Positions 1 through 64,000 of a stretch of DNA of 64,000 nt are shown piece by piece. The DNA comes from Moraxella sp. K1664. Its GTDB lineage: Bacteria > Pseudomonadota > Gammaproteobacteria > Pseudomonadales > Moraxellaceae. The translations under genes were made by a program, and so were the position numbers. Below the pieces are notes generated by a model. The model had not been told where the DNA came from. It saw only the letters and a list, made by a program, of their open reading frames with translations, and ran no database searches. Location: contig NZ_CP155576.1 in assembly GCF_039693965.1 (NCBI RefSeq), forward strand, positions 310,001 to 374,000. The letters run 5' to 3'. The number at the start of each line of letters is the position of its first letter. The stretch's first letter is position 1.

Positions 1-176
1 ACGTACACACAGCCAGTTAAAGGACCTGTGATGGTGATAATACCACTGTAATCATAGGCAAGCGGTGTGGCGTTGCTGTTTAGATATGGAGTGTCTACAT
101 CGGTTAGTTTTTCACCAACTTGGTCAAAAAATGCCATAACCGAGCTGATAAAAATATTTAATTTTTCTGCTTTCAT
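1..176 (-). CDS. CheX-like chemotaxis phosphatase family protein (3' part outside window)
   Basis: The first 58 codons of a minus-strand gene run off the left edge, starting with MKAEKLNIFISSVMAFF. The early pattern (hydrophobic helix, then a YDYSGIITITGPLTGCV stretch) resembles the opening of CheX/DUF3334-type proteins, which dephosphorylate CheY-like receivers. A GAGAAG ribosome site lies a few bases before the ATG. It lies downstream of a CheY-like receiver and a CheA-like kinase on the same strand, which supports a role in that signalling set. Only the N-terminus is visible, so the family call is an inference. Confidence 0.6.
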   Translation of the reverse strand, partial: MKAEKLNIFISSVMAFFDQVGEKLTDVDTPYLNSNATPLAYDYSGIITITGPLTGCVY

Positions 177-407
177 AAATACTTCTCAAAGTGTCATGCC
201 ATACCTTGTTTAAGGTTATATCTATCAACTCATCAATGAAATGATGCTTAAAATCTGTTTGATTTTAATGGCACTAATACAAATAAAATATTTTATTTAT
301 ATCAAAGCAATAGAAAAACGCTTAAACATTCAAGTAAAGCAAACAAAAAGTCTTATCAACTTTTTAAAATTATAAATCACCGACGGATATTATCCGCCGA
401 ATACCAA

Positions 408-770
408 TCAATCGTGCATGAGTTCATCAAGTGCTGCAACCAGTTCTTCATCAGAAAATGGCTTACACAAAAAGCCACTGGCACCCAGTGATAATGCTTG
501 AATGCCTGTGGCTTTATCAGAGAGTGCTGAAACCACCAAAATACGCACCCCATCATCCAAAGCAACCAACTTCTCAATACATTCCAAACCATCCATCTGT
601 GGCATGGTCAAGTCCATGGTTACAACATCGGGTTTATGTAGTTGAAATTTTTCAACGGCATCTGCACCATTAGATGCTGTGGCAACCAACATGAATGTTT
701 CGTTATTGTAAGCACGCTGAATACGATTTCTGATGATATTTGAATCATCAACAACCATTAATTTATACAT
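408..770 (-). CDS. CheY-like single-domain response regulator
   Basis: A 120-residue receiver domain with no output domain. It shows the acidic pair in KLMVVDDSN, the phospho-acceptor Asp in VVTMDLTMPQMDG, the Ser replacing the switch Thr in ILVVSALSDK, and the conserved Lys in FLCKPFSDEE. The start is placed at MYKLMVV because GGAG stands 7 bases upstream. A longer frame to 815 lacks such a site. The gene follows the CheA-like kinase on the same strand and is its likely phospho-acceptor. The output of the pathway is not shown by the sequence; a single-domain receiver must act through a partner protein. Confidence 0.9.
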   Translation of the reverse strand: MYKLMVVDDSNIIRNRIQRAYNNETFMLVATASNGADAVEKFQLHKPDVVTMDLTMPQMDGLECIEKLVALDDGVRILVVSALSDKATGIQALSLGASGFLCKPFSDEELVAALDELMHD

Positions 771-842
771 ATAAACTCCATTAGAATGCCCATAAGCCTG
801 CTCATGATACAGCACTTATGGGTTTTCGACTACTAAAATTAA

Positions 843-3020
843 TTACATGGGCAGTTTAATCACAAAGCGACAGAATTGACCTTCTTCACTTTGAACATTA
901 ATCTTGCCACCAAACTCTTTGACACGGTCTTTGACAATGTCTAACCCCACACCTCGCCCTGCATCTTCATCAGCTTGGTCTTTGGTGCTAAACCCTGAGG
1001 AAAACAGTATGTTTAATAAGCGACTCTTCTCAAAGGCGTGCACTTCATCTTTGGTATAAGCACCTTTGGCTATGATACGCTGACGAATGGCCTCATAATC
1101 AATGCCTTTACCATCATCCTCTATGCTAAAAATAAAGTCGCTATTGTCATCGCCTGCATGAGTTTTTATCATCACTTTGACAGTGCCTATCTCATCTTTT
1201 CCATTTTGAACACGAGCAGCGGGTGAGTCAATACCATGCACGATGGCGTTACGAAGTAGTTGAACAGACAATTCTTTGGTTACGGTTTTTAGGCGTGCAG
1301 GAATATTTTGACCTTCCAGTCCTTGGGTATCTAGCTGTACAAGTTTGCCCTGACGCTCAGCGATGTCTTGGGCAAACTGCTCTAAATACACACCCAACTC
1401 TTCTTTGGCATTCACAGTTTCTTGCTGCTCTGTTGTCTGAGTTGTCTCACTTCTTAGATAATCCTCTTGGGTCTTAGCACCAACCTCTTGATGTCCGTGA
1501 TTCATCATGTTACGTGCTGCTGTGTTAATACGCTCACCCAGACCAGTAATGGTATTAGATAAGCTCAACAACTCATCCAAATGTACGGTCAATGGCAAGA
1601 AGTCATTACCTGAGAGTGTTGCTTGGTTTTGCAATGCGTGCAGTTTATTTTCTGCCTCTGATGCAATCTTAGTAAAACTGTGCAACTTTAATGCTGACGC
1701 CTCACCTTTTAAGCTGTGCATTTCACGATATAGCGATTTGGTTTTATTTTGTAGTTCAAATTGCGAGCTGCCTGGGTTTTTTAGCGTGTTATTCATCTTT
1801 TCAATATGCTTGTGCGTATTGTCAATGAATTCGCCAATAACCGTAGGATTTACGTTCAAAATGGTGGTCAGCATCTCAATCTGCATGTCATTTTGGGCAC
1901 GTTCTTGTTCTAGACGTTGTTCCAGACGCACCGCATCAGAGATGTCATTGACGTTCACCAAAATACGGGCGATGCTTTTGCCTTCGTATACCCGAGAGAA
2001 TTTAAAGTCAAGATAGCGGTTCTCATTTGTGCCATTTTCACCCTCGCGCTGAATCATGACCTTATTCAAAGGGTTCAAGCTGTCCACAAGTTTCTCTTTA
2101 ACACGTGGGTTATATAGCTGGTCAATGAATTTTTGTGTGGTATCAAGGTCTTTATCAGAGATGCGATTGCGAAGAACGGTGGTTAAGTTCTCACCGCCTA
2201 AGCGTTTAGTACCGATAATGTCGGTCAGAGCTTTTGAGTGCTGCTGACCGATGTTTAGGTCTCTGTCAAGCAGGAACAGACCTGTGTTTACCGTCTGCAT
2301 AATCTCTGTGGTCTCTTGACGTGCCGCTTCGGTTTCGGCATCCGATTGACGTAGACGTCTTAATACAATCAGAATAAACACAGCAAAGTACACCAAAATC
2401 GCACCCACCCCAATGATCTGAATGATACGAATATTACCAGCTTGGGTCTCAGTAGCACGTGTTACATCATAAGTTAATTCATGCAAAGCATCATTCATCG
2501 TCAAAGATGAAATTTTGGCTTGCTCACCTGCCAAACGCAATGGTGTACTAGAATCTGCGGTGATGTCGCCTGCCACCGCCAAATATGCCTCTACCCTAGG
2601 TTTTAGAGCATTCCACTGTTCACGTACTATCGCCAACTGGGCGACGGCCTCTGAATCCGTTAGCTTTGGCAATTGGTGAGTTCCACCACGAGAGTCATGA
2701 TAGATGCCAGCATGCTCAATGGCACTTAGGATTGATTCAATGGATTTTGACGTTTCATCCAGACGAGACAATACCGTTTTCATGTGAGGAGATGTGATGT
2801 CCTCGCCATAGCTTAACTGCATGTCAAAAATGTCTTTAATGAGCGACTGCGTGTCGTTGGCAGCCCAGTGTGTGGCGTCCTCCAAAATAGCGTTACGTTC
2901 TAGTACGTTTGAGGCATAAAATGTAAACGCAAGCAGAATAAAAATCAATGCCATAAAAAGCGACATCGAGATGATCAGACCCCGATAACGCCCTGTGGCT
3001 GGCGTGGTATTTTGAGACAT
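843..3020 (-). CDS. Membrane-anchored CheA-like histidine kinase with internal HPt domain
   Basis: About 725 residues. Domains in order: one membrane segment near residues 15-38, an extracytoplasmic helical sensor region of about 165 residues, a second membrane segment near 205-225, a PAS-like region (about 245-360), an HPt helix with the phospho-His in MHSLKGEASALKLHSF (His about 435), and a CheA-type ATPase with LLRNAIVHGID, FSIEDDGKGID and GRGVGLDIVKDRV. No CheW-like P5 domain follows; the protein ends just after the ATPase at FVIKLPM. This differs from soluble CheA and resembles membrane chemosensory kinases of non-flagellated Moraxellaceae. GGGAG upstream supports the start at 3020 rather than 3032. 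Confidence 0.85.
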   Translation of the reverse strand: MSQNTTPATGRYRGLIISMSLFMALIFILLAFTFYASNVLERNAILEDATHWAANDTQSLIKDIFDMQLSYGEDITSPHMKTVLSRLDETSKSIESILSAIEHAGIYHDSRGGTHQLPKLTDSEAVAQLAIVREQWNALKPRVEAYLAVAGDITADSSTPLRLAGEQAKISSLTMNDALHELTYDVTRATETQAGNIRIIQIIGVGAILVYFAVFILIVLRRLRQSDAETEAARQETTEIMQTVNTGLFLLDRDLNIGQQHSKALTDIIGTKRLGGENLTTVLRNRISDKDLDTTQKFIDQLYNPRVKEKLVDSLNPLNKVMIQREGENGTNENRYLDFKFSRVYEGKSIARILVNVNDISDAVRLEQRLEQERAQNDMQIEMLTTILNVNPTVIGEFIDNTHKHIEKMNNTLKNPGSSQFELQNKTKSLYREMHSLKGEASALKLHSFTKIASEAENKLHALQNQATLSGNDFLPLTVHLDELLSLSNTITGLGERINTAARNMMNHGHQEVGAKTQEDYLRSETTQTTEQQETVNAKEELGVYLEQFAQDIAERQGKLVQLDTQGLEGQNIPARLKTVTKELSVQLLRNAIVHGIDSPAARVQNGKDEIGTVKVMIKTHAGDDNSDFIFSIEDDGKGIDYEAIRQRIIAKGAYTKDEVHAFEKSRLLNILFSSGFSTKDQADEDAGRGVGLDIVKDRVKEFGGKINVQSEEGQFCRFVIKLPM

Positions 3021-3358
3021 GAATACTCCCAACTAGAAGTGACTGACGCTTTTATTACAATTCTAACTGTATTTTGGATATTTTTAGTATGAGACAAAAT
3101 ACCAAAACATAAAAGCATCTATAAAGTTTGCCCAAGTTTTATCATCACACAAAAACCATCTCATTCACCGCCGAATGACCCCCATCAGCCATGATGATTG
3201 GTTACAAGTGTTACGTATTTACTACAAAATTTGGAATAATATCCAACATTATAACACAATTATCATCAAAAAATCGTTAGTTTGCATAAAATTATCATCA
3301 AGAATATCAATTAAGCTTAGCAAATTTGCCAACAATTACTTTGTAAGGTACACAAACA
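3021..3358. other. AT-rich intergenic stretch, no gene seen
   Basis: About 340 bases between the kinase and the SPOR gene. No convincing coding frame, RNA gene or strong hairpin terminator is seen. The part next to 3020 probably holds the promoter of the kinase-receiver-CheX set. Confidence 0.5.
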
Positions 3359-4471
3359 TCACTGAACACGCTTCACCCATGCACCACTGCCATCCACACG
3401 ACTGTCATTTTTGATTTTATCACGCAAGGCGGCGGCGGCATCTTGATTTTTTTCTGATCCAACCAACACTCGCACGCCACGACTGGTCTGACTGGTACTG
3501 ACCGTATAGCCAGCATCTCGGTATTTTTTGGCAAGCTCATCGGCTTTGGTTTGGTTGTTTGCCAGTGACACTTGCACGCCATAGCGAGCATTGCTGTCGC
3601 CATCACTGCCCCTTTGGCGGGCTTCTTTTAGGCGTTTGTCAGCATTGGCGGCAGCCCGCTCTTTGGCTTCACGCTCTTTGGCTTCACGCTCTAGGCGTGC
3701 CACTTGTGCTTTTGATGGGATTTTGATGGTTTTGCCGAGTGGCAAAGGGTCATCTCTTTCCATGTTGTTGGCTTGGGCAAGGGCAGAAACAGGCACGCCG
3801 TACTGACGAGACAGTTTAATCAAGCCATCACCACGCACCACTTTATGCTGTCCATTGTTGGTTTTTTGTGGGGTTTCATCATAGGCTTTTTTGGCTTGTT
3901 CTTTTTTCTCTTTCTCGGCTTTTTCGTCCTGTGCTTTTTGGGCTTTTAGCTTATCAGCCTTGGCTTTTTCGTCTTTTTCACGCTGTTCTTGCTCTTTTTT
4001 GGCTTTTAGCTCTTTTTCTTTGGCAAGTTTTTCCAAACGTTCACGCTCCGCCTGTGCCTTGGCAGCGGCAATGGCTTCGGGGCGTGTCTCCACCGTCAAA
4101 GTATCGGCAGGCGTGGCTGTGGCTAAGGCTTTTTGTTCAGCGGTCGCTTTGTCAAGAGCCAGTTGTTGGGCTTTTTCTTGGGCTTCGATGAGTGCCATGG
4201 CTTGCCTTTCTTGGGCAAGCGTGCGAGCTTCTCGGGCTTGCTGTTTGGCGGTCAAAAGCTTGCTCTCGGTCGCCATGTCCACGGTCAAAGGCTCAACGGT
4301 TGGGCGAGCCACACCGTCATCAAGAGTGGTCGCCACGTTGTCTGTTTGGGGGGTGGTCTCGGCAGTTTGTACGTTTTGGGCGGTGTCACTTTGCCCTTGA
4401 TTGACGGCATATAAAATCACACCACCGCCCAAAACCAAACTTAATCCTAATAATAACTGTTTTGAAATCAT
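3359..4471 (-). CDS. Membrane-anchored LysM and SPOR domain protein
   Basis: 370 residues. An N-terminal hydrophobic anchor (LLLGLSLVLGGGVILYAV) is followed by a long Ala/Lys/Glu/Gln-rich region likely to be helical or coiled-coil. A LysM motif comes next (HKVVRGDGLIKLSRQYGVPV...PLGKTIKIP), then a C-terminal SPOR repeat (ARYGVQVSLANNQTKADELAKKY...RVLVGSEKN). Both LysM and SPOR bind peptidoglycan; SPOR prefers denuded glycan at septa. It lies downstream of folC, as SPOR proteins commonly do in Moraxellaceae, and probably acts in the periplasm at the cell wall or division site. The exact role is not established from sequence. Confidence 0.85.
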   Translation of the reverse strand: MISKQLLLGLSLVLGGGVILYAVNQGQSDTAQNVQTAETTPQTDNVATTLDDGVARPTVEPLTVDMATESKLLTAKQQAREARTLAQERQAMALIEAQEKAQQLALDKATAEQKALATATPADTLTVETRPEAIAAAKAQAERERLEKLAKEKELKAKKEQEQREKDEKAKADKLKAQKAQDEKAEKEKKEQAKKAYDETPQKTNNGQHKVVRGDGLIKLSRQYGVPVSALAQANNMERDDPLPLGKTIKIPSKAQVARLEREAKEREAKERAAANADKRLKEARQRGSDGDSNARYGVQVSLANNQTKADELAKKYRDAGYTVSTSQTSRGVRVLVGSEKNQDAAAALRDKIKNDSRVDGSGAWVKRVQ

Positions 4472-4557
4472 CGTCTTATCACGTCTGTTAGCAATGTTTT
4501 TATTTTACCATAAAAGACAATAAAGCCAATCGGATTTATCCTGATTTTACAATTTTC

Positions 4558-5886
4558 TTATAAAGTGCGTGGGTCGTTCGCCAGCCCTAGTGCAATGAGG
4601 CTCTCGCCTATCGTGTGAAACGAGCCAAAGCACAAAATCACATCATCATGACCTGCCTGTGTCTCTACACTTGCCACCGCTTGGGCAATGCTGTCATGGG
4701 CATAAACGGTGCTGTTTGGCAAATGCGTGGCGATTTTGGTGTATAGCTCGTCCACTGCCACGGCTCGCACATTGTCAATCTTGCCAATATGCCATGCACA
4801 AATGGGCAAATCAAACGTGCTAATAAACGCCAGCACGTCATCAATGTCTTTATCGGCAAGCATAGAAAAGACAAAATGTAATTTGGCAGTCGGGCGATTG
4901 GTTTTAATAGTTTGCCAAAATGGGATAAATAAATCCATTAAAAACTGTATGCCGTGCGTATTATGCCCAACGTCAAAAATCCATTGTTTGTTATTTATCA
5001 TTCTTTTGTCAAATCGCCCTGATAATTTGACATTTTTTAAGCCGTTTTCAATATCATTTATCCCAATAGTTAATTTGCTTGCCAATATCGCACTGATGGC
5101 ATTACTGGCATTTATCAGAGCGATATTTGGCTTTGGCAAATCTAATGTCATCGCCCCATTGACATAAGTCCAATGTTTATCATGTGCTTGATAAATAAAG
5201 CCTTTGTCATAATGATAGCATTTGGCGTTTTTGTCATGGATAATTTGAGATACACTATTTGGCATATCATGCTCGCCATAGATGACGGGCATATCATCAC
5301 GGATAATCCCTGCTTTTTCAAAACCGATTTTTTCTCTATCATCGCCCAGCCACTCAATATGGTCAATGCCGATATTAGTAATCACGCCAATATCAGGGTT
5401 AATGATATTAACCACATCAAGTCGTCCACCCAAGCCAATCTCCAATACCCAAACATCGCACTTTAATTCTTTAAAAATCCAAAATGCCGATAATGTCGTC
5501 ATTTCAAAAAATGATAAAGAGACATGGCAGTCCGTGCGTGCTTTTTCACATTTGCCAAAGGCTTTTATCAACAATTCATCATCAATCTGCACCCCATCCA
5601 CTTTGATACGTTCATTAAAATTTATCAAATGGGGTGATTGATATAAGGCGGTTTTATAGCCTGCTTGGGTACAAATATCACCAATCAAAGCCGTCGTTGA
5701 GCCTTTGCCATTAGTGCCTGCAACCGTGAACACATAAGGACGCTGTGGCAAGTTATCTTTTAAAACACCCAACGCTTGGGCAACAGGTAACACACGGTCA
5801 AGCCCCATGTCAATGGCGGAGACGTGAATGTTGCCCATATAATTGAGCCACTCGGAGATGGTTTGGGGAAGTGCTGTATGATTCAT
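4558..5886 (-). CDS. folC: Bifunctional dihydrofolate/folylpolyglutamate synthase
   Basis: 442 residues, normal for FolC. It adds glutamate to dihydropteroate and to folates in the cytoplasm. The Mur-ligase type P-loop is GTNGKGSTT near residue 60. Family landmarks that follow include the YQSPHL loop, WVLEIGLGGRLDVVN, NIGIDHIEWLG and, in the C-terminal domain, GRFDKR and FDVGHN. It follows accD with one small gene (DUF2059) between, and it precedes the SPOR gene, matching the conserved accD-folC-SPOR order of the family. Confidence 0.95.
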   Translation of the reverse strand: MNHTALPQTISEWLNYMGNIHVSAIDMGLDRVLPVAQALGVLKDNLPQRPYVFTVAGTNGKGSTTALIGDICTQAGYKTALYQSPHLINFNERIKVDGVQIDDELLIKAFGKCEKARTDCHVSLSFFEMTTLSAFWIFKELKCDVWVLEIGLGGRLDVVNIINPDIGVITNIGIDHIEWLGDDREKIGFEKAGIIRDDMPVIYGEHDMPNSVSQIIHDKNAKCYHYDKGFIYQAHDKHWTYVNGAMTLDLPKPNIALINASNAISAILASKLTIGINDIENGLKNVKLSGRFDKRMINNKQWIFDVGHNTHGIQFLMDLFIPFWQTIKTNRPTAKLHFVFSMLADKDIDDVLAFISTFDLPICAWHIGKIDNVRAVAVDELYTKIATHLPNSTVYAHDSIAQAVASVETQAGHDDVILCFGSFHTIGESLIALGLANDPRTL

Positions 5887-5912
5887 GGTGATTTAAAAAA
5901 AGTTGGTGAAAG

Positions 5913-6455
5913 TTATTTTCTGATGATGCGTTCTATGGCTTTTTGGGTGGCATCATGATGATCTTGTGCTTTTGGTGTAAATAGATAGCTTTGATAATAA
6001 GAAAGAAGTATTTGGCTCATGTCATCATTATTGATTTTATCATAAAAAGTATATTGCTTACTGACAATACTTTGACCCACAGGGGTTTCATAAAATGCTA
6101 TCATGGCATTGATTTCATCTTGGGTATAATGCTCTTTAAAAATCGCCATTAAATTTTGTGATAATAACTCTTTAAATTGCTCATGATGCTTTAAATCATG
6201 GGCAATATTTTTGCCATGATTTTTAATGACTAATGTCAGCTCATCATATTGTGAGAGTGTTATATCAGGATATGTTTCTTCAATATTTATCATCAGATTT
6301 GTGTGGCTTAAAGACATCAGATGATCAACAAAAATCTCTGTGGTTTTTTCTTGTATTTGTGTTAATGACATAAGCCTTCTGATAGATTCATCACTTGGTA
6401 TATTGGCATAAGCCATTGATGATAAAAATAACATCATGATGATAAAAATACGCAT
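5913..6455 (-). CDS. Secreted DUF2059 domain protein
   Basis: 180 residues with a signal peptide (MRIFIIMMLFLSSMAYA). The C-terminal half carries the DUF2059 signature DEINAMIAFYETPVGQSIV followed by a conserved Lys/Phe region. DUF2059 proteins are small helical exported proteins of unknown function. The gene sits between accD and folC, which are usually adjacent, so it is likely an insertion into that operon. It probably shares the operon transcript. Confidence 0.8.
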   Translation of the reverse strand: MRIFIIMMLFLSSMAYANIPSDESIRRLMSLTQIQEKTTEIFVDHLMSLSHTNLMINIEETYPDITLSQYDELTLVIKNHGKNIAHDLKHHEQFKELLSQNLMAIFKEHYTQDEINAMIAFYETPVGQSIVSKQYTFYDKINNDDMSQILLSYYQSYLFTPKAQDHHDATQKAIERIIRK

Positions 6456-6528
6456 AAAATTTTCCTTGTATTATTCAATAAAAATACCAAAACCCCTTTA
6501 TAGAGTTTTGGTATTATAGCATGATTTA

Positions 6529-7416
6529 TCAACCCACATTCGGCAATTTCATCATCTTGGTAAGCAGTCGATACACGGTAGCCACAAGCTCATGGCGGTG
6601 TACCACCATATCCACCGTGCCTTTATCTAGCAAAAATTCGGCACGTTGGAACGGCTCATCAAGCACTTCACGCACGGTTTGCTCAATCACACGTTTACCT
6701 GCAAAACCAATCATCGCACGAGGCTCGGCAATATGCACATCGCCCAACATGGCAAGGCTTGCGGTTACCCCACCATAGACAGGGTTGGTTAGCACCACGA
6801 TATACGGCACGCCAGCCAAACGCAAACGTTCGATGACCGCAGACGTGCGAGCCATTTGCATGAGTGATAATAAGCCTTCTTGCATTCTCGCCCCACCGCT
6901 AGACGCAAAGCAGACCAAGGGTTTACGCTCGGCAAGGGCTTTTTCGCCCGCCATGACAAACCTATCGCCCACCACCGAGCCCATAGAACCGCCCATGAAT
7001 TTAAAATCAAACGCACAAGCAATCAGCTCCAAATTCTTGATTTTGCCATTCATGACAATCAAGGCCTCACTCTCGCCTGTGGTCTTTTGGGCTTCGCTCA
7101 TACGCAAAGGGTAAGGCTTGGAGTCTGTAAATTTTAACGGGTCGCCTGCTTGGTAGTTTTGCCCAAGCTCACCTGTGATACTGTCAAAAAACCACTCCAA
7201 CCGCTTGCGAGCCGACATCGTCAAATGGTGGTCGCAGTCGGGGCAGACGTATTGATTAAAAATCAAGCTGGTGTTGGTCGTTAGCGTGTGGCAATTTGGG
7301 CATTCGGTAGACGGCTCGGTCTCCACCGCAGACGGCTGAACGACACGGTCTTGCTTAATGGATGGTACAGGGCGATTTAGCCACGTGGTTGGCATGGAGA
7401 TTTGGGTGTTAGTCAT
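6529..7416 (-). CDS. accD: Acetyl-CoA carboxylase carboxyltransferase subunit beta
   Basis: 295 residues. The protein carries a four-Cys zinc ribbon (Cys39, 42, 58 and 61) and a carboxyltransferase crotonase-like core with VVGDRFVMAGEKA, FASSGGARMQEG and LTNPVYGGVTASLAMLGD. With AccA it moves the carboxyl group from biotin to acetyl-CoA, the first step of fatty acid synthesis. It lies just downstream of trpA, an order typical of gamma-proteobacteria of this group. Confidence 0.97.
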   Translation of the reverse strand: MTNTQISMPTTWLNRPVPSIKQDRVVQPSAVETEPSTECPNCHTLTTNTSLIFNQYVCPDCDHHLTMSARKRLEWFFDSITGELGQNYQAGDPLKFTDSKPYPLRMSEAQKTTGESEALIVMNGKIKNLELIACAFDFKFMGGSMGSVVGDRFVMAGEKALAERKPLVCFASSGGARMQEGLLSLMQMARTSAVIERLRLAGVPYIVVLTNPVYGGVTASLAMLGDVHIAEPRAMIGFAGKRVIEQTVREVLDEPFQRAEFLLDKGTVDMVVHRHELVATVYRLLTKMMKLPNVG

Positions 7417-7484
7417 ATTTTTTCTACATTCACATTCATATAGGTATAGTTTACAGTTGTTTTAATCATTTGGCAAATCATTTT

Positions 7485-8315
7485 TTAAAGCTCATCAATG
7501 GCTTGGCGTAATTCGCCCATTTTTGCCAAAATTTGACGAATGGCAAGCTCCAATTTATCTTTATCATCACCCACATCAGCAAAATGACGCACAAGCTCAC
7601 TGCCAACAATTACCCCATCTGCACATGTCGCCACTGCTTTGGCACTCTTGCCATCTCGTATGCCAAAACCTACGCACACAGGCAGGTCAGTGTCCGCCTT
7701 AATCGCCCTAACCTGCTTGCCCACATCGTCAATATCTGGTGCGTTTGAGCCTGTTACACCTTTGACTGACACATAATAGATAAATCCTGAACCATGTTCT
7801 AGCACCGCTTTTCGGCGTGTCAGCTCGGTGGTCGGAGCCAGCAAAAAGATTTGGTTCATGCCATGCTCGGTTAGAGCTTTGGTAAAATCACCTGTTTCAT
7901 TATTTACCACTTCATTGGGCGGTAAATCCACCATCAATAGACCGTCCACGCCATTGGCTTGGCACAGTTTTAAAAATTCGCCATAGCCGATAATTTCAAT
8001 GGGATTTAAGTAGCCCATAAGTAGCACAGGCGTTGTGGTGTTGGTTTTACGAAACTGTCCCACCATTTCAATCGCCCCGCGTGTACTTGTACCGCCCACC
8101 AACGCTCGCTCGCCAGCTAGGGCAATGGTTTGACCGTCCGCCATGGGGTCGGAAAACGGCAAGCCAATCTCAATCACGTCCGCCCCATGAGCGACAAGGC
8201 GGTGCATCAAGTCCACCGTAACGCTTGGGGTCGGGTCGCCTGCCATGATATAGGGGATTAGGGCTTTTTTGTTTTGCTGTTTTAGGGTAGCAAAGGTTTT
8301 GGAAATTCGGGTCAT
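7485..8315 (-). CDS. trpA: Tryptophan synthase alpha subunit
   Basis: 276 residues. The catalytic Glu49 and Asp60 are both present (VIEIGLPFSDPMADG), as are the phosphate-binding GFGIRDG and VIVGSELV loops. It cleaves indole-3-glycerol phosphate to indole for TrpB. In most relatives trpB lies immediately upstream; here about 3 kb of accessory genes separate them. The first 54 bases of the gene are also present as an orphan copy at 9074-9127. Confidence 0.97.
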   Translation of the reverse strand: MTRISKTFATLKQQNKKALIPYIMAGDPTPSVTVDLMHRLVAHGADVIEIGLPFSDPMADGQTIALAGERALVGGTSTRGAIEMVGQFRKTNTTTPVLLMGYLNPIEIIGYGEFLKLCQANGVDGLLMVDLPPNEVVNNETGDFTKALTEHGMNQIFLLAPTTELTRRKAVLEHGSGFIYYVSVKGVTGSNAPDIDDVGKQVRAIKADTDLPVCVGFGIRDGKSAKAVATCADGVIVGSELVRHFADVGDDKDKLELAIRQILAKMGELRQAIDEL

Positions 8316-8362
8316 AAGTTTGTTTCCATTTAAAGTTACTTTGGTAAATTGTGGGTTATTGA

Positions 8363-8989
8363 TTATAACCCATTTTGAGCCAATTCAATATTCATCACCA
8401 CTTCGGCTTTGTCTTTAAAAGTGATACGAATTGGATTAGTCTCTGGCTCTAAATCTTTTAATTGCTTATAGGTTGTTTTATTGATGTCCAATGTTTTGGA
8501 AATTACACAAACATCATCATACTCTTCAAAACATTTATCAGGATTTTGTACATCAAAAAACTTAATACTATAATGTTCTCCTTTATAATTACTAAATCTG
8601 AGTTTATAGTCATTGGTTACCATTGTTTGACTGTTCTCAAACACGCCGTGATAAGCTCTTTTATAAAAACCAACACCATATGAAATGACTGTATAACCAA
8701 TAAAGAAAAAAGCAAAAATAACCCTTAATCCATTTATTGACTCTCTTTTATTTTTGAAATTTTCATTATTTTCCATATCTATTTTCACATATTTATACAT
8801 AATAAACACTATAAAATTAAAAGAAAAGGGTAAAATAATATTGTTTAATATTGCAATATATCCTTCAGAAATATTTAAAGTATTTACAATAAAAAAATAT
8901 CCAAACATTAAAATAAAACACACACCTAGCAAAATATCAAATTTTGATAGTTTTTTAAAAAATTCTCTGTCTGTGTTATTTTCGCTCAT
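8363..8989 (-). CDS. Unrecognised membrane protein, member Y of a four-copy family
   Basis: 208 residues and very AT-rich. Two or more pairs of membrane helices (LLGVCFILMFGYFFIV, IILPFSFNFIVFIMY, VIFAFFFIGYTVISYG) are followed by a soluble tail. Motifs shared with the genes at 9552, 16042 and 16597 are an N-terminal ISEGYIAIL, then FENSQTMVTNDYKL, KTTYKQLK and ITFKDKAEVVMNIEL. I do not recognise a known family. It begins one base after the stop of a NADAR gene remnant and lies directly before trpA. Alternating sequence divergence and repeated acquisition at one locus suggest an allelic accessory or immunity-type role, which is inference. Confidence 0.7.
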   Translation of the reverse strand: MSENNTDREFFKKLSKFDILLGVCFILMFGYFFIVNTLNISEGYIAILNNIILPFSFNFIVFIMYKYVKIDMENNENFKNKRESINGLRVIFAFFFIGYTVISYGVGFYKRAYHGVFENSQTMVTNDYKLRFSNYKGEHYSIKFFDVQNPDKCFEEYDDVCVISKTLDINKTTYKQLKDLEPETNPIRITFKDKAEVVMNIELAQNGL

Positions 8990-8990
8990 T

Positions 8991-9059
8991 TTATTTCTCT
9001 AACAATAATCTATCACGCACCACCATTAACGCAAATCCCAATAAATTTAAGCCTTGCCA
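8991..9059 (-). pseudogene. Remnant of the 3' end of a NADAR gene
   Basis: Forty-one bases (9019-9059) are identical to 10195-10235 inside the intact NADAR gene. The frame reads WQGLNLLGFALMVVRDRLL and ends at a TAA one base before gene Y. The rest of the gene is absent. This is a recombination scar, not a functional gene. Confidence 0.85.
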
Positions 9060-9073
9060 ATTTAAGGGGTTAT

Positions 9074-9127
9074 GGCTTTTTTGTTTTGCTGTTTTAGGGT
9101 AGCAAAGGTTTTGGAAATTCGGGTCAT
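9074..9127 (-). pseudogene. Orphan duplicate of the trpA 5' end
   Basis: Fifty-four bases are identical to 8262-8315, the start of trpA, encoding MTRISKTFATLKQQNKKA, then a quick stop. It marks where trpA once began directly downstream of the gene pair at 9211-10145. See the finding on cassette stacking. Confidence 0.9.
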
Positions 9128-9210
9128 AGGTTTACTCACAAATAATAAATAAGTTGTTAAATTTAGTTTAACACAGTAAAGTAAAATTTGGTTGATAATG
9201 ATTAAAATGG

Positions 9211-9555
9211 CTATTTTACAATCTCAATGCCCACCAATAAAGCACTTTCTATACTGACAAAAAATCCCACATAAAAAGCAATTGGCAAATACAGAAATAT
9301 TATCAATAAACTCATAAAAATCGCAGATGATTTATTCATCATCTTAGCAAATGATTGATATAGATAAATCAGCATAATGCCAAGAGCTATCAATAATCCT
9401 GCCGTCATCAATAACGCTAAGACATCAAGCCATATCGTCTCTTTGCCATAATATATCGCCACCAATCCCATGATATAGCTTAGGGTAAATACCCACCATA
9501 AAGGGGCAGATATGGCAATCATCATCAATGGCAAACGCATTGGCTTGATTGTCAT
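9211..9555 (-). CDS. Small membrane protein of unknown function
   Basis: 114 residues, almost wholly hydrophobic, with about three to four membrane helices (LMMIAISAPLWWVFTLSYIM, LALLMTAGLLIALGIMLIYL, IFMSLLIIFLYLPIAFYV). Its ATG overlaps the stop of the upstream family member by four bases, so the two are translationally coupled and probably work together. No recognised domain was seen. It lacks the soluble tail of its neighbour, so it is not simply another copy. Confidence 0.6.
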   Translation of the reverse strand: MTIKPMRLPLMMIAISAPLWWVFTLSYIMGLVAIYYGKETIWLDVLALLMTAGLLIALGIMLIYLYQSFAKMMNKSSAIFMSLLIIFLYLPIAFYVGFFVSIESALLVGIEIVK

Positions 9556-10145
9556 GATTGAACCTGCAATTTCATCAATATCCTTGCCTTTGGTTTAAAG
9601 GTTAATTGCAATGGATTGTCTTTATTTGATGAATTTAAATGTTGTAAATCATCATAAGTCTTGCCGTTAATTCTTAATTTATAAGCATAACGGCATTTTT
9701 GGTATTTAGGATTACAAGAATCAGGGTTGTTTTTATCATCAAAAACCAAATAATAAATCTTTTCGCCACGATAAAGTTCATAATAAAAACGATAACTATC
9801 GCTTATCACGGTTTGATGATTTTCAAAAAGTGGATAATAAATATCATCCGTCAAATCAGCAAACAACATCAAAAATATTACAGGACACGCCAATACCGCC
9901 AATAAATCTTTAAAATCTTCCCATAATGTCTCATTGCCTTTTTTAAGCTGTGTCAATGAAAAATAAGCCCCAGCTGGCAATAGAATAAGCATTATCAGAC
10001 TGGTTGACATTCTGGATAAAACACCCCAATAGCCTTCTTGCACGCCCACATATGACCCGCCAAGCATGGCATACATTCCAAGTCCAAAGAATGCAAAAAA
10101 TAAAATGGTCAAAATCTTTGGGACGGGTTTATTTTCTTCGGTCAT
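9552..10145 (-). CDS. Unrecognised membrane protein, member X of a four-copy family
   Basis: 197 residues. Several membrane helices (ILTILFFAFFGLGMYAML, SLIMLILLPAGAYFSL, LLAVLACPVIFLMLF) precede a soluble tail. The family marks are VQEGYWGVL, LFENHQTVISDSYRF, IYYLVFDDKNNPDSC, GKTYDDLQ and LTFKPKARILMKLQV. The tail has two Cys (NPDSC, YQKC) that member Y shares in position. It is coupled to the small membrane gene downstream and follows the NADAR gene. Function unknown. Confidence 0.7.
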   Translation of the reverse strand: MTEENKPVPKILTILFFAFFGLGMYAMLGGSYVGVQEGYWGVLSRMSTSLIMLILLPAGAYFSLTQLKKGNETLWEDFKDLLAVLACPVIFLMLFADLTDDIYYPLFENHQTVISDSYRFYYELYRGEKIYYLVFDDKNNPDSCNPKYQKCRYAYKLRINGKTYDDLQHLNSSNKDNPLQLTFKPKARILMKLQVQS

Positions 10146-10175
10146 GGTTGTGGTGTTTGGGTTTATTTTTAAAGT

Positions 10176-10724
10176 TTAAAGCAAGGTATCCCTTACCACC
10201 ATTAACGCAAATCCCAATAAATTTAAGCCTTGCCAGTTATTGGGATTATGAATTTTTTCATTATCTTTGGCAAGTCCCACACCCCATATCTTATCCACGG
10301 GACTGGCTTCTACCAAGATACGATTACCTGTATTTAATAAAAAATCTTTTAATGCAGGATTTTGACTAAATTTAGCAATATTGCCTTGCACCACAATATC
10401 AAAGCGGTGTTCATTCCAAATTTTTTCATCAAAATGACTGACTTGCCTACCCAAATCTTTGGCTTGTTTGGGGTGTTTGGACGTTATGATTTTATGAAAG
10501 GTGTCTATATCGCCAAACAATTTTGCCTTTTGAGCCATCATATAATGCTCTGCCGTTAGATAGGTGATATTATCCAGTGAAAAAGGAGCGTCATACCACT
10601 GACTAAAACAGGCATTGTCAATTTGTCCATTTGCCTTTGGGGCATGCCCCCAAAAGTAAAGATATTTTAATTTAGCGTTGGCTTGGTATTGATTGATAAG
10701 CCAGTTTAAATCATAATGTTTCAT
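10176..10724 (-). CDS. NADAR family protein (YbiA-like)
   Basis: 182 residues. NADAR signatures include FWGHAPKANGQ, FSQWYDAPFSLDN, TYLTAEHYMMAQKAKLFGD and ILVEASPVDKIWGVGLAKDN followed by WQGLNLLGFALM. YbiA-type members hydrolyse the N-glycosidic bond of riboflavin-pathway intermediates. Others remove ADP-ribose from nucleic acid bases and act as antitoxins or in phage conflict. Here it sits among toxin-antitoxin genes inside the split trp operon, so either role is possible. A second, truncated 3' end of the same gene lies at 8991-9059. Confidence 0.85.
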   Translation of the reverse strand: MKHYDLNWLINQYQANAKLKYLYFWGHAPKANGQIDNACFSQWYDAPFSLDNITYLTAEHYMMAQKAKLFGDIDTFHKIITSKHPKQAKDLGRQVSHFDEKIWNEHRFDIVVQGNIAKFSQNPALKDFLLNTGNRILVEASPVDKIWGVGLAKDNEKIHNPNNWQGLNLLGFALMVVRDTLL

Positions 10725-10729
10725 ATTGC

Positions 10730-11134
10730 TTAATCCAATTCTATCTCAAACCCAATTTTCTTTGCCAATTTTTTACCATTTTTATCAAAGGTTAGCCATT
10801 TGGCATCATCAAAATTTTGGGTTTGATAAGCAATGACACCGTCCGCAAAATCGCCACCGTTTTTTAAAAAGTATAGCCCAATTTCAAATAAAGATTTATC
10901 AAAAATTACATTTGGTTTTTGGGTTAATCTTTCAAGAAATTCCACAATCTCTGTGCGTGGGATTTTAATCTTTTTTCGCAAAACCCAATCAATTTCACAA
11001 AAAGTCATGATAGGCAAAACACAGGTAATTTGATTATTATCCAAATATTGATTGGCAATGGCGTTTTGGCGTGCGTCATCATTTAATAGATAACGCACCA
11101 AGACATTCGTATCCACTATAACAGTTTTAATCAT
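10730..11134 (-). CDS. PIN domain toxin (type II toxin-antitoxin)
   Basis: 134 residues of PIN fold: VDTNVLVRYLLNDD near the N-terminus with the first catalytic Asp, the middle Glu in MTFCEIDWVLRK, and GGDFADGVIAYQ plus WLTFDKNGKKLAK for the C-terminal acidic residues. PIN toxins cut RNA. Its start overlaps the end of the upstream antitoxin gene by 8 bases, the usual antitoxin-first layout. Located between trpB and the NADAR gene. Confidence 0.85.
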   Translation of the reverse strand: MIKTVIVDTNVLVRYLLNDDARQNAIANQYLDNNQITCVLPIMTFCEIDWVLRKKIKIPRTEIVEFLERLTQKPNVIFDKSLFEIGLYFLKNGGDFADGVIAYQTQNFDDAKWLTFDKNGKKLAKKIGFEIELD

Positions 11135-11378
11135 TTAAGCCCCGCATGGCTCGCCCATATGCCCCTTCTACAATTCCTTCTTCAATTTCTTCATCAGAAA
11201 GGCGGTGTGTTACATAATGGGCAAACATTCCGCTTAGACTGTCGTTTTCTACTACTTTATTAACAGGCTCTTTTGGCATACTTTCAATAATTTTGACATC
11301 ATTTTTTGAAAAATTATTTAATACTCTCAAAAAATTTTCCAAAACATTGTCATTAACTTCTATGGTATAAGTTCTCAT
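11127..11378 (-). CDS. Antitoxin of the PIN toxin module
   Basis: About 83 residues beginning MRTYTIEVNDNVLENFLRVL. Two ATGs are adjacent, and the second (11378) has the better spacing to the AGGAG site. The C-terminal acidic helix (LSDEEIEEGIVEGAYGRAM) is typical of antitoxins that wrap a PIN toxin. It lies six bases downstream of trpB, so trpB transcription probably feeds the module. The DNA-binding family is not clear. Confidence 0.75.
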   Translation of the reverse strand: MRTYTIEVNDNVLENFLRVLNNFSKNDVKIIESMPKEPVNKVVENDSLSGMFAHYVTHRLSDEEIEEGIVEGAYGRAMRGLND

Positions 11379-11386
11379 CATATCTC

Positions 11387-12589
11387 CTAAATCTCAATCC
11401 CGTCAATACTCATCACTGTATGCAAATCCTTATCGCCACGCCCTGACAGGTTGATGATGATAGATTTGTCCTTGCCGAGTGTTTTGGCAAGTTTTAGTCC
11501 ATAGGCGACTGCGTGCGAGCTTTCTAGGGCAGGGATAATGCCTTCGGTTTTGGTCAAAATACGAAAGGCTTCTAAGGCTTCATCGTCATTGATGACAGGG
11601 TAATTGACACGCCCAGCATCCTTTAAAAAGCTATGCTCGGGCCCCACACCAGGGTAGTCAAGCCCTGCCGATATGCTGTGCGTGTGCAAAATCTGACCGT
11701 CATCGTCCGCCATAAGGTAGGTGCGATTGCCGTGTAGCACGCCCACACGCCCTGCATTTAGGGGAGCGGAATGCTCGCCTGTGTCTATGCCGTGTCCGCC
11801 TGCTTCCACGCCATAAATCGCCACGTCATTGTCATTTAAAAACTCATAAAACAACCCCATGGCATTAGATCCACCGCCCACGCAAGCGACCAGTGCGTCA
11901 GGATTTTTGCCTTCTTTTTCAAGGTGTTGCATTTTGGCTTCACGCCCAATAATCGCCTGAAAATCACGCACCAGTACAGGATAAGGGTGCGGGCCTGCCA
12001 CCGTGCCGATGACATAATAGGTGCTGTCCACGTTCGTTACCCAGTCTCGCATGGCTTCGTTCATCGCATCTTTTAGCGTGCGTGAGCCTGACGTTACCGC
12101 CACGACTTTCGCCCCCAAAAGTCGCATTCTATACACATTCATTTTTTGGCGTTCTACATCGTCCGCCCCCATATAGACCACGCATTCTAAGCTTAAGCGG
12201 GCAGCGATTGTTGCCGTTGCCACGCCATGCTGACCTGCCCCTGTCTCGGCGATGATACGTTTTTTGCCGACCATTTTGGCAAGTAGGGCTTGTCCGATTG
12301 TGTTATTGACTTTGTGAGCCCCTGTGTGGTTTAGGTCTTCTCGTTTTAGGTAGATTTTGGCTCCGCCTGTCTCGTCTGTTAAGCGTTTGGCAAAATAAAG
12401 CGGTGTGGGGCGACCGACATAATTGACCAAATCATCATGAAACTCCGCCCAAAATTCAGGGTTATTTTTGACGGATAAATAAATGCGTTCTAGCTCTTCT
12501 AACGCACTCATCAAGGTTTCGGACACAAAACGTCCGCCATGAATGCCAAAATGACCTGTGGCGTTGGGGTATTGGGTAAAGTCTGTCAT
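11387..12589 (-). CDS. trpB: Tryptophan synthase beta subunit
   Basis: 400 residues, full length. The PLP lysine lies in [15 protein letters not shown] and the phosphate loop in [12 protein letters not shown]. The substrate loop [11 protein letters not shown] is intact. It joins indole and serine to make tryptophan in a complex with TrpA. The gene is complete, although accessory genes separate it from both trpA and trpF. Confidence 0.97.
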
Positions 12590-12910
12590 AAGTTTTTGCC
12601 TTTTAAATTAAATTTTTACCAAATCACATCAATAGGAAATGCGTTTATTTCATCATCACAGCTAATTAAAATCAACTGTTCAATTTAAGCTTGAGCAACC
12701 AACATTCTATCAAATGGGTCTGCATGATTTAATGCGTATTCGCCTGATAATTTGGCGTGTCGCCAATTTACCGATAAAGGTTTAAAATCAGCGTTAATCA
12801 TTAAAGTTTCAAAATTTTCTAATAAACTTCCTGCAAAACTAGGTTTTCCGTTCGCCCTTGTATCAACCCAACACCAAACCTAGATTATCTGCTAGAATGT
12901 TGTTGGGTTA

Positions 12911-13055
12911 TACAAGCAAAGAGAACACGGGTTCGCCCTTAGTGTCTTAACACTGGTGCTCAGATGGTGTCCTTTGCTTGTCATCTTAACTCTGAATGGT
13001 ATCTAAGTGCGTTTATTAAAACAGACACTGCATAAACAAGGCAAGAGACAGATGA
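12911..13055 (+). ncRNA. Predicted bridge RNA of the IS110 element
   Basis: Non-coding left end with two stem-loops. Loop 1: outer stem ACAAGCAAAG (12912-12921) with CTTTGCTTGT (12972-12981), inner hairpin AGTGT-CTTA-ACACT, with GTTCGCCCT (12931-12939) on one side and GCTCAG (12958-12963) on the other. These match the left target and the complement of the right target CTGAGC. Loop 2: stem CATCT/AGATG and CTCT/AGAG, with ATGGTATCT (12996-13004) identical to the right end of the element, and ACAAG (13036-13040) complementary to the left junction CTTGT. This is the layout of target- and donor-binding loops. The transcript itself is inferred. Confidence 0.75.
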
Positions 13056-14035
13056 TACACTATATTGGCATAGACATCAGCAAAGCAAAGTTTGATGTTG
13101 CATTTATAAACCCAAGCACAAATAAAGTAAAAACCAAGGTTTTTAACAACAACAAAGCAGGCTTTGATTTACTGCTTGCTTGGTTAAAAACCAATGTCAG
13201 CAATCATCTTGATGAGCTACACATCATCCTAGAAGCAACAGGGGTTTATCATGAACACCTAAGTGAGTTTCTTGATGATAATAATATCAAGCAAAGCATT
13301 GTCAATCCTAACTATGTCCGCAAATTTGCAGACAGTTTGGGGGTAATCCATAAAACTGATAAAAAAGACAGCATTATTTTATCAAGGTATGGTTATAGCC
13401 ACAAGCCTGAGGTTTGGGTAGCACCTAGCATTGAAGCCAAACAGCTAAAAGCTCTATTGGCTCGCTTAGAAGCACTCAAAGAAGATTTGCAACGAGAGCA
13501 AAACCGACAAGAGTTGCTCTTATCACCCAATCTGCCCGATTTGGTTAAAGCATCCATGCAAACAGTCATCAGTGTCCTTCAAGAGGAAATTGCCAAACTC
13601 ACCAAAGACATTGATGACTTTGTTGACAAACAACCAAGTTTAAAGCAAGACAAAACCTTACTTGAAACCATTGACGGTATTGGTTCTGTTATTGCCAAAG
13701 AAGTGGTATGCTTAATACATACCAAACAATTTAAAAAAGCCTCACAGATGGCTTCGTTTTTAGGCTTAATACCCAAACAAAGACAGTCAGGTGTCTTTAA
13801 GGGAGCAACCAAACTGTCCAAACAAGGGCAAGTCTCTTTGCGTGCTAAGCTGTATATGTCTGCAATGAGTGCCATTCGTTATAATAGCACCATTAAGGCA
13901 TTTTATGAACGATTACAACAAAACGGTAAAACCAAAATGCAAGCCTTATGTGCTTGTATGCGTAAATTGGTACATATCTGTTTTGGTGTTATCAAAACCC
14001 AAACATCCTTTGAGCAACAAGTATCTTTAAGTTAG
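13052..14035 (+). CDS. IS110-family transposase (DEDD recombinase)
   Basis: About 327 residues from ATG 13052; an upstream ATG at 13007 lies inside the predicted bridge RNA and is less likely. The N-terminal RuvC-like DEDD domain has YIGIDISKAKFDV and the Glu in IILEATGVYHEHL. The Asp pair lies near KTDKKDSIIL. A middle coiled-coil (residues about 125-195) is followed by the C-terminal Tnp domain with ETIDGIGSVIAKEVV and the SFLGLIPKQRQSG motif plus conserved Ser. It moves the element guided by a bridge RNA. Appears intact. Confidence 0.93.
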   Translation: MIHYIGIDISKAKFDVAFINPSTNKVKTKVFNNNKAGFDLLLAWLKTNVSNHLDELHIILEATGVYHEHLSEFLDDNNIKQSIVNPNYVRKFADSLGVIHKTDKKDSIILSRYGYSHKPEVWVAPSIEAKQLKALLARLEALKEDLQREQNRQELLLSPNLPDLVKASMQTVISVLQEEIAKLTKDIDDFVDKQPSLKQDKTLLETIDGIGSVIAKEVVCLIHTKQFKKASQMASFLGLIPKQRQSGVFKGATKLSKQGQVSLRAKLYMSAMSAIRYNSTIKAFYERLQQNGKTKMQALCACMRKLVHICFGVIKTQTSFEQQVSLS

Positions 14036-14371
14036 TTTGTAAGATACTAGATACCAGATACTTAAAAAACCATTGACTTAGGTGGGGTATCATGGTATCT
14101 GAGCTATGCCTGCGGGTGGCGGAAAACCGTTATGGTTCGACAAGCTCACCACGAACGGTTTTCCTTAATTCAGGGTTTTGCAGGAAGTCTAATATTTTTT
14201 GAGCTTTGCCTAATTTGCCTTTTCGGTGTTTGGTCGCCATTTCCCAAACACTTGCCGAACTGACATAAATTTGATTATCATCATTGGTTAAAATATCAAT
14301 GGCTGTTTTGGATAATTTTTCAGGTTCGGTATAATACCACAGTAAAATATGGGTATCTAACAAATATCGCT

Positions 14372-14608
14372 TTACCATTTTTCCAATTCGTCCTTATCCA
14401 AAGGCTCATAAAAAGCAGGGTCAGCTTTATAATCAGATAATCTACCTAATTGTTGTTGGCGTTTGCTGATTTTTGCTTTTGGCTGTTCATGGATTGAAAA
14501 TGGCTCGTCCAAAAATACCACCATAACTTGACTGGGTTTATCAAATGGCGGTAATTCATTTAATGAAATTTTACCGCCTTGATAAGTGCCACTAATTGTA
14601 TAATGCAT
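14372..14608 (-). CDS. Antitoxin of the split PIN toxin
   Basis: 78 residues: MHYTISGTYQGGKISL, then a Pro/Lys-rich stretch and an acidic tail (DPAFYEPLDKDELEKW). It overlaps the toxin start by 7 bases, the usual arrangement. AGGAAAA gives a good ribosome site. The partner toxin is broken, so the antitoxin is now an orphan. The fold family is not certain. Confidence 0.7.
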   Translation of the reverse strand: MHYTISGTYQGGKISLNELPPFDKPSQVMVVFLDEPFSIHEQPKAKISKRQQQLGRLSDYKADPAFYEPLDKDELEKW

Positions 14609-14616
14609 AATTTTTC

Positions 14617-15369
14617 CTATAAATCCTTCACCACCGTCAATCCTGCAAAGGTCTGGGCGGTTGGCATGACTTCCAAGCGGTTGATGTTAATATGTTTGGG
14701 CTGATTGATAAGCCATAATACCATATTACTGATGTCTTCGGGGCGGATAAATTCCACATTTTCATAAACCTTGCCCGCTTTCTCATCATCGCCATGAAAA
14801 CGCACGTTACTAAACTCTGTACCACCGCACAAACCCGGTTCAATGTTGGTAACTCGCACTTTTTTGCCAATCAAATCGGCTCGCAAATTTAGGCTAAACT
14901 GCGTAACAAATGCCTTAGTCGCCCCATAGACATTCGCCCCAAAATAGGGATAATTACCTGCCGTTGATGAGATATTGATGACATAGCCGTCATTTTTGGC
15001 AACCATAAATGGCAAAATCTCGTGCGTGATATTAACAAGCCCAAGCGTGTTGGTATTTATCATCGTTTGCCAATCGTTAATAGCCGTTTTATCAGCACTT
15101 TCTAACCCCAATGCCAATCCTGCATTATTGATAAGCACATCAATATTTGTCAAAATATCATTCGGCAGGGTTTGCAAAGCCGTTTTTGTGGCGGATATGT
15201 CGCCAATATCAAAGCATAGCGGAATAAAATTATCGCCAAGCTCGTTTTTTAACTCATCAAGTTTGTTTTGACGGCGACCTGTGCCAATGACGGTAAAGCC
15301 GTTTTTAATGCAATCAATGGCAATTTGTTTGCCAAAACCTGATGTTACGCCTGTGATTAAAATGTTCAT
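14617..15369 (-). CDS. ydfG: SDR family oxidoreductase, YdfG-like
   Basis: 250 residues. Rossmann motif GVTSGFGKQIA with GTGRRQ (NADP preference), NNAG, the catalytic Ser in INISSTAGN and YGATKAF, plus the YdfG-like EPGLCGGTEFSNVRFHGDD. Similarity to YdfG is high across the whole protein. YdfG reduces 3-hydroxy acids, serine and malonic semialdehyde with NADP. AAGGAAA precedes the ATG. It lies between two toxin-antitoxin modules, so its place in the trp run appears to be accessory. Confidence 0.88.
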   Translation of the reverse strand: MNILITGVTSGFGKQIAIDCIKNGFTVIGTGRRQNKLDELKNELGDNFIPLCFDIGDISATKTALQTLPNDILTNIDVLINNAGLALGLESADKTAINDWQTMINTNTLGLVNITHEILPFMVAKNDGYVINISSTAGNYPYFGANVYGATKAFVTQFSLNLRADLIGKKVRVTNIEPGLCGGTEFSNVRFHGDDEKAGKVYENVEFIRPEDISNMVLWLINQPKHININRLEVMPTAQTFAGLTVVKDL

Positions 15370-15386
15370 GGGTTTTTCCTTGTGGA

Positions 15387-15803
15387 TTAAATAAATGGAT
15401 TGATAACTGTTATGGGAAAATTCGCAAAATCTTTTTCATTGCGAGTTACCAATATCATATCATGATGTTTGGCAATACTGGCAATCCAAGTGTCATTTTC
15501 CGCTCTGGGATTTGGGACATGAAAATTGGCACAAATCAAGCTAACATCATGGTCAATACTCAAAATCCTATCATGAAAATAAGGCATGACAAAATTATCA
15601 AACCAATCTTTTAAATGCTTACCTTGTATTGGGTCTTTCCTTGCTTTTAAAAGTACACCACGATATAATTCCATGATAACAATATCGCAAGTAAATAATT
15701 GATGTTTTGGCTTGTCTTTTATCCAATTCATCACACCAATATTGATTTTACCTGATTGTATTTTTTTAAGTTCTGAAATGACATTATTGTCCAATAAATA
15801 CAT
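15387..15803 (-). CDS. PIN domain toxin, FitB/VapC-like
   Basis: 138 residues: MYLLDNNVISELKK at the start, CDIVIMELYRGVLLKARKD in the middle and ENDTWIASIAKHHDMILVTRNEKDF at the end supply the catalytic acidic residues. It closely follows the FitB/VapC plan. The start overlaps the antitoxin stop (TGATG), so they are coupled. Toxin appears intact. Confidence 0.9.
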   Translation of the reverse strand: MYLLDNNVISELKKIQSGKINIGVMNWIKDKPKHQLFTCDIVIMELYRGVLLKARKDPIQGKHLKDWFDNFVMPYFHDRILSIDHDVSLICANFHVPNPRAENDTWIASIAKHHDMILVTRNEKDFANFPITVINPFI

Positions 15804-16045
15804 CAGTCAAGCTCCACCCAACGGTTCTTACTGGCAATTGGCTCAACATCATCTATTTCAATATCCGCAACATCGACACCGTCATACATCATCGCCCATT
15901 CATATAGTGTCATGTTATCATCTGGTTCTTTTTTACCTTGAATGGCGTGGGCAATGATTTTACCATTATCAGCAAAATCAATTTGTCTGCCTTGAATCAT
16001 GGCTTGTTGGACGATTGTGGGTAATGTGCTAATTTCTATAATCAT
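15803..16045 (-). CDS. Antitoxin of FitB/VapC-like module
   Basis: 80 residues: a short beta/helix start (MIIEISTLPTIVQQAM) resembling Phd/YefM-type antitoxins, then an acidic C-terminus with EWAMMYDGVDVADIEIDDVEP. Its ATG overlaps the stop of the family member at 16042 by four bases, so the antitoxin is translationally linked to that upstream gene as well as to its toxin. Confidence 0.75.
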   Translation of the reverse strand: MIIEISTLPTIVQQAMIQGRQIDFADNGKIIAHAIQGKKEPDDNMTLYEWAMMYDGVDVADIEIDDVEPIASKNRWVELD

Positions 16046-16600
16046 AGCTTTCCTTTTGGTAAAACTTGCAAATCATATAAAATCCGAGCCTTATCTTTAT
16101 AAGTAATGACCAATGTGTCATTGGATTTTATCTTTAACTTATCATAAGTGCTTTTATTGATTCTTACAATTTTAACATCATCTACGCCTTTTTTGTCGTC
16201 AAAACGCAGATAGTATTCATATCTCCCACGATTCTCTCTTTTTGTTAGGTCATATATGTCCGTTGTGGCAGTTTGTTTATGTTCAAATAATATATAATAC
16301 CCGTTATCCGAAGCATAATACAATGTCATTAAAAACATAACAGGCAAAGATAATGCCATGAAAAGATTTGAGAAAAATCCCCACCAATCATCATAATGTT
16401 TTGGTTTTATCTTTTTAATGGCAACAAAGCCAAAAATGCCAAATATCAAAAGACTCACAAACAGCATATTAAGCGTTGTGATTACCGCCCAAGTCCCTTC
16501 GTGTAAATCAAACCCACCGTCAAAAAAATAGAAAAAATAGCGACGCCATTACACAATAGACAATAAGAATGGCAAGTGCCAAGGGACAGCTTATTTTCAT
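16042..16600 (-). pseudogene. Member Z1 of the four-copy membrane family, frameshifted
   Basis: An ATG at 16600 overlaps the upstream stop (ATGA) and opens MKISCPLALAILIVYCVMAS, but the frame ends at TGA after an A7 tract (16522-16528). Dropping one base of that tract gives FFDGGFDLHEGTWAVITTL and continues into the rest of the gene. The remainder matches the family: LFEHKQTATTDIYDL, YYLRFDDKKG, INKSTYDKLK and TYKDKARILYDLQV. It is a decayed or phase-variable copy, or a homopolymer sequencing error. Confidence 0.75.
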
Positions 16601-17160
16601 GGAGCTTTATCATGTATGGTTAGTTGATATAAAATCTCTGCCTTTTCTTGATAAGTTAGGGTTAATGTGGCGTTGTCTTTTATTTTTAACGTATGATATG
16701 TTTTTGGGTTGATTTTAACACATTTTTTATCATCAAAATACAGATAATAATCATAAACACCTGCTCGTTTTTGTTGTTCAAAACGTTTTAGGTAATATTC
16801 ATTGGTTGTTGTGGTTGCCTTTTTCTCAAAAATGGCATAATACAAAGGCTTAACGACAAATTGACCCATAAATAACGTGCCAAAAAATACCGCCAAAGCA
16901 ATAATCACAAACCTGATATCAAGACTTACGCCTTTGTTTTTTGCTTGTATATAAGTATAAATAACGCTTGCATTGCCTGCAACACACATCGCAATGATAA
17001 ATGTACAACCAATCATCGTCTCGGCAACGGCAAAATACCCTTCATTCCAATCAAAAAATGGGCGAATAACAAAATAAGCACCGCCCAATAACAGACCAAA
17101 AAATCCCAAATACAGCCCCGATGATATTTGACCTGTTTGGTTGTCCGTGTCTTTTGTCAT
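16597..17160 (-). CDS. Unrecognised membrane protein, member Z2 of a four-copy family
   Basis: 187 residues if started at ATG 17160, which overlaps the trpF stop as ATGA. An upstream ATG at 17205 would lie inside trpF and is less likely. Membrane helices (LYLGFFGLLLGGAYFVI, MIGCTFIIAMCVAGNASV, VIIALAVFFGTLFMG) precede the tail. Family marks: FFDWNEGYFAVAETM, IFEKKATTTTNEYYL, YYLYFDDKKC, NPKTYHTLKI and LTYQEKAEILYQLTI. Unknown function; it is coupled to trpF. Confidence 0.72.
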   Translation of the reverse strand: MTKDTDNQTGQISSGLYLGFFGLLLGGAYFVIRPFFDWNEGYFAVAETMIGCTFIIAMCVAGNASVIYTYIQAKNKGVSLDIRFVIIALAVFFGTLFMGQFVVKPLYYAIFEKKATTTTNEYYLKRFEQQKRAGVYDYYLYFDDKKCVKINPKTYHTLKIKDNATLTLTYQEKAEILYQLTIHDKAP

Positions 17161-17828
17161 TGATGTTTCACGCTTTGTAAAAATTGCCCCATTTTCTCCC
17201 CACATTTTACGCCCTTTTGTTTTTCAATACCACCGCTGACATCAAGCCCATATAGGCGATGAGCAAGCTCATTTTGGACGATACTGGCGACATTATCGGG
17301 GGTCAGTCCGCCTGCTAGGATAATGGGCAGGGGTGAGTTTGTGGGGATTTTTGCCCAGTCAAAGGCTTGCCCTGTACCGCCAAATTTGTCAGGGTGATAA
17401 GCGTCCAGTAGCACGCCACTTGCCCCATATGCCTTTAACTCATTGATTTGGCTTAATAAACTCTCTGCCGTATCGCTCTCTTGCACACGGATTGCCTTGT
17501 ACCAGCGTTTTTTGGCAATATTAGCAAGCCTTTGGCAATCCTGCACCGTCTCATCGCCATGAAACTGCACGACATCAAACGGCACGGTATCTGTTAGGCG
17601 AATAAATTCATCGTCCGTCATATTAACCACCAGTGCCACCACGCTCACAAAGGGCGGTAAGCTCGCCACCAACGTGCGTGCCGTGTCAAAATCCACAAAT
17701 CTCGGGCTTGGCGGATAAAACACCAGTCCCACCGCATTCACGCCAAGAGCGGTAGCGGTCTGCAAATCGTCCGTGCGAGTAAATCCGCAGAATTTGACGG
17801 CTAATTGTTTGGGGGTTTGTTGTGTCAT
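17157..17828 (-). CDS. trpF: Phosphoribosylanthranilate isomerase
   Basis: 223 residues: the beta/alpha barrel has VKFCGFTRTDD with the catalytic Cys, VVALVVNM, VVQFHGDET, and the phosphate loops GVLLDAYHPDKFGG and ILAGGLTPDNV, ending with GLDVSGGIE. It performs the third step from anthranilate in tryptophan synthesis. It is the first gene of the minus-strand trp run, and its stop is coupled to the accessory gene that follows. Confidence 0.96.
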   Translation of the reverse strand: MTQQTPKQLAVKFCGFTRTDDLQTATALGVNAVGLVFYPPSPRFVDFDTARTLVASLPPFVSVVALVVNMTDDEFIRLTDTVPFDVVQFHGDETVQDCQRLANIAKKRWYKAIRVQESDTAESLLSQINELKAYGASGVLLDAYHPDKFGGTGQAFDWAKIPTNSPLPIILAGGLTPDNVASIVQNELAHRLYGLDVSGGIEKQKGVKCGEKMGQFLQSVKHQ

Positions 17829-18160
17829 GTCATCACAGGGTCATCAAAGGCATTTATCATGCTTTAAGGTATCATTAATCGGTAGAGATGTCCATAATTT
17901 ACTAACAAAATCTCCATTATTTTTATAAAAAATTTAAAAAATCATGAATAATATCAATGATTTATTTTTATTTATAAAAAATACTGATAAAATATTAACC
18001 TTAGATGATAATTATCCATGAATACAGGGGGCAAAATGCCTTGTTTTTTTTATAAAACCTGTTATTATTGTTATCACTTATGAGTTAATGAGTTTTTTTG
18101 ATAAAACAACTGATAAGCACCAACCCTTTATTTCATCAGTTTTTACCATAGGAATATGCC
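17829..18160. promoter_or_regulatory. Divergent promoter region trpF / gdhA
   Basis: About 330 AT-rich bases between divergently transcribed trpF and gdhA. No coding frame was found. Promoters for both must lie here, but I could not pick convincing -35/-10 pairs. No attenuator-like leader peptide rich in Trp was seen. Confidence 0.5.
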
Positions 18161-19501
18161 ATGACTATCCAATCCGCCATTGCCAAAGTCGAGCAAAACT
18201 ACGCTCATCAGCCAGAATTTATCCAAGCTGTCAAAGAAGTCGCCATGACCATTGAAAAAGTCTATGCCGACAACCCAAAATACGAAGCCCTACAAGTATT
18301 TGAACGCCTGTGCGAGCCTGACCGCATCATCAGCTTTCGTGTCAACTGGGAAAACGACAAAGGCGAAGTACAGGTAAACCGTGGCTGGCGTGTTCAATTT
18401 AGCAACGCCATTGGCCCATACAAAGGCGGTATCCGCTTTCACCCAACCGTAACCGAAGGCACATTAAAATTCTTAGGCTTTGAGCAGATTTTCAAAAACG
18501 CCTTGACAGGCTTGCCTATGGGCGGTGCTAAGGGTGGTTCTGACTTTGACCCCAAAGGTAAATCAGAAGCCGAAATCCGCCGTTTTTGCTATGCGTTCAT
18601 GCGTGAATTGCACAAAAACATCGGCAAAGACATGGACGTACCTGCTGGCGACATCGGCGTGGGCGGTCGTGAAGTGAACTATATGTTTGCCATGTACAAA
18701 AACCTAACTCGTGAATTTGAGGGCGTATTAACTGGCAAAGGCGTGGGGCATGGCGGTTCGCTAATCCGTACCGAAGCGACAGGCTATGGCTTGGTGTATT
18801 TCCTTGACAATATGCTAAAAGCCAAAAACGACAGCCTAGAAGGCAAAACTGTCCTAGTATCAGGTGCAGGTAACGTGGCTCAATACGCCGCCGAAAAATG
18901 TCTACATTTGGGCGGAAAAGTCATCACCTTCTCCGACTCAAAAGGCACGTTGGTGGACAAAGACGGCTTTACCCAAGAGAAAATTGACTGGGTCAAAAAC
19001 CACAAAGCAAATGGTAAAGCGTTGGCGGATTATGTGAGTGAATTTGGCGGTGAGTGGCTCGCAGGACAACGTCCTTGGCAGTTTGATGCAGACATTGCCC
19101 TACCATGTGCCACTCAAAACGAGGTCAGCGAAGATGATGCAAAAGCTTTGGTTGAACATGGTGTAAAATATGTTGCCGAAGGAGCGAACATGCCACTGAC
19201 CGCCCTAGCCATTGATGTGGTGCGTGAACATGGCATTGCCTACGCCCCTGGTAAAGCTGCCAATGCTGGTGGGGTTGCGGTATCTGGCTTAGAGATGAGT
19301 CAAAACTCGGTGCGTAAATACAAATCTTTTGAGGATTTGGACTTAGAATTACAAAAAATCATGAAAAACATTCATGAAAATGCCAAAACCGCTGGCGAAA
19401 AATACGGCACAACCGAAGGTGCTATTGACTATATGACAGGAGCAAATGTAGCAGGATTCATGCAGGTTGCCAATGCTCTTGTGGCGTATGGTTATCTATA
19501 A
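18161..19501 (+). CDS. gdhA: NADP-specific glutamate dehydrogenase
   Basis: 446 residues. Substrate site GGIRFHPTVTEGTLKFLGFEQIFKN is kept with the catalytic Lys in PMGGAKGGSDFD. The Rossmann part has VLVSGAGNVAQYAAEK. Family size and PAGDIGVGGREV fit the hexameric NADP enzyme that makes glutamate from ammonia and 2-oxoglutarate. AGGAATA precedes the start. Confidence 0.97.
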   Translation: MTIQSAIAKVEQNYAHQPEFIQAVKEVAMTIEKVYADNPKYEALQVFERLCEPDRIISFRVNWENDKGEVQVNRGWRVQFSNAIGPYKGGIRFHPTVTEGTLKFLGFEQIFKNALTGLPMGGAKGGSDFDPKGKSEAEIRRFCYAFMRELHKNIGKDMDVPAGDIGVGGREVNYMFAMYKNLTREFEGVLTGKGVGHGGSLIRTEATGYGLVYFLDNMLKAKNDSLEGKTVLVSGAGNVAQYAAEKCLHLGGKVITFSDSKGTLVDKDGFTQEKIDWVKNHKANGKALADYVSEFGGEWLAGQRPWQFDADIALPCATQNEVSEDDAKALVEHGVKYVAEGANMPLTALAIDVVREHGIAYAPGKAANAGGVAVSGLEMSQNSVRKYKSFEDLDLELQKIMKNIHENAKTAGEKYGTTEGAIDYMTGANVAGFMQVANALVAYGYL

Positions 19502-19540
19502 TCATGTGTTAATCACAGCTTTATCAAGCAGCGCCAACAG

Positions 19541-19570
19541 ACGCCCTAAGAATCATCTCGGGGCGTTTTC
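19541..19570 (+). terminator. Terminator of gdhA
   Basis: ACGCCC and GGGCGT form a stem with a loop of about 14 bases, followed by a short T run. It stands 40 bases after the gdhA stop. Confidence 0.7.
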
Positions 19571-19762
19571 ATCGTTTAAGACCCAAATCATCTTTATCCA
19601 TCAGTACCAATAAGGCGTTGCACCGCTGTTTGTAAAAGCCAACACCGATTTGGATGGTTTTATCGCACCGAGAGATTTTAAGGGATGTGTCATAAATTTT
19701 ACCCCCAATGGGATAAATTTTTGATATGATATGAATTTTTAGCAAAGACAGCAGAGAAATAC

Positions 19763-21151
19763 ATGAACTTAACCCAATTTTTAGCCGATTTACACTTTGA
19801 CGACAACCAAATCAAAACCGACCCCGATAGCCTAGACAACTGGGGCAAGGACTGGACCAAATATTTTAGCCCTGCCCCATCTGCCATCATTTTTCCCAAA
19901 ACAACCGAACAGGTTGCCCACATCGTCCGCCTTGCCAATACACACAATGTCTGCCTTGTGCCTAGTGGTGGACGCACAGGTTTATCAGCAGGGGCGGTGG
20001 CAAGTGCAGGCGAGGTGGTGGTAAGTTTTGATAAAATGAATGCCATTGGCACGTTTTATGAAGCTGACCAAATGGTGGAGGTGGAGGCTGGTGTTATTAC
20101 CAAAGCCTTGCAAGAATTTGCCAACGCCAAAAACCTATACTATGCGGTGGATTTTGCCTCATCGGGGTCAAGCCAAATTGGGGGCAATATTGGCACGAAC
20201 GCTGGCGGTATCAAGGTAATCCGCTATGGCATGACCCGTAACCAAATCCTAGGCTTGACGGTAGTAACGGGCAAGGGCGATATTTTGGAGCTCAATGGCG
20301 GTATGCTAAAAAATGCCACAGGCTATGATTTTCGTCATCTGTTCATCGGAGCAGAAGGTACGCTTGGCTTTGTAACCAAAGCCTTGATTAAACTTGAAAA
20401 ACAACCTGTAAACTTAACCGCTATGGTACTTGGCGTGCCTGATTTTGGCTCGGTGGTAAAACTGCTTGATAAGTTTGGTAAGGCGTTAAATTTGACTGCG
20501 TTTGAATTTTTTGACAGCGTGGCAATTGACAAGGTATTGACCGCAGGACACGCCAAAGCCCCCTTTGAGATCCGTACGCCTTTTTATGTGCTTTTGGAAT
20601 TTGAAGCGGTATCCGATGACGTGCTAGACACCGCCATGAATGTGTTTGAAAGTTGCACCGAAGACGGCTTGATAGAAGACGGCGTGATGAGCCAAAGCGT
20701 GGGGCAACTGCACGAGCTTTGGAAATTGCGTGAGAGCATTTCTGAGACGATTTCGGTGTTTACCCCTTATAAAAATGACGTATCGGTGCTGATTACGCAC
20801 TTGGGCGATTTTATCAATGATATTGAGCAAATTGTCAAGGACAACTACCCTGATTTTGAGATTTGCTGGTTTGGGCATATTGGCGATGGCAATTTGCACC
20901 TAAATATCCTAAAACCTGACAACTTGACCAAAGACGACTTTTTTGCAAAATGCCAAACGGTCAATAAATACGTCTTTGAAACCGTCAAAAAATACAAAGG
21001 CTCAATATCTGCCGAACATGGCGTAGGCATGACCAAAAAACCCTATTTGGATTACACCCGCTCGCCCATTGAGATTGAATACATGAAAGCGGTAAAAGCG
21101 GTGTTTGACCCCAATGGGATTATGAACCGTGGTAAGGTGTTTGATATTTAG
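19763..21151 (+). CDS. FAD-binding D-2-hydroxyacid dehydrogenase (D-2-hydroxyglutarate/D-lactate type)
   Basis: 462 residues. The FAD-binding PCMH domain has PSGGRTGLSAGAV, GGNIGTNAGGIKVIRYGM and GAEGTLGFVTKA. The C-terminal FAD-oxidase half has CWFGHIGDGNLHLNI and SAEHGVGMTKK. Soluble, with no iron-sulfur motif. Such enzymes oxidise D-2-hydroxyglutarate or D-lactate, passing electrons to a quinone or flavoprotein; the substrate cannot be chosen from the sequence. It stands alone between gdhA and a thioredoxin-like gene. Confidence 0.88.
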   Translation: MNLTQFLADLHFDDNQIKTDPDSLDNWGKDWTKYFSPAPSAIIFPKTTEQVAHIVRLANTHNVCLVPSGGRTGLSAGAVASAGEVVVSFDKMNAIGTFYEADQMVEVEAGVITKALQEFANAKNLYYAVDFASSGSSQIGGNIGTNAGGIKVIRYGMTRNQILGLTVVTGKGDILELNGGMLKNATGYDFRHLFIGAEGTLGFVTKALIKLEKQPVNLTAMVLGVPDFGSVVKLLDKFGKALNLTAFEFFDSVAIDKVLTAGHAKAPFEIRTPFYVLLEFEAVSDDVLDTAMNVFESCTEDGLIEDGVMSQSVGQLHELWKLRESISETISVFTPYKNDVSVLITHLGDFINDIEQIVKDNYPDFEICWFGHIGDGNLHLNILKPDNLTKDDFFAKCQTVNKYVFETVKKYKGSISAEHGVGMTKKPYLDYTRSPIEIEYMKAVKAVFDPNGIMNRGKVFDI

Positions 21152-21210
21152 AACTTTTTAAATTTAAAAACCTATTTTAGAATTATCAAGATAAGTTTTA
21201 TTTATAAATT

Positions 21211-21708
21211 ATGAAAAAACTTCGCAAAACTTTATTTTCCGCCTTGACTTACCTTGTGATGTTTATCATCATCTACACGGCGGTCAATCTGTGGCGGTCG
21301 CCTGTCATGCCAGACGGCCCCAAACTTATCTATCAAAACAGCTCAAAACAAGTGGTGGATGTCGTGGCACAAAGCCATGATACCCCTGTACTCATCTACT
21401 TTTGGGGGTCATGGTGTGGGGTGTGTCGCACAACCGGCCCCAACGTCCAAACCCTGCACGCCAATGGTCATGACGTGCTAAGTGTGGCGGTATCATCAGG
21501 TAATGATGATGAACTGCTTGCGTATATGAACAAACATGGCTATGATTTTTATACCCTAAATGACCAACAAGGAGCGATATTTCATGAATGGGGCGGACAA
21601 GTAACGCCATCTTTTGTGATACTAGATGATGGTAAAGTTGCCCAAAGTTTTACAGGCATCGCACCGCTTTGGTTGTTAAGATTGCGGATGTGGTGGGCAG
21701 GATTATAA
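21211..21708 (+). CDS. Membrane-anchored thioredoxin-like protein disulfide oxidoreductase (ScsD-like)
   Basis: 165 residues. One N-terminal membrane helix (LTYLVMFIIIYTAVNLW) is followed by a thioredoxin fold facing the periplasm, with active site WGSWCGVCR and the cis-Pro in QVTPSFVIL. This matches TlpA/ScsD type proteins, which reduce or handle disulfides of exported proteins. The start is preceded by a long AT region with no strong ribosome site. Partner proteins are not adjacent. Confidence 0.85.
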   Translation: MKKLRKTLFSALTYLVMFIIIYTAVNLWRSPVMPDGPKLIYQNSSKQVVDVVAQSHDTPVLIYFWGSWCGVCRTTGPNVQTLHANGHDVLSVAVSSGNDDELLAYMNKHGYDFYTLNDQQGAIFHEWGGQVTPSFVILDDGKVAQSFTGIAPLWLLRLRMWWAGL

Positions 21709-21825
21709 GGTGTACTTAGCTTTCTTAGCTTTGATGACATTTTACAAATCTTGATAAAAAATTGAGGATTTAGCCATTTTCATGGCAAATCCCAAAAACT
21801 CGCCATTACGCCCCGTCCATATTGA

Positions 21826-23136
21826 TTAACTCTGCATGGTGTTGCCTTTGTTCTTGCCTGCCCCAAGCACCCAATTTAGTAGCATTGCCATAAAAGTCGC
21901 CGTACCGATACCCCCCAAATCAAATGAGCCAATCACCAAACCAAAATTACCCGTTCCCAAAATTACACTGACCGCACCCACCATCAGGTTTTTGTTATCG
22001 CTAAAATCCACTTTATTATCAATCCAAATCTTTGCCCCTGCAATGGTAATCAAACCAAATACAACAATGGACGCACCTGTCAAAACAGGCGTGGGAATGG
22101 TCTGGATTAATGCTCCAAATTTTGGTGACAACCCCAAACAAATGGCAAATACCCCTGCTACCACAAACACGAGCGTAGAGTATACCCGAGTAATCGCCAT
22201 AACCCCAATGTTTTCACCATAAGTTGTCATACCAGTACCGCCCACGCCTGCCGAGAGTGCTGTTGCCACGCCATCGGCGACGAATGCCCTGCCAAGCTCG
22301 GGGGTCAAATTCTCGCCTGTCATCGCCCCCACCGCCTTGATGTGCCCCAAATTTTCTGCCACAAGGATAAACGCCACAGGCGCAATGATGAGCATGGCAT
22401 TCATCTCAAAGATGGGGGCATAAAAATTTGGCACACCAAACCAACTTGCCTGCCCAATCACCCCAAAGTCAATCGGCTTACCAAATCCCATACCATTGGC
22501 GACAATGGCATAAATAACATAAGCCAACATCAACCCCAAAAGAAGCAATAAACGTTTGACAAACCCCCTAGCAAAGACCGCAATGCCACTCATACAAAGC
22601 ACAGTGATAAGCGTCATGGCAAGTTCAAAAGGTTTGCCTGCCACAGATGACACCGTAACAGGGGCAAGGTTTAGCCCGATAATCATAACCACCGCTCCTG
22701 TAACCACAGGAGGCATGAGTTTTTCAATCCAGCGTGTCCCTGTTGCCATGACGATAAAACCAATCAAAGCATAAACCACACCGCAAGCGATGATGCCACC
22801 TAATGCCACGCCCAAATTAGGGTTTGTTCCACTGCCTGTGGCGTGGGCAGTTGCTGCTGCCACAACCCCAATAAAAGCAAAGGACGAGCCCAAATAGCTT
22901 GGCACTCGCCCACCTGTCATGATAAAAAATAAAATGGTACAAATCCCGCTCATCATAATGGCAAGATTGGCATCAAAGCCCATTAAAATAGGGGCAAGCA
23001 CCGTCGCCCCAAACATGGCAAGGACATGCTGAATGCCAAGCATGGCGGTCTGAACAGGGGGTAGGTATTCATTTGTTGCAACAGCACTTGTGGCGATGTC
23101 GCCTTTGTAGGGGGTAAATTTGGGAAATAATGACAT
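21826..23136 (-). CDS. uraA: Uracil/xanthine permease family (NCS2) transporter
   Basis: 436 residues, with many membrane helices. NCS2 hallmarks: QHVLAMFGATVLAPILMG at the N-terminus, VAENLGHIKAVGAM, GVGGTGMTTYGENIGVMAITRVYS and PTPVLTGASIVVFGLI. UraA is a uracil-proton symporter; xanthine or uric acid are alternatives in the family. The TTYGENIG motif is shared by uracil carriers. No purine or pyrimidine enzyme is next to it, so the symbol is tentative. Confidence 0.85.
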   Translation of the reverse strand: MSLFPKFTPYKGDIATSAVATNEYLPPVQTAMLGIQHVLAMFGATVLAPILMGFDANLAIMMSGICTILFFIMTGGRVPSYLGSSFAFIGVVAAATAHATGSGTNPNLGVALGGIIACGVVYALIGFIVMATGTRWIEKLMPPVVTGAVVMIIGLNLAPVTVSSVAGKPFELAMTLITVLCMSGIAVFARGFVKRLLLLLGLMLAYVIYAIVANGMGFGKPIDFGVIGQASWFGVPNFYAPIFEMNAMLIIAPVAFILVAENLGHIKAVGAMTGENLTPELGRAFVADGVATALSAGVGGTGMTTYGENIGVMAITRVYSTLVFVVAGVFAICLGLSPKFGALIQTIPTPVLTGASIVVFGLITIAGAKIWIDNKVDFSDNKNLMVGAVSVILGTGNFGLVIGSFDLGGIGTATFMAMLLNWVLGAGKNKGNTMQS

Positions 23137-23359
23137 GGCTGACCTTATTGTTTTAAATCATTTTAAATTGTTTTAAATTGTCTTAATTTAAATAACCCCT
23201 TTCAATATGACGATTGAAGATGGGGTTTGGATTTTATGAGACGCAACCAGCTAAGAGCAGGTACACTCTATTCATGCAAAAACACGTGTTTTTTTAAAAT
23301 ATTTAACATGTAAATTGCGTCATAACAGGCAGTTACGTTTTGGTGTTATCATGATTTTG

Positions 23360-23947
23360 TTATTTTTTTTGGATGAGTAAATCCGTCTCAGACAGACGCC
23401 ATCGTCCCTTTTTTTTGCTTACCGAACGACCTTTTAGAGCAGCATTCCCCAAAAGTTTGTGCATAGAATGACTAGAATGGGCATGACAAATGGCACATGC
23501 CAACCCATCGGCTGCATCTGCCTGCGGTACAACATCAAGGGCAAGCAAGCGACACACCATGGCCGTTACTTGTTCTTTGTCCGCCGCCCCATAACCACAG
23601 ACCGCCTGTTTGATTTGGCGAGCGGTATATTCTGAGACGGTCAAACCCTGTGCACTCAAAGAGGCAATCGCCGCCCCACGAGCCTGCCCAAGCTTTAAAG
23701 CACTGTCAGGATTTGTCGCCATAAACACCTGTTCAATGGCGGAATGTATCGGTTCATCGTAATATTTTTGATAATGCTGGACAATCCTTGTGATGCCATC
23801 AAAAATCTGACCAATACGCACAGGCATGTCCATACTGTCAGTACGTATTGTTCCTGCATCCATGAATGTCAAGCCATCACCCACTGAACGCACGATGCCG
23901 TAACCTGTCATGCGAGAGCCGGGGTCTATGCCAATGATAAGTGTCAT
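23360..23947 (-). CDS. ruvC: Holliday junction resolvase RuvC
   Basis: 195 residues. Catalytic acids are present in IGIDPGSRMTGYG, AIEQVFMATNPDSALKLGQARG and DAADGLACAICH. RuvC cuts four-way DNA junctions with RuvAB. It is followed by no other ruv gene in the window. The protein is somewhat longer at its basic C-terminus (KKKGRWRLSETDLL) than E. coli RuvC. Confidence 0.95.
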   Translation of the reverse strand: MTLIIGIDPGSRMTGYGIVRSVGDGLTFMDAGTIRTDSMDMPVRIGQIFDGITRIVQHYQKYYDEPIHSAIEQVFMATNPDSALKLGQARGAAIASLSAQGLTVSEYTARQIKQAVCGYGAADKEQVTAMVCRLLALDVVPQADAADGLACAICHAHSSHSMHKLLGNAALKGRSVSKKKGRWRLSETDLLIQKK

Positions 23948-24082
23948 ATTAATGTGGTTTGCCCAGATAAATGTTAAAAATTGTTACCTTTGCCATCAAA
24001 AAGTTGGCGTTGGTGTAAATATTTGGTATTATAAACCATTTTTTGCCAAATTTCTAAATTTATGAACTGATAAGGAAAATAT

Positions 24083-24655
24083 ATGGGCGTTATTGTGGGC
24101 ATTGCTTTGGTGTGGTTCATCATTGAGATGTTGATTTGGTATCTGCTGGCTCAGTTTATGAGTGGTTGGCTTATTTTTTTGTGGTTTGTTGTGGCGTTTT
24201 TTATCGGTCTGACGCTCATCAAAAAAGCCGCCAGTACTCTAAACCCCATGGCCAAGCAGATGAAAAGTGGCGTTATCCCCAACCCTGCCAATCAACCGCC
24301 AGAGTCTGCCATCACCAAATCGGTTGCGATGGGCATTGCAGGAATTTTATTTGTTCTGCCGGGCATCTTAACCGACATTGGGGCGTTTTTGCTCTTATTA
24401 CCTGCCATTCAAAAAATGCTGACAGCCAAAGCCAAAAACTACGCCATGAACAACCAAGACAAAATGATGGCAATGATGGCAAAACAGATGGGGGGTCAAA
24501 ATCCCTTTGGTGGCATGGGGGGTGTGAACCCCAATAACCCATTTGGGCAGAAAAACCCCTTTGGTACTGGCGGTTTTGGGGGTAATTATGGCAACTCTGG
24601 CACTACCATTGACGGACAAGCCAAAACAGTTAAAAAATCAGCCAATGATGACTAA
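24083..24655 (+). CDS. fxsA: FxsA family membrane protein
   Basis: 190 residues. Three to four hydrophobic segments (VGIALVWFIIEMLIWYLLA, WLIFLWFVVAFFIGLTLI, GIAGILFVLPGILTDIGAF) and a Gly/Asn/Met-rich tail are typical of FxsA, which in E. coli affects exclusion of some phages by F plasmids. The PGILTDIGAFLLLLP segment is the family mark. The function is uncertain in this host. Confidence 0.85.
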   Translation: MGVIVGIALVWFIIEMLIWYLLAQFMSGWLIFLWFVVAFFIGLTLIKKAASTLNPMAKQMKSGVIPNPANQPPESAITKSVAMGIAGILFVLPGILTDIGAFLLLLPAIQKMLTAKAKNYAMNNQDKMMAMMAKQMGGQNPFGGMGGVNPNNPFGQKNPFGTGGFGGNYGNSGTTIDGQAKTVKKSANDD

Positions 24656-24666
24656 GCTAAAATCAC

Positions 24667-24705
24667 AAACAATCGCTCAATAACATTGGGCGATTGTTTA
24701 TTTTT
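24667..24705. terminator. Bidirectional terminator between fxsA and epmB
   Basis: AAACAATCGC and GCGATTGTTT form a stem with a TCAATAACATTGG-type loop and T runs on both sides. It serves the two converging genes. Confidence 0.75.
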
Positions 24706-24711
24706 ATGATT

Positions 24712-25722
24712 TTAAGTTGGGGGTCGCTTATAAATATCAATCGGTACTTTATAGGGCTTGCCTGCCATCTCTTGCACCAGTTTCGGCACAAGATAGCCCG
24801 ATAATTTTTCCAAAAGTTGCCAATAAATCTGTATCGCTCTGTCTATCGGCAAATCAAAATGAGCCGACCCTGCCACTTTGTCCAAAACATGCAAATAATA
24901 CGGCATCACACCAATACCAAATAAAGCATGACTTAATTGGCACAATGTCTCTACATTATCATTAACCCCTTTTAATAATACGCTTTGATTAAGCAGTACC
25001 ACACCATGATTTTTTAGAATTTGGCATTTTTGGGCAAGGGCATCGTCTATCTCATTGGGATGATTGATGTGTAGCACCATGATGATGTTTTTTGGGCAGT
25101 TTGCCAATATCTCAATCAGCTCATCATCAATACGGTTTGGCAATATCGCAGGCAGTCGGGTATGAATGCGAATGGTTTTAATATTATCAATATCAGACAA
25201 TGCCCCAATCCATTCACTAAAACGGCGATTGTTAATATTTAATGGGTCGCCTCCGCTTAATAGCACTTCATTGATGTTTTTGTCATTGGCGATATAGTGG
25301 CAGATTTGGCGAATGTCTTGGCTGTTTGGCAAGTTCGCCCCATAATCAAAATGCTGACGAAAACAATAACGACAATGCACCGCACACGCCCCTGTTACCG
25401 TGATTAAGGCACGGCTTTGGTATTTGTGTAATAAGCCTTTCATTGGGTTGTGGGCATTCTCACCAAGTGGGTCAGCGGTATAGCCTGCCACAGGCAGACT
25501 CTCGGCAATGTCAGGCAGGATTTGGCGTAATAATGGGTCGTTTGGGTCGCCCTTTTTCATCTTATTGATAAAGGCGTGTGGCACTCTTAGGGGGAATTTA
25601 TTTGGGGTGTGTACCTGCTCTGGCAGGGGCAACTCTAACAGCTGATAAAGGCTTGCCACGTCGCTTACGGCACCTGACAGCTCTTTTTGCCAATTTGGCT
25701 CATTAAAAAAAATGTCGTTCAT
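24712..25722 (-). CDS. epmB: EF-P beta-lysylation enzyme (lysine 2,3-aminomutase family)
   Basis: 336 residues from ATG 25722 (a TTG at 25731 is an alternative). The radical SAM site is CAVHCRYCFRQHFDYG and the SAM loop GGDPL, with later VPKLVQEMAGKP for the PLP Lys region. EpmB turns lysine into beta-lysine, which EpmA attaches to EF-P. It stands divergent from efp, consistent with that job. epmA is not in the window. Confidence 0.93.
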   Translation of the reverse strand: MNDIFFNEPNWQKELSGAVSDVASLYQLLELPLPEQVHTPNKFPLRVPHAFINKMKKGDPNDPLLRQILPDIAESLPVAGYTADPLGENAHNPMKGLLHKYQSRALITVTGACAVHCRYCFRQHFDYGANLPNSQDIRQICHYIANDKNINEVLLSGGDPLNINNRRFSEWIGALSDIDNIKTIRIHTRLPAILPNRIDDELIEILANCPKNIIMVLHINHPNEIDDALAQKCQILKNHGVVLLNQSVLLKGVNDNVETLCQLSHALFGIGVMPYYLHVLDKVAGSAHFDLPIDRAIQIYWQLLEKLSGYLVPKLVQEMAGKPYKVPIDIYKRPPT

Positions 25723-25724
25723 TT

Positions 25725-25754
25725 TTGACAAAACTTAGTGATATTGAGTATAAT
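25725..25754 (+). promoter_or_regulatory. efp: Strong sigma70-type promoter for efp
   Basis: TTGACA (25725-25730) and TATAAT (25749-25754) are both perfect consensus, separated by 18 bases. It drives efp and abuts the start of the divergent epmB. Confidence 0.85.
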
Positions 25755-25818
25755 AGTGGGTTAGGTGCGTCATTATAACGCATTTTACTTTTTATTTTTA
25801 TTTTTTAAGGTAATTTTC

Positions 25819-26388
25819 ATGGCAAGTTTTTCTACCAACGATTTTAAAGCAGGCTTAAAAGTCATGCTTGACGGCAACCCCTGCTCTATCCTAGAAAACG
25901 AATACGTCAAACCTGGTAAAGGTCAAGCCTTTAACCGTGTCAAACTGCGTAACCTAAAAACTGGTAAAGTCCTAGAACAAACCTTCAAATCAGGCGACAG
26001 CCTAGAAGGGGCGGACGTGGTGGATACTGAGATGGAATATCTGTACAATGACGGCGAGTTTTGGCATTTCATGCACCCTGAGACCTTTGAGCAAATGCAA
26101 GCCGACAAAAACGCCATGGGCGACTCAGCACAATGGCTAAAAGAAAACTCAAACGCCCGTTGCACCATTACCTTGTTTAACGGCTCACCGCTGTCAGTAA
26201 CTCCGCCAAACTTCGTGGAGCTTGAAATCGTGGAAACCGACCCTGGTGTGCGTGGCGACACATCAGGCGGTGGCGGTAAGCCTGCCAAACTAGAAACAGG
26301 GGCGGTCGTGCGTGTGCCACTGTTTGTTCAACAAAATGAAGTGGTTAAAGTAGATACCCGTACTGGCGAATATCTGTCTCGTGTGTGA
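25819..26388 (+). CDS. efp: Elongation factor P
   Basis: 189 residues from [14 protein letters not shown] longer frame starting at 25765 is in frame but lies too far upstream; AAGG precedes the ATG at 25819. KOW-like and OB domains are complete. Lys34 in [10 protein letters not shown] is the site modified with beta-lysine by EpmAB. EF-P frees ribosomes stalled at polyproline. The gene opposite, epmB, makes the modifier. Confidence 0.96.
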
Positions 26389-26471
26389 TGGTGTGATGAA
26401 TGCCAAAAAACAGTCCATATATATGAACCGCACCCCAAAAGTTAGACACACTAACCTTTGGGGTGCTTTTT

Positions 26472-27008
26472 ATGGCAAAATACACAACCGACTTTAAACT
26501 GTCTGTGATTGGGTATTATCTTAATCATCATGGCTACAAACAAACCGCCAAACACTTTAATCTAAACCACACAACCGTAGAGCTATGGGTTAAACTCTAT
26601 CAAGCACATGGCATTGATGGCATAAAAAGACGACACACAAAGGCTGTCTATGACACAGATTTTAAGCTTAATGCCGTTCAAGCCATACAACAGGGCAAAT
26701 CGCTTACACAACTTGCCATAGAGCTTAATCTGCCACAACCTTCTTTACTGTCAACTTGGTTAAAGTCCTACCAAGCCTTTGGTATAATGGGACTAATACC
26801 CAAACCCAAAGGCAAAAAAGCAATGTCAAACAAACACAACGCTAATAAAACCAAATCAACTTGGAAAACCAAACAAGACCACGAAAAAAGTGTGGATGAT
26901 TTGCTTGATGAACTTGCCTATCTTAGAGCAGAGAATGACTATCTAAAAAAGCTAGATGCCTTAATTCGTCAAAAGGAACAATCAGTACAAACAAAGAACA
27001 AGTCCTGA
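26472..27008 (+). CDS. IS3-family OrfA (DNA-binding)
   Basis: About 178 residues from ATG 26472. It has two helix-turn-helix regions (LNHTTVELWVKLYQAHG and LNLPQPSLLSTWLKSY) and a C-terminal leucine-zipper-like helix (VDDLLDELAYLRAENDYL). OrfA binds the element ends. Near its end the slippery heptamer A-AAA-AAG lies at 26945-26951 in the correct frame for -1 slippage into OrfB. Confidence 0.92.
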   Translation: MAKYTTDFKLSVIGYYLNHHGYKQTAKHFNLNHTTVELWVKLYQAHGIDGIKRRHTKAVYDTDFKLNAVQAIQQGKSLTQLAIELNLPQPSLLSTWLKSYQAFGIMGLIPKPKGKKAMSNKHNANKTKSTWKTKQDHEKSVDDLLDELAYLRAENDYLKKLDALIRQKEQSVQTKNKS

Positions 27009-27049
27009 TCATCCAAGAATTAAGGCATAAGCACAAACTTGCTGACTTA

Positions 27050-27931
27050 TTGGCAGTGTCAAACTTGCCAAGAAGTGTGTTTTATTACCACATTCGTCAA
27101 AGTACAAAGCCTGACAAAGACCTTGACTTAAAAGAACACATTAACCACATCTACCACCAACACAAGGGCAGGTATGGTTATCGTAGAATCACATCAGAGC
27201 TTAACAATCAGCTTGCCCAAAAAGGCATGGTCATTAATCATAAACGAGTGCAACGACTGATGGCTAAACTTGGACTCAAAGCATTGGTTCGTCGTCAACG
27301 TAAGTTTAATACTTACAAAGGCACAATGGGCAAAGATACCATTCAGGACAATATACTCAAAAGAGACTTTAAAGCAGACAAACCCAATCAAAAGTGGGCA
27401 ACAGACATCACAGAGTTTAAAGTACAAGACAAGGCAAATGATGGCAGTGTCATTCAAAGAAAACTCTACCTATCGCCCATCATCGACTTGTTTAATGGTG
27501 AGATTGTCAGTTATACGATGAAGGACAGACCAACGTATGAGTTGGTCAAAGAGATGTTAAATGATGCCCTATCCAAGCTAAGCCAAGAAAAGATGGATGA
27601 CAAACCCATCATTCATTCAGACCAAGGCTGGCACTATCAAATGCACCAGTATCAACAAACCCTAAAAGAACAAGGCTTAACCCAAAGCATGTCAAGAAAA
27701 GGCAATTGTTTGGATAATGCTGTGATAGAGAGCTTCTTTGGTACGCTAAAACAAGAGATATTTTATGAGACAACCACATTTACATCAACAGATGAACTTA
27801 AACAAGTGATTGATGAGTACATACACTACTACAATCATGATAGAATAAAGAGCAAATTAAAAGGACTAAGTCCTGTTAAGTACAGAAACTTAGTCCAATT
27901 AGGGTTAATACAACCACTTGCAACAACCTAA
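27050..27931 (+). CDS. IS3-family OrfB transposase (made as OrfAB by -1 frameshift)
   Basis: 293 residues in the given frame. The frame is open back to the slippery site at 26945, so the real product is an OrfAB fusion. The integrase core has ATDITEFKV (first Asp), the second Asp in HSDQGWHYQ, and the Glu in NAVIESFFGTLKQE, followed by YNHDRIKSKLKGLSPVKYR. An HTH_21 region (KGRYGYRRITSELN) precedes it. The DDE residues are complete. Confidence 0.93.
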   Translation: MAVSNLPRSVFYYHIRQSTKPDKDLDLKEHINHIYHQHKGRYGYRRITSELNNQLAQKGMVINHKRVQRLMAKLGLKALVRRQRKFNTYKGTMGKDTIQDNILKRDFKADKPNQKWATDITEFKVQDKANDGSVIQRKLYLSPIIDLFNGEIVSYTMKDRPTYELVKEMLNDALSKLSQEKMDDKPIIHSDQGWHYQMHQYQQTLKEQGLTQSMSRKGNCLDNAVIESFFGTLKQEIFYETTTFTSTDELKQVIDEYIHYYNHDRIKSKLKGLSPVKYRNLVQLGLIQPLATT

Positions 27932-28002
27932 CCTTTAATCTTATGTCTAAGATTTGGGGGTCGGTTCAATATGGGCTGTTTTTTTGTGCTGATTTAGGTA
28001 TG

Positions 28003-28034
28003 AAAAAACCCAACCTTCAAGCGTGAAAGTTGGG
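28003..28034 (-). terminator. Terminator of TonB-dependent receptor gene
   Basis: Read on the minus strand, CCCAACTTTCACG and its complement form a strong stem ending in six T. It lies 50 bases after the receptor stop codon. Confidence 0.85.
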
Positions 28035-28083
28035 TGTGGAGAAAAGCACGATATTTTAAAAGTCAGTTGGCTCATCAGCCAAA

Positions 28084-30375
28084 TCAGTAAGTAAAGTTCA
28101 CGCCAACACGGAAATCACGACCTGCCCCAGGTAAGGTATCTATGGAAGCACGCTGAGTGTGTGGGCGATAGTTTTTATTAAAGACATTATTCACCGCAAA
28201 GTTTACATTCACCTTATCATTACCATAAGGCTTCCAGTTGGCATAGATGTCACTGACATTATAGCCTTCACGGTTAAGTTTGCTAACTTCACCACTTATG
28301 ATGGATGTGTCTTTGGCATCTACCCCTTCAACCAATGTGTGTCTCACACCAAGCTCTACACTGGGGTTTGGCAGGCGATAGGCGACATCTGCTGTCCATG
28401 TACGACCTGTACGCACGGCATATTCAGGATTGCCACTAAATTTGACATTGTGCATGGTTGGTTTGCTGTGAGCAACGCCAGCACGCGCACGCCACGCACC
28501 ATCGGCATAACCTACGCCCAGCTCATAGCCGTGGTTGGTCTGATGACCTTGGTTGCCAAGCGTTGGTACTTTAATAGGCTTACCATTAGCATCTGTTGTA
28601 CCATGACGAGTTATATCAGCGGTCGCTCTGGCATTATCCACACGCTGCCAAAAATAACTGCCAAAGGCGGTATATGGTCCATTATTATAGTTAAAACCGA
28701 TCTCGGTATTGCGTGCTTTTTCTGCTTTTGCATTGTCATCAATACTAATCACACCACCACGATAACCACGGCTTAGGATAGCATCAGCAAAGCGTGGGCT
28801 ACGAGTGGCATAGATTAGGTTACCGCTGACGCTAAGATTAGGATTGACATCATAAATCACCCCAAAGCTTGGGTTGATGTCGGTTTTTCCAACCTTTTTA
28901 CCGTCCATGGCTTTAAAGTCAAAACGGTCAACACGCACGCCTGTATTGATGGTAAAGTCATTGATTTGGTTAACCGCTTCTAGATAAATGCCAGCATCGG
29001 TTTTTTCTTGATGCACCACACCAGGTTTGAGACTTCTGGGCGGTACGGCTTCTTGATGGCGATAGTTGATGCCATATTTTAATAAAGTATGGTCAACACC
29101 AAAGCCTTTTAATAGACTGTGATTAAATTCTTTATCAAAATTAATATTAGCCCCTGTGGCTACCACATGCATGTTTGATGGTGTATCAACATTATCTATT
29201 ATCTCTTTGGGCACATCTTTGGTGATATAGGTATTACCTTGATCGCTAGAAGAGTTGCGTCCATGTTCTAACTTATAGACATTGGCAGTAACTTCATTTG
29301 CAAAACCAAGGTTTTTACCTGTCCATTCAAGGTTAGTTAACTTCTGGTAGGTTTCACGCTGAGTTGGGTTGTTCCTATCTAAATCAGCCACCAATTTACC
29401 ATTGGCATCAACCACATTATACTTTTTACCATCTGGTGTTTTACTGCCAAGTGTGTAACCCTTGCCTGCATATTTGTTATCTAACTCTGCCTGAAGCTCA
29501 GTTTCGGTACGGGTTTTATCATCTTTTTTTATATCTAGCGTCAAGGCACGATTGGCGAAGTCAAACTCTTCACGCACACCACGAATGCCTTTATGAACTT
29601 CATTTAGATGGCTGACCACAAATCGATGATCGCCAGCAGTTAGCCCTGCCTTGACAAGGTAACTGGATTTATCCAAGGCACTTCTTGTAACCACATCATT
29701 GCCCAACAGATTGGTGTACCCTTTACCGCCTTTATAGTCGCTGTCATCTACTTTGTTATAAGAGACAAGGGCATCTACCTGACCAAATCCTGTCTGTGCT
29801 TTACCAAAGGCACTGCCATGATAAGAATGACCTTTGTTGGTTGATAAGCCTGCACCAACTTTAAAGCCATAATCTTTGTCGCTGTTTCTTAAAAGCTCAT
29901 CAGCATCTAAGGTTTTGGTAACAATCGCACCGTTGGTTGCCCCAATGCCTGCACTGGCAAAGCCTGCCCCTTTTTGTACCGAAACAACTTTGACCATCTG
30001 GGGGTCTAGCATAAAGCGACCTTGGTGGTAGTGTAATTGACCATCCTGGTAAGCGTTGTCAATTTTTAGGTCAATGGCATTATGACCCATGCCACGAATG
30101 CTGACAAATTGAGAAGTACCATTACCACCACCAAAACCGATGGCAGGTTCATCTTGCAACAGGCTACGCAAATCTGTGGCGGTGCTTTCGTCTTTTTCTC
30201 GTAAGGTAACAACATTGGTTTTAATTTTCGCACCTTGGCGGTCAGTGCTAATCACCTCGTGTTCTAGGCGAACCGTCGGCCCCACGTTCGTGGTATTTGC
30301 CATGGCAACGGTCGCTGTCATCGTGCCAATGACGGCAAAGGTCAAATGGCGTAGTGCAAAGGTCTTTTGTGTCAT
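28084..30375 (-). CDS. TonB-dependent outer membrane receptor
   Basis: 763 residues with a signal peptide (cleavage after TATVAMA). The plug domain includes ATDLRSLLQDEPAIGFGGG, SIRGMGHNAIDLKID and VVSVQKGAGFASAGIGATNGAIV. The beta-barrel ends with FRVGVNFTY, an aromatic C-terminus. It is likely to import an iron complex, perhaps a haem or catechol-type siderophore (FrpB/FetA-like). The ligand is not shown. AT-rich upstream DNA with a partial palindrome fits Fur control. Confidence 0.88.
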   Translation of the reverse strand: MTQKTFALRHLTFAVIGTMTATVAMANTTNVGPTVRLEHEVISTDRQGAKIKTNVVTLREKDESTATDLRSLLQDEPAIGFGGGNGTSQFVSIRGMGHNAIDLKIDNAYQDGQLHYHQGRFMLDPQMVKVVSVQKGAGFASAGIGATNGAIVTKTLDADELLRNSDKDYGFKVGAGLSTNKGHSYHGSAFGKAQTGFGQVDALVSYNKVDDSDYKGGKGYTNLLGNDVVTRSALDKSSYLVKAGLTAGDHRFVVSHLNEVHKGIRGVREEFDFANRALTLDIKKDDKTRTETELQAELDNKYAGKGYTLGSKTPDGKKYNVVDANGKLVADLDRNNPTQRETYQKLTNLEWTGKNLGFANEVTANVYKLEHGRNSSSDQGNTYITKDVPKEIIDNVDTPSNMHVVATGANINFDKEFNHSLLKGFGVDHTLLKYGINYRHQEAVPPRSLKPGVVHQEKTDAGIYLEAVNQINDFTINTGVRVDRFDFKAMDGKKVGKTDINPSFGVIYDVNPNLSVSGNLIYATRSPRFADAILSRGYRGGVISIDDNAKAEKARNTEIGFNYNNGPYTAFGSYFWQRVDNARATADITRHGTTDANGKPIKVPTLGNQGHQTNHGYELGVGYADGAWRARAGVAHSKPTMHNVKFSGNPEYAVRTGRTWTADVAYRLPNPSVELGVRHTLVEGVDAKDTSIISGEVSKLNREGYNVSDIYANWKPYGNDKVNVNFAVNNVFNKNYRPHTQRASIDTLPGAGRDFRVGVNFTY

Positions 30376-30487
30376 AAAATCACCATAAGTATCAAAAAGG
30401 AGTGAGACTCACATCGTACATCAGTGTGTGAGCATCAGCGTTGGTAAGAGACTGGTAATAATATTAACACGATTATTTTAAAAAGTA

Positions 30488-30506
30488 AATAATATTTCTT
30501 ATTATT
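30488..30506 (-). promoter_or_regulatory. Possible Fur-type operator upstream of TonB receptor
   Basis: AATAATATTTCTTATTATT is a nearly perfect inverted repeat about 110 bases before the receptor start, in very AT-rich DNA. It resembles but does not strictly match the Fur consensus. Confidence 0.35.
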
Positions 30507-30630
30507 TGTATAATTAATATTATTTAATAACAGGACTTTTTTAAGACATGATGACAAATAGAAAAGCTCGCATCTTGCAAGCCTTATGGATTGGTTGGAG
30601 AATGCTTATCTGATGATTGGCATCTTATCA

Positions 30631-31806
30631 TCAACCATTCATACAGTCGTCAAAAAATGTCTGAACAACTTTCCCCGTCAACGTCTGCCCCAAAAATGGC
30701 GTGTTCTTGCCTGCTGATAGCATGCTGTCTTTGGTTACCGTCCATGCTTGATTTGGGTCAATGAGTACCGCCCCACCAATGCGCTCATAATCTGTAATGC
30801 CTGCGATTTTGGCAGGATTTAGGCAGATTTTTTCTACCAACTGCTCAGTACTTAACACGCCATCTGCCACCAGTTTCACCCCCAATGACACAAAAGTATC
30901 AAAGTTACTAATCCCTGCTTGGCATTGGGCAAAGGGGGCTTGTTTGGCACTGCTTGACAGTGGTTCATGATGAGAACAGATGGCATCAATCGTACCGTCT
31001 TGAAGACCCTTGATAAGAGCTTGTTGGTCAGTATTGCTACGCAAAGGAGGCAGCACATAAGCATGGGCGTTATAACCCTCAATGTCATCATCGGTCAGGT
31101 GTAACTGGTGCATCGCCACATCACAGGTAATGGGCAAGCCCTTTTGTTTGGCATGACGGATTAGCTCTACCGATGTGCGACAAGTGATTTGGCTAAAATG
31201 TGCATGAATGCCTGTCTCTTCGGTCATCAAAATTTGCTTAGACAGTGCAATGGTCTCAGCCAGCCACGGAATGCCTTGCAATCCATGAAAAGAAGCAATG
31301 TAGCCATCATGTGCCACACCCCCTGCCGATAAACTGGGTTCATCAGGGTAGAAAAAGACTTTGATGTCAAAGGTCGCTGCATATTCTAAACAGCGTAACA
31401 ATACCAAATCACTCTCAAAACCTGCCGCTGTATTGCTCACGCCGATAGCACCGCCTTGTTTTAGTCCCGCCAGATTGGCAGGTTGTTTGCCCTCTAAGCC
31501 TGCACTCAATGCCCCCAAAACATGCAAGTAAATGCCACCGTCTGCCCATGCTTTTTGTTTGAGACCCTTTAACAAAGAACCGTTTTCTAGCACAGGGCTG
31601 GTATCAGGTGGCATGACCACATGCAAAAAGCCATTTTGGCGTGCCGCTCGCCCCTCGCTTGCCAATGTGCCGTGCGACTGATGCCCCGGTTCTCGCAATC
31701 TGGCACACAGATCAACAAGGGGCGGTAATAGCCATTTGCCATCTGTGCTTATGCCTTTGAGTTGGGCGGTGTCAAATCGCCAGTTGGGGGGAAGTAGATT
31801 TTTCAT
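30631..31806 (-). CDS. pyrC': Non-catalytic dihydroorotase-like subunit (PyrC')
   Basis: About 391 residues from MKNLLPPNW; an in-frame start at 31863 would add a Gln/Asn/Ala repeat and is less likely. The amidohydrolase fold is kept (PPLVDLCARLREPGH). The metal motif HxH is replaced by C-A-R and the catalytic Asp region reads ICSHHEPLS. This is the pattern of the inactive PyrC' partner of PyrB in Pseudomonas and Acinetobacter. It probably serves only to hold the aspartate transcarbamoylase dodecamer together. pyrB lies just upstream. Confidence 0.85.
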   Translation of the reverse strand: MKNLLPPNWRFDTAQLKGISTDGKWLLPPLVDLCARLREPGHQSHGTLASEGRAARQNGFLHVVMPPDTSPVLENGSLLKGLKQKAWADGGIYLHVLGALSAGLEGKQPANLAGLKQGGAIGVSNTAAGFESDLVLLRCLEYAATFDIKVFFYPDEPSLSAGGVAHDGYIASFHGLQGIPWLAETIALSKQILMTEETGIHAHFSQITCRTSVELIRHAKQKGLPITCDVAMHQLHLTDDDIEGYNAHAYVLPPLRSNTDQQALIKGLQDGTIDAICSHHEPLSSSAKQAPFAQCQAGISNFDTFVSLGVKLVADGVLSTEQLVEKICLNPAKIAGITDYERIGGAVLIDPNQAWTVTKDSMLSAGKNTPFLGQTLTGKVVQTFFDDCMNG

Positions 31807-31863
31807 CGCATTCTCTTGATTTGCTTGATTTGCTTGATTTGGGATATGGGGCATCATCAGCAC

Positions 31864-32325
31864 CTAGTAGCCTTGTTCGTTTAGTATTCGGTAGTGATCA
31901 CAGCCTGACTGATATCCATTATCACAGGCTTGACCAAAGTAGCGTTTGGCGGTGCTTTTATTTTGGCTCACACCTTGACCATTGTAATACATCGCGCCCA
32001 GATTATATTGAGCCTCTGCAAACCCTTGATGGGCGGCTTTGGTGTACCATTCCACCGCCTTTTGATAATCTTGACGCACGCCTTGACCTTGTCTATACAT
32101 TCCGCCCAGATTATTTTGGGCTGCTGCATACCCTTGACCTGCGGCTTTGGTATTCCATTCAAATGCTTTGGCATGGTTACCTTGCTCATAATACTCATCA
32201 GCCAAATCAGATTGAGCCGCTGCATCGCCATTTTGGGCTTGGCGTGTCAAAGTTGCCATATCCGCCGCCGACACCGACACCGACACCAACACACCCATGG
32301 CTAACGCTGTGAATTTTGTTAACAT
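31864..32325 (-). CDS. Secreted Sel1-repeat protein
   Basis: 153 residues with a signal peptide (MLTKFTALAMGVLVSVSVSAA). Three Sel1-like repeats follow: QNGDAAAQSDLADEYY, GQGYAAAQNNLGGMYR, HQGFAEAQYNLGAMYY, then a partial fourth. Sel1 proteins are adaptors; many are secreted. The gene lies between pyrB and pyrC', which are usually contiguous, so this is an insertion into that pair. Its stop nearly touches the next start. Confidence 0.85.
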   Translation of the reverse strand: MLTKFTALAMGVLVSVSVSAADMATLTRQAQNGDAAAQSDLADEYYEQGNHAKAFEWNTKAAGQGYAAAQNNLGGMYRQGQGVRQDYQKAVEWYTKAAHQGFAEAQYNLGAMYYNGQGVSQNKSTAKRYFGQACDNGYQSGCDHYRILNEQGY

Positions 32326-32364
32326 GACTTTATCCTTATAAAAAGTAAAAAATAAAAATCCATC

Positions 32365-33384
32365 TTAGTTGTAAGGTTTAAAATAGCCTGCTTGTCGTTG
32401 CCCTGCCATCGCCAATGCCATCACTGCCATACGCACCGCAATGCCGTTATTGACCTGTTTTAAAATCACCGATTGCCCACCGTCTGCCACGCTTGATGCA
32501 ATCTCCACACCACGGTTCATAGGGCCTGGGTGCATGATGATAGCATTGGGCTTGGCAAGTTTTAGCCGTTGTTCGGTGATGCCATACATTTTAAAATATT
32601 CAGAAGTTGATGGCAAAAGTGGTGAGCCGATGCGTTCATTTTGAATGCGTAAGCCAATAATCACATCAGCATCCGCCACGCCTTTATCAATGTCATCAAA
32701 TACTAAGACGCCATAGCGTTCAATGCCTTTTGGTAACAAAGTCTTGGGGGCGATGACACGAATATCACGCACCCCCAAAGTCGTCAAAGCCGAAATGTCC
32801 GAACGAGCCACACGGCTGTGCTTGATGTCGCCAACAATCGCCACAGAAAGTTCATCAAAGGGCTTATCTGCTTCACGGTAAATGGTGAGCATGTCAAGCA
32901 TCGCCTGCGTGGGGTGGGCGTGCCAGCCGTCGCCTGCGTTGATGATGGCAACATTGGGGGTAACCTCGGTCGCCATATAATGGGCCGCCCCACTGGCAGA
33001 ATGACGCACCACAAACATATCGGCGCTCATCGCCTCCAAATTCCAAAGGGTATCACGCAAAGTCTCGCCCTTGTTGGTGCTTGAACGCGCGATGTCAAGG
33101 TTTAGCACATTAGCACCCAAGCGTTTTTGGGCAGCCTCAAAAGTGGTGCGGGTGCGGGTGGAATTTTCAAAAAACAGATTCATCACCGTCTTGCCTGACA
33201 GCTCATCGGTGTTAATGAGCCTGCCATCTTCATCAAAATAGCCCATCGCCTTATCAATGATACTTTCAAGCTGGCTTTTATTTAACCCCTCCACACCGAT
33301 AAAATGGCGGATGCCAGTATCATCATTGGGGATAAGCTGTGGACGGACAAGGGTTTGATTTAGGCGGGCGGTGGTGGCGGTCAT
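32365..33384 (-). CDS. pyrB: Aspartate carbamoyltransferase catalytic subunit
   Basis: About 340 residues from [10 protein letters not shown], chosen because AAGGAA stands 6 bases upstream; 33432 would also be in frame. Active-site motifs: [27 protein letters not shown], and [12 protein letters not shown]. It joins carbamoyl phosphate to aspartate in pyrimidine synthesis. It belongs to the class that needs PyrC' for assembly. No pyrI is seen. Confidence 0.96.
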
Positions 33385-33581
33385 GGGTTTTCCTTGGGTG
33401 CATGCTTGTGATGCGTGCTTGTGCCGTGGCAAAATAAAAACAAATTAAGACATTTTAACAAATTTTGGTAGATTTGGGAATGGTTCTTGATGATATTTTT
33501 GGGTGCAAATCAAGCAACAAAAAGGCGGGAGCGGCTAAACACACAGAGATGGGGTGTTGGTTTGGATGGTTTTTTAGTCAT

Positions 33582-33680
33582 TTAAATGGCAAACTTCATT
33601 TCACAATTTAACGTTGCCGATGAATGTTGCCAAATTTGTTGTTCGCCATTAAAAATACGAAAGGTTTCTAGGTGTTGCAT
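33582..33680 (-). pseudogene. Scrap of S-formylglutathione hydrolase 5' end
   Basis: The frame encodes MQHLETFRIFNGEQQIWQHS, then SATLNCEMKFAI and a stop. The order, with E-x-F-x-G, Q-x-x-W/Y-x-H-x-S and L-x-C-E-M, matches the start of S-formylglutathione hydrolases. The rest of the gene is missing. The identification is by motif memory only. Confidence 0.55.
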
Positions 33681-33720
33681 GGGGTTTTTCCAAATCAACC
33701 ATTTAATTACTTATATTTAA

Positions 33721-34254
33721 TCAACTACTTAATAATTTTCTAAATGTCAAACTCATTCTGGGTGTTGTGGTATTATCCATAGGAATGGCGTGCAACCAAT
33801 CTTCTTGCACTTTATCGTCCATATACAGCAAACTGCCTTTTGTTAATAAATAACGGTATTCATTGTTTTTATTTGTTTTTTGACGATAAACAATTTCTCG
33901 TTCCGCCCCAAGACTGATGATAACCACGCCTGTATTTTCATACATTTGGCTTATATCATCAGAATGAAACCCCATTTCATTCTGCCCATTTTTATAATAA
34001 TTGATTAAACAATTATTGGGTAAAAAGCCAAATTTATCCGCTATTTGTTCAATAATGGGTAATGACCAATCAGGCATGGTTGTTTTTGGATAGGATAAAT
34101 TGGAATATTCATAAGCCACGCCAAAACTTGCCGTTTTTCGCACCGACAGACGATTATCCCAATTGGTTGTATTTTCAATCAATTCAAATAAATCTTGGGG
34201 ATTGACAATAAAATTTGGCATAAATGTAATATTGGGTTCATTAAGGGCATTCAT
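33721..34254 (-). CDS. AlkB-like 2-oxoglutarate/Fe(II) dioxygenase
   Basis: 177 residues. The Fe-binding HxD is in EMGFHSDDI and the distal His in EDWLHAIPM. The 2-oxoglutarate Arg pair is in PRMSLTFR. This family removes alkyl groups from DNA or RNA, or from proteins. The shorter size and NYYKNGQNEMGFHSDD motif fit the AlkB branch. No ada gene is adjacent, so substrate is not known. Confidence 0.88.
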   Translation of the reverse strand: MNALNEPNITFMPNFIVNPQDLFELIENTTNWDNRLSVRKTASFGVAYEYSNLSYPKTTMPDWSLPIIEQIADKFGFLPNNCLINYYKNGQNEMGFHSDDISQMYENTGVVIISLGAEREIVYRQKTNKNNEYRYLLTKGSLLYMDDKVQEDWLHAIPMDNTTTPRMSLTFRKLLSS

Positions 34255-34308
34255 ATTAACACCTAAAATAATTTATAAATAAATTTATTATACCACACCC
34301 CAAAAAAA

Positions 34309-35436
34309 TCACACTCTTCTTAATGCCTTATTTTCCCACCAATTATCATTCACAAAACCGTCCGTATATTTCTCGCCCATTTTTGGCACGTCAATGGCAA
34401 GGTTATGTTCTTTGGCACTTTTGACCGCATTATCAATGGATTCATACCACGGATTTCGCCCCAAACTGAACACGCCCCAGTGCATTGGCACCATTTTTTT
34501 GGCATTTAAATCAAGGCTTGCCCGCACCGATTGATGAGCAAACATATGCGTTTTTGGCCAGCCTGCGTTGGCAGCGTCAATCTCCATAAAGGCGATGTCA
34601 AATTCGCCATATTTTTTGCCAATGTCGGAAAAATGCTCGGCATAACCCGTGTCGCCACTCCAATACAGCCGTTTGCTCCCTTCAAAGACAAAAGACGCCC
34701 ACAATGTTTTGTTGTGGTCATTCGTCCAGCGTGATGAGTAGTGCTGAGTCGGCTCGGCGGTGAGTTTGATTTTGCCAATTTGCGTGCTGTCGCCCCAACC
34801 CAGTTCGGTGATTTTTTCAGACGGCACTCCCCAAGATTCTAGCCTTGCCCCCACGCCAAGCGGTACGACAAACCGCTCTGCCTTATCCGCCAAATGGCGA
34901 ATGGTTGTGGCTTCCAAATGGTCATAATGGTCGTGGGTAATCAGCACAACGTCAATGGCAGGCAGGTTTTGGCGTGTGATTGGGGCTTCTTGAAAGCGTG
35001 GGGCGATGAGCGGTAGATTTAAGGGGTTGGCGTTGTCAAACACAGGGTCGGTCAAAAAGCGTACGCCGTCCAGCTCCAAAATGGCGGACGCATGACCGAG
35101 CCAATAATAGGCAAAGTTTTCAGGCTGGCCAAAAGTCGCCTGATTTAAATCCACCATAGGCAAACGAGCCTTTGGCGTGTAACCGTCAAACCGCACAAAA
35201 CCGCCTTGCCCTGTGGCTTTGTCGGGATAATAGGGCAAATCGGTGGTATAAAGGTTCACAAATTGCCCGTTTTTGTAATAGGGCAAATGAGCAAAACGGC
35301 TCTCATCGGGCAATCCGCCCAAATTGCGATAGAGCATCACGCCCAAAATGGCGATGATAAGCGTGAGTACACCCAAAGTGATTAGGGTGAATTTAAGCAG
35401 GCGTTTTAAAATGGGGTGTTTAACAGTCGGTTTCAT
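34309..35436 (-). CDS. Membrane-anchored MBL-fold metallohydrolase (NAPE-PLD/RomA-like)
   Basis: 375 residues. An N-terminal membrane helix (LITLGVLTLIIAILGVMLY) precedes a metallo-beta-lactamase fold with the metal motif THDHYDHLEATTIRHL, WSGDTGYAEHF and MHWGVFSLG. Family members are related to N-acylphosphatidylethanolamine phospholipase D and RomA. The substrate is unknown; periplasmic location is likely. Complete. Confidence 0.82.
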   Translation of the reverse strand: MKPTVKHPILKRLLKFTLITLGVLTLIIAILGVMLYRNLGGLPDESRFAHLPYYKNGQFVNLYTTDLPYYPDKATGQGGFVRFDGYTPKARLPMVDLNQATFGQPENFAYYWLGHASAILELDGVRFLTDPVFDNANPLNLPLIAPRFQEAPITRQNLPAIDVVLITHDHYDHLEATTIRHLADKAERFVVPLGVGARLESWGVPSEKITELGWGDSTQIGKIKLTAEPTQHYSSRWTNDHNKTLWASFVFEGSKRLYWSGDTGYAEHFSDIGKKYGEFDIAFMEIDAANAGWPKTHMFAHQSVRASLDLNAKKMVPMHWGVFSLGRNPWYESIDNAVKSAKEHNLAIDVPKMGEKYTDGFVNDNWWENKALRRV

Positions 35437-35748
35437 CGGTTTGGCAAATAAAACAAACCATTAGGGAATGGGTTGTCCTAATGGTTTGGTTGGAAAATGG
35501 ATATTATACAAGGTTTTAGATATTAAGGGAAATTGAGAATGGTTATGGGTGGGTATAAGGTGGGGTTATGGTTGAAGCTAATACCAAAATTTATACACTT
35601 GAAAAATAATAATGTCAACACCATCTTAACAAAATTACCAAACACATTTTTGGAGATTAAATCTCTTGCGAAACCAAAAAAGATTGGGCTAGACCCCCTG
35701 TTTTTTGAGTATTTTTCTAAATTTAAAAACCTGGACTTGATTTTTATC

Positions 35749-35770
35749 AGGGCGAATTGCAATTTGCCCT
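35749..35770. repeat. REP-like palindrome
   Basis: AGGGCGAATTG followed by CAATTTGCCCT forms an almost perfect 11-base hairpin (one mismatch) without a T run, followed by TACGAG. It looks like a short interspersed palindrome rather than a terminator. Confidence 0.5.
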
Positions 35771-35781
35771 TACGAGACTAT

Positions 35782-35815
35782 AATCATAAATTATAATTAT
35801 CAATAATTTATGATT
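35782..35815. promoter_or_regulatory. Perfect 13-base inverted repeat before ABC-3C operon
   Basis: AATCATAAATTAT and its exact complement ATAATTTATGATT are separated by 8 bases. It ends 50 bases before the first ABC-3C start codon. It may be an operator or transcription signal for the operon. Confidence 0.5.
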
Positions 35816-35864
35816 TTAAGTTGATGATAAGCGGGGTTTTAATTACTATTTACTAGGATTTGTA

Positions 35865-36990
35865 ATGGTAAAAATTAATCATTCTGCAAAAGAAACTAAT
35901 TTATCCTTTTATTACCAAACCCTTGTTGGTTTGGATAAATGTTTTGAATTAAAAGAAGATGAAGTCATCTATTTTGAAAAAGATGGTGATGTGAGTTTTG
36001 TTGATAAAAATGGACTAAACTCTGCAAATATAGAAGTGAAGCATTATTCTGATAATTTAACAGATAATCATGAAAACTTTTGGAAAACACTCAAAAACTG
36101 GCTATCTCCTAATTTTCAGCATCATCAATATCGTTTTCTGATTTTACACACCTCTCAATCTTATGGAGAAAAAAAATGCTTTTAAAAGATTGGAATAGTC
36201 AAAGCAATGACAATCGTTTTGTTATTTTGCAAAATATTGTATCAAAAAGAAAAAATGATAAACGCACTAAAGAAACCAGTTCGGTATCACAATATCAACA
36301 ACAAGTAATGAATGATGAGGATAATTTAAAAGCAATTATCCCTAAAATTATTATTAATGCAGAAATGGAAAATAGGGAGGATTTGATTACTAAAATATGC
36401 AGAGAAAGACTAAATCTTATTCGAGAAGAATACCAGTTACCATATTTAAGTGACCTTGTGGGTTTTGTATATAAAAAATCAAATAATAGCAATGATTGGT
36501 CTATCTGTTATAATGATTTTCAAACGGAAATTTTTCAATTAACAGAAAGATACTCAAAAATACTTAGCTTCCCAGAGTTTTTAAACAATGAAGCAGATAA
36601 TGATCAAATAGCTAAACATCAACAACATTTATTTGTAAGAAAAATCAAAGATATTGACTATGATGAAGTATTACCAGAAGCTATTGGGAATTATATTGAG
36701 TTTTTAAATGCTTTAAATATAAAGATGAAAGACAGCCCTACTTATCTAGATTATACAACGAGCTACCGCACCTCTCTTGTTTCAAGTTTATATACTCATT
36801 GTCGTATGGCTAAAAGAGAAAAAATTCACCCACAAACATTTTATGACAAAACAATGGTAGATAAACCTTTTTCTCATCAAGGTACAGTGCCTGATTTGGT
36901 TTATAAAAATGGTTTGATTCACGAAATTATGAATGATGCAGAATTGAAAAAAGACAATACTCAAATAGACTTAAAATGGGATACCAAATA

Positions 36991-36991
<1 letters not shown>
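35865..36991 (+). CDS. ABC-three-component system effector/CTD protein, split by frameshift at an A8 tract
   Basis: Two frames form one protein of about 375 residues. The first (35865-36185) has an N-terminal nuclease-like motif, SANIEVKHYSDNLTD, as in DUF4297/Cap4-like E-x-K nucleases, and the stretch FWKTLKNWL. It stops after GEKKCF. The second frame (36176-36991) resumes after the A8 tract (36169-36176); adding one A joins them as GEKK-MLLKDWN. The second part ends in a helical region like ABC-3C C-terminal domains. An AGGA site precedes the first ATG; GGAG precedes ATG 36176, so the second part could also be made alone. Confidence 0.7.
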
Positions 36992-39488
<2,497 letters not shown>

Positions 39489-39512
39489 TCAGCACCCATA
39501 ATTTTTGATAAA

Positions 39513-39544
39513 AAACACCGTTTATTTTGCAATAAACGGTGTTT
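39513..39544 (+). terminator. Terminator of ABC-3C operon
   Basis: AAACACCGTTTATT and its exact complement around TTGC give a perfect 14-base stem, with A and T runs on either side. It starts 25 bases after the ATPase stop. Confidence 0.85.
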
Positions 39545-39558
39545 CCCTTATCCTAAAA

Positions 39559-39690
39559 TTACCCCTTCAAACTCGCCATATCAATCACAAAACGATATTT
39601 CACATCGCTTTTTTGCATACGTTCATAAGCGGTGTTAATGTCCTGCATATTTATCATTTCCACATCTGGCACGATATTATGCTCGGCACA
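39559..39690 (-). pseudogene. Scrap of zinc alcohol dehydrogenase 3' end
   Basis: Reading backwards: [18 protein letters not shown], then [18 protein letters not shown] and DMASLKG before the stop. This is the typical end of NAD(P)-dependent alcohol dehydrogenases of the YahK type. Everything upstream is missing, and a different gene scrap abuts it. Confidence 0.75.
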
Positions 39691-39843
39691 ACCCAAAACT
39701 GCGTAACCCACACCGCCTTATCACCCCTTGCCAAGGGCTATAAAATCCGTGTCTTATCAAGCCTTTGCACCGCACCGACAGAGCTTATCCATGGTATCGC
39801 CCTAGAAGCATTAAAAGACCGTGATTGGATTGATGTGGTTTAA
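39685..39843 (+). pseudogene. Scrap of isochorismatase-family hydrolase 3' end
   Basis: [20 protein letters not shown], then IRVLSSLCTAPTELIHG and ALKDRDWIDVV. The Cys in QNCV and the ACTAP-like CTAPTE segment suit the end of isochorismatase-like cysteine hydrolases. It meets the alcohol dehydrogenase scrap head-on, so both are recombination debris. Confidence 0.55.
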
Positions 39844-39852
39844 ATTTATAAT

Positions 39853-39892
39853 AAAAAACACCGCCTAACAATATCGCTGGGCGGTGTTTTTT
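39853..39892. terminator. Terminator between isochorismatase scrap and ohr
   Basis: AAAAAACACCGCC and GGCGGTGTTTTTT make a 13-base perfect stem around 14 bases. Lies 13 bases from the ohr stop and serves it on the minus strand. Confidence 0.85.
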
Positions 39893-39905
39893 ATTATCAA
39901 ACCAA

Positions 39906-40349
39906 TTACAAATCAAAAGTTTGAATCAAATTCACGTGCAAACGTACGTCCACATTGCCACGCACAGCATTTGAATAAGGGCAAACGGCATGAGCCTTTT
40001 CAATCAAGGTTTTCGCCTGCTCTTCGCTTAGACCTTTTACGGTGATGGTGATGTCCAAATCCAAACCAAATGCACCGTCCGCCTTTTGACCGATACCGAC
40101 CGCCACAGTGGTGCTAGATTGCTCGGGCTTGATGCCTAGCGTTGGGGCGACATGATTCATCGCACTGTCAAAGCAGGCGGCATAGCCCATGGCAAAAAGC
40201 TGTTCTGGGTTGGTGCCGACTTTACCGCTTTCGTTTTGAAAGCCGACCAAATCAAAGCCGATTGAGCCGTCATCTACTTGGGTGCGACCGTCTCGTCCGC
40301 CTGTGGCTGTGGCTGTGGCTGTGGCTGATGTGTGATAAAAAATTTTCAT
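39906..40349 (-). CDS. ohr: Organic hydroperoxide resistance protein
   Basis: 147 residues from MKIFYHTSATAT; AAGGAG precedes this ATG. Ohr active cysteines are in YAACFDSAMNH and AVCPYSNAVRGN. Ohr reduces organic peroxides with lipoylated proteins. The AT-repeat near residue 8 is encoded by four copies of a 6-base unit (see finding). OhrR is next to it, and a palindromic operator lies between. Confidence 0.93.
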   Translation of the reverse strand: MKIFYHTSATATATATGGRDGRTQVDDGSIGFDLVGFQNESGKVGTNPEQLFAMGYAACFDSAMNHVAPTLGIKPEQSSTTVAVGIGQKADGAFGLDLDITITVKGLSEEQAKTLIEKAHAVCPYSNAVRGNVDVRLHVNLIQTFDL

Positions 40350-40397
40350 AAGATTGCTCCTTAAAAGCATGGTTATTAACTTGATGAAATTATTATA

Positions 40398-40418
40398 GTA
40401 CAAAATTAAATTGTGTAC
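40398..40418 (-). promoter_or_regulatory. Likely OhrR operator before ohr
   Basis: GTACA and TGTAC bracket an AAATTAAATTG core, 49 bases before the ohr start. The overlapping 10-mer TTGTGTACAA (40411-40420) returns as its complement TTGTACACAA (40926-40935) before ohrR. Confidence 0.5.
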
Positions 40419-40461
40419 AATATATTTTTATAAAATTTATCAAAAATCCCTAAAATAAATG

Positions 40462-40878
40462 CTAACTGTTTAATTTTGAAACGATTTTTTTTAGCGTATC
40501 AACTTCATCATCGGATAAATTCAGCTGTTCTGCCATCTTATAAGGAATCGCTACCGCTTGATTTTCCATGGCTTGCCCCTGTTCGGTTAGAGTGATTTTG
40601 ACACTGCGTTCGTCATTGACACAGCGAACTCGGTCAATCAACCCTTTGCTTTGTAAACGTTTTAGAAGTGGGGTAAGCGTACCGCTATCTAGGTGCAACT
40701 GCTCGCCAATCTCGCCCACGCTCATCGCATCAGACTCCCATAACACGAGCATGACCAAATACTGCGGATAAGTCAGATCAAGCTCTTGCAAAAATGGCGT
40801 ATAACGGCGTGTGATTTCTTTGGAGATGGTATAGAGTGGAAAGCAGAGCTGATTACAAAGTCTTAGTTGGTCGTGCAT
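40462..40878 (-). CDS. ohrR: Organic-peroxide-sensing MarR-type repressor
   Basis: 138 residues: winged-helix MarR fold with YPQYLVMLVLWE, MSVGEIGEQLHLDSGTLTPLLKRLQSKGL and VRCVNDERSVKI. The N-terminal cysteines (LRLCNQLCFPLY) include the redox Cys conserved in OhrR. It represses ohr and itself until the Cys is oxidised by organic peroxide. ohr lies just downstream on the same strand. Confidence 0.92.
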   Translation of the reverse strand: MHDQLRLCNQLCFPLYTISKEITRRYTPFLQELDLTYPQYLVMLVLWESDAMSVGEIGEQLHLDSGTLTPLLKRLQSKGLIDRVRCVNDERSVKITLTEQGQAMENQAVAIPYKMAEQLNLSDDEVDTLKKIVSKLNS

Positions 40879-40925
40879 GATTAATTTTCCAAATAAATTT
40901 GGGCGGATAATAGCATAAAATCAAA

Positions 40926-40935
40926 TTGTACACAA
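40926..40935 (-). promoter_or_regulatory. Likely OhrR operator before ohrR
   Basis: TTGTACACAA 48 bases before the ohrR start is the exact complement of a 10-mer in the ohr promoter region. Suggests autoregulation. Confidence 0.4.
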
Positions 40936-41102
40936 CTATATTTATCCAACTGTTACATTAGACTTTTGCTTGTCCTTCATTATTTTTTAAGTATTTTCAA
41001 CTTGGCAAAATCCTTACGATAAATGGCAATCTTGCCCATTTTCACGCCTGCCAATCTACCCTAAAATACGCTTGTTTTTACCAATCCACAGTGAGACATT
41101 TT

Positions 41103-41951
41103 ATGTTTAAAAAATTAACCCTATCCGCCCTAGCTCTAAGTGTAAGCATTTCTGCCTTTGCCCTAGACAGCTATCAGCATATCCGCAACGCCACCGCCAA
41201 GATTGAGTACGCAGGGCAGACCTTTTTGGTAGACCCATTTTTTGCCAAAAAAGGCTCAATGGCAGGCTTTGACGGCACTTATAATAGTCATTTGCAGTCG
41301 CCGATGATTGAGTTGCCCATGCCCATCAAGGACATTATAAAGGGCGTGGATGCGGTCATCGTAACGCACACGCACGAAGACCATTGGGACGAAACCGCCC
41401 AACAGGCGATTCCTAAGCATTTGCCGATTTTTGTACAACACGAAGACGATGCCAAACTTATCCGCTCACAAGGCTTTAAAAATGTAACGGTTTTGCACGA
41501 CAAGGCGACCTTTGGCGGTGTGGAACTGCACAAAACAGGCGGAAGTCATGGCACAGAAGCGATTTATGCCAATCCCCAGCTTGCCAGCTTGCTCGGCGAA
41601 GCAATGGGCGTGGTCATCAAAAAAGACGGACACCTCACCACCTACATCATGGGCGACACCGTCTGGACTGCCGAAGTCAATAAAGCCCTGCACAAACACA
41701 CGCCAAAATATCTGGTCATGAACACAGGTTACGCTCGTATTAACGGCATATCCGACAGTATCATCATGGGCGTGGATGACGTGCTAAAAGCCACGCAAGT
41801 CGCCCCCAATGCCCACATCATCACCGTGCATATGGACACCACCAACCATAATTCGGTCAGTCGTGAAGATATGCGTAAATTTGTGATTGGCGAAAAAATC
41901 GCCGATAAAGTCAGCATCCCAAAAGATGGGGAAGTGATTAGGCTAAAATAA
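41103..41951 (+). CDS. Secreted MBL-fold metallohydrolase
   Basis: About 282 residues from ATG 41103, with a signal peptide (LSALALSVSISAFA). The metal motif is THTHEDHWD, with further ligands near TYIMGDTVW and ITVHMDTTNH. UlaG-like size. Substrate unknown. It stands apart from its neighbours. Confidence 0.82.
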   Translation: MFKKLTLSALALSVSISAFALDSYQHIRNATAKIEYAGQTFLVDPFFAKKGSMAGFDGTYNSHLQSPMIELPMPIKDIIKGVDAVIVTHTHEDHWDETAQQAIPKHLPIFVQHEDDAKLIRSQGFKNVTVLHDKATFGGVELHKTGGSHGTEAIYANPQLASLLGEAMGVVIKKDGHLTTYIMGDTVWTAEVNKALHKHTPKYLVMNTGYARINGISDSIIMGVDDVLKATQVAPNAHIITVHMDTTNHNSVSREDMRKFVIGEKIADKVSIPKDGEVIRLK

Positions 41952-41954
41952 CTC

Positions 41955-41984
41955 AAAAAAACACCGTTTTTTAAACGGTGTTTT
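41955..41984. terminator. Bidirectional terminator
   Basis: AAAACACCGTTT and AAACGGTGTTTT arms with A and T runs. Shared by the MBL gene and the converging lipoprotein gene. Confidence 0.8.
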
Positions 41985-41994
41985 CTTTTATGGC

Positions 41995-43110
41995 TCATTT
42001 CCCTTCAAAATACGCCATTTTATCTCTATAAAACGAGCCTAGATAATAGGTATTATCCACCGCAAGCACGGTCGAAACCCCACTAAAATCGGCAGTATAT
42101 TTGCCTTGATAAAGTGGCTTTACCGCCAAATTATCAGGACTGATGGTCGTAACATGAAAATCTTTTAGGCAATCGTAAGTCGTCGTTTGACCGCAGTTTT
42201 GGGTTCTTGACCCTGCGGTAATAAGCTTGTCGCCATGCCAATGCAAATTGTCAAACACGCCATAATCAAGCTGTGCGGTCGCCACGATTTTAGCAGGGTT
42301 GGTGTTCGTTAATTTACTCATGTTTTTCATGTGGGCGACATAGATGTGCTTTTCGTCCTTGGATAGCTCAATGCCGTTATTACCGCTAAACTCTGAGCCT
42401 TGTAATTTTTCAAATTTTTGCGTGGAGGGTGTCCAGCGATAAACCGCCCCTGTAATCTTGCCTGCAATCATCTCAGTTAAATCATGCTCAGGGTGCATCA
42501 TCACGGTAACATAAATCGAGCCGTCCGAACCTGATACCACCGCATTGCCCGCCAAATATCTGCCCTGAGAGTCGGTCGGCATTGGCACGTTACCTAGCCA
42601 TGTGATTGTTGGTGTGGCGGTATTGGCGTTCACTTCAAACACTTCAATGGTCTCGTGCGTGATATTTTTGTCAAAGCCGTTGTGATTGACCGCATACAGA
42701 AGCGATTTGCCACCGCCAATATCTCGAATGCTCACCCCATGAATTTGCATTTCATCGGCATGGGGCTGTGGCTTGCTGTTTTTAAACTCATGAGACACCG
42801 CGGACGCTTTGGGAGCAATCAATCGCTGGGCGGTCTTGGTTTGGCTGTCCACCAAATACAATCCACTATGGTGCGTCATGCCACTGGCAATCAGCCATTT
42901 GGTATTGGGGATTTGCACCAAATCTTCGGGGCTTTTTAGGTCGTTGATAAAGTGCAGATTTTCCACCGTTTTAGCATGGGAAAGATGAACACTTTGCCCT
43001 GCCTGTTTGACCGCTTGGCTCGTTTGGTGTGCCAGTTTGTCAATCGGCGTACACGCCACGCCAAATGTGGCAAGGGATAGGGCGATGAGTGTGATTTTAA
43101 ATGTTGTCAT
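41995..43110 (-). CDS. Lipoprotein with beta-propeller-like fold (SMP-30/strictosidine-synthase-like)
   Basis: 371 residues. The lipobox is ATFGVAC. Repeated blade-like motifs include PNTKWLIASGMTHHSGLYL, DGSIYVTVMMHPEH, NGIELSKDEKHIYVAHM and NLHWHGDKLITAGS. These fit SMP-30/arylesterase-like propellers. A metal-dependent esterase or lactonase is a guess; no catalytic set was proven. Anchored to a membrane facing the periplasm. Confidence 0.7.
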   Translation of the reverse strand: MTTFKITLIALSLATFGVACTPIDKLAHQTSQAVKQAGQSVHLSHAKTVENLHFINDLKSPEDLVQIPNTKWLIASGMTHHSGLYLVDSQTKTAQRLIAPKASAVSHEFKNSKPQPHADEMQIHGVSIRDIGGGKSLLYAVNHNGFDKNITHETIEVFEVNANTATPTITWLGNVPMPTDSQGRYLAGNAVVSGSDGSIYVTVMMHPEHDLTEMIAGKITGAVYRWTPSTQKFEKLQGSEFSGNNGIELSKDEKHIYVAHMKNMSKLTNTNPAKIVATAQLDYGVFDNLHWHGDKLITAGSRTQNCGQTTTYDCLKDFHVTTISPDNLAVKPLYQGKYTADFSGVSTVLAVDNTYYLGSFYRDKMAYFEGK

Positions 43111-43206
43111 GATTGTTCTCGTTGATGAATTGGTATCATTATATCTTTTTTAAAATAAAAAGGAATGGCGATAAATGGGAATTTAATTTTTAAAAATGGA
43201 AAATAA

Positions 43207-43303
43207 ACTTCCTGCAAAACCAGTTTTCCGTTCGCCCCAAGCTTGCCTGCGGGTAGGAAAACCATTAGAACGGTTTTCTTTAATTTGGGGTTTTGCAGGA
43301 AGT
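43207..43303. repeat. Inverted-repeat (MITE-like) element, uninterrupted relative
   Basis: 97 bases with ends ACTTCCTGCAAAAC and GTTTTGCAGGAAGT. AATAAA flanks both sides as a likely target duplication. Inside are GTTCGCCCCAAGC and CTGCGGGTAGG. The same kind of element lies at 12826-14189, where IS110 has entered it. Confidence 0.8.
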
Positions 43304-43344
43304 CTAATAAATCACTTTAACCAAAGAATTATAAATCCCATGCT

Positions 43345-43887
43345 CTACCGCTTTCTTGTCCGAATATTCACCAACCCAAACACAGGTTTGGTAACTAAGG
43401 CGTGATACGCTTTTTCGTCAATCCGTCCGTTTTTGCACAAAACATCAAGATAATCATCATTATCCTGCAAACGAAAATCCATTCGCTCAAAGCCATTTTT
43501 CACATAAAACGCTTGGCGTTTGACCCGTTGGGCGTGGTTGTCCGCTTCTGTGTTATCAGCCGTTTCAATGTCTAGCACAATGGTTTTGCCTGCTTTTTTG
43601 CGTTCAATGAGTGCCAAAATTTGCGAGCCGTAGCCTTTGGAATGCTGGCGTTCGTCCACCGCCAAATACAGCACAAAGGTTGCTTTTTTGTCGTTAATCA
43701 AATACACAAATCCGACAAATTCGCCCTTATCCAGCACCGCCCAAAAATCCACATCAGACCGCACCGACATCAGCACAAGTAGCGGTATGGGAAAACGTGC
43801 TTTATCAGGAAATACCGCATGATACAGCCGTTTAAAATCAGCAAAATATGGCGTAAATGGACGGATGTTTTTAACAGTTAAAGTCAT
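43345..43887 (-). CDS. GNAT family N-acetyltransferase
   Basis: 180 residues. The acetyl-CoA motif A is LYLAVDERQHSKGYGSQILALI and the region around KNGFERMDFRL is the usual C-terminal strand. The substrate is unknown. It overlaps the upstream gene's stop by four bases, so the two were co-translated. Confidence 0.82.
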   Translation of the reverse strand: MTLTVKNIRPFTPYFADFKRLYHAVFPDKARFPIPLLVLMSVRSDVDFWAVLDKGEFVGFVYLINDKKATFVLYLAVDERQHSKGYGSQILALIERKKAGKTIVLDIETADNTEADNHAQRVKRQAFYVKNGFERMDFRLQDNDDYLDVLCKNGRIDEKAYHALVTKPVFGLVNIRTRKR

Positions 43888-44736
43888 ATTTGTACCCTAG
43901 CTCCAATGTCTCTTAATTCTGAAAATTTCTCTACAAATCTTGGCATATCATCAATGCTCATCGCAAACGCCCACAGATAGGTAATGACCGCATAAACGTG
44001 TCCTGCCTGCACCGATTTGTTTGCCAAAATCGCCAAAGTTATCCCAAACAGCACCGCAAGCGACACACCAATCACAAAAAAACTTATCGCTTCACGGTTG
44101 GAAATACCAATGCGGATTTTTGACAATAAATCATAATGGCGAACCAGCTCGCCTGCTTGTCCACGCTCAATCAGATTGCCTTCGTTTTCTATGTGGTTGT
44201 TCAATTTAAAATAAAGTCGGTCATTCATCTTGGTGTATTTTGGCAAAATCATCATAAATATCAACAAAATAGCCAACGAAATCACCCCAGACCAAAACTC
44301 AATGATGATAAGCATGACCACCGAACCGACAATATTAAATCCTGCGGTAATCAGCACAGGCAAATGCGTCTCAAAAAAGTCCACAAATTGCCGTGCCAAA
44401 TTGGCGTGGGCGATAGCACTGGACGTTGTGCCTTTTTGTTTTTGGTTCAAAATGGCAGGCACGGCAAGACTGGCATAAATCCGCACAAACGCCCGTGTGT
44501 CCACCGCTCGCCGTGCCGACCCCACCGCCCACATCACAAAGACGATGAATGCATACGCCAACGCCTTAACAGTATCGCCAGAAAGCACCGCATTGACCGC
44601 AAAACTGCCCACCAATGGATACAGCACAAACAAAAGATTCTCGGTTGCCACAAGGGCAAATGTTAGCAAATGTTAGCGTTAATTTTTTGTGGTTGGTGCG
44701 TGCAATGTGTTTTAAGGTCTAAACCGCAGTTGTCAT
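43884..44736 (-). pseudogene. ABC transporter six-helix membrane protein, N-terminus broken
   Basis: The long frame (44669 to 43884) has six hydrophobic segments and no ATPase (LLFVLYPLVGSFAVNAVL, VVMLIIIEFWSGVISLAIL, ISFFVIGVSLAVLFGITLAI), like ABC_6TM_bac proteins. The true start seems to be ATG 44736 (MTTAV), but a TAG follows at codon 6. A 10-base tandem duplication (44658-44677) then shifts the frame; removing one copy gives KLTLTFALVATEN. Two lesions make loss of function likely. Confidence 0.75.
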
Positions 44737-44739
44737 TGG

Positions 44740-45174
44740 TTACTCCAAATACTTGGCAAGTACGCCTTGTAAGTCTTTTAATTCATTTAATAAAAATGCC
44801 ACTCTCCGAACGCCAAATTCAGCGATTGCCTTGTTTTCTTGGGCGAGTAAATCGGCAATAATCGGCTCGGCAAAGGCTCGCCCTTTATCGGTAAAATGCA
44901 ACACCTTTTGGCGTTTGTCTGTATCGCAAGGCTGGCTTATCAACAGACCGTCTTTGATAAATTTTTGGCATAGCGTATTGACCGTTTGTTTGGCGATAAG
45001 CTGTTTTTGGGCAATGTGCGACTGACTGCACGCACCGTCCACCCACAGTGTGTAGAGTATGCCAAGCTCGTTGTCGTTTACATTGTGCTTTTTGGCAAAT
45101 TGAGCATAATCATTCATCATTTGCACAGCGACATCGGCGATTTGGTCTATTTGATTGGGGGTTAATGTATTCAT
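44740..45174 (-). CDS. MarR-family transcriptional regulator
   Basis: 144 residues from MNTLTPNQIDQIADVAV. Winged helix: NELGILYTLWVDGACSQSHIAQKQLIAKQTVNTLCQKFIKDGL and DKRQKVLHFTDKG. A long palindrome lies directly upstream. The target may include the broken membrane gene downstream. A longer frame to 45324 runs through that palindrome and is less likely. Confidence 0.85.
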   Translation of the reverse strand: MNTLTPNQIDQIADVAVQMMNDYAQFAKKHNVNDNELGILYTLWVDGACSQSHIAQKQLIAKQTVNTLCQKFIKDGLLISQPCDTDKRQKVLHFTDKGRAFAEPIIADLLAQENKAIAEFGVRRVAFLLNELKDLQGVLAKYLE

Positions 45175-45181
45175 AAAAATA

Positions 45182-45225
45182 GTCCGAATATTGACTAAGT
45201 GGCGTATTTTAGTCAATTTTCGGAC
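45182..45225 (-). promoter_or_regulatory. Likely operator of the MarR regulator
   Basis: Arms GTCCGAATATTGACTAA and TTAGTCAATTTTCGGAC are 17 bases with one mismatch, around 10 bases. It ends 7 bases before the start codon, ideal for self-repression. Confidence 0.7.
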
Positions 45226-45258
45226 GATTTGCAAGGGAATTTTGATTTTAATAAAATA

Positions 45259-45292
45259 AAAACACCGCTCACATTTTGCAAACGGTGTTTTC
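45259..45292. terminator. Terminator of alpha/beta hydrolase gene
   Basis: AAAAACACCG and CGGTGTTTT arms around 15 bases. It lies just after the hydrolase stop on the minus strand. Confidence 0.75.
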
Positions 45293-45296
45293 ATCA

Positions 45297-46229
45297 TCAA
45301 CGCTTTATCATCACATCTTGCCAATTTGGATTGCGTTTGATTTCATCTAACATTTTGCCTGCATTGACATCATTTTTTAAATGATACATAAACCAAGCGG
45401 TCATATAGCCGTCTGCTTTAAACAGCATATCGCCGTGGTCGGTGTTTTTTCTGCGAGCGAAAACCGCCCATTGACCGTTTGGGATTTTGTGATGATTTTC
45501 TTGTAGCGATGATAAAGGGGCGATACCGCTATCGGGCTTGCCATTGCCTGCATCAAACAAGCCTGTGCCTGAAACGGCAAAATACGGCACACGGATTTTG
45601 CTGATGTCATAATCCCATTTTAAGCCGTTTGCCAACGCCAATTTGGTCGCACTGGAAGTATAAACCGCTTTAAATTGGTGTGAATTGGCAAAACGGGTTG
45701 CCCCATTGATTGCCCCCACACCGCCTTGCGAATGACCGCTAATGCCTGCGTTTTTGGTATCCAATTTATTGAAAAATATTGAATTTTTATCGCTGTTTAA
45801 GTTATCTAGCACCGCAAGCGATTGACTTGATGACAATCCGCTCCAACTTTCTTTATCATCATTGCCAATCACAACAAAACCAAAGCTTGCCAAATGCTCA
45901 AACACCGCTTCGTATTTGTAATACGGCACGCCTGTACCATTGGCGAACACCACAACGGGCAATTTACCATTGATTTGATTGATGTTTTGTGGATACCAGA
46001 TTTTGTGTTCTTTAAAATAATTTTCGCCACTTGGCACGGTTTGCGAGACAACAGCAAATTGCCCCATTTGCGTGTATTTGGCTTCAATCGGCATTAAGCC
46101 TTGTATTTCTTGGGTGTAGCTGACATTAACCACAGGCATACGCTCCCATTTTTCTTTTACGGCGGAGCAGGCGATTAAAGAGACTGCCGTCAAGCTGACA
46201 AGCAAAGCGGTTTTTAAAAATTTCATCAA
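45297..46229 (-). CDS. Alpha/beta hydrolase lipoprotein (dienelactone/PET-hydrolase-like)
   Basis: 310 residues. The lipobox is AVSLIACS. The nucleophile elbow is GHSQGGVGA and the oxyanion region GTGVPYYKYEAV. The late His is probably in NTDHGDMLF. Fits secreted polyester-type or other esterases. The gene is terminated by a strong hairpin; upstream lies the TetR gene in the opposite direction. Confidence 0.8.
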   Translation of the reverse strand: MMKFLKTALLVSLTAVSLIACSAVKEKWERMPVVNVSYTQEIQGLMPIEAKYTQMGQFAVVSQTVPSGENYFKEHKIWYPQNINQINGKLPVVVFANGTGVPYYKYEAVFEHLASFGFVVIGNDDKESWSGLSSSQSLAVLDNLNSDKNSIFFNKLDTKNAGISGHSQGGVGAINGATRFANSHQFKAVYTSSATKLALANGLKWDYDISKIRVPYFAVSGTGLFDAGNGKPDSGIAPLSSLQENHHKIPNGQWAVFARRKNTDHGDMLFKADGYMTAWFMYHLKNDVNAGKMLDEIKRNPNWQDVMIKR

Positions 46230-46408
46230 ATTTTATCCTAAAAATCAAAACATAACAGGGACTTATTTGAATGCTATTTTAGCCGATTTGTTGCCAAAAG
46301 ACGAGAAAGTCGCCCAAACTGCGACAAAACGGCAAATTTGTGGCAGTTTTAAAAATCATCTTGATTTTGTTAAAATATCCCTAAATTTGTCCAATCATTT
46401 GTTTTGCA

Positions 46409-46960
46409 ATGAAAAATACACTCAACACCCACATCAAAGATTATATCGCCCAATCCTTGATTTTGTTATTAAAACAAAAACCATTTGATGAAATTAAAAT
46501 CAATGAAATTTGCCAAAAAGCAGGGGTAAACCGCTCATCGTTTTATCGCAATTTTGCCAATAAAGAACAGGCGATTGTGTTTTATTTACAGCTTAATATG
46601 TTGCCTGCGTTTTTGGCTCGTCAGCCTTTTACTCGCAACAAGGATATTTTTGTGGCGATATTCCACAGCATTAACGATATGGGCGAAGTTGTGGATTTGT
46701 TGTATGTCAATGATTTATCGCACATATTTTTGCAATACATTAAGGATTGTTGCGGGGCAAAACCTGTTTTTGATGATGAGGAAGCCTATCGCACCAGTTT
46801 GATTATGGGACTGGTGTTTGGCTCACTTGATGAATGGATACGGCGTGGGCGTGTGCAAACGCCTGATGATATGGCAGATAAAATTGGCGAGCATTTAAAA
46901 CGGATTGGGGAAAATTGGGACGCATTGTCCGATGAACACCAGCCTGCCAGTACCGAATGA
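46409..46960 (+). CDS. TetR/AcrR-family regulator
   Basis: 183 residues. The N-terminal HTH is IAQSLILLLKQKPFDEIKINEICQ...GVNRSSFYRNFANKEQ. The C-terminal domain is helical and not assignable to a ligand. It stands divergent from the hydrolase lipoprotein and may control it. Confidence 0.87.
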   Translation: MKNTLNTHIKDYIAQSLILLLKQKPFDEIKINEICQKAGVNRSSFYRNFANKEQAIVFYLQLNMLPAFLARQPFTRNKDIFVAIFHSINDMGEVVDLLYVNDLSHIFLQYIKDCCGAKPVFDDEEAYRTSLIMGLVFGSLDEWIRRGRVQTPDDMADKIGEHLKRIGENWDALSDEHQPASTE

Positions 46961-47029
46961 ATTGACTTAATGGCTTGTATTTTTAACAAAACATGGGATA
47001 ATATCGTTTTATTTTAATAAAGGTTTTTT

Positions 47030-47272
47030 ATGAAAACAATCACCCTATTAGGTATCGCCATGACCACCCTAACCTTAACCGCTTGCACCACAACCAATCA
47101 AGCCCAAAGCCCTGCTGTCGGTATGGCAAATCCTGCGTCCGAATTTTGTACCAAACAAGGTGGAAAAACCGAAATCCGCAAAAATGCAGACGGCTCAGAA
47201 TATGGCGTATGCCATTTGCCAAATGGTCAAGTGGTAGAAGAGTGGGAATTTTTCCGCCAACATCAAAAGTAA
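47030..47272 (+). CDS. DUF333 lipoprotein
   Basis: 80 residues. The lipobox is LTLTACTT. DUF333 motif: NPASEFCTKQGGKTEI, ADGSEYGVCHLPNG, then EEWEFFR. Such small exported proteins have no clear function; some were named haemolysin on weak grounds. AAAGGTTTTTT gives a ribosome site. Confidence 0.82.
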   Translation: MKTITLLGIAMTTLTLTACTTTNQAQSPAVGMANPASEFCTKQGGKTEIRKNADGSEYGVCHLPNGQVVEEWEFFRQHQK

Positions 47273-47283
47273 TTTTTGTAATA

Positions 47284-47311
47284 AAAACACCGTCCAAATG
47301 GACGGTGTTTT
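47284..47311. terminator. Bidirectional terminator
   Basis: AAAACACCGTCC and GGACGGTGTTTT form a perfect 12-base stem with AAAT as the loop. Confidence 0.87.
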
Positions 47312-47316
47312 CTCGT

Positions 47317-47505
47317 TTAATCTTTCTTTTTGGTAGAAAAATTAAATATCCGATAAATGGGGCAAAAGTTGATAAATGCGGTCAAAACAAACACCGCCCC
47401 AATATAGCCCCACACCCCAATCACGCCCATGAACGCCAAAGCCACAAGCAACGCCCCAACCACCAAGCGTAAGATACGGTCAATGCTGTGTAGATTACTT
47501 TTCAT
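47317..47505 (-). CDS. Small DUF2892 membrane protein
   Basis: 62 residues with the DUF2892 pattern: IDRILRLVVGALLVALAFMG and INFCPIYRIF. Two membrane helices. Often found next to rhodaneses. Follows the YgaP-like gene. Confidence 0.8.
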   Translation of the reverse strand: MKSNLHSIDRILRLVVGALLVALAFMGVIGVWGYIGAVFVLTAFINFCPIYRIFNFSTKKKD

Positions 47506-47545
47506 GATTTTCTCCTAAATGATTTTGGACAAAACAATTGATAAA

Positions 47546-48119
47546 TTAAGACGACACACGATTATAAGGCAACAAGGCAAGCACTCTTGCCATACCACAA
47601 AAGCCCGTAACCCCTGCAAATAGTAGCCCTGCCCCGACAAATCCACTCACGCCATAAAACACAGGCGACACAAGCGAGCCTAGCACCACACCAAACAGTA
47701 TCAGCACCCCTGCCACGATTTGCACTTGCCTTAATAAGACTAATGGGCTGTGTGCGGTCAATGACAGTTGGTAGCCCTGCCTTTTGCCACGCCTGCAAAC
47801 CGCCGTCCATGATATAAGCGGTGCAATTTGACGTATAAGCGGTGATTTTGTCGGCATTTTGGGCGGTTCTCATGCCTGATAGACAGTGAAAAATCACGAT
47901 ATTTTCGATATTTTCGCCATTTTGACCGCCTTGTGGATTGGCATTGTTGGCGACTTGGTTGGCGATACTGTCTTTATCAAGGCTGTCAATCGGCACGCAC
48001 ACCGCCCCACCAATGTGCATTCGGGCAAATTCATCAGGCGAGCGAATGTCAATGAGTGTCGCCCCCTTGGCGAGTTTTTGGGCGACTTCGTTTGGGCTGA
48101 TTGTTTGGGGTTTGGGCAT
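47546..48119 (-). pseudogene. YgaP-like rhodanese with membrane tail, frameshifted
   Basis: Start MPKPQTISPNEVAQKLAKG, then rhodanese loop IFHCLSGMRTAQNA. The frame after QPISLI drifts. Dropping one A near 47731 gives RQVQIVAGVLILFGVVLGS and the DUF2892 end GFCGMARVLALLPYN, as in E. coli YgaP. YgaP is a membrane sulfurtransferase. A one-base shift could be an error or decay. Its regulator lies upstream. Confidence 0.8.
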
Positions 48120-48131
48120 GGTTTTTGCTCC

Positions 48132-48440
48132 TTAGGGACAAAAAATTTCCTTTAAAACCATGATGATACGAGCAACCCTGTCATCACAAATCCGATAATA
48201 CAAGGTCTGAGACTGCCTGCGATAACTTACCAGTCCTTCATCTCGCATTTTTGCCAAATGCTGGGAGAGTGCCGACTGACTAAGCGTGGTCATCGCATTG
48301 ATTTGTCCGACACTCATCTCGCCATGCTCTATCAGCAGGCACAGGATTTGCAGGCGGTTTTCGTTTGCCAAAATGCGTAAAAAGTCGCTCGCTTGTTTGG
48401 CTTGCTCGGGGAATGTTGCATTGGATACAGTATCATTCAT
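48132..48440 (-). CDS. ArsR-family repressor, YgaV/BigR-like
   Basis: 102 residues. Winged helix LANENRLQILCLLIEHGEMSVGQINAM and LSQSALSQHLAKMRDEGLVSYRR, ending EIFCP. The two Cys (ILCLL and EIFCP) fit the sulfide-sensing pair in BigR/YgaV. It precedes the YgaP-like gene by 13 bases, matching the E. coli ygaVP pair. It would sense sulfide or polysulfide. Confidence 0.85.
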   Translation of the reverse strand: MNDTVSNATFPEQAKQASDFLRILANENRLQILCLLIEHGEMSVGQINAMTTLSQSALSQHLAKMRDEGLVSYRRQSQTLYYRICDDRVARIIMVLKEIFCP

Positions 48441-48585
48441 AGTTTAGATTTCTCTAATTTAGTTAATTCTAATATAAAATTTTGCCAAGGTCAAGCGTGT
48501 ATTTTAAAATAAGCCGTTATTTTTGCCAATAAAAAACACCGCCCATTTTGAACCGACCCCCAAATCTTAGACATAAGATTAAAGG

Positions 48586-49467
48586 TTAGGTTGTTGCAAG
48601 TGGTTGTATTAACCCTAATTGGACTAAGTTTCTGTACTTAACAGGACTTAGTCCTTTTAATTTGCTCTTTATTCTATCATGATTGTAGTAGTGTATGTAC
48701 TCATCAATCACTTGTTTAAGTTCATCTGTTGATGTAAATGTGGTTGTCTCATAAAATATCTCTTGTTTTAGCGTACCAAAGAAGCTCTCTATCACAGCAT
48801 TATCCAAACAATTGCCTTTTCTTGACATGCTTTGGGTTAAGCCTTGTTCTTTTAGGGTTTGTTGATACTGGTGCATTTGATAGTGCCAGCCTTGGTCTGA
48901 ATGAATGATGGGTTTGTCATCCATCTTTTCTTGGCTTAGCTTGGATAGGGCATCATTTAACATCTCTTTGACCAACTCATACGTTGGTCTGTCCTTCATC
49001 GTATAACTGACAATCTCACCATTAAACAAGTCGATGATGGGCGATAGGTAGAGTTTTCTTTGAATGACACTGCCATCATTTGCCTTGTCTTGTACTTTAA
49101 ACTCTGTGATGTCTGTTGCCCACTTTTGATTGGGTTTGTCTGCTTTAAAGTCTCTTTTGAGTATATTGTCCTGAATGGTATCTTTGCCCATTGTGCCTTT
49201 GTAAGTATTAAACTTACGTTGACGACGAACCAATGCTTTGAGTCCAAGTTTAGCCATCAGTCGTTGCACTCGTTTATGATTAATGACCATGCCTTTTTGG
49301 GCAAGCTGATTGTTAAGCTCTGATGTGATTCTACGATAACCATACCTGCCCTTGTGTTGGTGGTAGATGTGGTTAATGTGTTCTTTTAAGTCAAGGTCTT
49401 TGTCAGGCTTTGTACTTTGACGAATGTGGTAATAAAACACACTTCTTGGCAAGTTTGACACTGCCAA
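48586..49467 (-). CDS. IS3-family OrfB transposase, copy 2
   Basis: 293 residues, identical in sequence to the copy at 27050. It is made by -1 slippage on A-AAA-AAG from OrfA. Catalytic Asp, Asp and Glu motifs are intact. Confidence 0.92.
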   Translation of the reverse strand: MAVSNLPRSVFYYHIRQSTKPDKDLDLKEHINHIYHQHKGRYGYRRITSELNNQLAQKGMVINHKRVQRLMAKLGLKALVRRQRKFNTYKGTMGKDTIQDNILKRDFKADKPNQKWATDITEFKVQDKANDGSVIQRKLYLSPIIDLFNGEIVSYTMKDRPTYELVKEMLNDALSKLSQEKMDDKPIIHSDQGWHYQMHQYQQTLKEQGLTQSMSRKGNCLDNAVIESFFGTLKQEIFYETTTFTSTDELKQVIDEYIHYYNHDRIKSKLKGLSPVKYRNLVQLGLIQPLATT

Positions 49468-49508
49468 TAAGTCAGCAAGTTTGTGCTTATGCCTTAATTC
49501 TTGGATGA

Positions 49509-50045
49509 TCAGGACTTGTTCTTTGTTTGTACTGATTGTTCCTTTTGACGAATTAAGGCATCTAGCTTTTTTAGATAGTCATTCTCTGCTCTAAGATAGG
49601 CAAGTTCATCAAGCAAATCATCCACACTTTTTTCGTGGTCTTGTTTGGTTTTCCAAGTTGATTTGGTTTTATTAGCGTTGTGTTTGTTTGACATTGCTTT
49701 TTTGCCTTTGGGTTTGGGTATTAGTCCCATTATACCAAAGGCTTGGTAGGACTTTAACCAAGTTGACAGTAAAGAAGGTTGTGGCAGATTAAGCTCTATG
49801 GCAAGTTGTGTAAGCGATTTGCCCTGTTGTATGGCTTGAACGGCATTAAGCTTAAAATCTGTGTCATAGACAGCCTTTGTGTGTCGTCTTTTTATGCCAT
49901 CAATGCCATGTGCTTGATAGAGTTTAACCCATAGCTCTACGGTTGTGTGGTTTAGATTAAAGTGTTTGGCGGTTTGTTTGTAGCCATGATGATTAAGATA
50001 ATACCCAATCACAGACAGTTTAAAGTCGGTTGTGTATTTTGCCAT
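49509..50045 (-). CDS. IS3-family OrfA, copy 2
   Basis: About 178 residues, identical to the copy at 26472. Helix-turn-helix motifs and the slippery site near the 3' end are intact. Confidence 0.92.
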   Translation of the reverse strand: MAKYTTDFKLSVIGYYLNHHGYKQTAKHFNLNHTTVELWVKLYQAHGIDGIKRRHTKAVYDTDFKLNAVQAIQQGKSLTQLAIELNLPQPSLLSTWLKSYQAFGIMGLIPKPKGKKAMSNKHNANKTKSTWKTKQDHEKSVDDLLDELAYLRAENDYLKKLDALIRQKEQSVQTKNKS

Positions 50046-50123
50046 AAAAAGCACCCCAAAGGTTAGTGTGTCTAACTTTTGGGGTGCGGTTCAATTTGAG
50101 CGATGTTTTCTTTACGCTAATTT

Positions 50124-50899
50124 TTACAAAGGCTTATGAATCTTAAAGCCGCCGTCCACCAAAATCTCAGCCCCTGTGATGAATTTGACTTCATCGCTTG
50201 CCAAAAACAGCGTGGTATGTGCCACATCAAGCGGGTTGCCCATGCGTCCAAGCTGATTAAAGCTGGCGATTTCTGCCAATTTTTCATCGCTGGAATACTG
50301 CTTTGCCATAGGGGTCAAAATCGGACCGGGCGATACGGAATTGACACGGATATTGTATTTGCCAAGACGTGAAGCCATGGCACGGGTCAAGGCGTCGACC
50401 GCCCCTTTGGACGCCGAATACGAAATGCCCGCAATGCCTTTGCCTGCCACGTGTACGCCTAGGGTATTGATATTGACAATCGAGCTGATGTCGTTTTTCT
50501 TCATATAAGGCACAACGGCACAAATCCCCAAAATGCCCCTTCGGCATTGACTTTCATCACTTTTTGCCATTCTTCCAAAGACGCATCTTCGTATTTCCAG
50601 TCTTTACCGCCAATGGCAGCGTTATTGACCAAAATATCAATTTTGCCGAATTTCGCCACAACTTCTTGGGTAACTTTTGTCCAAGACTGCTCGTCTGCGA
50701 TGTCGTGGACAATGCCCAACGCCACATCGCCATACTCGCCTTGAATGTCGGCAACCAAATCTTTAATCGCCTGCTCTTGCACATCGGTAATAATCACGGT
50801 CGCACCTTCACGGGCAAACACCCGAGCGGTCGTCTCGCCCATGCCACTGGCGGCACCTGTGATAATGGCGACTTTATTGGTTAATCGTTTCATATTCAA
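50124..50899 (-). pseudogene. SDR family dehydrogenase, frameshifted
   Basis: N-terminal part: IITGAASGMGETTARVF, NNAAIGG and NAEGAFWG. C-terminal part: SYSASKGAVDALTRAMA and PGPILTPM, ending LVDGGFKIH. The frame breaks at a C4 tract (50526-50529); adding one base gives FWGICAVVPYMKK. Resembles cyclopentanol/other short-chain dehydrogenases. Either decay or a single error. Confidence 0.8.
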
Positions 50900-50927
50900 T
50901 CTCCTTAACTAATTGATTATTTATAAA

Positions 50928-52286
50928 TTATTTTCTTAACCCATACTGATACGGCACGCCCAAATGCTCACGCAAAGTTGAACCTTCATAATCAGCATGA
51001 TAAATCCCACGCTCCTGCAAAATCGGTACGACTTTTTCCACAAAATCTTGCACGCCTTTTTGGCTGTCGGGGGCGAGCGAAAAGCCGTCTGTTGCCCCTG
51101 CTTTGAACCAGTTTTCCATAAAGTCCGCCACATCGGTTGCCGTGCCGACCACCACAGGGTGGTAGTTAATCACGCCATTGGCAAGGGCTTCTTTGGGCGA
51201 CATACCTTGTTTGATGAGTTCTACCGCTCGTGGCGAGCGTGGGTCGTGTGGGTGCGGTGTCGCCTGATTTTGCAAATGTTTTGGCAAAGGCTCATTCAAA
51301 TTAAGCCCATGCAAATTCACGCCAATCATCGCCGACAAATAGCGAATTTGCCCATAAAATTCATCATCGCTCATGAAATCAATGAGCTTCATTCTGCGAG
51401 CCAACGCTTCTTCATACGTGTCGCCAATCGTGAACATAAATCCGCTAAACATATTGATGTCGTCAGCGTTTCTGCCGTGCTGTATCGCACTTTGTTTGAG
51501 TACATTGCGGTAGGCTCGTGCTTCGTCAATCGTAAACGGATTGGCATACACGCCACTGGCAAAACGCCCAGCCAGCTCCACCCCCTCTGGACTTGGGCCT
51601 GCCTGAAAAATCGGCGGTTGCCCCTGTGGTGTGGCAGGAATGGGCAATGCCCCTTTGACTTGGTAATGCTTGCCTTGGTAATGGGCAGGCTTGATTTGGC
51701 TCATGTCGGCAAACACGCCTGTGGCTTTGTCGGTGATGTAGGCATTTTCGCCAAACCCGCCCCACAAGGTTTGCACCGCTTCCACCATTTCGTGTGCCAT
51801 TTCGTAGCGTGTGGTCGTATCAGGCAGGGGCTTGTCGCCAAAATTGTAGGCGGTCTCTCGTGTGCCTATGGTAACCGCATTCCAGCCGACACGCCCTTGG
51901 CTTAATGTGTCCAGCGTTTTTAATTGACGAGCCAAATTGTAGGGCAGGTTGTAAGTGGTGGAAAAAGTCGCCACCATGCCGATTTTTTGTGTGGCGTAGG
52001 CAACGGCAGAGAGCATAACCATGGGTTCAAGCGGAAAGGCAGGCGAACGGGTGGAAATGTCCGTGCCACCGCCCCCCCCACCAAAAGACGGGGTATCAGC
52101 GATAAAGAGCGTGTGGATTTTGCCTTTTTCGGCCGTTTTTGCCATTTGGGCATAAAAATCAATGTCGGTATAGGCACGCTCGTTGCTGTCGGCAAGTCGC
52201 CACGACTGGAACTCACCGCCATAACCTGAAACCAGTTGTAGGGCAAGTTTCATTTGTTTATTGGCATTGTCAAGATAATCAGCCAT
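50928..52286 (-). CDS. NtaA/DmoA-family FMN-dependent monooxygenase
   Basis: 452 residues. LLM class traits: LFIADTPSFGGGGGGTD, ATFSTTYNLPYNLARQLKTLDTLSQGRVGWNAVT, PPIFQAGPSPEGVELAGRFASGVY. Members oxidise nitrilotriacetate, dibenzothiophene sulfone, dimethyl sulfide and the like with FMNH2. No flavin reductase is next to it. The substrate is not set by the sequence. Confidence 0.88.
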   Translation of the reverse strand: MADYLDNANKQMKLALQLVSGYGGEFQSWRLADSNERAYTDIDFYAQMAKTAEKGKIHTLFIADTPSFGGGGGGTDISTRSPAFPLEPMVMLSAVAYATQKIGMVATFSTTYNLPYNLARQLKTLDTLSQGRVGWNAVTIGTRETAYNFGDKPLPDTTTRYEMAHEMVEAVQTLWGGFGENAYITDKATGVFADMSQIKPAHYQGKHYQVKGALPIPATPQGQPPIFQAGPSPEGVELAGRFASGVYANPFTIDEARAYRNVLKQSAIQHGRNADDINMFSGFMFTIGDTYEEALARRMKLIDFMSDDEFYGQIRYLSAMIGVNLHGLNLNEPLPKHLQNQATPHPHDPRSPRAVELIKQGMSPKEALANGVINYHPVVVGTATDVADFMENWFKAGATDGFSLAPDSQKGVQDFVEKVVPILQERGIYHADYEGSTLREHLGVPYQYGLRK

Positions 52287-52394
52287 GTTATTTCTCTCTT
52301 ATGGTTAGGGTATGGGGATATTATAGGTTTTTATTTTTAAAATTTGAATGGCGAAAAATGGGAAGTTGGTTTTCGTTTTTGGAAAGATAAATTT

Positions 52395-52409
52395 TTCAGG
52401 CTGCCTGAA
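52395..52409. repeat. Neisseriaceae-type DNA uptake sequence
   Basis: TTCAGGCTGCCTGAA contains AGGCTGCCTGAA on the plus strand and AGGCAGCCTGAA on the minus strand, both 12-mer uptake dialects of Neisseriaceae (Simonsiella and Kingella types). It marks the left edge of the ars cassette. Confidence 0.8.
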
Positions 52410-52420
52410 CACACAAACAT

Positions 52421-52442
52421 CATTTCAATACCTATTGAAATG
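52421..52442 (+). promoter_or_regulatory. ArsR operator, upstream of arsR
   Basis: CATTTCAATA and TATTGAAATG are perfect 10-base arms around CC. A related site, ATTTCAATAACTCTTGAAAT, lies at 52821-52840 before arsC. Confidence 0.7.
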
Positions 52443-52471
52443 AAAAGCACGCCCTGCTATACTAACCGCCT

Positions 52472-52801
52472 ATGAATATGAACACCGAACACGCCAGCAA
52501 ACTGTTTGAAAGTCTTGCTTCGCCCACACGCCTTGCCATTTTCCAAGCCCTGACCGCCGAAGGGGGGCGTGGTATGGTGGCGGGCGATTTGGCAAAACAG
52601 CTCAATCTTGCCCCCAATAATCTGTCGTTTCACTTAAAAACTTTGGCAAACGCCAACCTTGTTTACAGTGAACAGCAGGGAAAATTTGTCCGTTATTTCG
52701 CCAATTTAGCGATGATGAACGGCTTGATTGAATTTTTATTGCATCGCTGTTGTGAAAACGCAAGCGGTGGCGATTGCGAAAAATTTTGCCAATCGTGTTA
52801 G
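52472..52801 (+). CDS. arsR: ArsR-family metalloid-responsive repressor
   Basis: 109 residues. Winged helix: LASPTRLAIFQALTAEG, GDLAKQLNLAPNNLSFHLKTL. A Cys-rich end (HRCCENASGGDCEKFCQSC) is likely to bind arsenite. Palindromic operators flank the gene. It heads the arsR-arsC-acr3 set. Start may be the second ATG. Confidence 0.9.
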   Translation: MNMNTEHASKLFESLASPTRLAIFQALTAEGGRGMVAGDLAKQLNLAPNNLSFHLKTLANANLVYSEQQGKFVRYFANLAMMNGLIEFLLHRCCENASGGDCEKFCQSC

Positions 52802-52820
52802 CAAATTTTTTTGCCCATTC

Positions 52821-52840
52821 ATTTCAATAACTCTTGAAAT
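52821..52840 (+). promoter_or_regulatory. Second ArsR-type operator before arsC
   Basis: ATTTCAATAACTCTTGAAAT has 7-base arms ATTTCAA and TTGAAAT around six bases. It lies 12 bases before the arsC start. Confidence 0.55.
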
Positions 52841-52852
52841 AAGGAACATACT

Positions 52853-53263
52853 ATGCACCCAATCAGCATTTATCACAATCCCAAATGCGGTACTTCTCGC
52901 AACACGCTGGCTTTGATTCGCCATTTGGGCATTGAGCCGACCATTATTCATTATCTGGACACCCCGCCCGATGAACGCACATTACGCCAACTGATTGAAC
53001 AAATGAACATCACGCCCAGAGAGCTTTTACGAAGCAATGTGCCTGAATATCAACAATTTCATTTGGACAACGAGGTGAGCGATAACGACATCATTAAGGC
53101 AATGCTGACCGCCCCCATTTTAATCAACCGCCCGATTGTCATCACCGAAAAAGGCGTGCGTTTGTGCCGTCCAAGCGAAGTGTTTTTGAGCATTTCACCT
53201 GTGGCATTGCACAGTGATTTTGTCAAAGAAGATGGCGAAATCATCCGCGTACAAGGGGCATAA
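52853..53263 (+). CDS. arsC: Glutaredoxin-coupled arsenate reductase
   Basis: 136 residues. The catalytic Cys is in [13 protein letters not shown] and the Arg triad is completed by [10 protein letters not shown] and LCRPSE. It reduces arsenate to arsenite, which the neighbouring Acr3 exports. One base separates it from the transporter start. Confidence 0.93.
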
Positions 53264-53264
53264 A

Positions 53265-54278
53265 ATGGGCATTTTTGAACGGTTTTTGAGTGTGTGGGTG
53301 GGTTTGGCGATTTTGCTTGGCGTGGGGCTGGGTATTTGGTTTACGCCTTATTTTCAATGGATTGCCACAATGCAGGTGGCTCAAATCAATTTGCCGATTG
53401 CGGTGCTGATTTGGCTGATGATTTATCCGATGATGATACAAATTGACTGGCTTGCCATTAAAAATATCCGCCACAATCCCAAAGGGCTGTGGCTGACTTT
53501 AACGGTGAATTGGTTGATTAAGCCTTTTACGATGGCACTTGTGGGCTGGTTGTTTTTTAAGGTGTTTTTTGCTGGCTGGGTAGATGAACAATCGGCAAGC
53601 GAGTACATTGCAGGTATGATTTTGCTTGGGGTTGCACCTTGTACGGCAATGGTTTTTGTTTGGTCTCAACTGGTCAAAGGCGACCCCAATTACACGCTGG
53701 TGCAAGTGTCTTTAAATGATGTGATTATGATTTTTGCCTTTGCCCCGATTGCAGGGCTACTTTTGGGTATGAACGACATCACAATCCCGTGGGACACGCT
53801 GTTTTTTAGCGTGTTGCTGTATTTGGTGTTGCCTTTGCTGGTTGGGCTTGCCACTCGCAAATCTTTGCAAGATGAACACAAAATTCGCCAATTCAGCCAG
53901 CGTTTTAAGCCTTTGTCTATCTTGGGATTGTTATTGACGGTGGTGCTGTTGTTTGCGTTTCAGGCACAAACCATTGTGGATAAGCCGATGATTATCCTGC
54001 TGATTGCCATTCCTTTATTGGTGCAGACTTACGGCATTTTTGCCTTGAGTGCGATTTGGGCAAAATGGCTTAAATTACCCCACGCCATTTCCGCCCCTGC
54101 TTGCTTAATCGGCACAAGCAATTTTTTTGAATTGGCGGTGGCGGTGGCGATTGCTTTATTTGGTTTAAATTCAGGGGCGGCATTGGCAACGGTGGTGGGC
54201 GTGTTGGTTGAAGTGCCTGTGATGTTGTCGCTGGTGTGGTGGATAAACCGAAAATCGCTGGAAAATAAAGGGGTGTAG
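53265..54278 (+). CDS. acr3: ACR3-family arsenite efflux transporter
   Basis: 337 residues from MGIFERFL; a longer frame at 53214 lies inside arsC. Ten membrane helices. The functional Cys is in [15 protein letters not shown] and the Glu in [17 protein letters not shown]. It pumps arsenite out with the proton gradient. A second, truncated 3' copy lies at 55486-55842. Confidence 0.93.
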
Positions 54279-54281
54279 GGT

Positions 54282-54296
54282 TTCAGGTTGCCTGAA
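54282..54296. repeat. Neisseriaceae-type DNA uptake sequence, one mismatch
   Basis: TTCAGGTTGCCTGAA holds AGGTTGCCTGAA, one base from the AGGCTGCCTGAA dialect. It lies right after the acr3 stop. Confidence 0.6.
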
Positions 54297-54321
54297 AGTT
54301 ATTTTGTAAAATTTAAAAATA

Positions 54322-54357
54322 AAAACACCGCTTGAACATCAATCCAAACGGTGTTTT
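54322..54357. terminator. Terminator between acr3 and the cation transporter
   Basis: AAAACACCG and CGGTGTTTT arms with a loop of about 18 bases. Used by both converging genes. Confidence 0.7.
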
Positions 54358-54360
54358 AAA

Positions 54361-54975
54361 TTAACTGACTTTTAATTCCGCCCAAGCCCTTTTGATGATT
54401 TCTTGACTGGCTTGTAATGCCAAAAATGCCAAAACAAACGCCACAATTAAATCAGGATATTTTGATTGAAAAAAATAAACTGCCATACCCGCTAAAATTA
54501 CCGCCACATTACCAATCGCATCGTTTCGGGAACACACCCACACACTGCGGACATTGCTGTCGCCATCACGAAATTTTAATAATATCAACAATGCCGACAC
54601 ATTGACCAATAACGCCAAAAATCCCACAATGCTCATTTCAGAATAACTGGGCATTTCCCCATAAAACACACGATAAATGGTTGTCATTAAAATAAATAAA
54701 CCAAAACCGCCCATCGTTAGCCCCTTAACCATAGATGCTTTGGCTCGGTAACTTAACGCCATTGGCAAAACAATCAAACTTATCAAATAATTGGCACTGT
54801 CGCCCAAGAAATCCAAACTGTCCGACAACAGCGAAGTTGAACCTGATTTAACCCCCATCACAATTTCCACAAAAAACATTGATAAATTTAATATCAAGAC
54901 AATCCACAAGGCTTTTTTGTACTTGGGCGATTGATGAATGGGCTGATTTGAACCACAACAATTTTGGCACGCCAT
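54361..54975 (-). CDS. Cation diffusion facilitator-like heavy-metal transporter
   Basis: 204 residues. It starts with a metal-binding MACQNCCGSNQ. Family helix motifs are SLLSDSLDFLGDSANYLIS and VWVCSRNDAIGNVAVILAG. Likely exports cadmium, zinc or lead. The diverging MerR gene and a 19-base-spaced promoter imply metal-dependent induction. Confidence 0.85.
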   Translation of the reverse strand: MACQNCCGSNQPIHQSPKYKKALWIVLILNLSMFFVEIVMGVKSGSTSLLSDSLDFLGDSANYLISLIVLPMALSYRAKASMVKGLTMGGFGLFILMTTIYRVFYGEMPSYSEMSIVGFLALLVNVSALLILLKFRDGDSNVRSVWVCSRNDAIGNVAVILAGMAVYFFQSKYPDLIVAFVLAFLALQASQEIIKRAWAELKVS

Positions 54976-55010
54976 TTTTTTTGCTCCTGTTTTAAGATGA
55001 AATTTGCTAT

Positions 55011-55041
55011 ACTATAAACTCCGTAGTCATTACAGGGTCAA
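55011..55041 (-). promoter_or_regulatory. MerR-type promoter of the cation transporter
   Basis: Minus strand -35 TTGACC (55036-55041) and -10 TATAGT (55011-55016) are 19 bases apart. The spacer CTGTAATGACTACGGAG is partly palindromic. This is the over-long spacing MerR regulators correct. Confidence 0.8.
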
Positions 55042-55047
55042 GCCAAA

Positions 55048-55446
55048 ATGTCAAAATTTTTTAAAATAAAACAAGCCAGTGAACAAACAGGCGTACATTT
55101 GGAAACCATTCGTTATTATGAAAAACAAGGCTTAATCGCCCCTACACATCAACAAAACGGCTATCGTGTGTTTGATGAAAATCAGTTAGAACAATTACGC
55201 TTTATTAAAACTTGCCGTAATATCGGTCTTTCTTTAAGTAACATCAAAACGCTGTTGCAATTACAACAAACGCCTAACAAACAATGCAATGAAATCAATG
55301 CACTTGCCGAGCAACATTTGGCATATTTGGACGAACAAATCACAGAACTACAACAAGTTAAAACTTTTCTAATGCAATTTGTGGGTTGTGAAAATAAAAC
55401 GGTTGATAAGTGTCAGATTATTCAAGGTATTAAAGAAAAAGAATAG
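55048..55446 (+). CDS. MerR-family Cd/Pb/Zn-type activator (CadR/PbrR-like)
   Basis: 132 residues. HTH: KIKQASEQTGVHLETIRYYEKQGLI and GYRVFDENQLEQL. Metal Cys: NKQCNEI, VGCENKTVDKCQ. It binds between its gene and the cation transporter gene. It is divergent to it, and the operator is identified. Confidence 0.88.
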   Translation: MSKFFKIKQASEQTGVHLETIRYYEKQGLIAPTHQQNGYRVFDENQLEQLRFIKTCRNIGLSLSNIKTLLQLQQTPNKQCNEINALAEQHLAYLDEQITELQQVKTFLMQFVGCENKTVDKCQIIQGIKEKE

Positions 55447-55457
55447 CGGAATATTTT

Positions 55458-55472
55458 TTCAGGCAGCCTGAA
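55458..55472. repeat. Neisseriaceae-type DNA uptake sequence
   Basis: TTCAGGCAGCCTGAA holds AGGCAGCCTGAA exactly (Kingella type) on the plus strand and AGGCTGCCTGAA on the minus strand. Confidence 0.8.
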
Positions 55473-55485
55473 ACCTTTTTCCATT

Positions 55486-55842
55486 ATGGGTTTGATTTTG
55501 ACGGTGATGTTGCTGTTTGCCTTTCAAACCCAAACCATTATTGCCAATCCCTTGATTATTTTGCTGATTGCCATTCCCTTGCTGGCACAGACTTACGGCA
55601 TTTTTGCCTTGGCTCACGTTTTGGCAAAATGGCTCAAATTACCACACGAAATTTCCGCCCCTGCGTGCTTGATTGGCACGAGTAATTTTTTTGAATTGGC
55701 GGTGGCGGTGGCGATTGCTTTATTTGGTTTAAATTCAGGGGCGGCATTGGCAACGGTGGTGGGCGTGTTGGTTGAAGTGCCTGTGATGTTGTCGCTGGTG
55801 TGGTGGATAAACCGAAAATCGCTGGAAAATAAAGGGGTGTAG
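55486..55842 (+). pseudogene. Truncated 3' copy of acr3
   Basis: 118 residues cover only the last helices. From about [19 protein letters not shown] onward it is identical in protein to the intact acr3 end. The first part differs ([15 protein letters not shown] against [15 protein letters not shown]), so it comes from another allele. No ribosome site or N-terminus. It follows the MerR gene. Confidence 0.85.
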
Positions 55843-55848
55843 GTTTTT

Positions 55849-55860
55849 AGGCTGCCTGAA
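55849..55860 (+). repeat. Neisseriaceae-type DNA uptake sequence
   Basis: AGGCTGCCTGAA, exact 12-mer, just after the truncated acr3 stop. Confidence 0.8.
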
Positions 55861-55867
55861 AAATCCA

Positions 55868-55903
55868 ATGCCGTCTTAAAATCACAAACCTTTAAGACGG
55901 CAT
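55868..55903. terminator. Hairpin built from DUS-like arms
   Basis: ATGCCGTCTTAAA and its exact complement TTTAAGACGGCAT, around 10 bases. Each arm is one base from the Neisseria uptake sequence ATGCCGTCTGAA. It follows the truncated acr3. Confidence 0.7.
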
Positions 55904-55936
55904 AAAAAACACCGCTTTATCAAAAGCGGTGCTTTT
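55904..55936. terminator. Terminator of DUF305 gene
   Basis: CACCGCTTT and AAAGCGGTG arms around four bases, with A and T runs. It lies 13 bases beyond the DUF305 stop. Confidence 0.8.
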
Positions 55937-55948
55937 GCCTTATTGCCC

Positions 55949-56692
55949 CTACTGTTTTAGCCAATCTTCCATCAGCTTAATTTCAGGCTCTTGGGCATTG
56001 ATGATTTGCTTTGCCAAATCTTGCATTGCTTTATCTTTGCCGTATTCTAATTGCACTTTTGCCATATTGACCGCTCCCTTGTGGTGGGGAATCATCGCTT
56101 TGGCAAAGGCGACATCAGGGTCGGTCTCATAAATTGCCGTCATCATTTCGCCGTGTGAATTGTCCAAGGCATAGGCTTTGGCGTGTGGGGCGTTGGCGTT
56201 TTGGGTGGTCGTGTCTTTGCCATTCAGCCAGCCATTCATCAAGTCAATTTCGGCTTGTTGTCCATCAATAATCGCTTGGGCAAGCTTTCGCATTGTTTCG
56301 TCTTTGCCAAATTCAAGCTGTACTTTTGCCATCTCAACTGCTCCGATATGGTGCGGAATCATACCTTTGGCAAAAGCGGTATCAGCATCGGCAAGATTGC
56401 CCGCTTTGCTCATCTCATCGCCCATCTTGTTCATCATTGCAAGATAGGCTTGGGTATGGGGCGGAGCATTTTGAGTGTCCATCGCCATAGCAGAGTGGTT
56501 CATATTGGCGTGGTTCATCTCTGCGTGCCCGTTTTGGTTATTTGGGCTGTCGTGGGTGGTTTGGGTGTGGTTATTGTCGCCTACCATCGAGTGCGTCGGC
56601 ACTTCGTTTTTGCCGTCGGCACAAGCGGTTAAAGTCGCCAAAACAACAGCGGCAACGACAAGATGTACGGCACGGTTTTTGATGAATGTCAT
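55949..56692 (-). CDS. Lipoprotein with two DUF305 domains
   Basis: About 247 residues from MTFIKNRAVHL; AAGGAG precedes. The lipobox is LTAC. His/Met-rich linker (HAEMNHANMNHSAMAMD), then two ferritin-like DUF305 repeats with MIPHHIGAVEMAKVQLEFGKD and MIPHHKGAVNMAKVQLEYGKD. DUF305 proteins are linked to copper binding. It is preceded by a metallothionein and a CueR-like regulator. Confidence 0.87.
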   Translation of the reverse strand: MTFIKNRAVHLVVAAVVLATLTACADGKNEVPTHSMVGDNNHTQTTHDSPNNQNGHAEMNHANMNHSAMAMDTQNAPPHTQAYLAMMNKMGDEMSKAGNLADADTAFAKGMIPHHIGAVEMAKVQLEFGKDETMRKLAQAIIDGQQAEIDLMNGWLNGKDTTTQNANAPHAKAYALDNSHGEMMTAIYETDPDVAFAKAMIPHHKGAVNMAKVQLEYGKDKAMQDLAKQIINAQEPEIKLMEDWLKQ

Positions 56693-56772
56693 TGGATTCT
56701 CCTTGTCAAAATGGGCATTGATAACATTGGGCAAATGACAGATTCGCCCAATGTCCATTTCACTATTTGGTT

Positions 56773-56919
56773 TTACGATTCACACGCACAGCCGTTGCAA
56801 GTGCAGTCATCACAAATGCACGGCTCGCCATTTTGGCAGTTGCATTTTGGATTGCAATTTTGCCCTGTGCAAGATTGGCAACCGCAGTGGGCGTTTGGGT
56901 TTTTGATGATGTCGTTCAT
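56773..56919 (-). CDS. Cysteine-rich metallothionein-like protein
   Basis: 48 residues, 12 of them Cys, in C-x-C and C-x-x-C pairs: HCGCQSCTGQNC, NPKCNCQNGEPCICDDC and TCNGCACES. The GGAG at 7 bases and the CueR-like promoter upstream support expression. It would bind Cu(I), Zn or Cd. It is too short for standard gene finding but has all signs of a real gene. Not closely like SmtA, so the family call rests on the Cys pattern. Confidence 0.85.
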   Translation of the reverse strand: MNDIIKNPNAHCGCQSCTGQNCNPKCNCQNGEPCICDDCTCNGCACES

Positions 56920-57006
56920 AACAATTCTCCAAATTAAAGGTTGATTATCAAAACAAAAACCGTTTTTAAACCACTAAAAACATTGCTTTTTTGTTTTAAT
57001 GAGCGT

Positions 57007-57037
57007 ATTATAAAGTCTAACCTTATGTTAGGGTCAA
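57007..57037 (-). promoter_or_regulatory. CueR-type promoter of metallothionein and DUF305
   Basis: Minus strand -35 TTGACC (57032-57037) and -10 TATAAT (57007-57012) with 19 bases between. The spacer CTAACATAAGGTTAG is a palindrome. Confidence 0.82.
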
Positions 57038-57091
57038 GGGTTATTTTTACTTGATAACATTTTTTTACACACCACTCAATAAGGAACAACA

Positions 57092-57481
57092 ATGAACATC
57101 GGACAAGCGTCTAAATCTACCCAACTTTCCGTCAAACAAATCCGTGATTATGAAAAAGCAGACTTATTAATTAACCCATCACGCAGTGAAGCAGGTTATC
57201 GGATTTATAACTCCAATGACATCGCTCGGCTAAAATTCATCGCCAAAGCCCGCAGCGTCGGTTTTTCGCTTGCACAGATTGGCGAGCTTTTGGCACTGCA
57301 AGACAATCCACACCGCACAAGTGCTCAGGTCAAAACGCTCACCGCCAGTCATATTGATTTTTTATCCAATAAAATCAAAGAATTAAAATCAATGCAACAC
57401 ACCCTGCAAGCGTGGAGCGATGCCTGCGGGGGCGATGACAATCCCGACTGCCCCATCTTAAAAGGCTTGAGCGATTTTTAA
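57092..57481 (+). CDS. MerR-family copper-type regulator (CueR-like)
   Basis: 129 residues. HTH: MNIGQASKSTQLSVKQIRDYEKADLL, then GYRIYNSNDIARLKFI. The C-terminal metal loop is SDACGGDDNPDCPILKG, which gives the C-x7-C spacing of Cu(I)/Ag(I) sensors. It faces the metallothionein gene across its predicted promoter. Confidence 0.88.
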   Translation: MNIGQASKSTQLSVKQIRDYEKADLLINPSRSEAGYRIYNSNDIARLKFIAKARSVGFSLAQIGELLALQDNPHRTSAQVKTLTASHIDFLSNKIKELKSMQHTLQAWSDACGGDDNPDCPILKGLSDF

Positions 57482-57541
57482 CCACTATCAAAGCAGATGA
57501 ATGCCATAGCTTGATAACAGCCGTGCATAACCATAAAAAAC

Positions 57542-58212
57542 TTATTTCAAATTCGCCTGATAAAACTCGGTTAATTTATCAACCACTTGGCTGACACAAT
57601 TATCTTGGTCGTATAAATCCATATGCCCAGCCCCTTTATCCAACAGCACATCGCCTTTGGCGTGGGTGCGTGTCAGGGCGATGACGGTTGCCCCTTGCAT
57701 TTTGGCGATTTGGATTGCCGCCAAGCCGACCGAACTGGTTGCACCGCCCAGCACCACGACATCGCCTTTTTGCAGTTTGCCAAATTCCAACAGTCCGCCA
57801 TAAGCGGTAACAAACGCCATCCAACTGGCGGACGCTTGCTCCATTGTCAGCGTGTCGGGGTGCTTGGCCACGGCGTGTTTGGGCATATTGACCAGCTCGC
57901 CATAAGTGCCGTATTCGGTAAACATAAAGGACGGAATGACGCTGACCTTATCGCCAATGGCAAATTCGCTCACGCCATTGCCAATCGCTGTTACCACGCC
58001 TGCCCCTTCGTAGCCCAAAATCGCAGGGAACACAGGGTCAATCACATACGCCCCTTCACGGTACATCATCTCGGCACGGTTTAAACCAATGGCGTGGATT
58101 TGGATTTGTACTTCATCGGCTTTGGGGGCGGGGATTTGTACGTCATTTGTACGTCAACGATTTGCAGGACATCAGGCGAACCTGTTTTGGTAAATTGAAT
58201 TTGTTTGCTCAT
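57542..58212 (-). pseudogene. Zinc-type quinone/alcohol oxidoreductase, broken
   Basis: The start MSKQIQFTKTGSPDVLQIVD is followed by an 11-base tandem duplication (58134-58155) that shifts the frame. Removing one copy gives QIPAPKADEVQIQIHAIGLN and joins the long frame with GYEGAGVVTAIG and VVLGGATSSVGLAAIQIAK. The C-terminal half is much shorter than normal and jumps from DKGAGHMDLY to a YQANLK end, so an internal deletion is likely too. Confidence 0.8.
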
Positions 58213-58238
58213 TTTTTTCTCTTTAAGTAAATATTGAT

Positions 58239-58907
58239 TTAATCGTGGAAAAACACGGTTTCGCCTTGTGGGGCTCTGGGCTGACGAATGTCATTGGCTG
58301 GCGATTGGCTATCAGGTTTACCAAAAGACACGCCCACCATCAACTGATAATCATCAGATACGCCAAACTCTTCTCGTACCACATCAGGATACATCGCCAA
58401 CAATAGCTGTGGCACGCTACCAAAACCACGAGCAGTCAAAGACAACATAAAGGTTTGTACAATCATACCCACATCCATTGCCGAAAACACATTGTCGCCA
58501 ATTTTGGGCATAAAGAAAAAAGCACAATGCGGTGCACCATAAAAACGCACATTCTCTTCGGCAAAATTTTTACGACCTTCTTTATCGGCACGAGAGATAT
58601 TAAAAGCATCGTACAGGCGTTTGTAGGCATCACGCATACGCTCTTCATATACGCCGACAAAATTGGCTTGGTCATAACCAAAATCAGGGTTTGGCGTGCC
58701 ATTTCTAAACCGCTCAACCAATTTATCGGACAAACGAGCCAATGCATCACCCGACACAATATGAATTTGCCAAGGCTGGGCATTGACCGCAGACGGGGAA
58801 CGCAAGGTATCATCAAGTACCGCACCAATGTCGGCTTTGGATAAAGTTTCGGGCAAAAACTCACGAATGGATTGGCGAGTTTGAACGGCGGTTGAAAAAT
58901 CAAGCAT
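58239..58907 (-). CDS. Nitroreductase family protein
   Basis: 222 residues. FMN contacts: TRQSIREFLPETL, RSPSAVNAQPWQIHIVSG, and the late GFGSVPQLLL and VGVSFGKPD. It would reduce nitro or quinone compounds with NAD(P)H. It ends upstream of the broken oxidoreductase, with which it may have been transcribed. Confidence 0.88.
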   Translation of the reverse strand: MLDFSTAVQTRQSIREFLPETLSKADIGAVLDDTLRSPSAVNAQPWQIHIVSGDALARLSDKLVERFRNGTPNPDFGYDQANFVGVYEERMRDAYKRLYDAFNISRADKEGRKNFAEENVRFYGAPHCAFFFMPKIGDNVFSAMDVGMIVQTFMLSLTARGFGSVPQLLLAMYPDVVREEFGVSDDYQLMVGVSFGKPDSQSPANDIRQPRAPQGETVFFHD

Positions 58908-59090
58908 AAATTACTCCAAATAAATGATTTTGTTTAGGACGTGTTAAATTTACATCTTATTTTATAAAATGTTATCAATGTTCAATACGTCCAAAGATAA
59001 TGCCTATTTTAAAACAATATTAAATTTGTTAAAATAACATAAACAACAAAACTCTTTTGCTAAATTAGCATAAATAGTTTTGATAAGACA

Positions 59091-59126
59091 AAAAAACCGC
59101 TTTTATTTAAAAAACGGTGTTTTTTA
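59091..59126. terminator. Hairpin terminator near 3' end of broken MBL gene
   Basis: AAAAAAACCGCTTTT and AAAAACGGTGTTTTTT arms pair imperfectly. It lies just past the MBL stop and so terminates on the minus strand. Confidence 0.6.
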
Positions 59127-59213
59127 TTATGTAAAATTAGTATTCAAGTGGTGTGTATTCAACAGGTACCCAAGAATGAACCGACCCCCAAATCTTAGAC
59201 ATAAGATTAAAGG

Positions 59214-60095
59214 TTAGGTTGTTGCAAGTGGTTGTATTAACCCTAATTGGACTAAGTTTCTGTACTTAACAGGACTTAGTCCTTTTAATTTGCTCTTTAT
59301 TCTATCATGATTGTAGTAGTGTATGTACTCATCAATCACTTGTTTAAGTTCATCTGTTGATGTAAATGTGGTTGTCTCATAAAATATCTCTTGTTTTAGC
59401 GTACCAAAGAAGCTCTCTATCACAGCATTATCCAAACAATTGCCTTTTCTTGACATGCTTTGGGTTAAGCCTTGTTCTTTTAGGGTTTGTTGATACTGGT
59501 GCATTTGATAGTGCCAGCCTTGGTCTGAATGAATGATGGGTTTGTCATCCATCTTTTCTTGGCTTAGCTTGGATAGGGCATCATTTAACATCTCTTTGAC
59601 CAACTCATACGTTGGTCTGTCCTTCATCGTATAACTGACAATCTCACCATTAAACAAGTCGATGATGGGCGATAGGTAGAGTTTTCTTTGAATGACACTG
59701 CCATCATTTGCCTTGTCTTGTACTTTAAACTCTGTGATGTCTGTTGCCCACTTTTGATTGGGTTTGTCTGCTTTAAAGTCTCTTTTGAGTATATTGTCCT
59801 GAATGGTATCTTTGCCCATTGTGCCTTTGTAAGTATTAAACTTACGTTGACGACGAACCAATGCTTTGAGTCCAAGTTTAGCCATCAGTCGTTGCACTCG
59901 TTTATGATTAATGACCATGCCTTTTTGGGCAAGCTGATTGTTAAGCTCTGATGTGATTCTACGATAACCATACCTGCCCTTGTGTTGGTGGTAGATGTGG
60001 TTAATGTGTTCTTTTAAGTCAAGGTCTTTGTCAGGCTTTGTACTTTGACGAATGTGGTAATAAAACACACTTCTTGGCAAGTTTGACACTGCCAA
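59214..60095 (-). CDS. IS3-family OrfB transposase, copy 3
   Basis: 293 residues, identical in sequence to the other two copies; made by -1 slippage from OrfA. Confidence 0.92.
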   Translation of the reverse strand: MAVSNLPRSVFYYHIRQSTKPDKDLDLKEHINHIYHQHKGRYGYRRITSELNNQLAQKGMVINHKRVQRLMAKLGLKALVRRQRKFNTYKGTMGKDTIQDNILKRDFKADKPNQKWATDITEFKVQDKANDGSVIQRKLYLSPIIDLFNGEIVSYTMKDRPTYELVKEMLNDALSKLSQEKMDDKPIIHSDQGWHYQMHQYQQTLKEQGLTQSMSRKGNCLDNAVIESFFGTLKQEIFYETTTFTSTDELKQVIDEYIHYYNHDRIKSKLKGLSPVKYRNLVQLGLIQPLATT

Positions 60096-60136
60096 TAAGT
60101 CAGCAAGTTTGTGCTTATGCCTTAATTCTTGGATGA

Positions 60137-60673
60137 TCAGGACTTGTTCTTTGTTTGTACTGATTGTTCCTTTTGACGAATTAAGGCATCTAGCTTTTTT
60201 AGATAGTCATTCTCTGCTCTAAGATAGGCAAGTTCATCAAGCAAATCATCCACACTTTTTTCGTGGTCTTGTTTGGTTTTCCAAGTTGATTTGGTTTTAT
60301 TAGCGTTGTGTTTGTTTGACATTGCTTTTTTGCCTTTGGGTTTGGGTATTAGTCCCATTATACCAAAGGCTTGGTAGGACTTTAACCAAGTTGACAGTAA
60401 AGAAGGTTGTGGCAGATTAAGCTCTATGGCAAGTTGTGTAAGCGATTTGCCCTGTTGTATGGCTTGAACGGCATTAAGCTTAAAATCTGTGTCATAGACA
60501 GCCTTTGTGTGTCGTCTTTTTATGCCATCAATGCCATGTGCTTGATAGAGTTTAACCCATAGCTCTACGGTTGTGTGGTTTAGATTAAAGTGTTTGGCGG
60601 TTTGTTTGTAGCCATGATGATTAAGATAATACCCAATCACAGACAGTTTAAAGTCGGTTGTGTATTTTGCCAT
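60137..60673 (-). CDS. IS3-family OrfA, copy 3
   Basis: About 178 residues, identical to the other copies. Confidence 0.92.
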   Translation of the reverse strand: MAKYTTDFKLSVIGYYLNHHGYKQTAKHFNLNHTTVELWVKLYQAHGIDGIKRRHTKAVYDTDFKLNAVQAIQQGKSLTQLAIELNLPQPSLLSTWLKSYQAFGIMGLIPKPKGKKAMSNKHNANKTKSTWKTKQDHEKSVDDLLDELAYLRAENDYLKKLDALIRQKEQSVQTKNKS

Positions 60674-61840
60674 AAAAAGCACCCCAAAGGTTAGTGTGTC
60701 TAACTTTTGGGGTGCGGTTCAGAATAGCCCTTTTTCTCTTGGCGAATATGCCCAAGTCCTGGGAATGGCAAGTGAGCCCCTGCAATCCAAGTTTTGTTTT
60801 TGGCAAGTTTTGGAAACATCGCCAATCGGCTGGCACGAGCTGATTTTGCATTCACATCAAACTCGGCTGCCACACTTGGTTCAGGCAGTTGCAAGGCGTG
60901 GTTGTGCAACAAATCGCCCCACACAAACAATTTTTCGCCTTTTGATGAGACTTCCACACTGCTATGACCTGGGGTATGCCCTGTGGTTGGCACGGATTTG
61001 AAATTTGGGATAATTTCATCGCCCAAATTATAATATTTCACACGCCCTGCCGCCGCATAAGGAGCAACCGCATCTCGTGTCTATTGGGCATATTTTTGGG
61101 TATGCTCTGGCATTTGGCTGATAGGCGTGTCTAACCAAAAGGCTTTTTCTTGATTGGCAATATAAACGGTTGCATTTGGAAATTCCATTTTGCCATTGCG
61201 AGTTACGCCACTAAAATGGTCAAAATGCAAATGCGTTGGAATAATGGTATCCACCTGTTCAGGGCGATAGCCTGATTTAATCAAACTTTCGGCTAATTTA
61301 CCCACTTTATCATCAAACACATCACCAGAACCTGCGTCAAGTAGCACCAAATTTTTGCCTGTGTTAATCAAATACCCCGTAACAGCCGTTTGTACGCCAC
61401 CATCTGGAAGCATTGGACGAAATTGCCCTGAAATCAACTCATCTAATTGTTTTTTGGTTAATTTGGTAAACTGTTGATAAACAGGTGTACCAATGGACAA
61501 ATAACCGTCATACAAAGCGGTAACTTCATAATCGCCAAGCATCATACGATAGTAGCCGTCCACTTGGGTGCGTTTTTGTGCTACGGCATTTTCTGTGGGT
61601 TGATAAACTGCGTGTGAATGCGAATGCGTACCGTGAGCCATTGCCACCGAGCTAAAAAGCGAGCCTGCAAGCAATAACGCCGTGCTGATTTTGGATAATG
61701 TTTTCATAAAAAACCTTATTAAAATAATGAATAATAGATAAAGCAAAATGCCCTATCCTGTGAAGTGAGCATATTGTAATGGCTTTTTAAATTTGTTAAA
61801 ATAGCAACAATAACAAAACACCTATGCCAAAACCGCACAA

Positions 61841-62761
61841 ATGAACCCCAAAAACACCACACTCCACGCCCTAGAAATTTTTTTAGCCGTAGCCCGTGAA
61901 AAAAACTTTTCCGAAGTCGCCCGCCAGTACGATGTGGCAAATTCGGTCATTTCTCGGCAAATCAAGCAGTTAGAAGACGATTTTGGGCAAACCTTATTTT
62001 ACCGTAGCACAAGGGCGATGAGTTTGACGCAGGCGGGGGAAGTTTTTGCCACGCACGCCAAAGCGATTTTGGGCGAATTTTCCCATTTGACTGACAAATT
62101 AAACGATAAAAATCAAGAACCTAATGGCATTATCCACATCAACGCCCCTGTATTTTTTGGGCAAAAACACATCGTCCCACATTTGGGCGAACTTGCCAAA
62201 CGCTATCCCAAATTGCAAATTCATTTAAGCCAAACCGATGATTTTATTGACCCTTATAGCCAAATCGCCGATATGATTGTGCGGGTTGCCGTGCCGACCG
62301 ACAGCAATTTAAAGCAAAAAATCATCGCCCGCCAACGCCATTTTTTGCTGGCGTCCCCTGCGTATTTGGCGAAATTTGGCACGCCCAAAACGGTTGCTGA
62401 TTTGGCAAATCATCAGGGGCTTTTTTATCGTGGGCAGTTGGGGTTATTGCGTTGGCGAGAAAAGGCAAGCCAACAAGTGATTAAGGTGCAAGAAAGTTTT
62501 GTAAGCAATAACGGCAACAGCCTGATTGAAATGGCAGTTGCTGGAAACGGCATTGTGGCGATGCCTGATTGGGCGGTGGTGGACGAAATCCGCTCGGGCA
62601 AACTTATTCCCATTTTGGCGGACACGCCCATTTCCAGCGACAATCAAGAGATTTGTGTTGCCATACTCACGCCACAAAGTGCTTATCGCCCTGTCAATGT
62701 ACAGGCGGTTATGGATTTTTTAGTAGAAAAATGGAATCAGGGGGAAGATTGGCGGGTTTAA
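61841..62761 (+). CDS. LysR-family transcriptional regulator
   Basis: 306 residues. HTH: FLAVAREKNFSEVARQYDVANSVISRQIKQLE, with LFYRSTRAMSLTQAG. The effector domain contains HINAPVFFGQKHI and the SLIEMAVAGNGIVAMPDW pattern. It diverges from the broken MBL gene, its probable target; the intergenic region is about 130 bases. Confidence 0.9.
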   Translation: MNPKNTTLHALEIFLAVAREKNFSEVARQYDVANSVISRQIKQLEDDFGQTLFYRSTRAMSLTQAGEVFATHAKAILGEFSHLTDKLNDKNQEPNGIIHINAPVFFGQKHIVPHLGELAKRYPKLQIHLSQTDDFIDPYSQIADMIVRVAVPTDSNLKQKIIARQRHFLLASPAYLAKFGTPKTVADLANHQGLFYRGQLGLLRWREKASQQVIKVQESFVSNNGNSLIEMAVAGNGIVAMPDWAVVDEIRSGKLIPILADTPISSDNQEICVAILTPQSAYRPVNVQAVMDFLVEKWNQGEDWRV

Positions 62762-62810
62762 TTTTTATAGCAAAAAACACCGCCTATCCCACGATAAACG
62801 GTGCATTCAT

Positions 62811-63799
62811 TTAACTTAATGTTTGCCTAATTGCCCTTGCAATTTCATAGGCTAAATTCACAGGCACGGCATTGCCAATCATTTTATAAGCATCATTTAA
62901 ATTTTGATAAATAAACACAAAATCATCAGGAAATCCCTGCACCCTTGCCACTTCTCTCACCGTCGTTCGCCGATATAAATGCTCTTTGCCTGCCACAAAT
63001 TCAAATTTATCGGCTTCTACTTTTTGCATTTTGGGAGCATTAGGGTGTAATTGGCATTGTCGCCCAGACGCTTGCACCGTAAAACCTTGCTCATGCCACG
63101 CTTTGACACGATTTCTGCTCATAAACATAGGAGAAAAACCGCCAACAAAATATTCATTGTGATTGATTGCTTGGGGGTTTTTCTTATTATTATCCAAAGC
63201 AGGAATGGCGGTATCTTGCAAATCCCAAATAATGTCTTTTAATGTGATTTTATCTTTATCATTAATGGTTGAGCCAACTGGAAATTCAAAATCAATGTTT
63301 AAATCTTTACGAAAACCAATATAAAAAACCCGTTTTCGCTCTTGTGCCACGCCATAATCTTTGGCATTAACCATAGTTAAAGTAACATCATAACCACAAT
63401 CATCAAACATTTTTAAAATATTTTGCACCGCTTGATTGTGGCGATTGGCAAGCATTCCACTCACATTTTCTGCCAAAAAGAATTTGGGCTGTTTGTTTTT
63501 TAAAATACGAATATAATCAAAAATAATTGACCACGAGCATCATCAATCCCACGCAACGCCCCAGCTTCCGACCACGATTGGCAAGGAGGCCCGCCAATAA
63601 TTCCGTCAATATCATCAGGAAAATCGCTTTCTTTGATTTGACGAATATCGCCTTCTATTAGGTGTGTGTCGGGGTGATTGGCTTTAAAGGTCGCCCAAAT
63701 GGCTTTGTCATACTCATTGGCAACAGGTATCTTAAACCCTGCTTTCTTAAAGCCCAAATCAAGCCCACCACAGCCACTAAATAAACTGATGATTTTCAT
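62811..63799 (-). pseudogene. C5-cytosine DNA methyltransferase, HaeIII-like, frameshifted
   Basis: Motif [18 protein letters not shown]. Motif [27 protein letters not shown]. Then ENVSGML (VI), [11 protein letters not shown] (VIII), the variable region, and [16 protein letters not shown] (X). At 63520-63524 an A5 tract must be A6 to join [17 protein letters not shown] to FFLAENVSG. The HaeIII-type M.GGCC order is close, so GGCC is the likely target. The restriction partner is not seen. A single-base indel or error. Confidence 0.85.
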
Positions 63800-63813
63800 A
63801 AGATATAGATAAA

Positions 63814-64000
63814 TTATTTTTTAAAACGGATGAGTTTTGCTGGTTTTAACTGAGCCGGATTATTGGGGTTTTTGATAAGCACATCCACAATCTCAAATCC
63901 GTCAATCTGACCGATAAGCGACTCAATCATCGCCACATTGTCAAAACTTTGGTATTTTTGTTGATTGATGAGACACATAAAAATTAAACTCGCTATTATC
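63814..64000 (-). CDS. Hypothetical protein, 5' part outside window or short
   Basis: The frame runs to the right edge and reads [20 protein letters not shown], then [19 protein letters not shown], ending KLIRFKK. A short version would begin at the ATG 63978 (54 residues). No family recognised. It lies upstream of the methyltransferase. Confidence 0.4.

Follow-up and report, generated by a model that had tools for sequence, protein, structure and literature searches.

The gap between trpB and trpA in Moraxella sp. K1664 was examined within a stretch of 64,000 nucleotides (NZ_CP155576.1, positions 310,001 to 374,000; hereafter, the window), to which all coordinates refer unless another genome is named. 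Read on the minus strand from trpB toward trpA, this gap contains a NADAR gene, a membrane-protein gene (X), a small gene, a piece of the trpA 5' end, a piece of the NADAR 3' end, a second membrane-protein gene (Y) and trpA itself, and a PIN-domain gene with its putative antitoxin also lies inside the gap, on the trpB side of NADAR. No mobility genes were found among the genes of this slot. The features of the slot, together with two relatives of X located between trpF and SDR, are as follows.

7485..8315, minus strand: intact trpA (open reading frame, and blastp to trpA of 18 other Moraxella genomes); nucleotides 13-31 hold the tract shared with the scar
8363..8989, minus strand: gene Y, 208-amino acid membrane protein of the X family (alignments; M. 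lacunata Y is 53% identical)
8991..9073, minus strand: NADAR 3' scar, the last ~27 codons and the stop, immediately upstream of Y (sequence comparison, NADAR HMM)
9074..9127, minus strand: trpA 5' scar, 54 nt, codons 1-18, equal to the resident trpA start (sequence comparison)
9060..9090, minus strand: trpA5'/NADAR3' join, AAAAAAGCC followed by ATAA(T/C)CCC; same position in M. lacunata, 14/18 in-register identity
9211..9555, minus strand: small gene, 114-amino acid membrane protein (open reading frame)
9552..10145, minus strand: gene X, 197-amino acid membrane protein, 93-94% identical to X of M. caprae and M. lacunata
10140..10190, minus strand: NADAR/X boundary, a probable second short-homology join at GCTTTAAACTTTAAAAA, which is also present in the M. 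lacunata vapC-X spacer
10176..10724, minus strand: intact NADAR gene (PF08719, E 9e-57; TIGR02464, E 7.7e-51)
10730..11134, minus strand: PIN-domain (VapC-like) toxin gene (PF01850, E 7.6e-8)
11127..11381, minus strand: putative antitoxin of the PIN gene, assigned only by position; an 84% identical protein occupies the same place in another genome (G017)
11387..12589, minus strand: trpB, the upstream core gene of the slot (genome comparison)
16042..16467, minus strand: X-family copy Z, trpF-SDR slot, with its N-terminal part in another frame beyond a break at seven consecutive T (alignments)
16597..17160, minus strand: X-family copy W, trpF-SDR slot (alignments)

The intact NADAR gene matches the whole PF08719 domain (positions 1-162 of 163) at 192.3 bits, with a curated cut-off of 35.1. 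The small gene and X overlap by ATGA. No relative of the small gene was detected at E<=0.01 in the other 21 Moraxella genomes; kinship with a 101-amino acid gene of M. oblonga was considered and rejected, given that the E value of 3.5e-4 was obtained only in a tiny database and a genus search did not recover the match.

X, Y, W and Z belong to one membrane-protein family with a conserved C-terminal domain, as judged from alignments. X and Y are paralogues with 26% amino acid identity and 43-47% identity in DNA; the X protein is 92-93% identical across three Moraxella species, and Y is 53% identical between its two carriers. No Pfam or NCBIfam model scored above its curated cut-off for any of the four proteins, no PADLOC model matched X or Y, and PHROG yielded no convincing match for X, Y or W. 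The predicted structure of X consists of three long helices and a beta domain, and no PDB match at E<=0.001 was obtained with either the full X model (pLDDT 70.7) or the model of the W C-terminal domain (pLDDT 80.5). Naming X by its fold was attempted and abandoned: the top structural matches were mostly OB-type barrels, with the DUF2500 structure 3q6c at E 0.73, and this stays a hint. A role of the family as phage or plasmid cargo was also discarded, with no relative in viral contigs (in a single peptide-pattern scan), no relative of Y in plasmids and the lack of PHROG matches already mentioned. The frame break of the N-terminal part at the seven-T run (window 16440-16540) makes Z either a disrupted gene or one that may be read through by slippage.

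In the SDR-trpB slot (12690-14608), an IS110-type transposase open reading frame (13007-14035) interrupts a PIN toxin gene and splits it into an N part at 14130-14378, behind an antitoxin-like gene, and a C part at ~12690-12830 that ends HADPFDRMLVAQA. A two-ORF IS3-type element is present three times with identical protein sequences (26463-27931, 48586-50054 and 59214-60682).

Two scars and the join between them

The sequence at 9074-9127 matches the first 54 nt of trpA (8262-8315, minus strand) without a single mismatch (54/54), and 9019-9059 is an exact 41-nt copy of 10195-10235 within NADAR. Both had been pointed out in the original prediction, along with the order NADAR-X-small-trpA5' followed by NADAR3'-Y-trpA, which the coordinates of all parts bear out. 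The likeness to NADAR extends beyond the 41 nt, spanning ~8991-9073 in frame to a stop of its own (NPLNWQGLNLLGFALMVVRDRLLLEK and stop), and this tail is found by the NADAR HMM unaided (E 1.4e-4). Because the longest exact direct repeat in random sequence was 15-18 nt (ten 64-kb order-1 Markov sequences), neither copy is due to chance. The NADAR scar terminates in DRLLLEK and intact NADAR in DTLL, so the scar is not a plain copy of the neighboring gene.

Where trpA gives way to NADAR, 14 of 18 positions match in register between trpA (...AAAAAAGCC, switch, CTAATCCC) and NADAR (...AAAAAATTC, switch, ATAATCCC); AAAAAA and TAATCCC flank the switch in register, and exactly at the switch point only 1-2 nt are identical. 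Identity of at least 14/18 is reached by 1.5e-5 of the possible joins across the trpA and NADAR stretches, and the observed join is the best short-homology site between them. M. lacunata carries the trpA/NADAR join at the same base. This placement suggests that donor DNA, once taken up, was joined through microhomology, since pairing of strands at the short homology would pick the observed site. The illegitimate joints of homology-facilitated illegitimate recombination (HFIR), for comparison, mostly contain 3-10 bp of microhomology (PMC3240628), and the trpA/NADAR join is of this kind. Homologues of dprA and comEC, both widespread genes, are encoded in the same genome, and natural transformation may have been the source of the short-homology join.

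The two trpA starts bear traces of later exchange. The trpA 5' scar differs from its own trpA at 0 of 54 positions in the window and 6 of 54 in M. lacunata (89-100% identity). Between trpA -110 and +211, the window and M. lacunata are near-identical except for clustered mismatches at trpA nt 13-31 (8 mismatches in nt 1-54 vs 4 in the 267 flanking nt; Fisher p 1.1e-4), and this divergent tract of the window trpA equals the window's own scar, so that the two trpA copies most likely exchanged sequence. The NADAR scar also begins differently in the window species and M. lacunata, over its first ~20 nt (CCTTAAATTGG vs CAATAACTGG), which allows for two separate events at one site or for later replacement.

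Alleles of the slot in related genomes

We compared 22 Moraxella genomes, one per species, and searched 299 genomes of the family for a NADAR-Y-trpA allele. The contents of the trpB-trpA slot across the genus comprise X, X+Y, NADAR+X+small+Y, NADAR+macro, NADAR+303aa, a PD-T4-4-like pair, an HNH gene or nothing, trpB and trpA being just 38-52 nt apart in four species. Among the genes carried in the slots are VapBC-like pairs, NADAR, macro-domain, DarT-macro, PD-T4-4-like pairs (two species) and an HNH gene. The PD-T4-4-like two-gene pairs lie between trpB and trpA in these two species (L039, 11573-13600; L043, 11788-13781), and in one genome the macro-domain gene behind NADAR is broken into two reading frames (L042, 12947-13558).

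M. caprae carries a scar-free, single-cassette allele, trpB-vapBC-X-trpA, and M. lacunata carries trpB-vapBC-X-trpA5'/NADAR3'-Y-trpA; the spacer between X and the ATG differs at one of 24 nt between M. caprae and the M. lacunata scar. In a sister genus of the same family, two genomes have trpB-X'-trpA, one of them with a W-type gene between trpF and SDR. X is accompanied by neither NADAR nor the small gene in M. lacunata, M. caprae and the sister genus; the M. lacunata genome contains no NADAR gene apart from the scar tail and no small gene. The genus-wide NADAR search of the 22 genomes recovered four intact genes and three tails, every one of them between trpB and trpA, as expected if the donor allele had been of the form NADAR-cassette-trpA. 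A NADAR-Y-trpA allele itself was found in none of the 22 genus and 299 family genomes.

These comparisons modify the original prediction. Its core, that two cassette alleles were joined, holds, with scar-free X-trpA in M. caprae and X'-trpA in the two sister-genus genomes; the recombination need not have been allelic crossing-over of the ordinary kind, the join lying at short, imperfect homology. As single-cassette alleles, X-trpA exists, and the anticipated NADAR-Y-trpA is implied by the scar, from which alone the Y donor is known and which suggests its form. With one genome per species, M. caprae may have lost Y by deletion between trpA copies instead of being parental. The outcome that had been named as speaking against two alleles, a double scarred form as the only arrangement, did not occur across species, although M. 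lacunata shares the double form. The proposal that NADAR-X-small-trpA was one original allele does not stand, given that X occurs without NADAR and the small gene in M. lacunata, M. caprae and the sister genus. The motif GCTTTAAACTTTAAAAA is located at the NADAR/X boundary of the window and between vapC and X in M. lacunata, so NADAR looks as though it was added to X by another short join. Judged from sequence, at least three units make up the composite slot of the window.

The adjoining core genes were probably in part replaced as well, considering that trpF (17157-17828) and trpA (7485-8315) are only 70% and 80% similar to their M. lacunata counterparts vs 94% for accD and SDR.

Analogous scars are present in M. 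oblonga at another gene pair, SDR-RHH-PIN-trpB5'/SDR3'-vapBC-trpB, where the SDR tail match is better than all 500 shuffles. The trpB/SDR join shows no unusual homology with the alleles at hand (8/18, reached by 7% of random joins). The trpB-trpA slot of this species, NADAR-macro/NADAR3'-101aa-trpA, holds a further NADAR3' scar. DarT (PF14487, E 2.5e-38) and a macro-domain gene lie in its trpF-SDR slot (L033, 11719-13274), besides the NADAR-macro pair in the trpB-trpA slot.

Origin of the stacked arrangement

We consider it probable that the trpB-trpA gap is an integrase-free slot in which Y was stacked behind X through homology at one end of the donor DNA and a short-homology join at the other. 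The resident allele would have had cassette X directly upstream of trpA, and the donor DNA would have carried cassette Y between a NADAR gene end and trpA. One donor end would have recombined by homology within or beyond trpA, and the other would have been joined, through its NADAR 3' end, to codon 18 of the resident trpA at AAAAAA..C.TAATCCC. Y would thereby have been added behind X, leaving the 54-nt trpA start and the NADAR tail as scars; placement of NADAR before X and of the small gene behind X, and homogenization of the two trpA starts, would have followed.

A circular donor would lead to an identical product: NADAR3'-Y-trpA5' closed at the same short homology and inserted by a single crossover in trpA would leave a 54-nt duplication. 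In E. coli, linear DNA has been described to circularize and then undergo a single crossover (PMC3240628), and insertion with long target duplication is known for restriction-modification genes (Nobusato et al. 2000, cited in PMC3031569). The region from the Y 3' end through the Y-trpA spacer to trpA nt 211 is, however, common to the window species and M. lacunata, with an abrupt drop in identity beyond, which is the footprint of a linear donor but may stem from later exchange. On this evidence, the circular route appears unlikely.

Tandem duplication of a single NADAR3'-cassette-trpA5' unit, with the copies then diverging into X and Y, would account for the paralogy of these genes and for the order of the repeats. 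X and Y, however, share far less DNA identity than the trpA scars (43-47% vs 89-100%) and thus were already distinct genes long before the scar formed; furthermore, M. lacunata lacks a NADAR gene that could have been duplicated, X and Y have unlike flanks upstream, and a lone X-like gene precedes trpA in another genus. Such an origin is therefore very unlikely. A site-specific element carrying an att-like copy of the trpA 5' end would explain the 54-nt direct repeat around NADAR3'-Y but is hardly credible for a unit that encodes no integrase or recombinase and starts with the cut-off end of a gene whose intact counterparts occupy the same slot in other species, all the more so with the same scar topology at trpB/SDR in M. 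oblonga.

Relation to known systems and implications

The slot resembles the minimal mobile elements of Neisseria (Saunders and Snyder 2002), in which one pair of conserved genes encloses whole-gene cassettes that vary from genome to genome and lack mobility genes (PMC3898611). Different whole-gene cassettes between trpB and trpA, and a window cassette free of mobility genes, are what we observe here, in a comparison between species (one genome each) rather than between strains. By definition, such elements are incorporated through homologous recombination alone (PMC3898611), unlike the trpA/NADAR join at an imperfect 18-nt homology and the trpB/SDR join in M. oblonga; one short-homology end, stacked cassettes and scars of both flanking genes set the trpB-trpA slot apart, and stacking scars appear to be a new aspect of such elements. 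As in HFIR of S. pneumoniae, A. baylyi and P. stutzeri, single-step insertion would combine homology at one end with short homology at the other (PMC3240628), but in the laboratory the insertion usually comes with a deletion of about the same size, whereas the trpB-trpA locus, judging from its sequence, underwent mainly net addition. Long-target-duplication insertions likewise leave a direct repeat of target DNA on either side of the insert; here the insert additionally bears the end of the gene that lay upstream in the donor, and this end identifies the donor allele.

NADAR ADP-ribosylhydrolases reverse guanine ADP-ribosylation and serve as DarT antitoxins (PMC11125620, PMC11833690). The window cassette encodes a clear NADAR like these enzymes, and no DarT lies beside it in the window. 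We found no prior publication on the trpB-trpA locus in the open-access literature.

More broadly, the trp cluster could be a multi-slot, integrase-free defense and toxin-antitoxin locus that grows by microhomology stacking, with gene-end leftovers acting as recombination sites that homogenize, exchange or delete cassettes and with X and Y as a new membrane immunity or conflict family kept as divergent alleles, a tentative picture that we regard as more doubtful than the stacking of Y behind X.

Integrase-free turnover of chromosomal cassettes is usually inferred from presence and absence alone. The scars described here identify both parental alleles, locate the join at single-base resolution, and are seen again in other species and at a second gene pair, so that a transformable laboratory strain would allow a direct test of how defense and toxin-antitoxin genes accumulate in a core operon. 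A further implication is an undescribed family of membrane proteins that is linked to this locus in two genera. A core metabolic operon thus holds a readable log of swapped toxin-antitoxin and defense genes.
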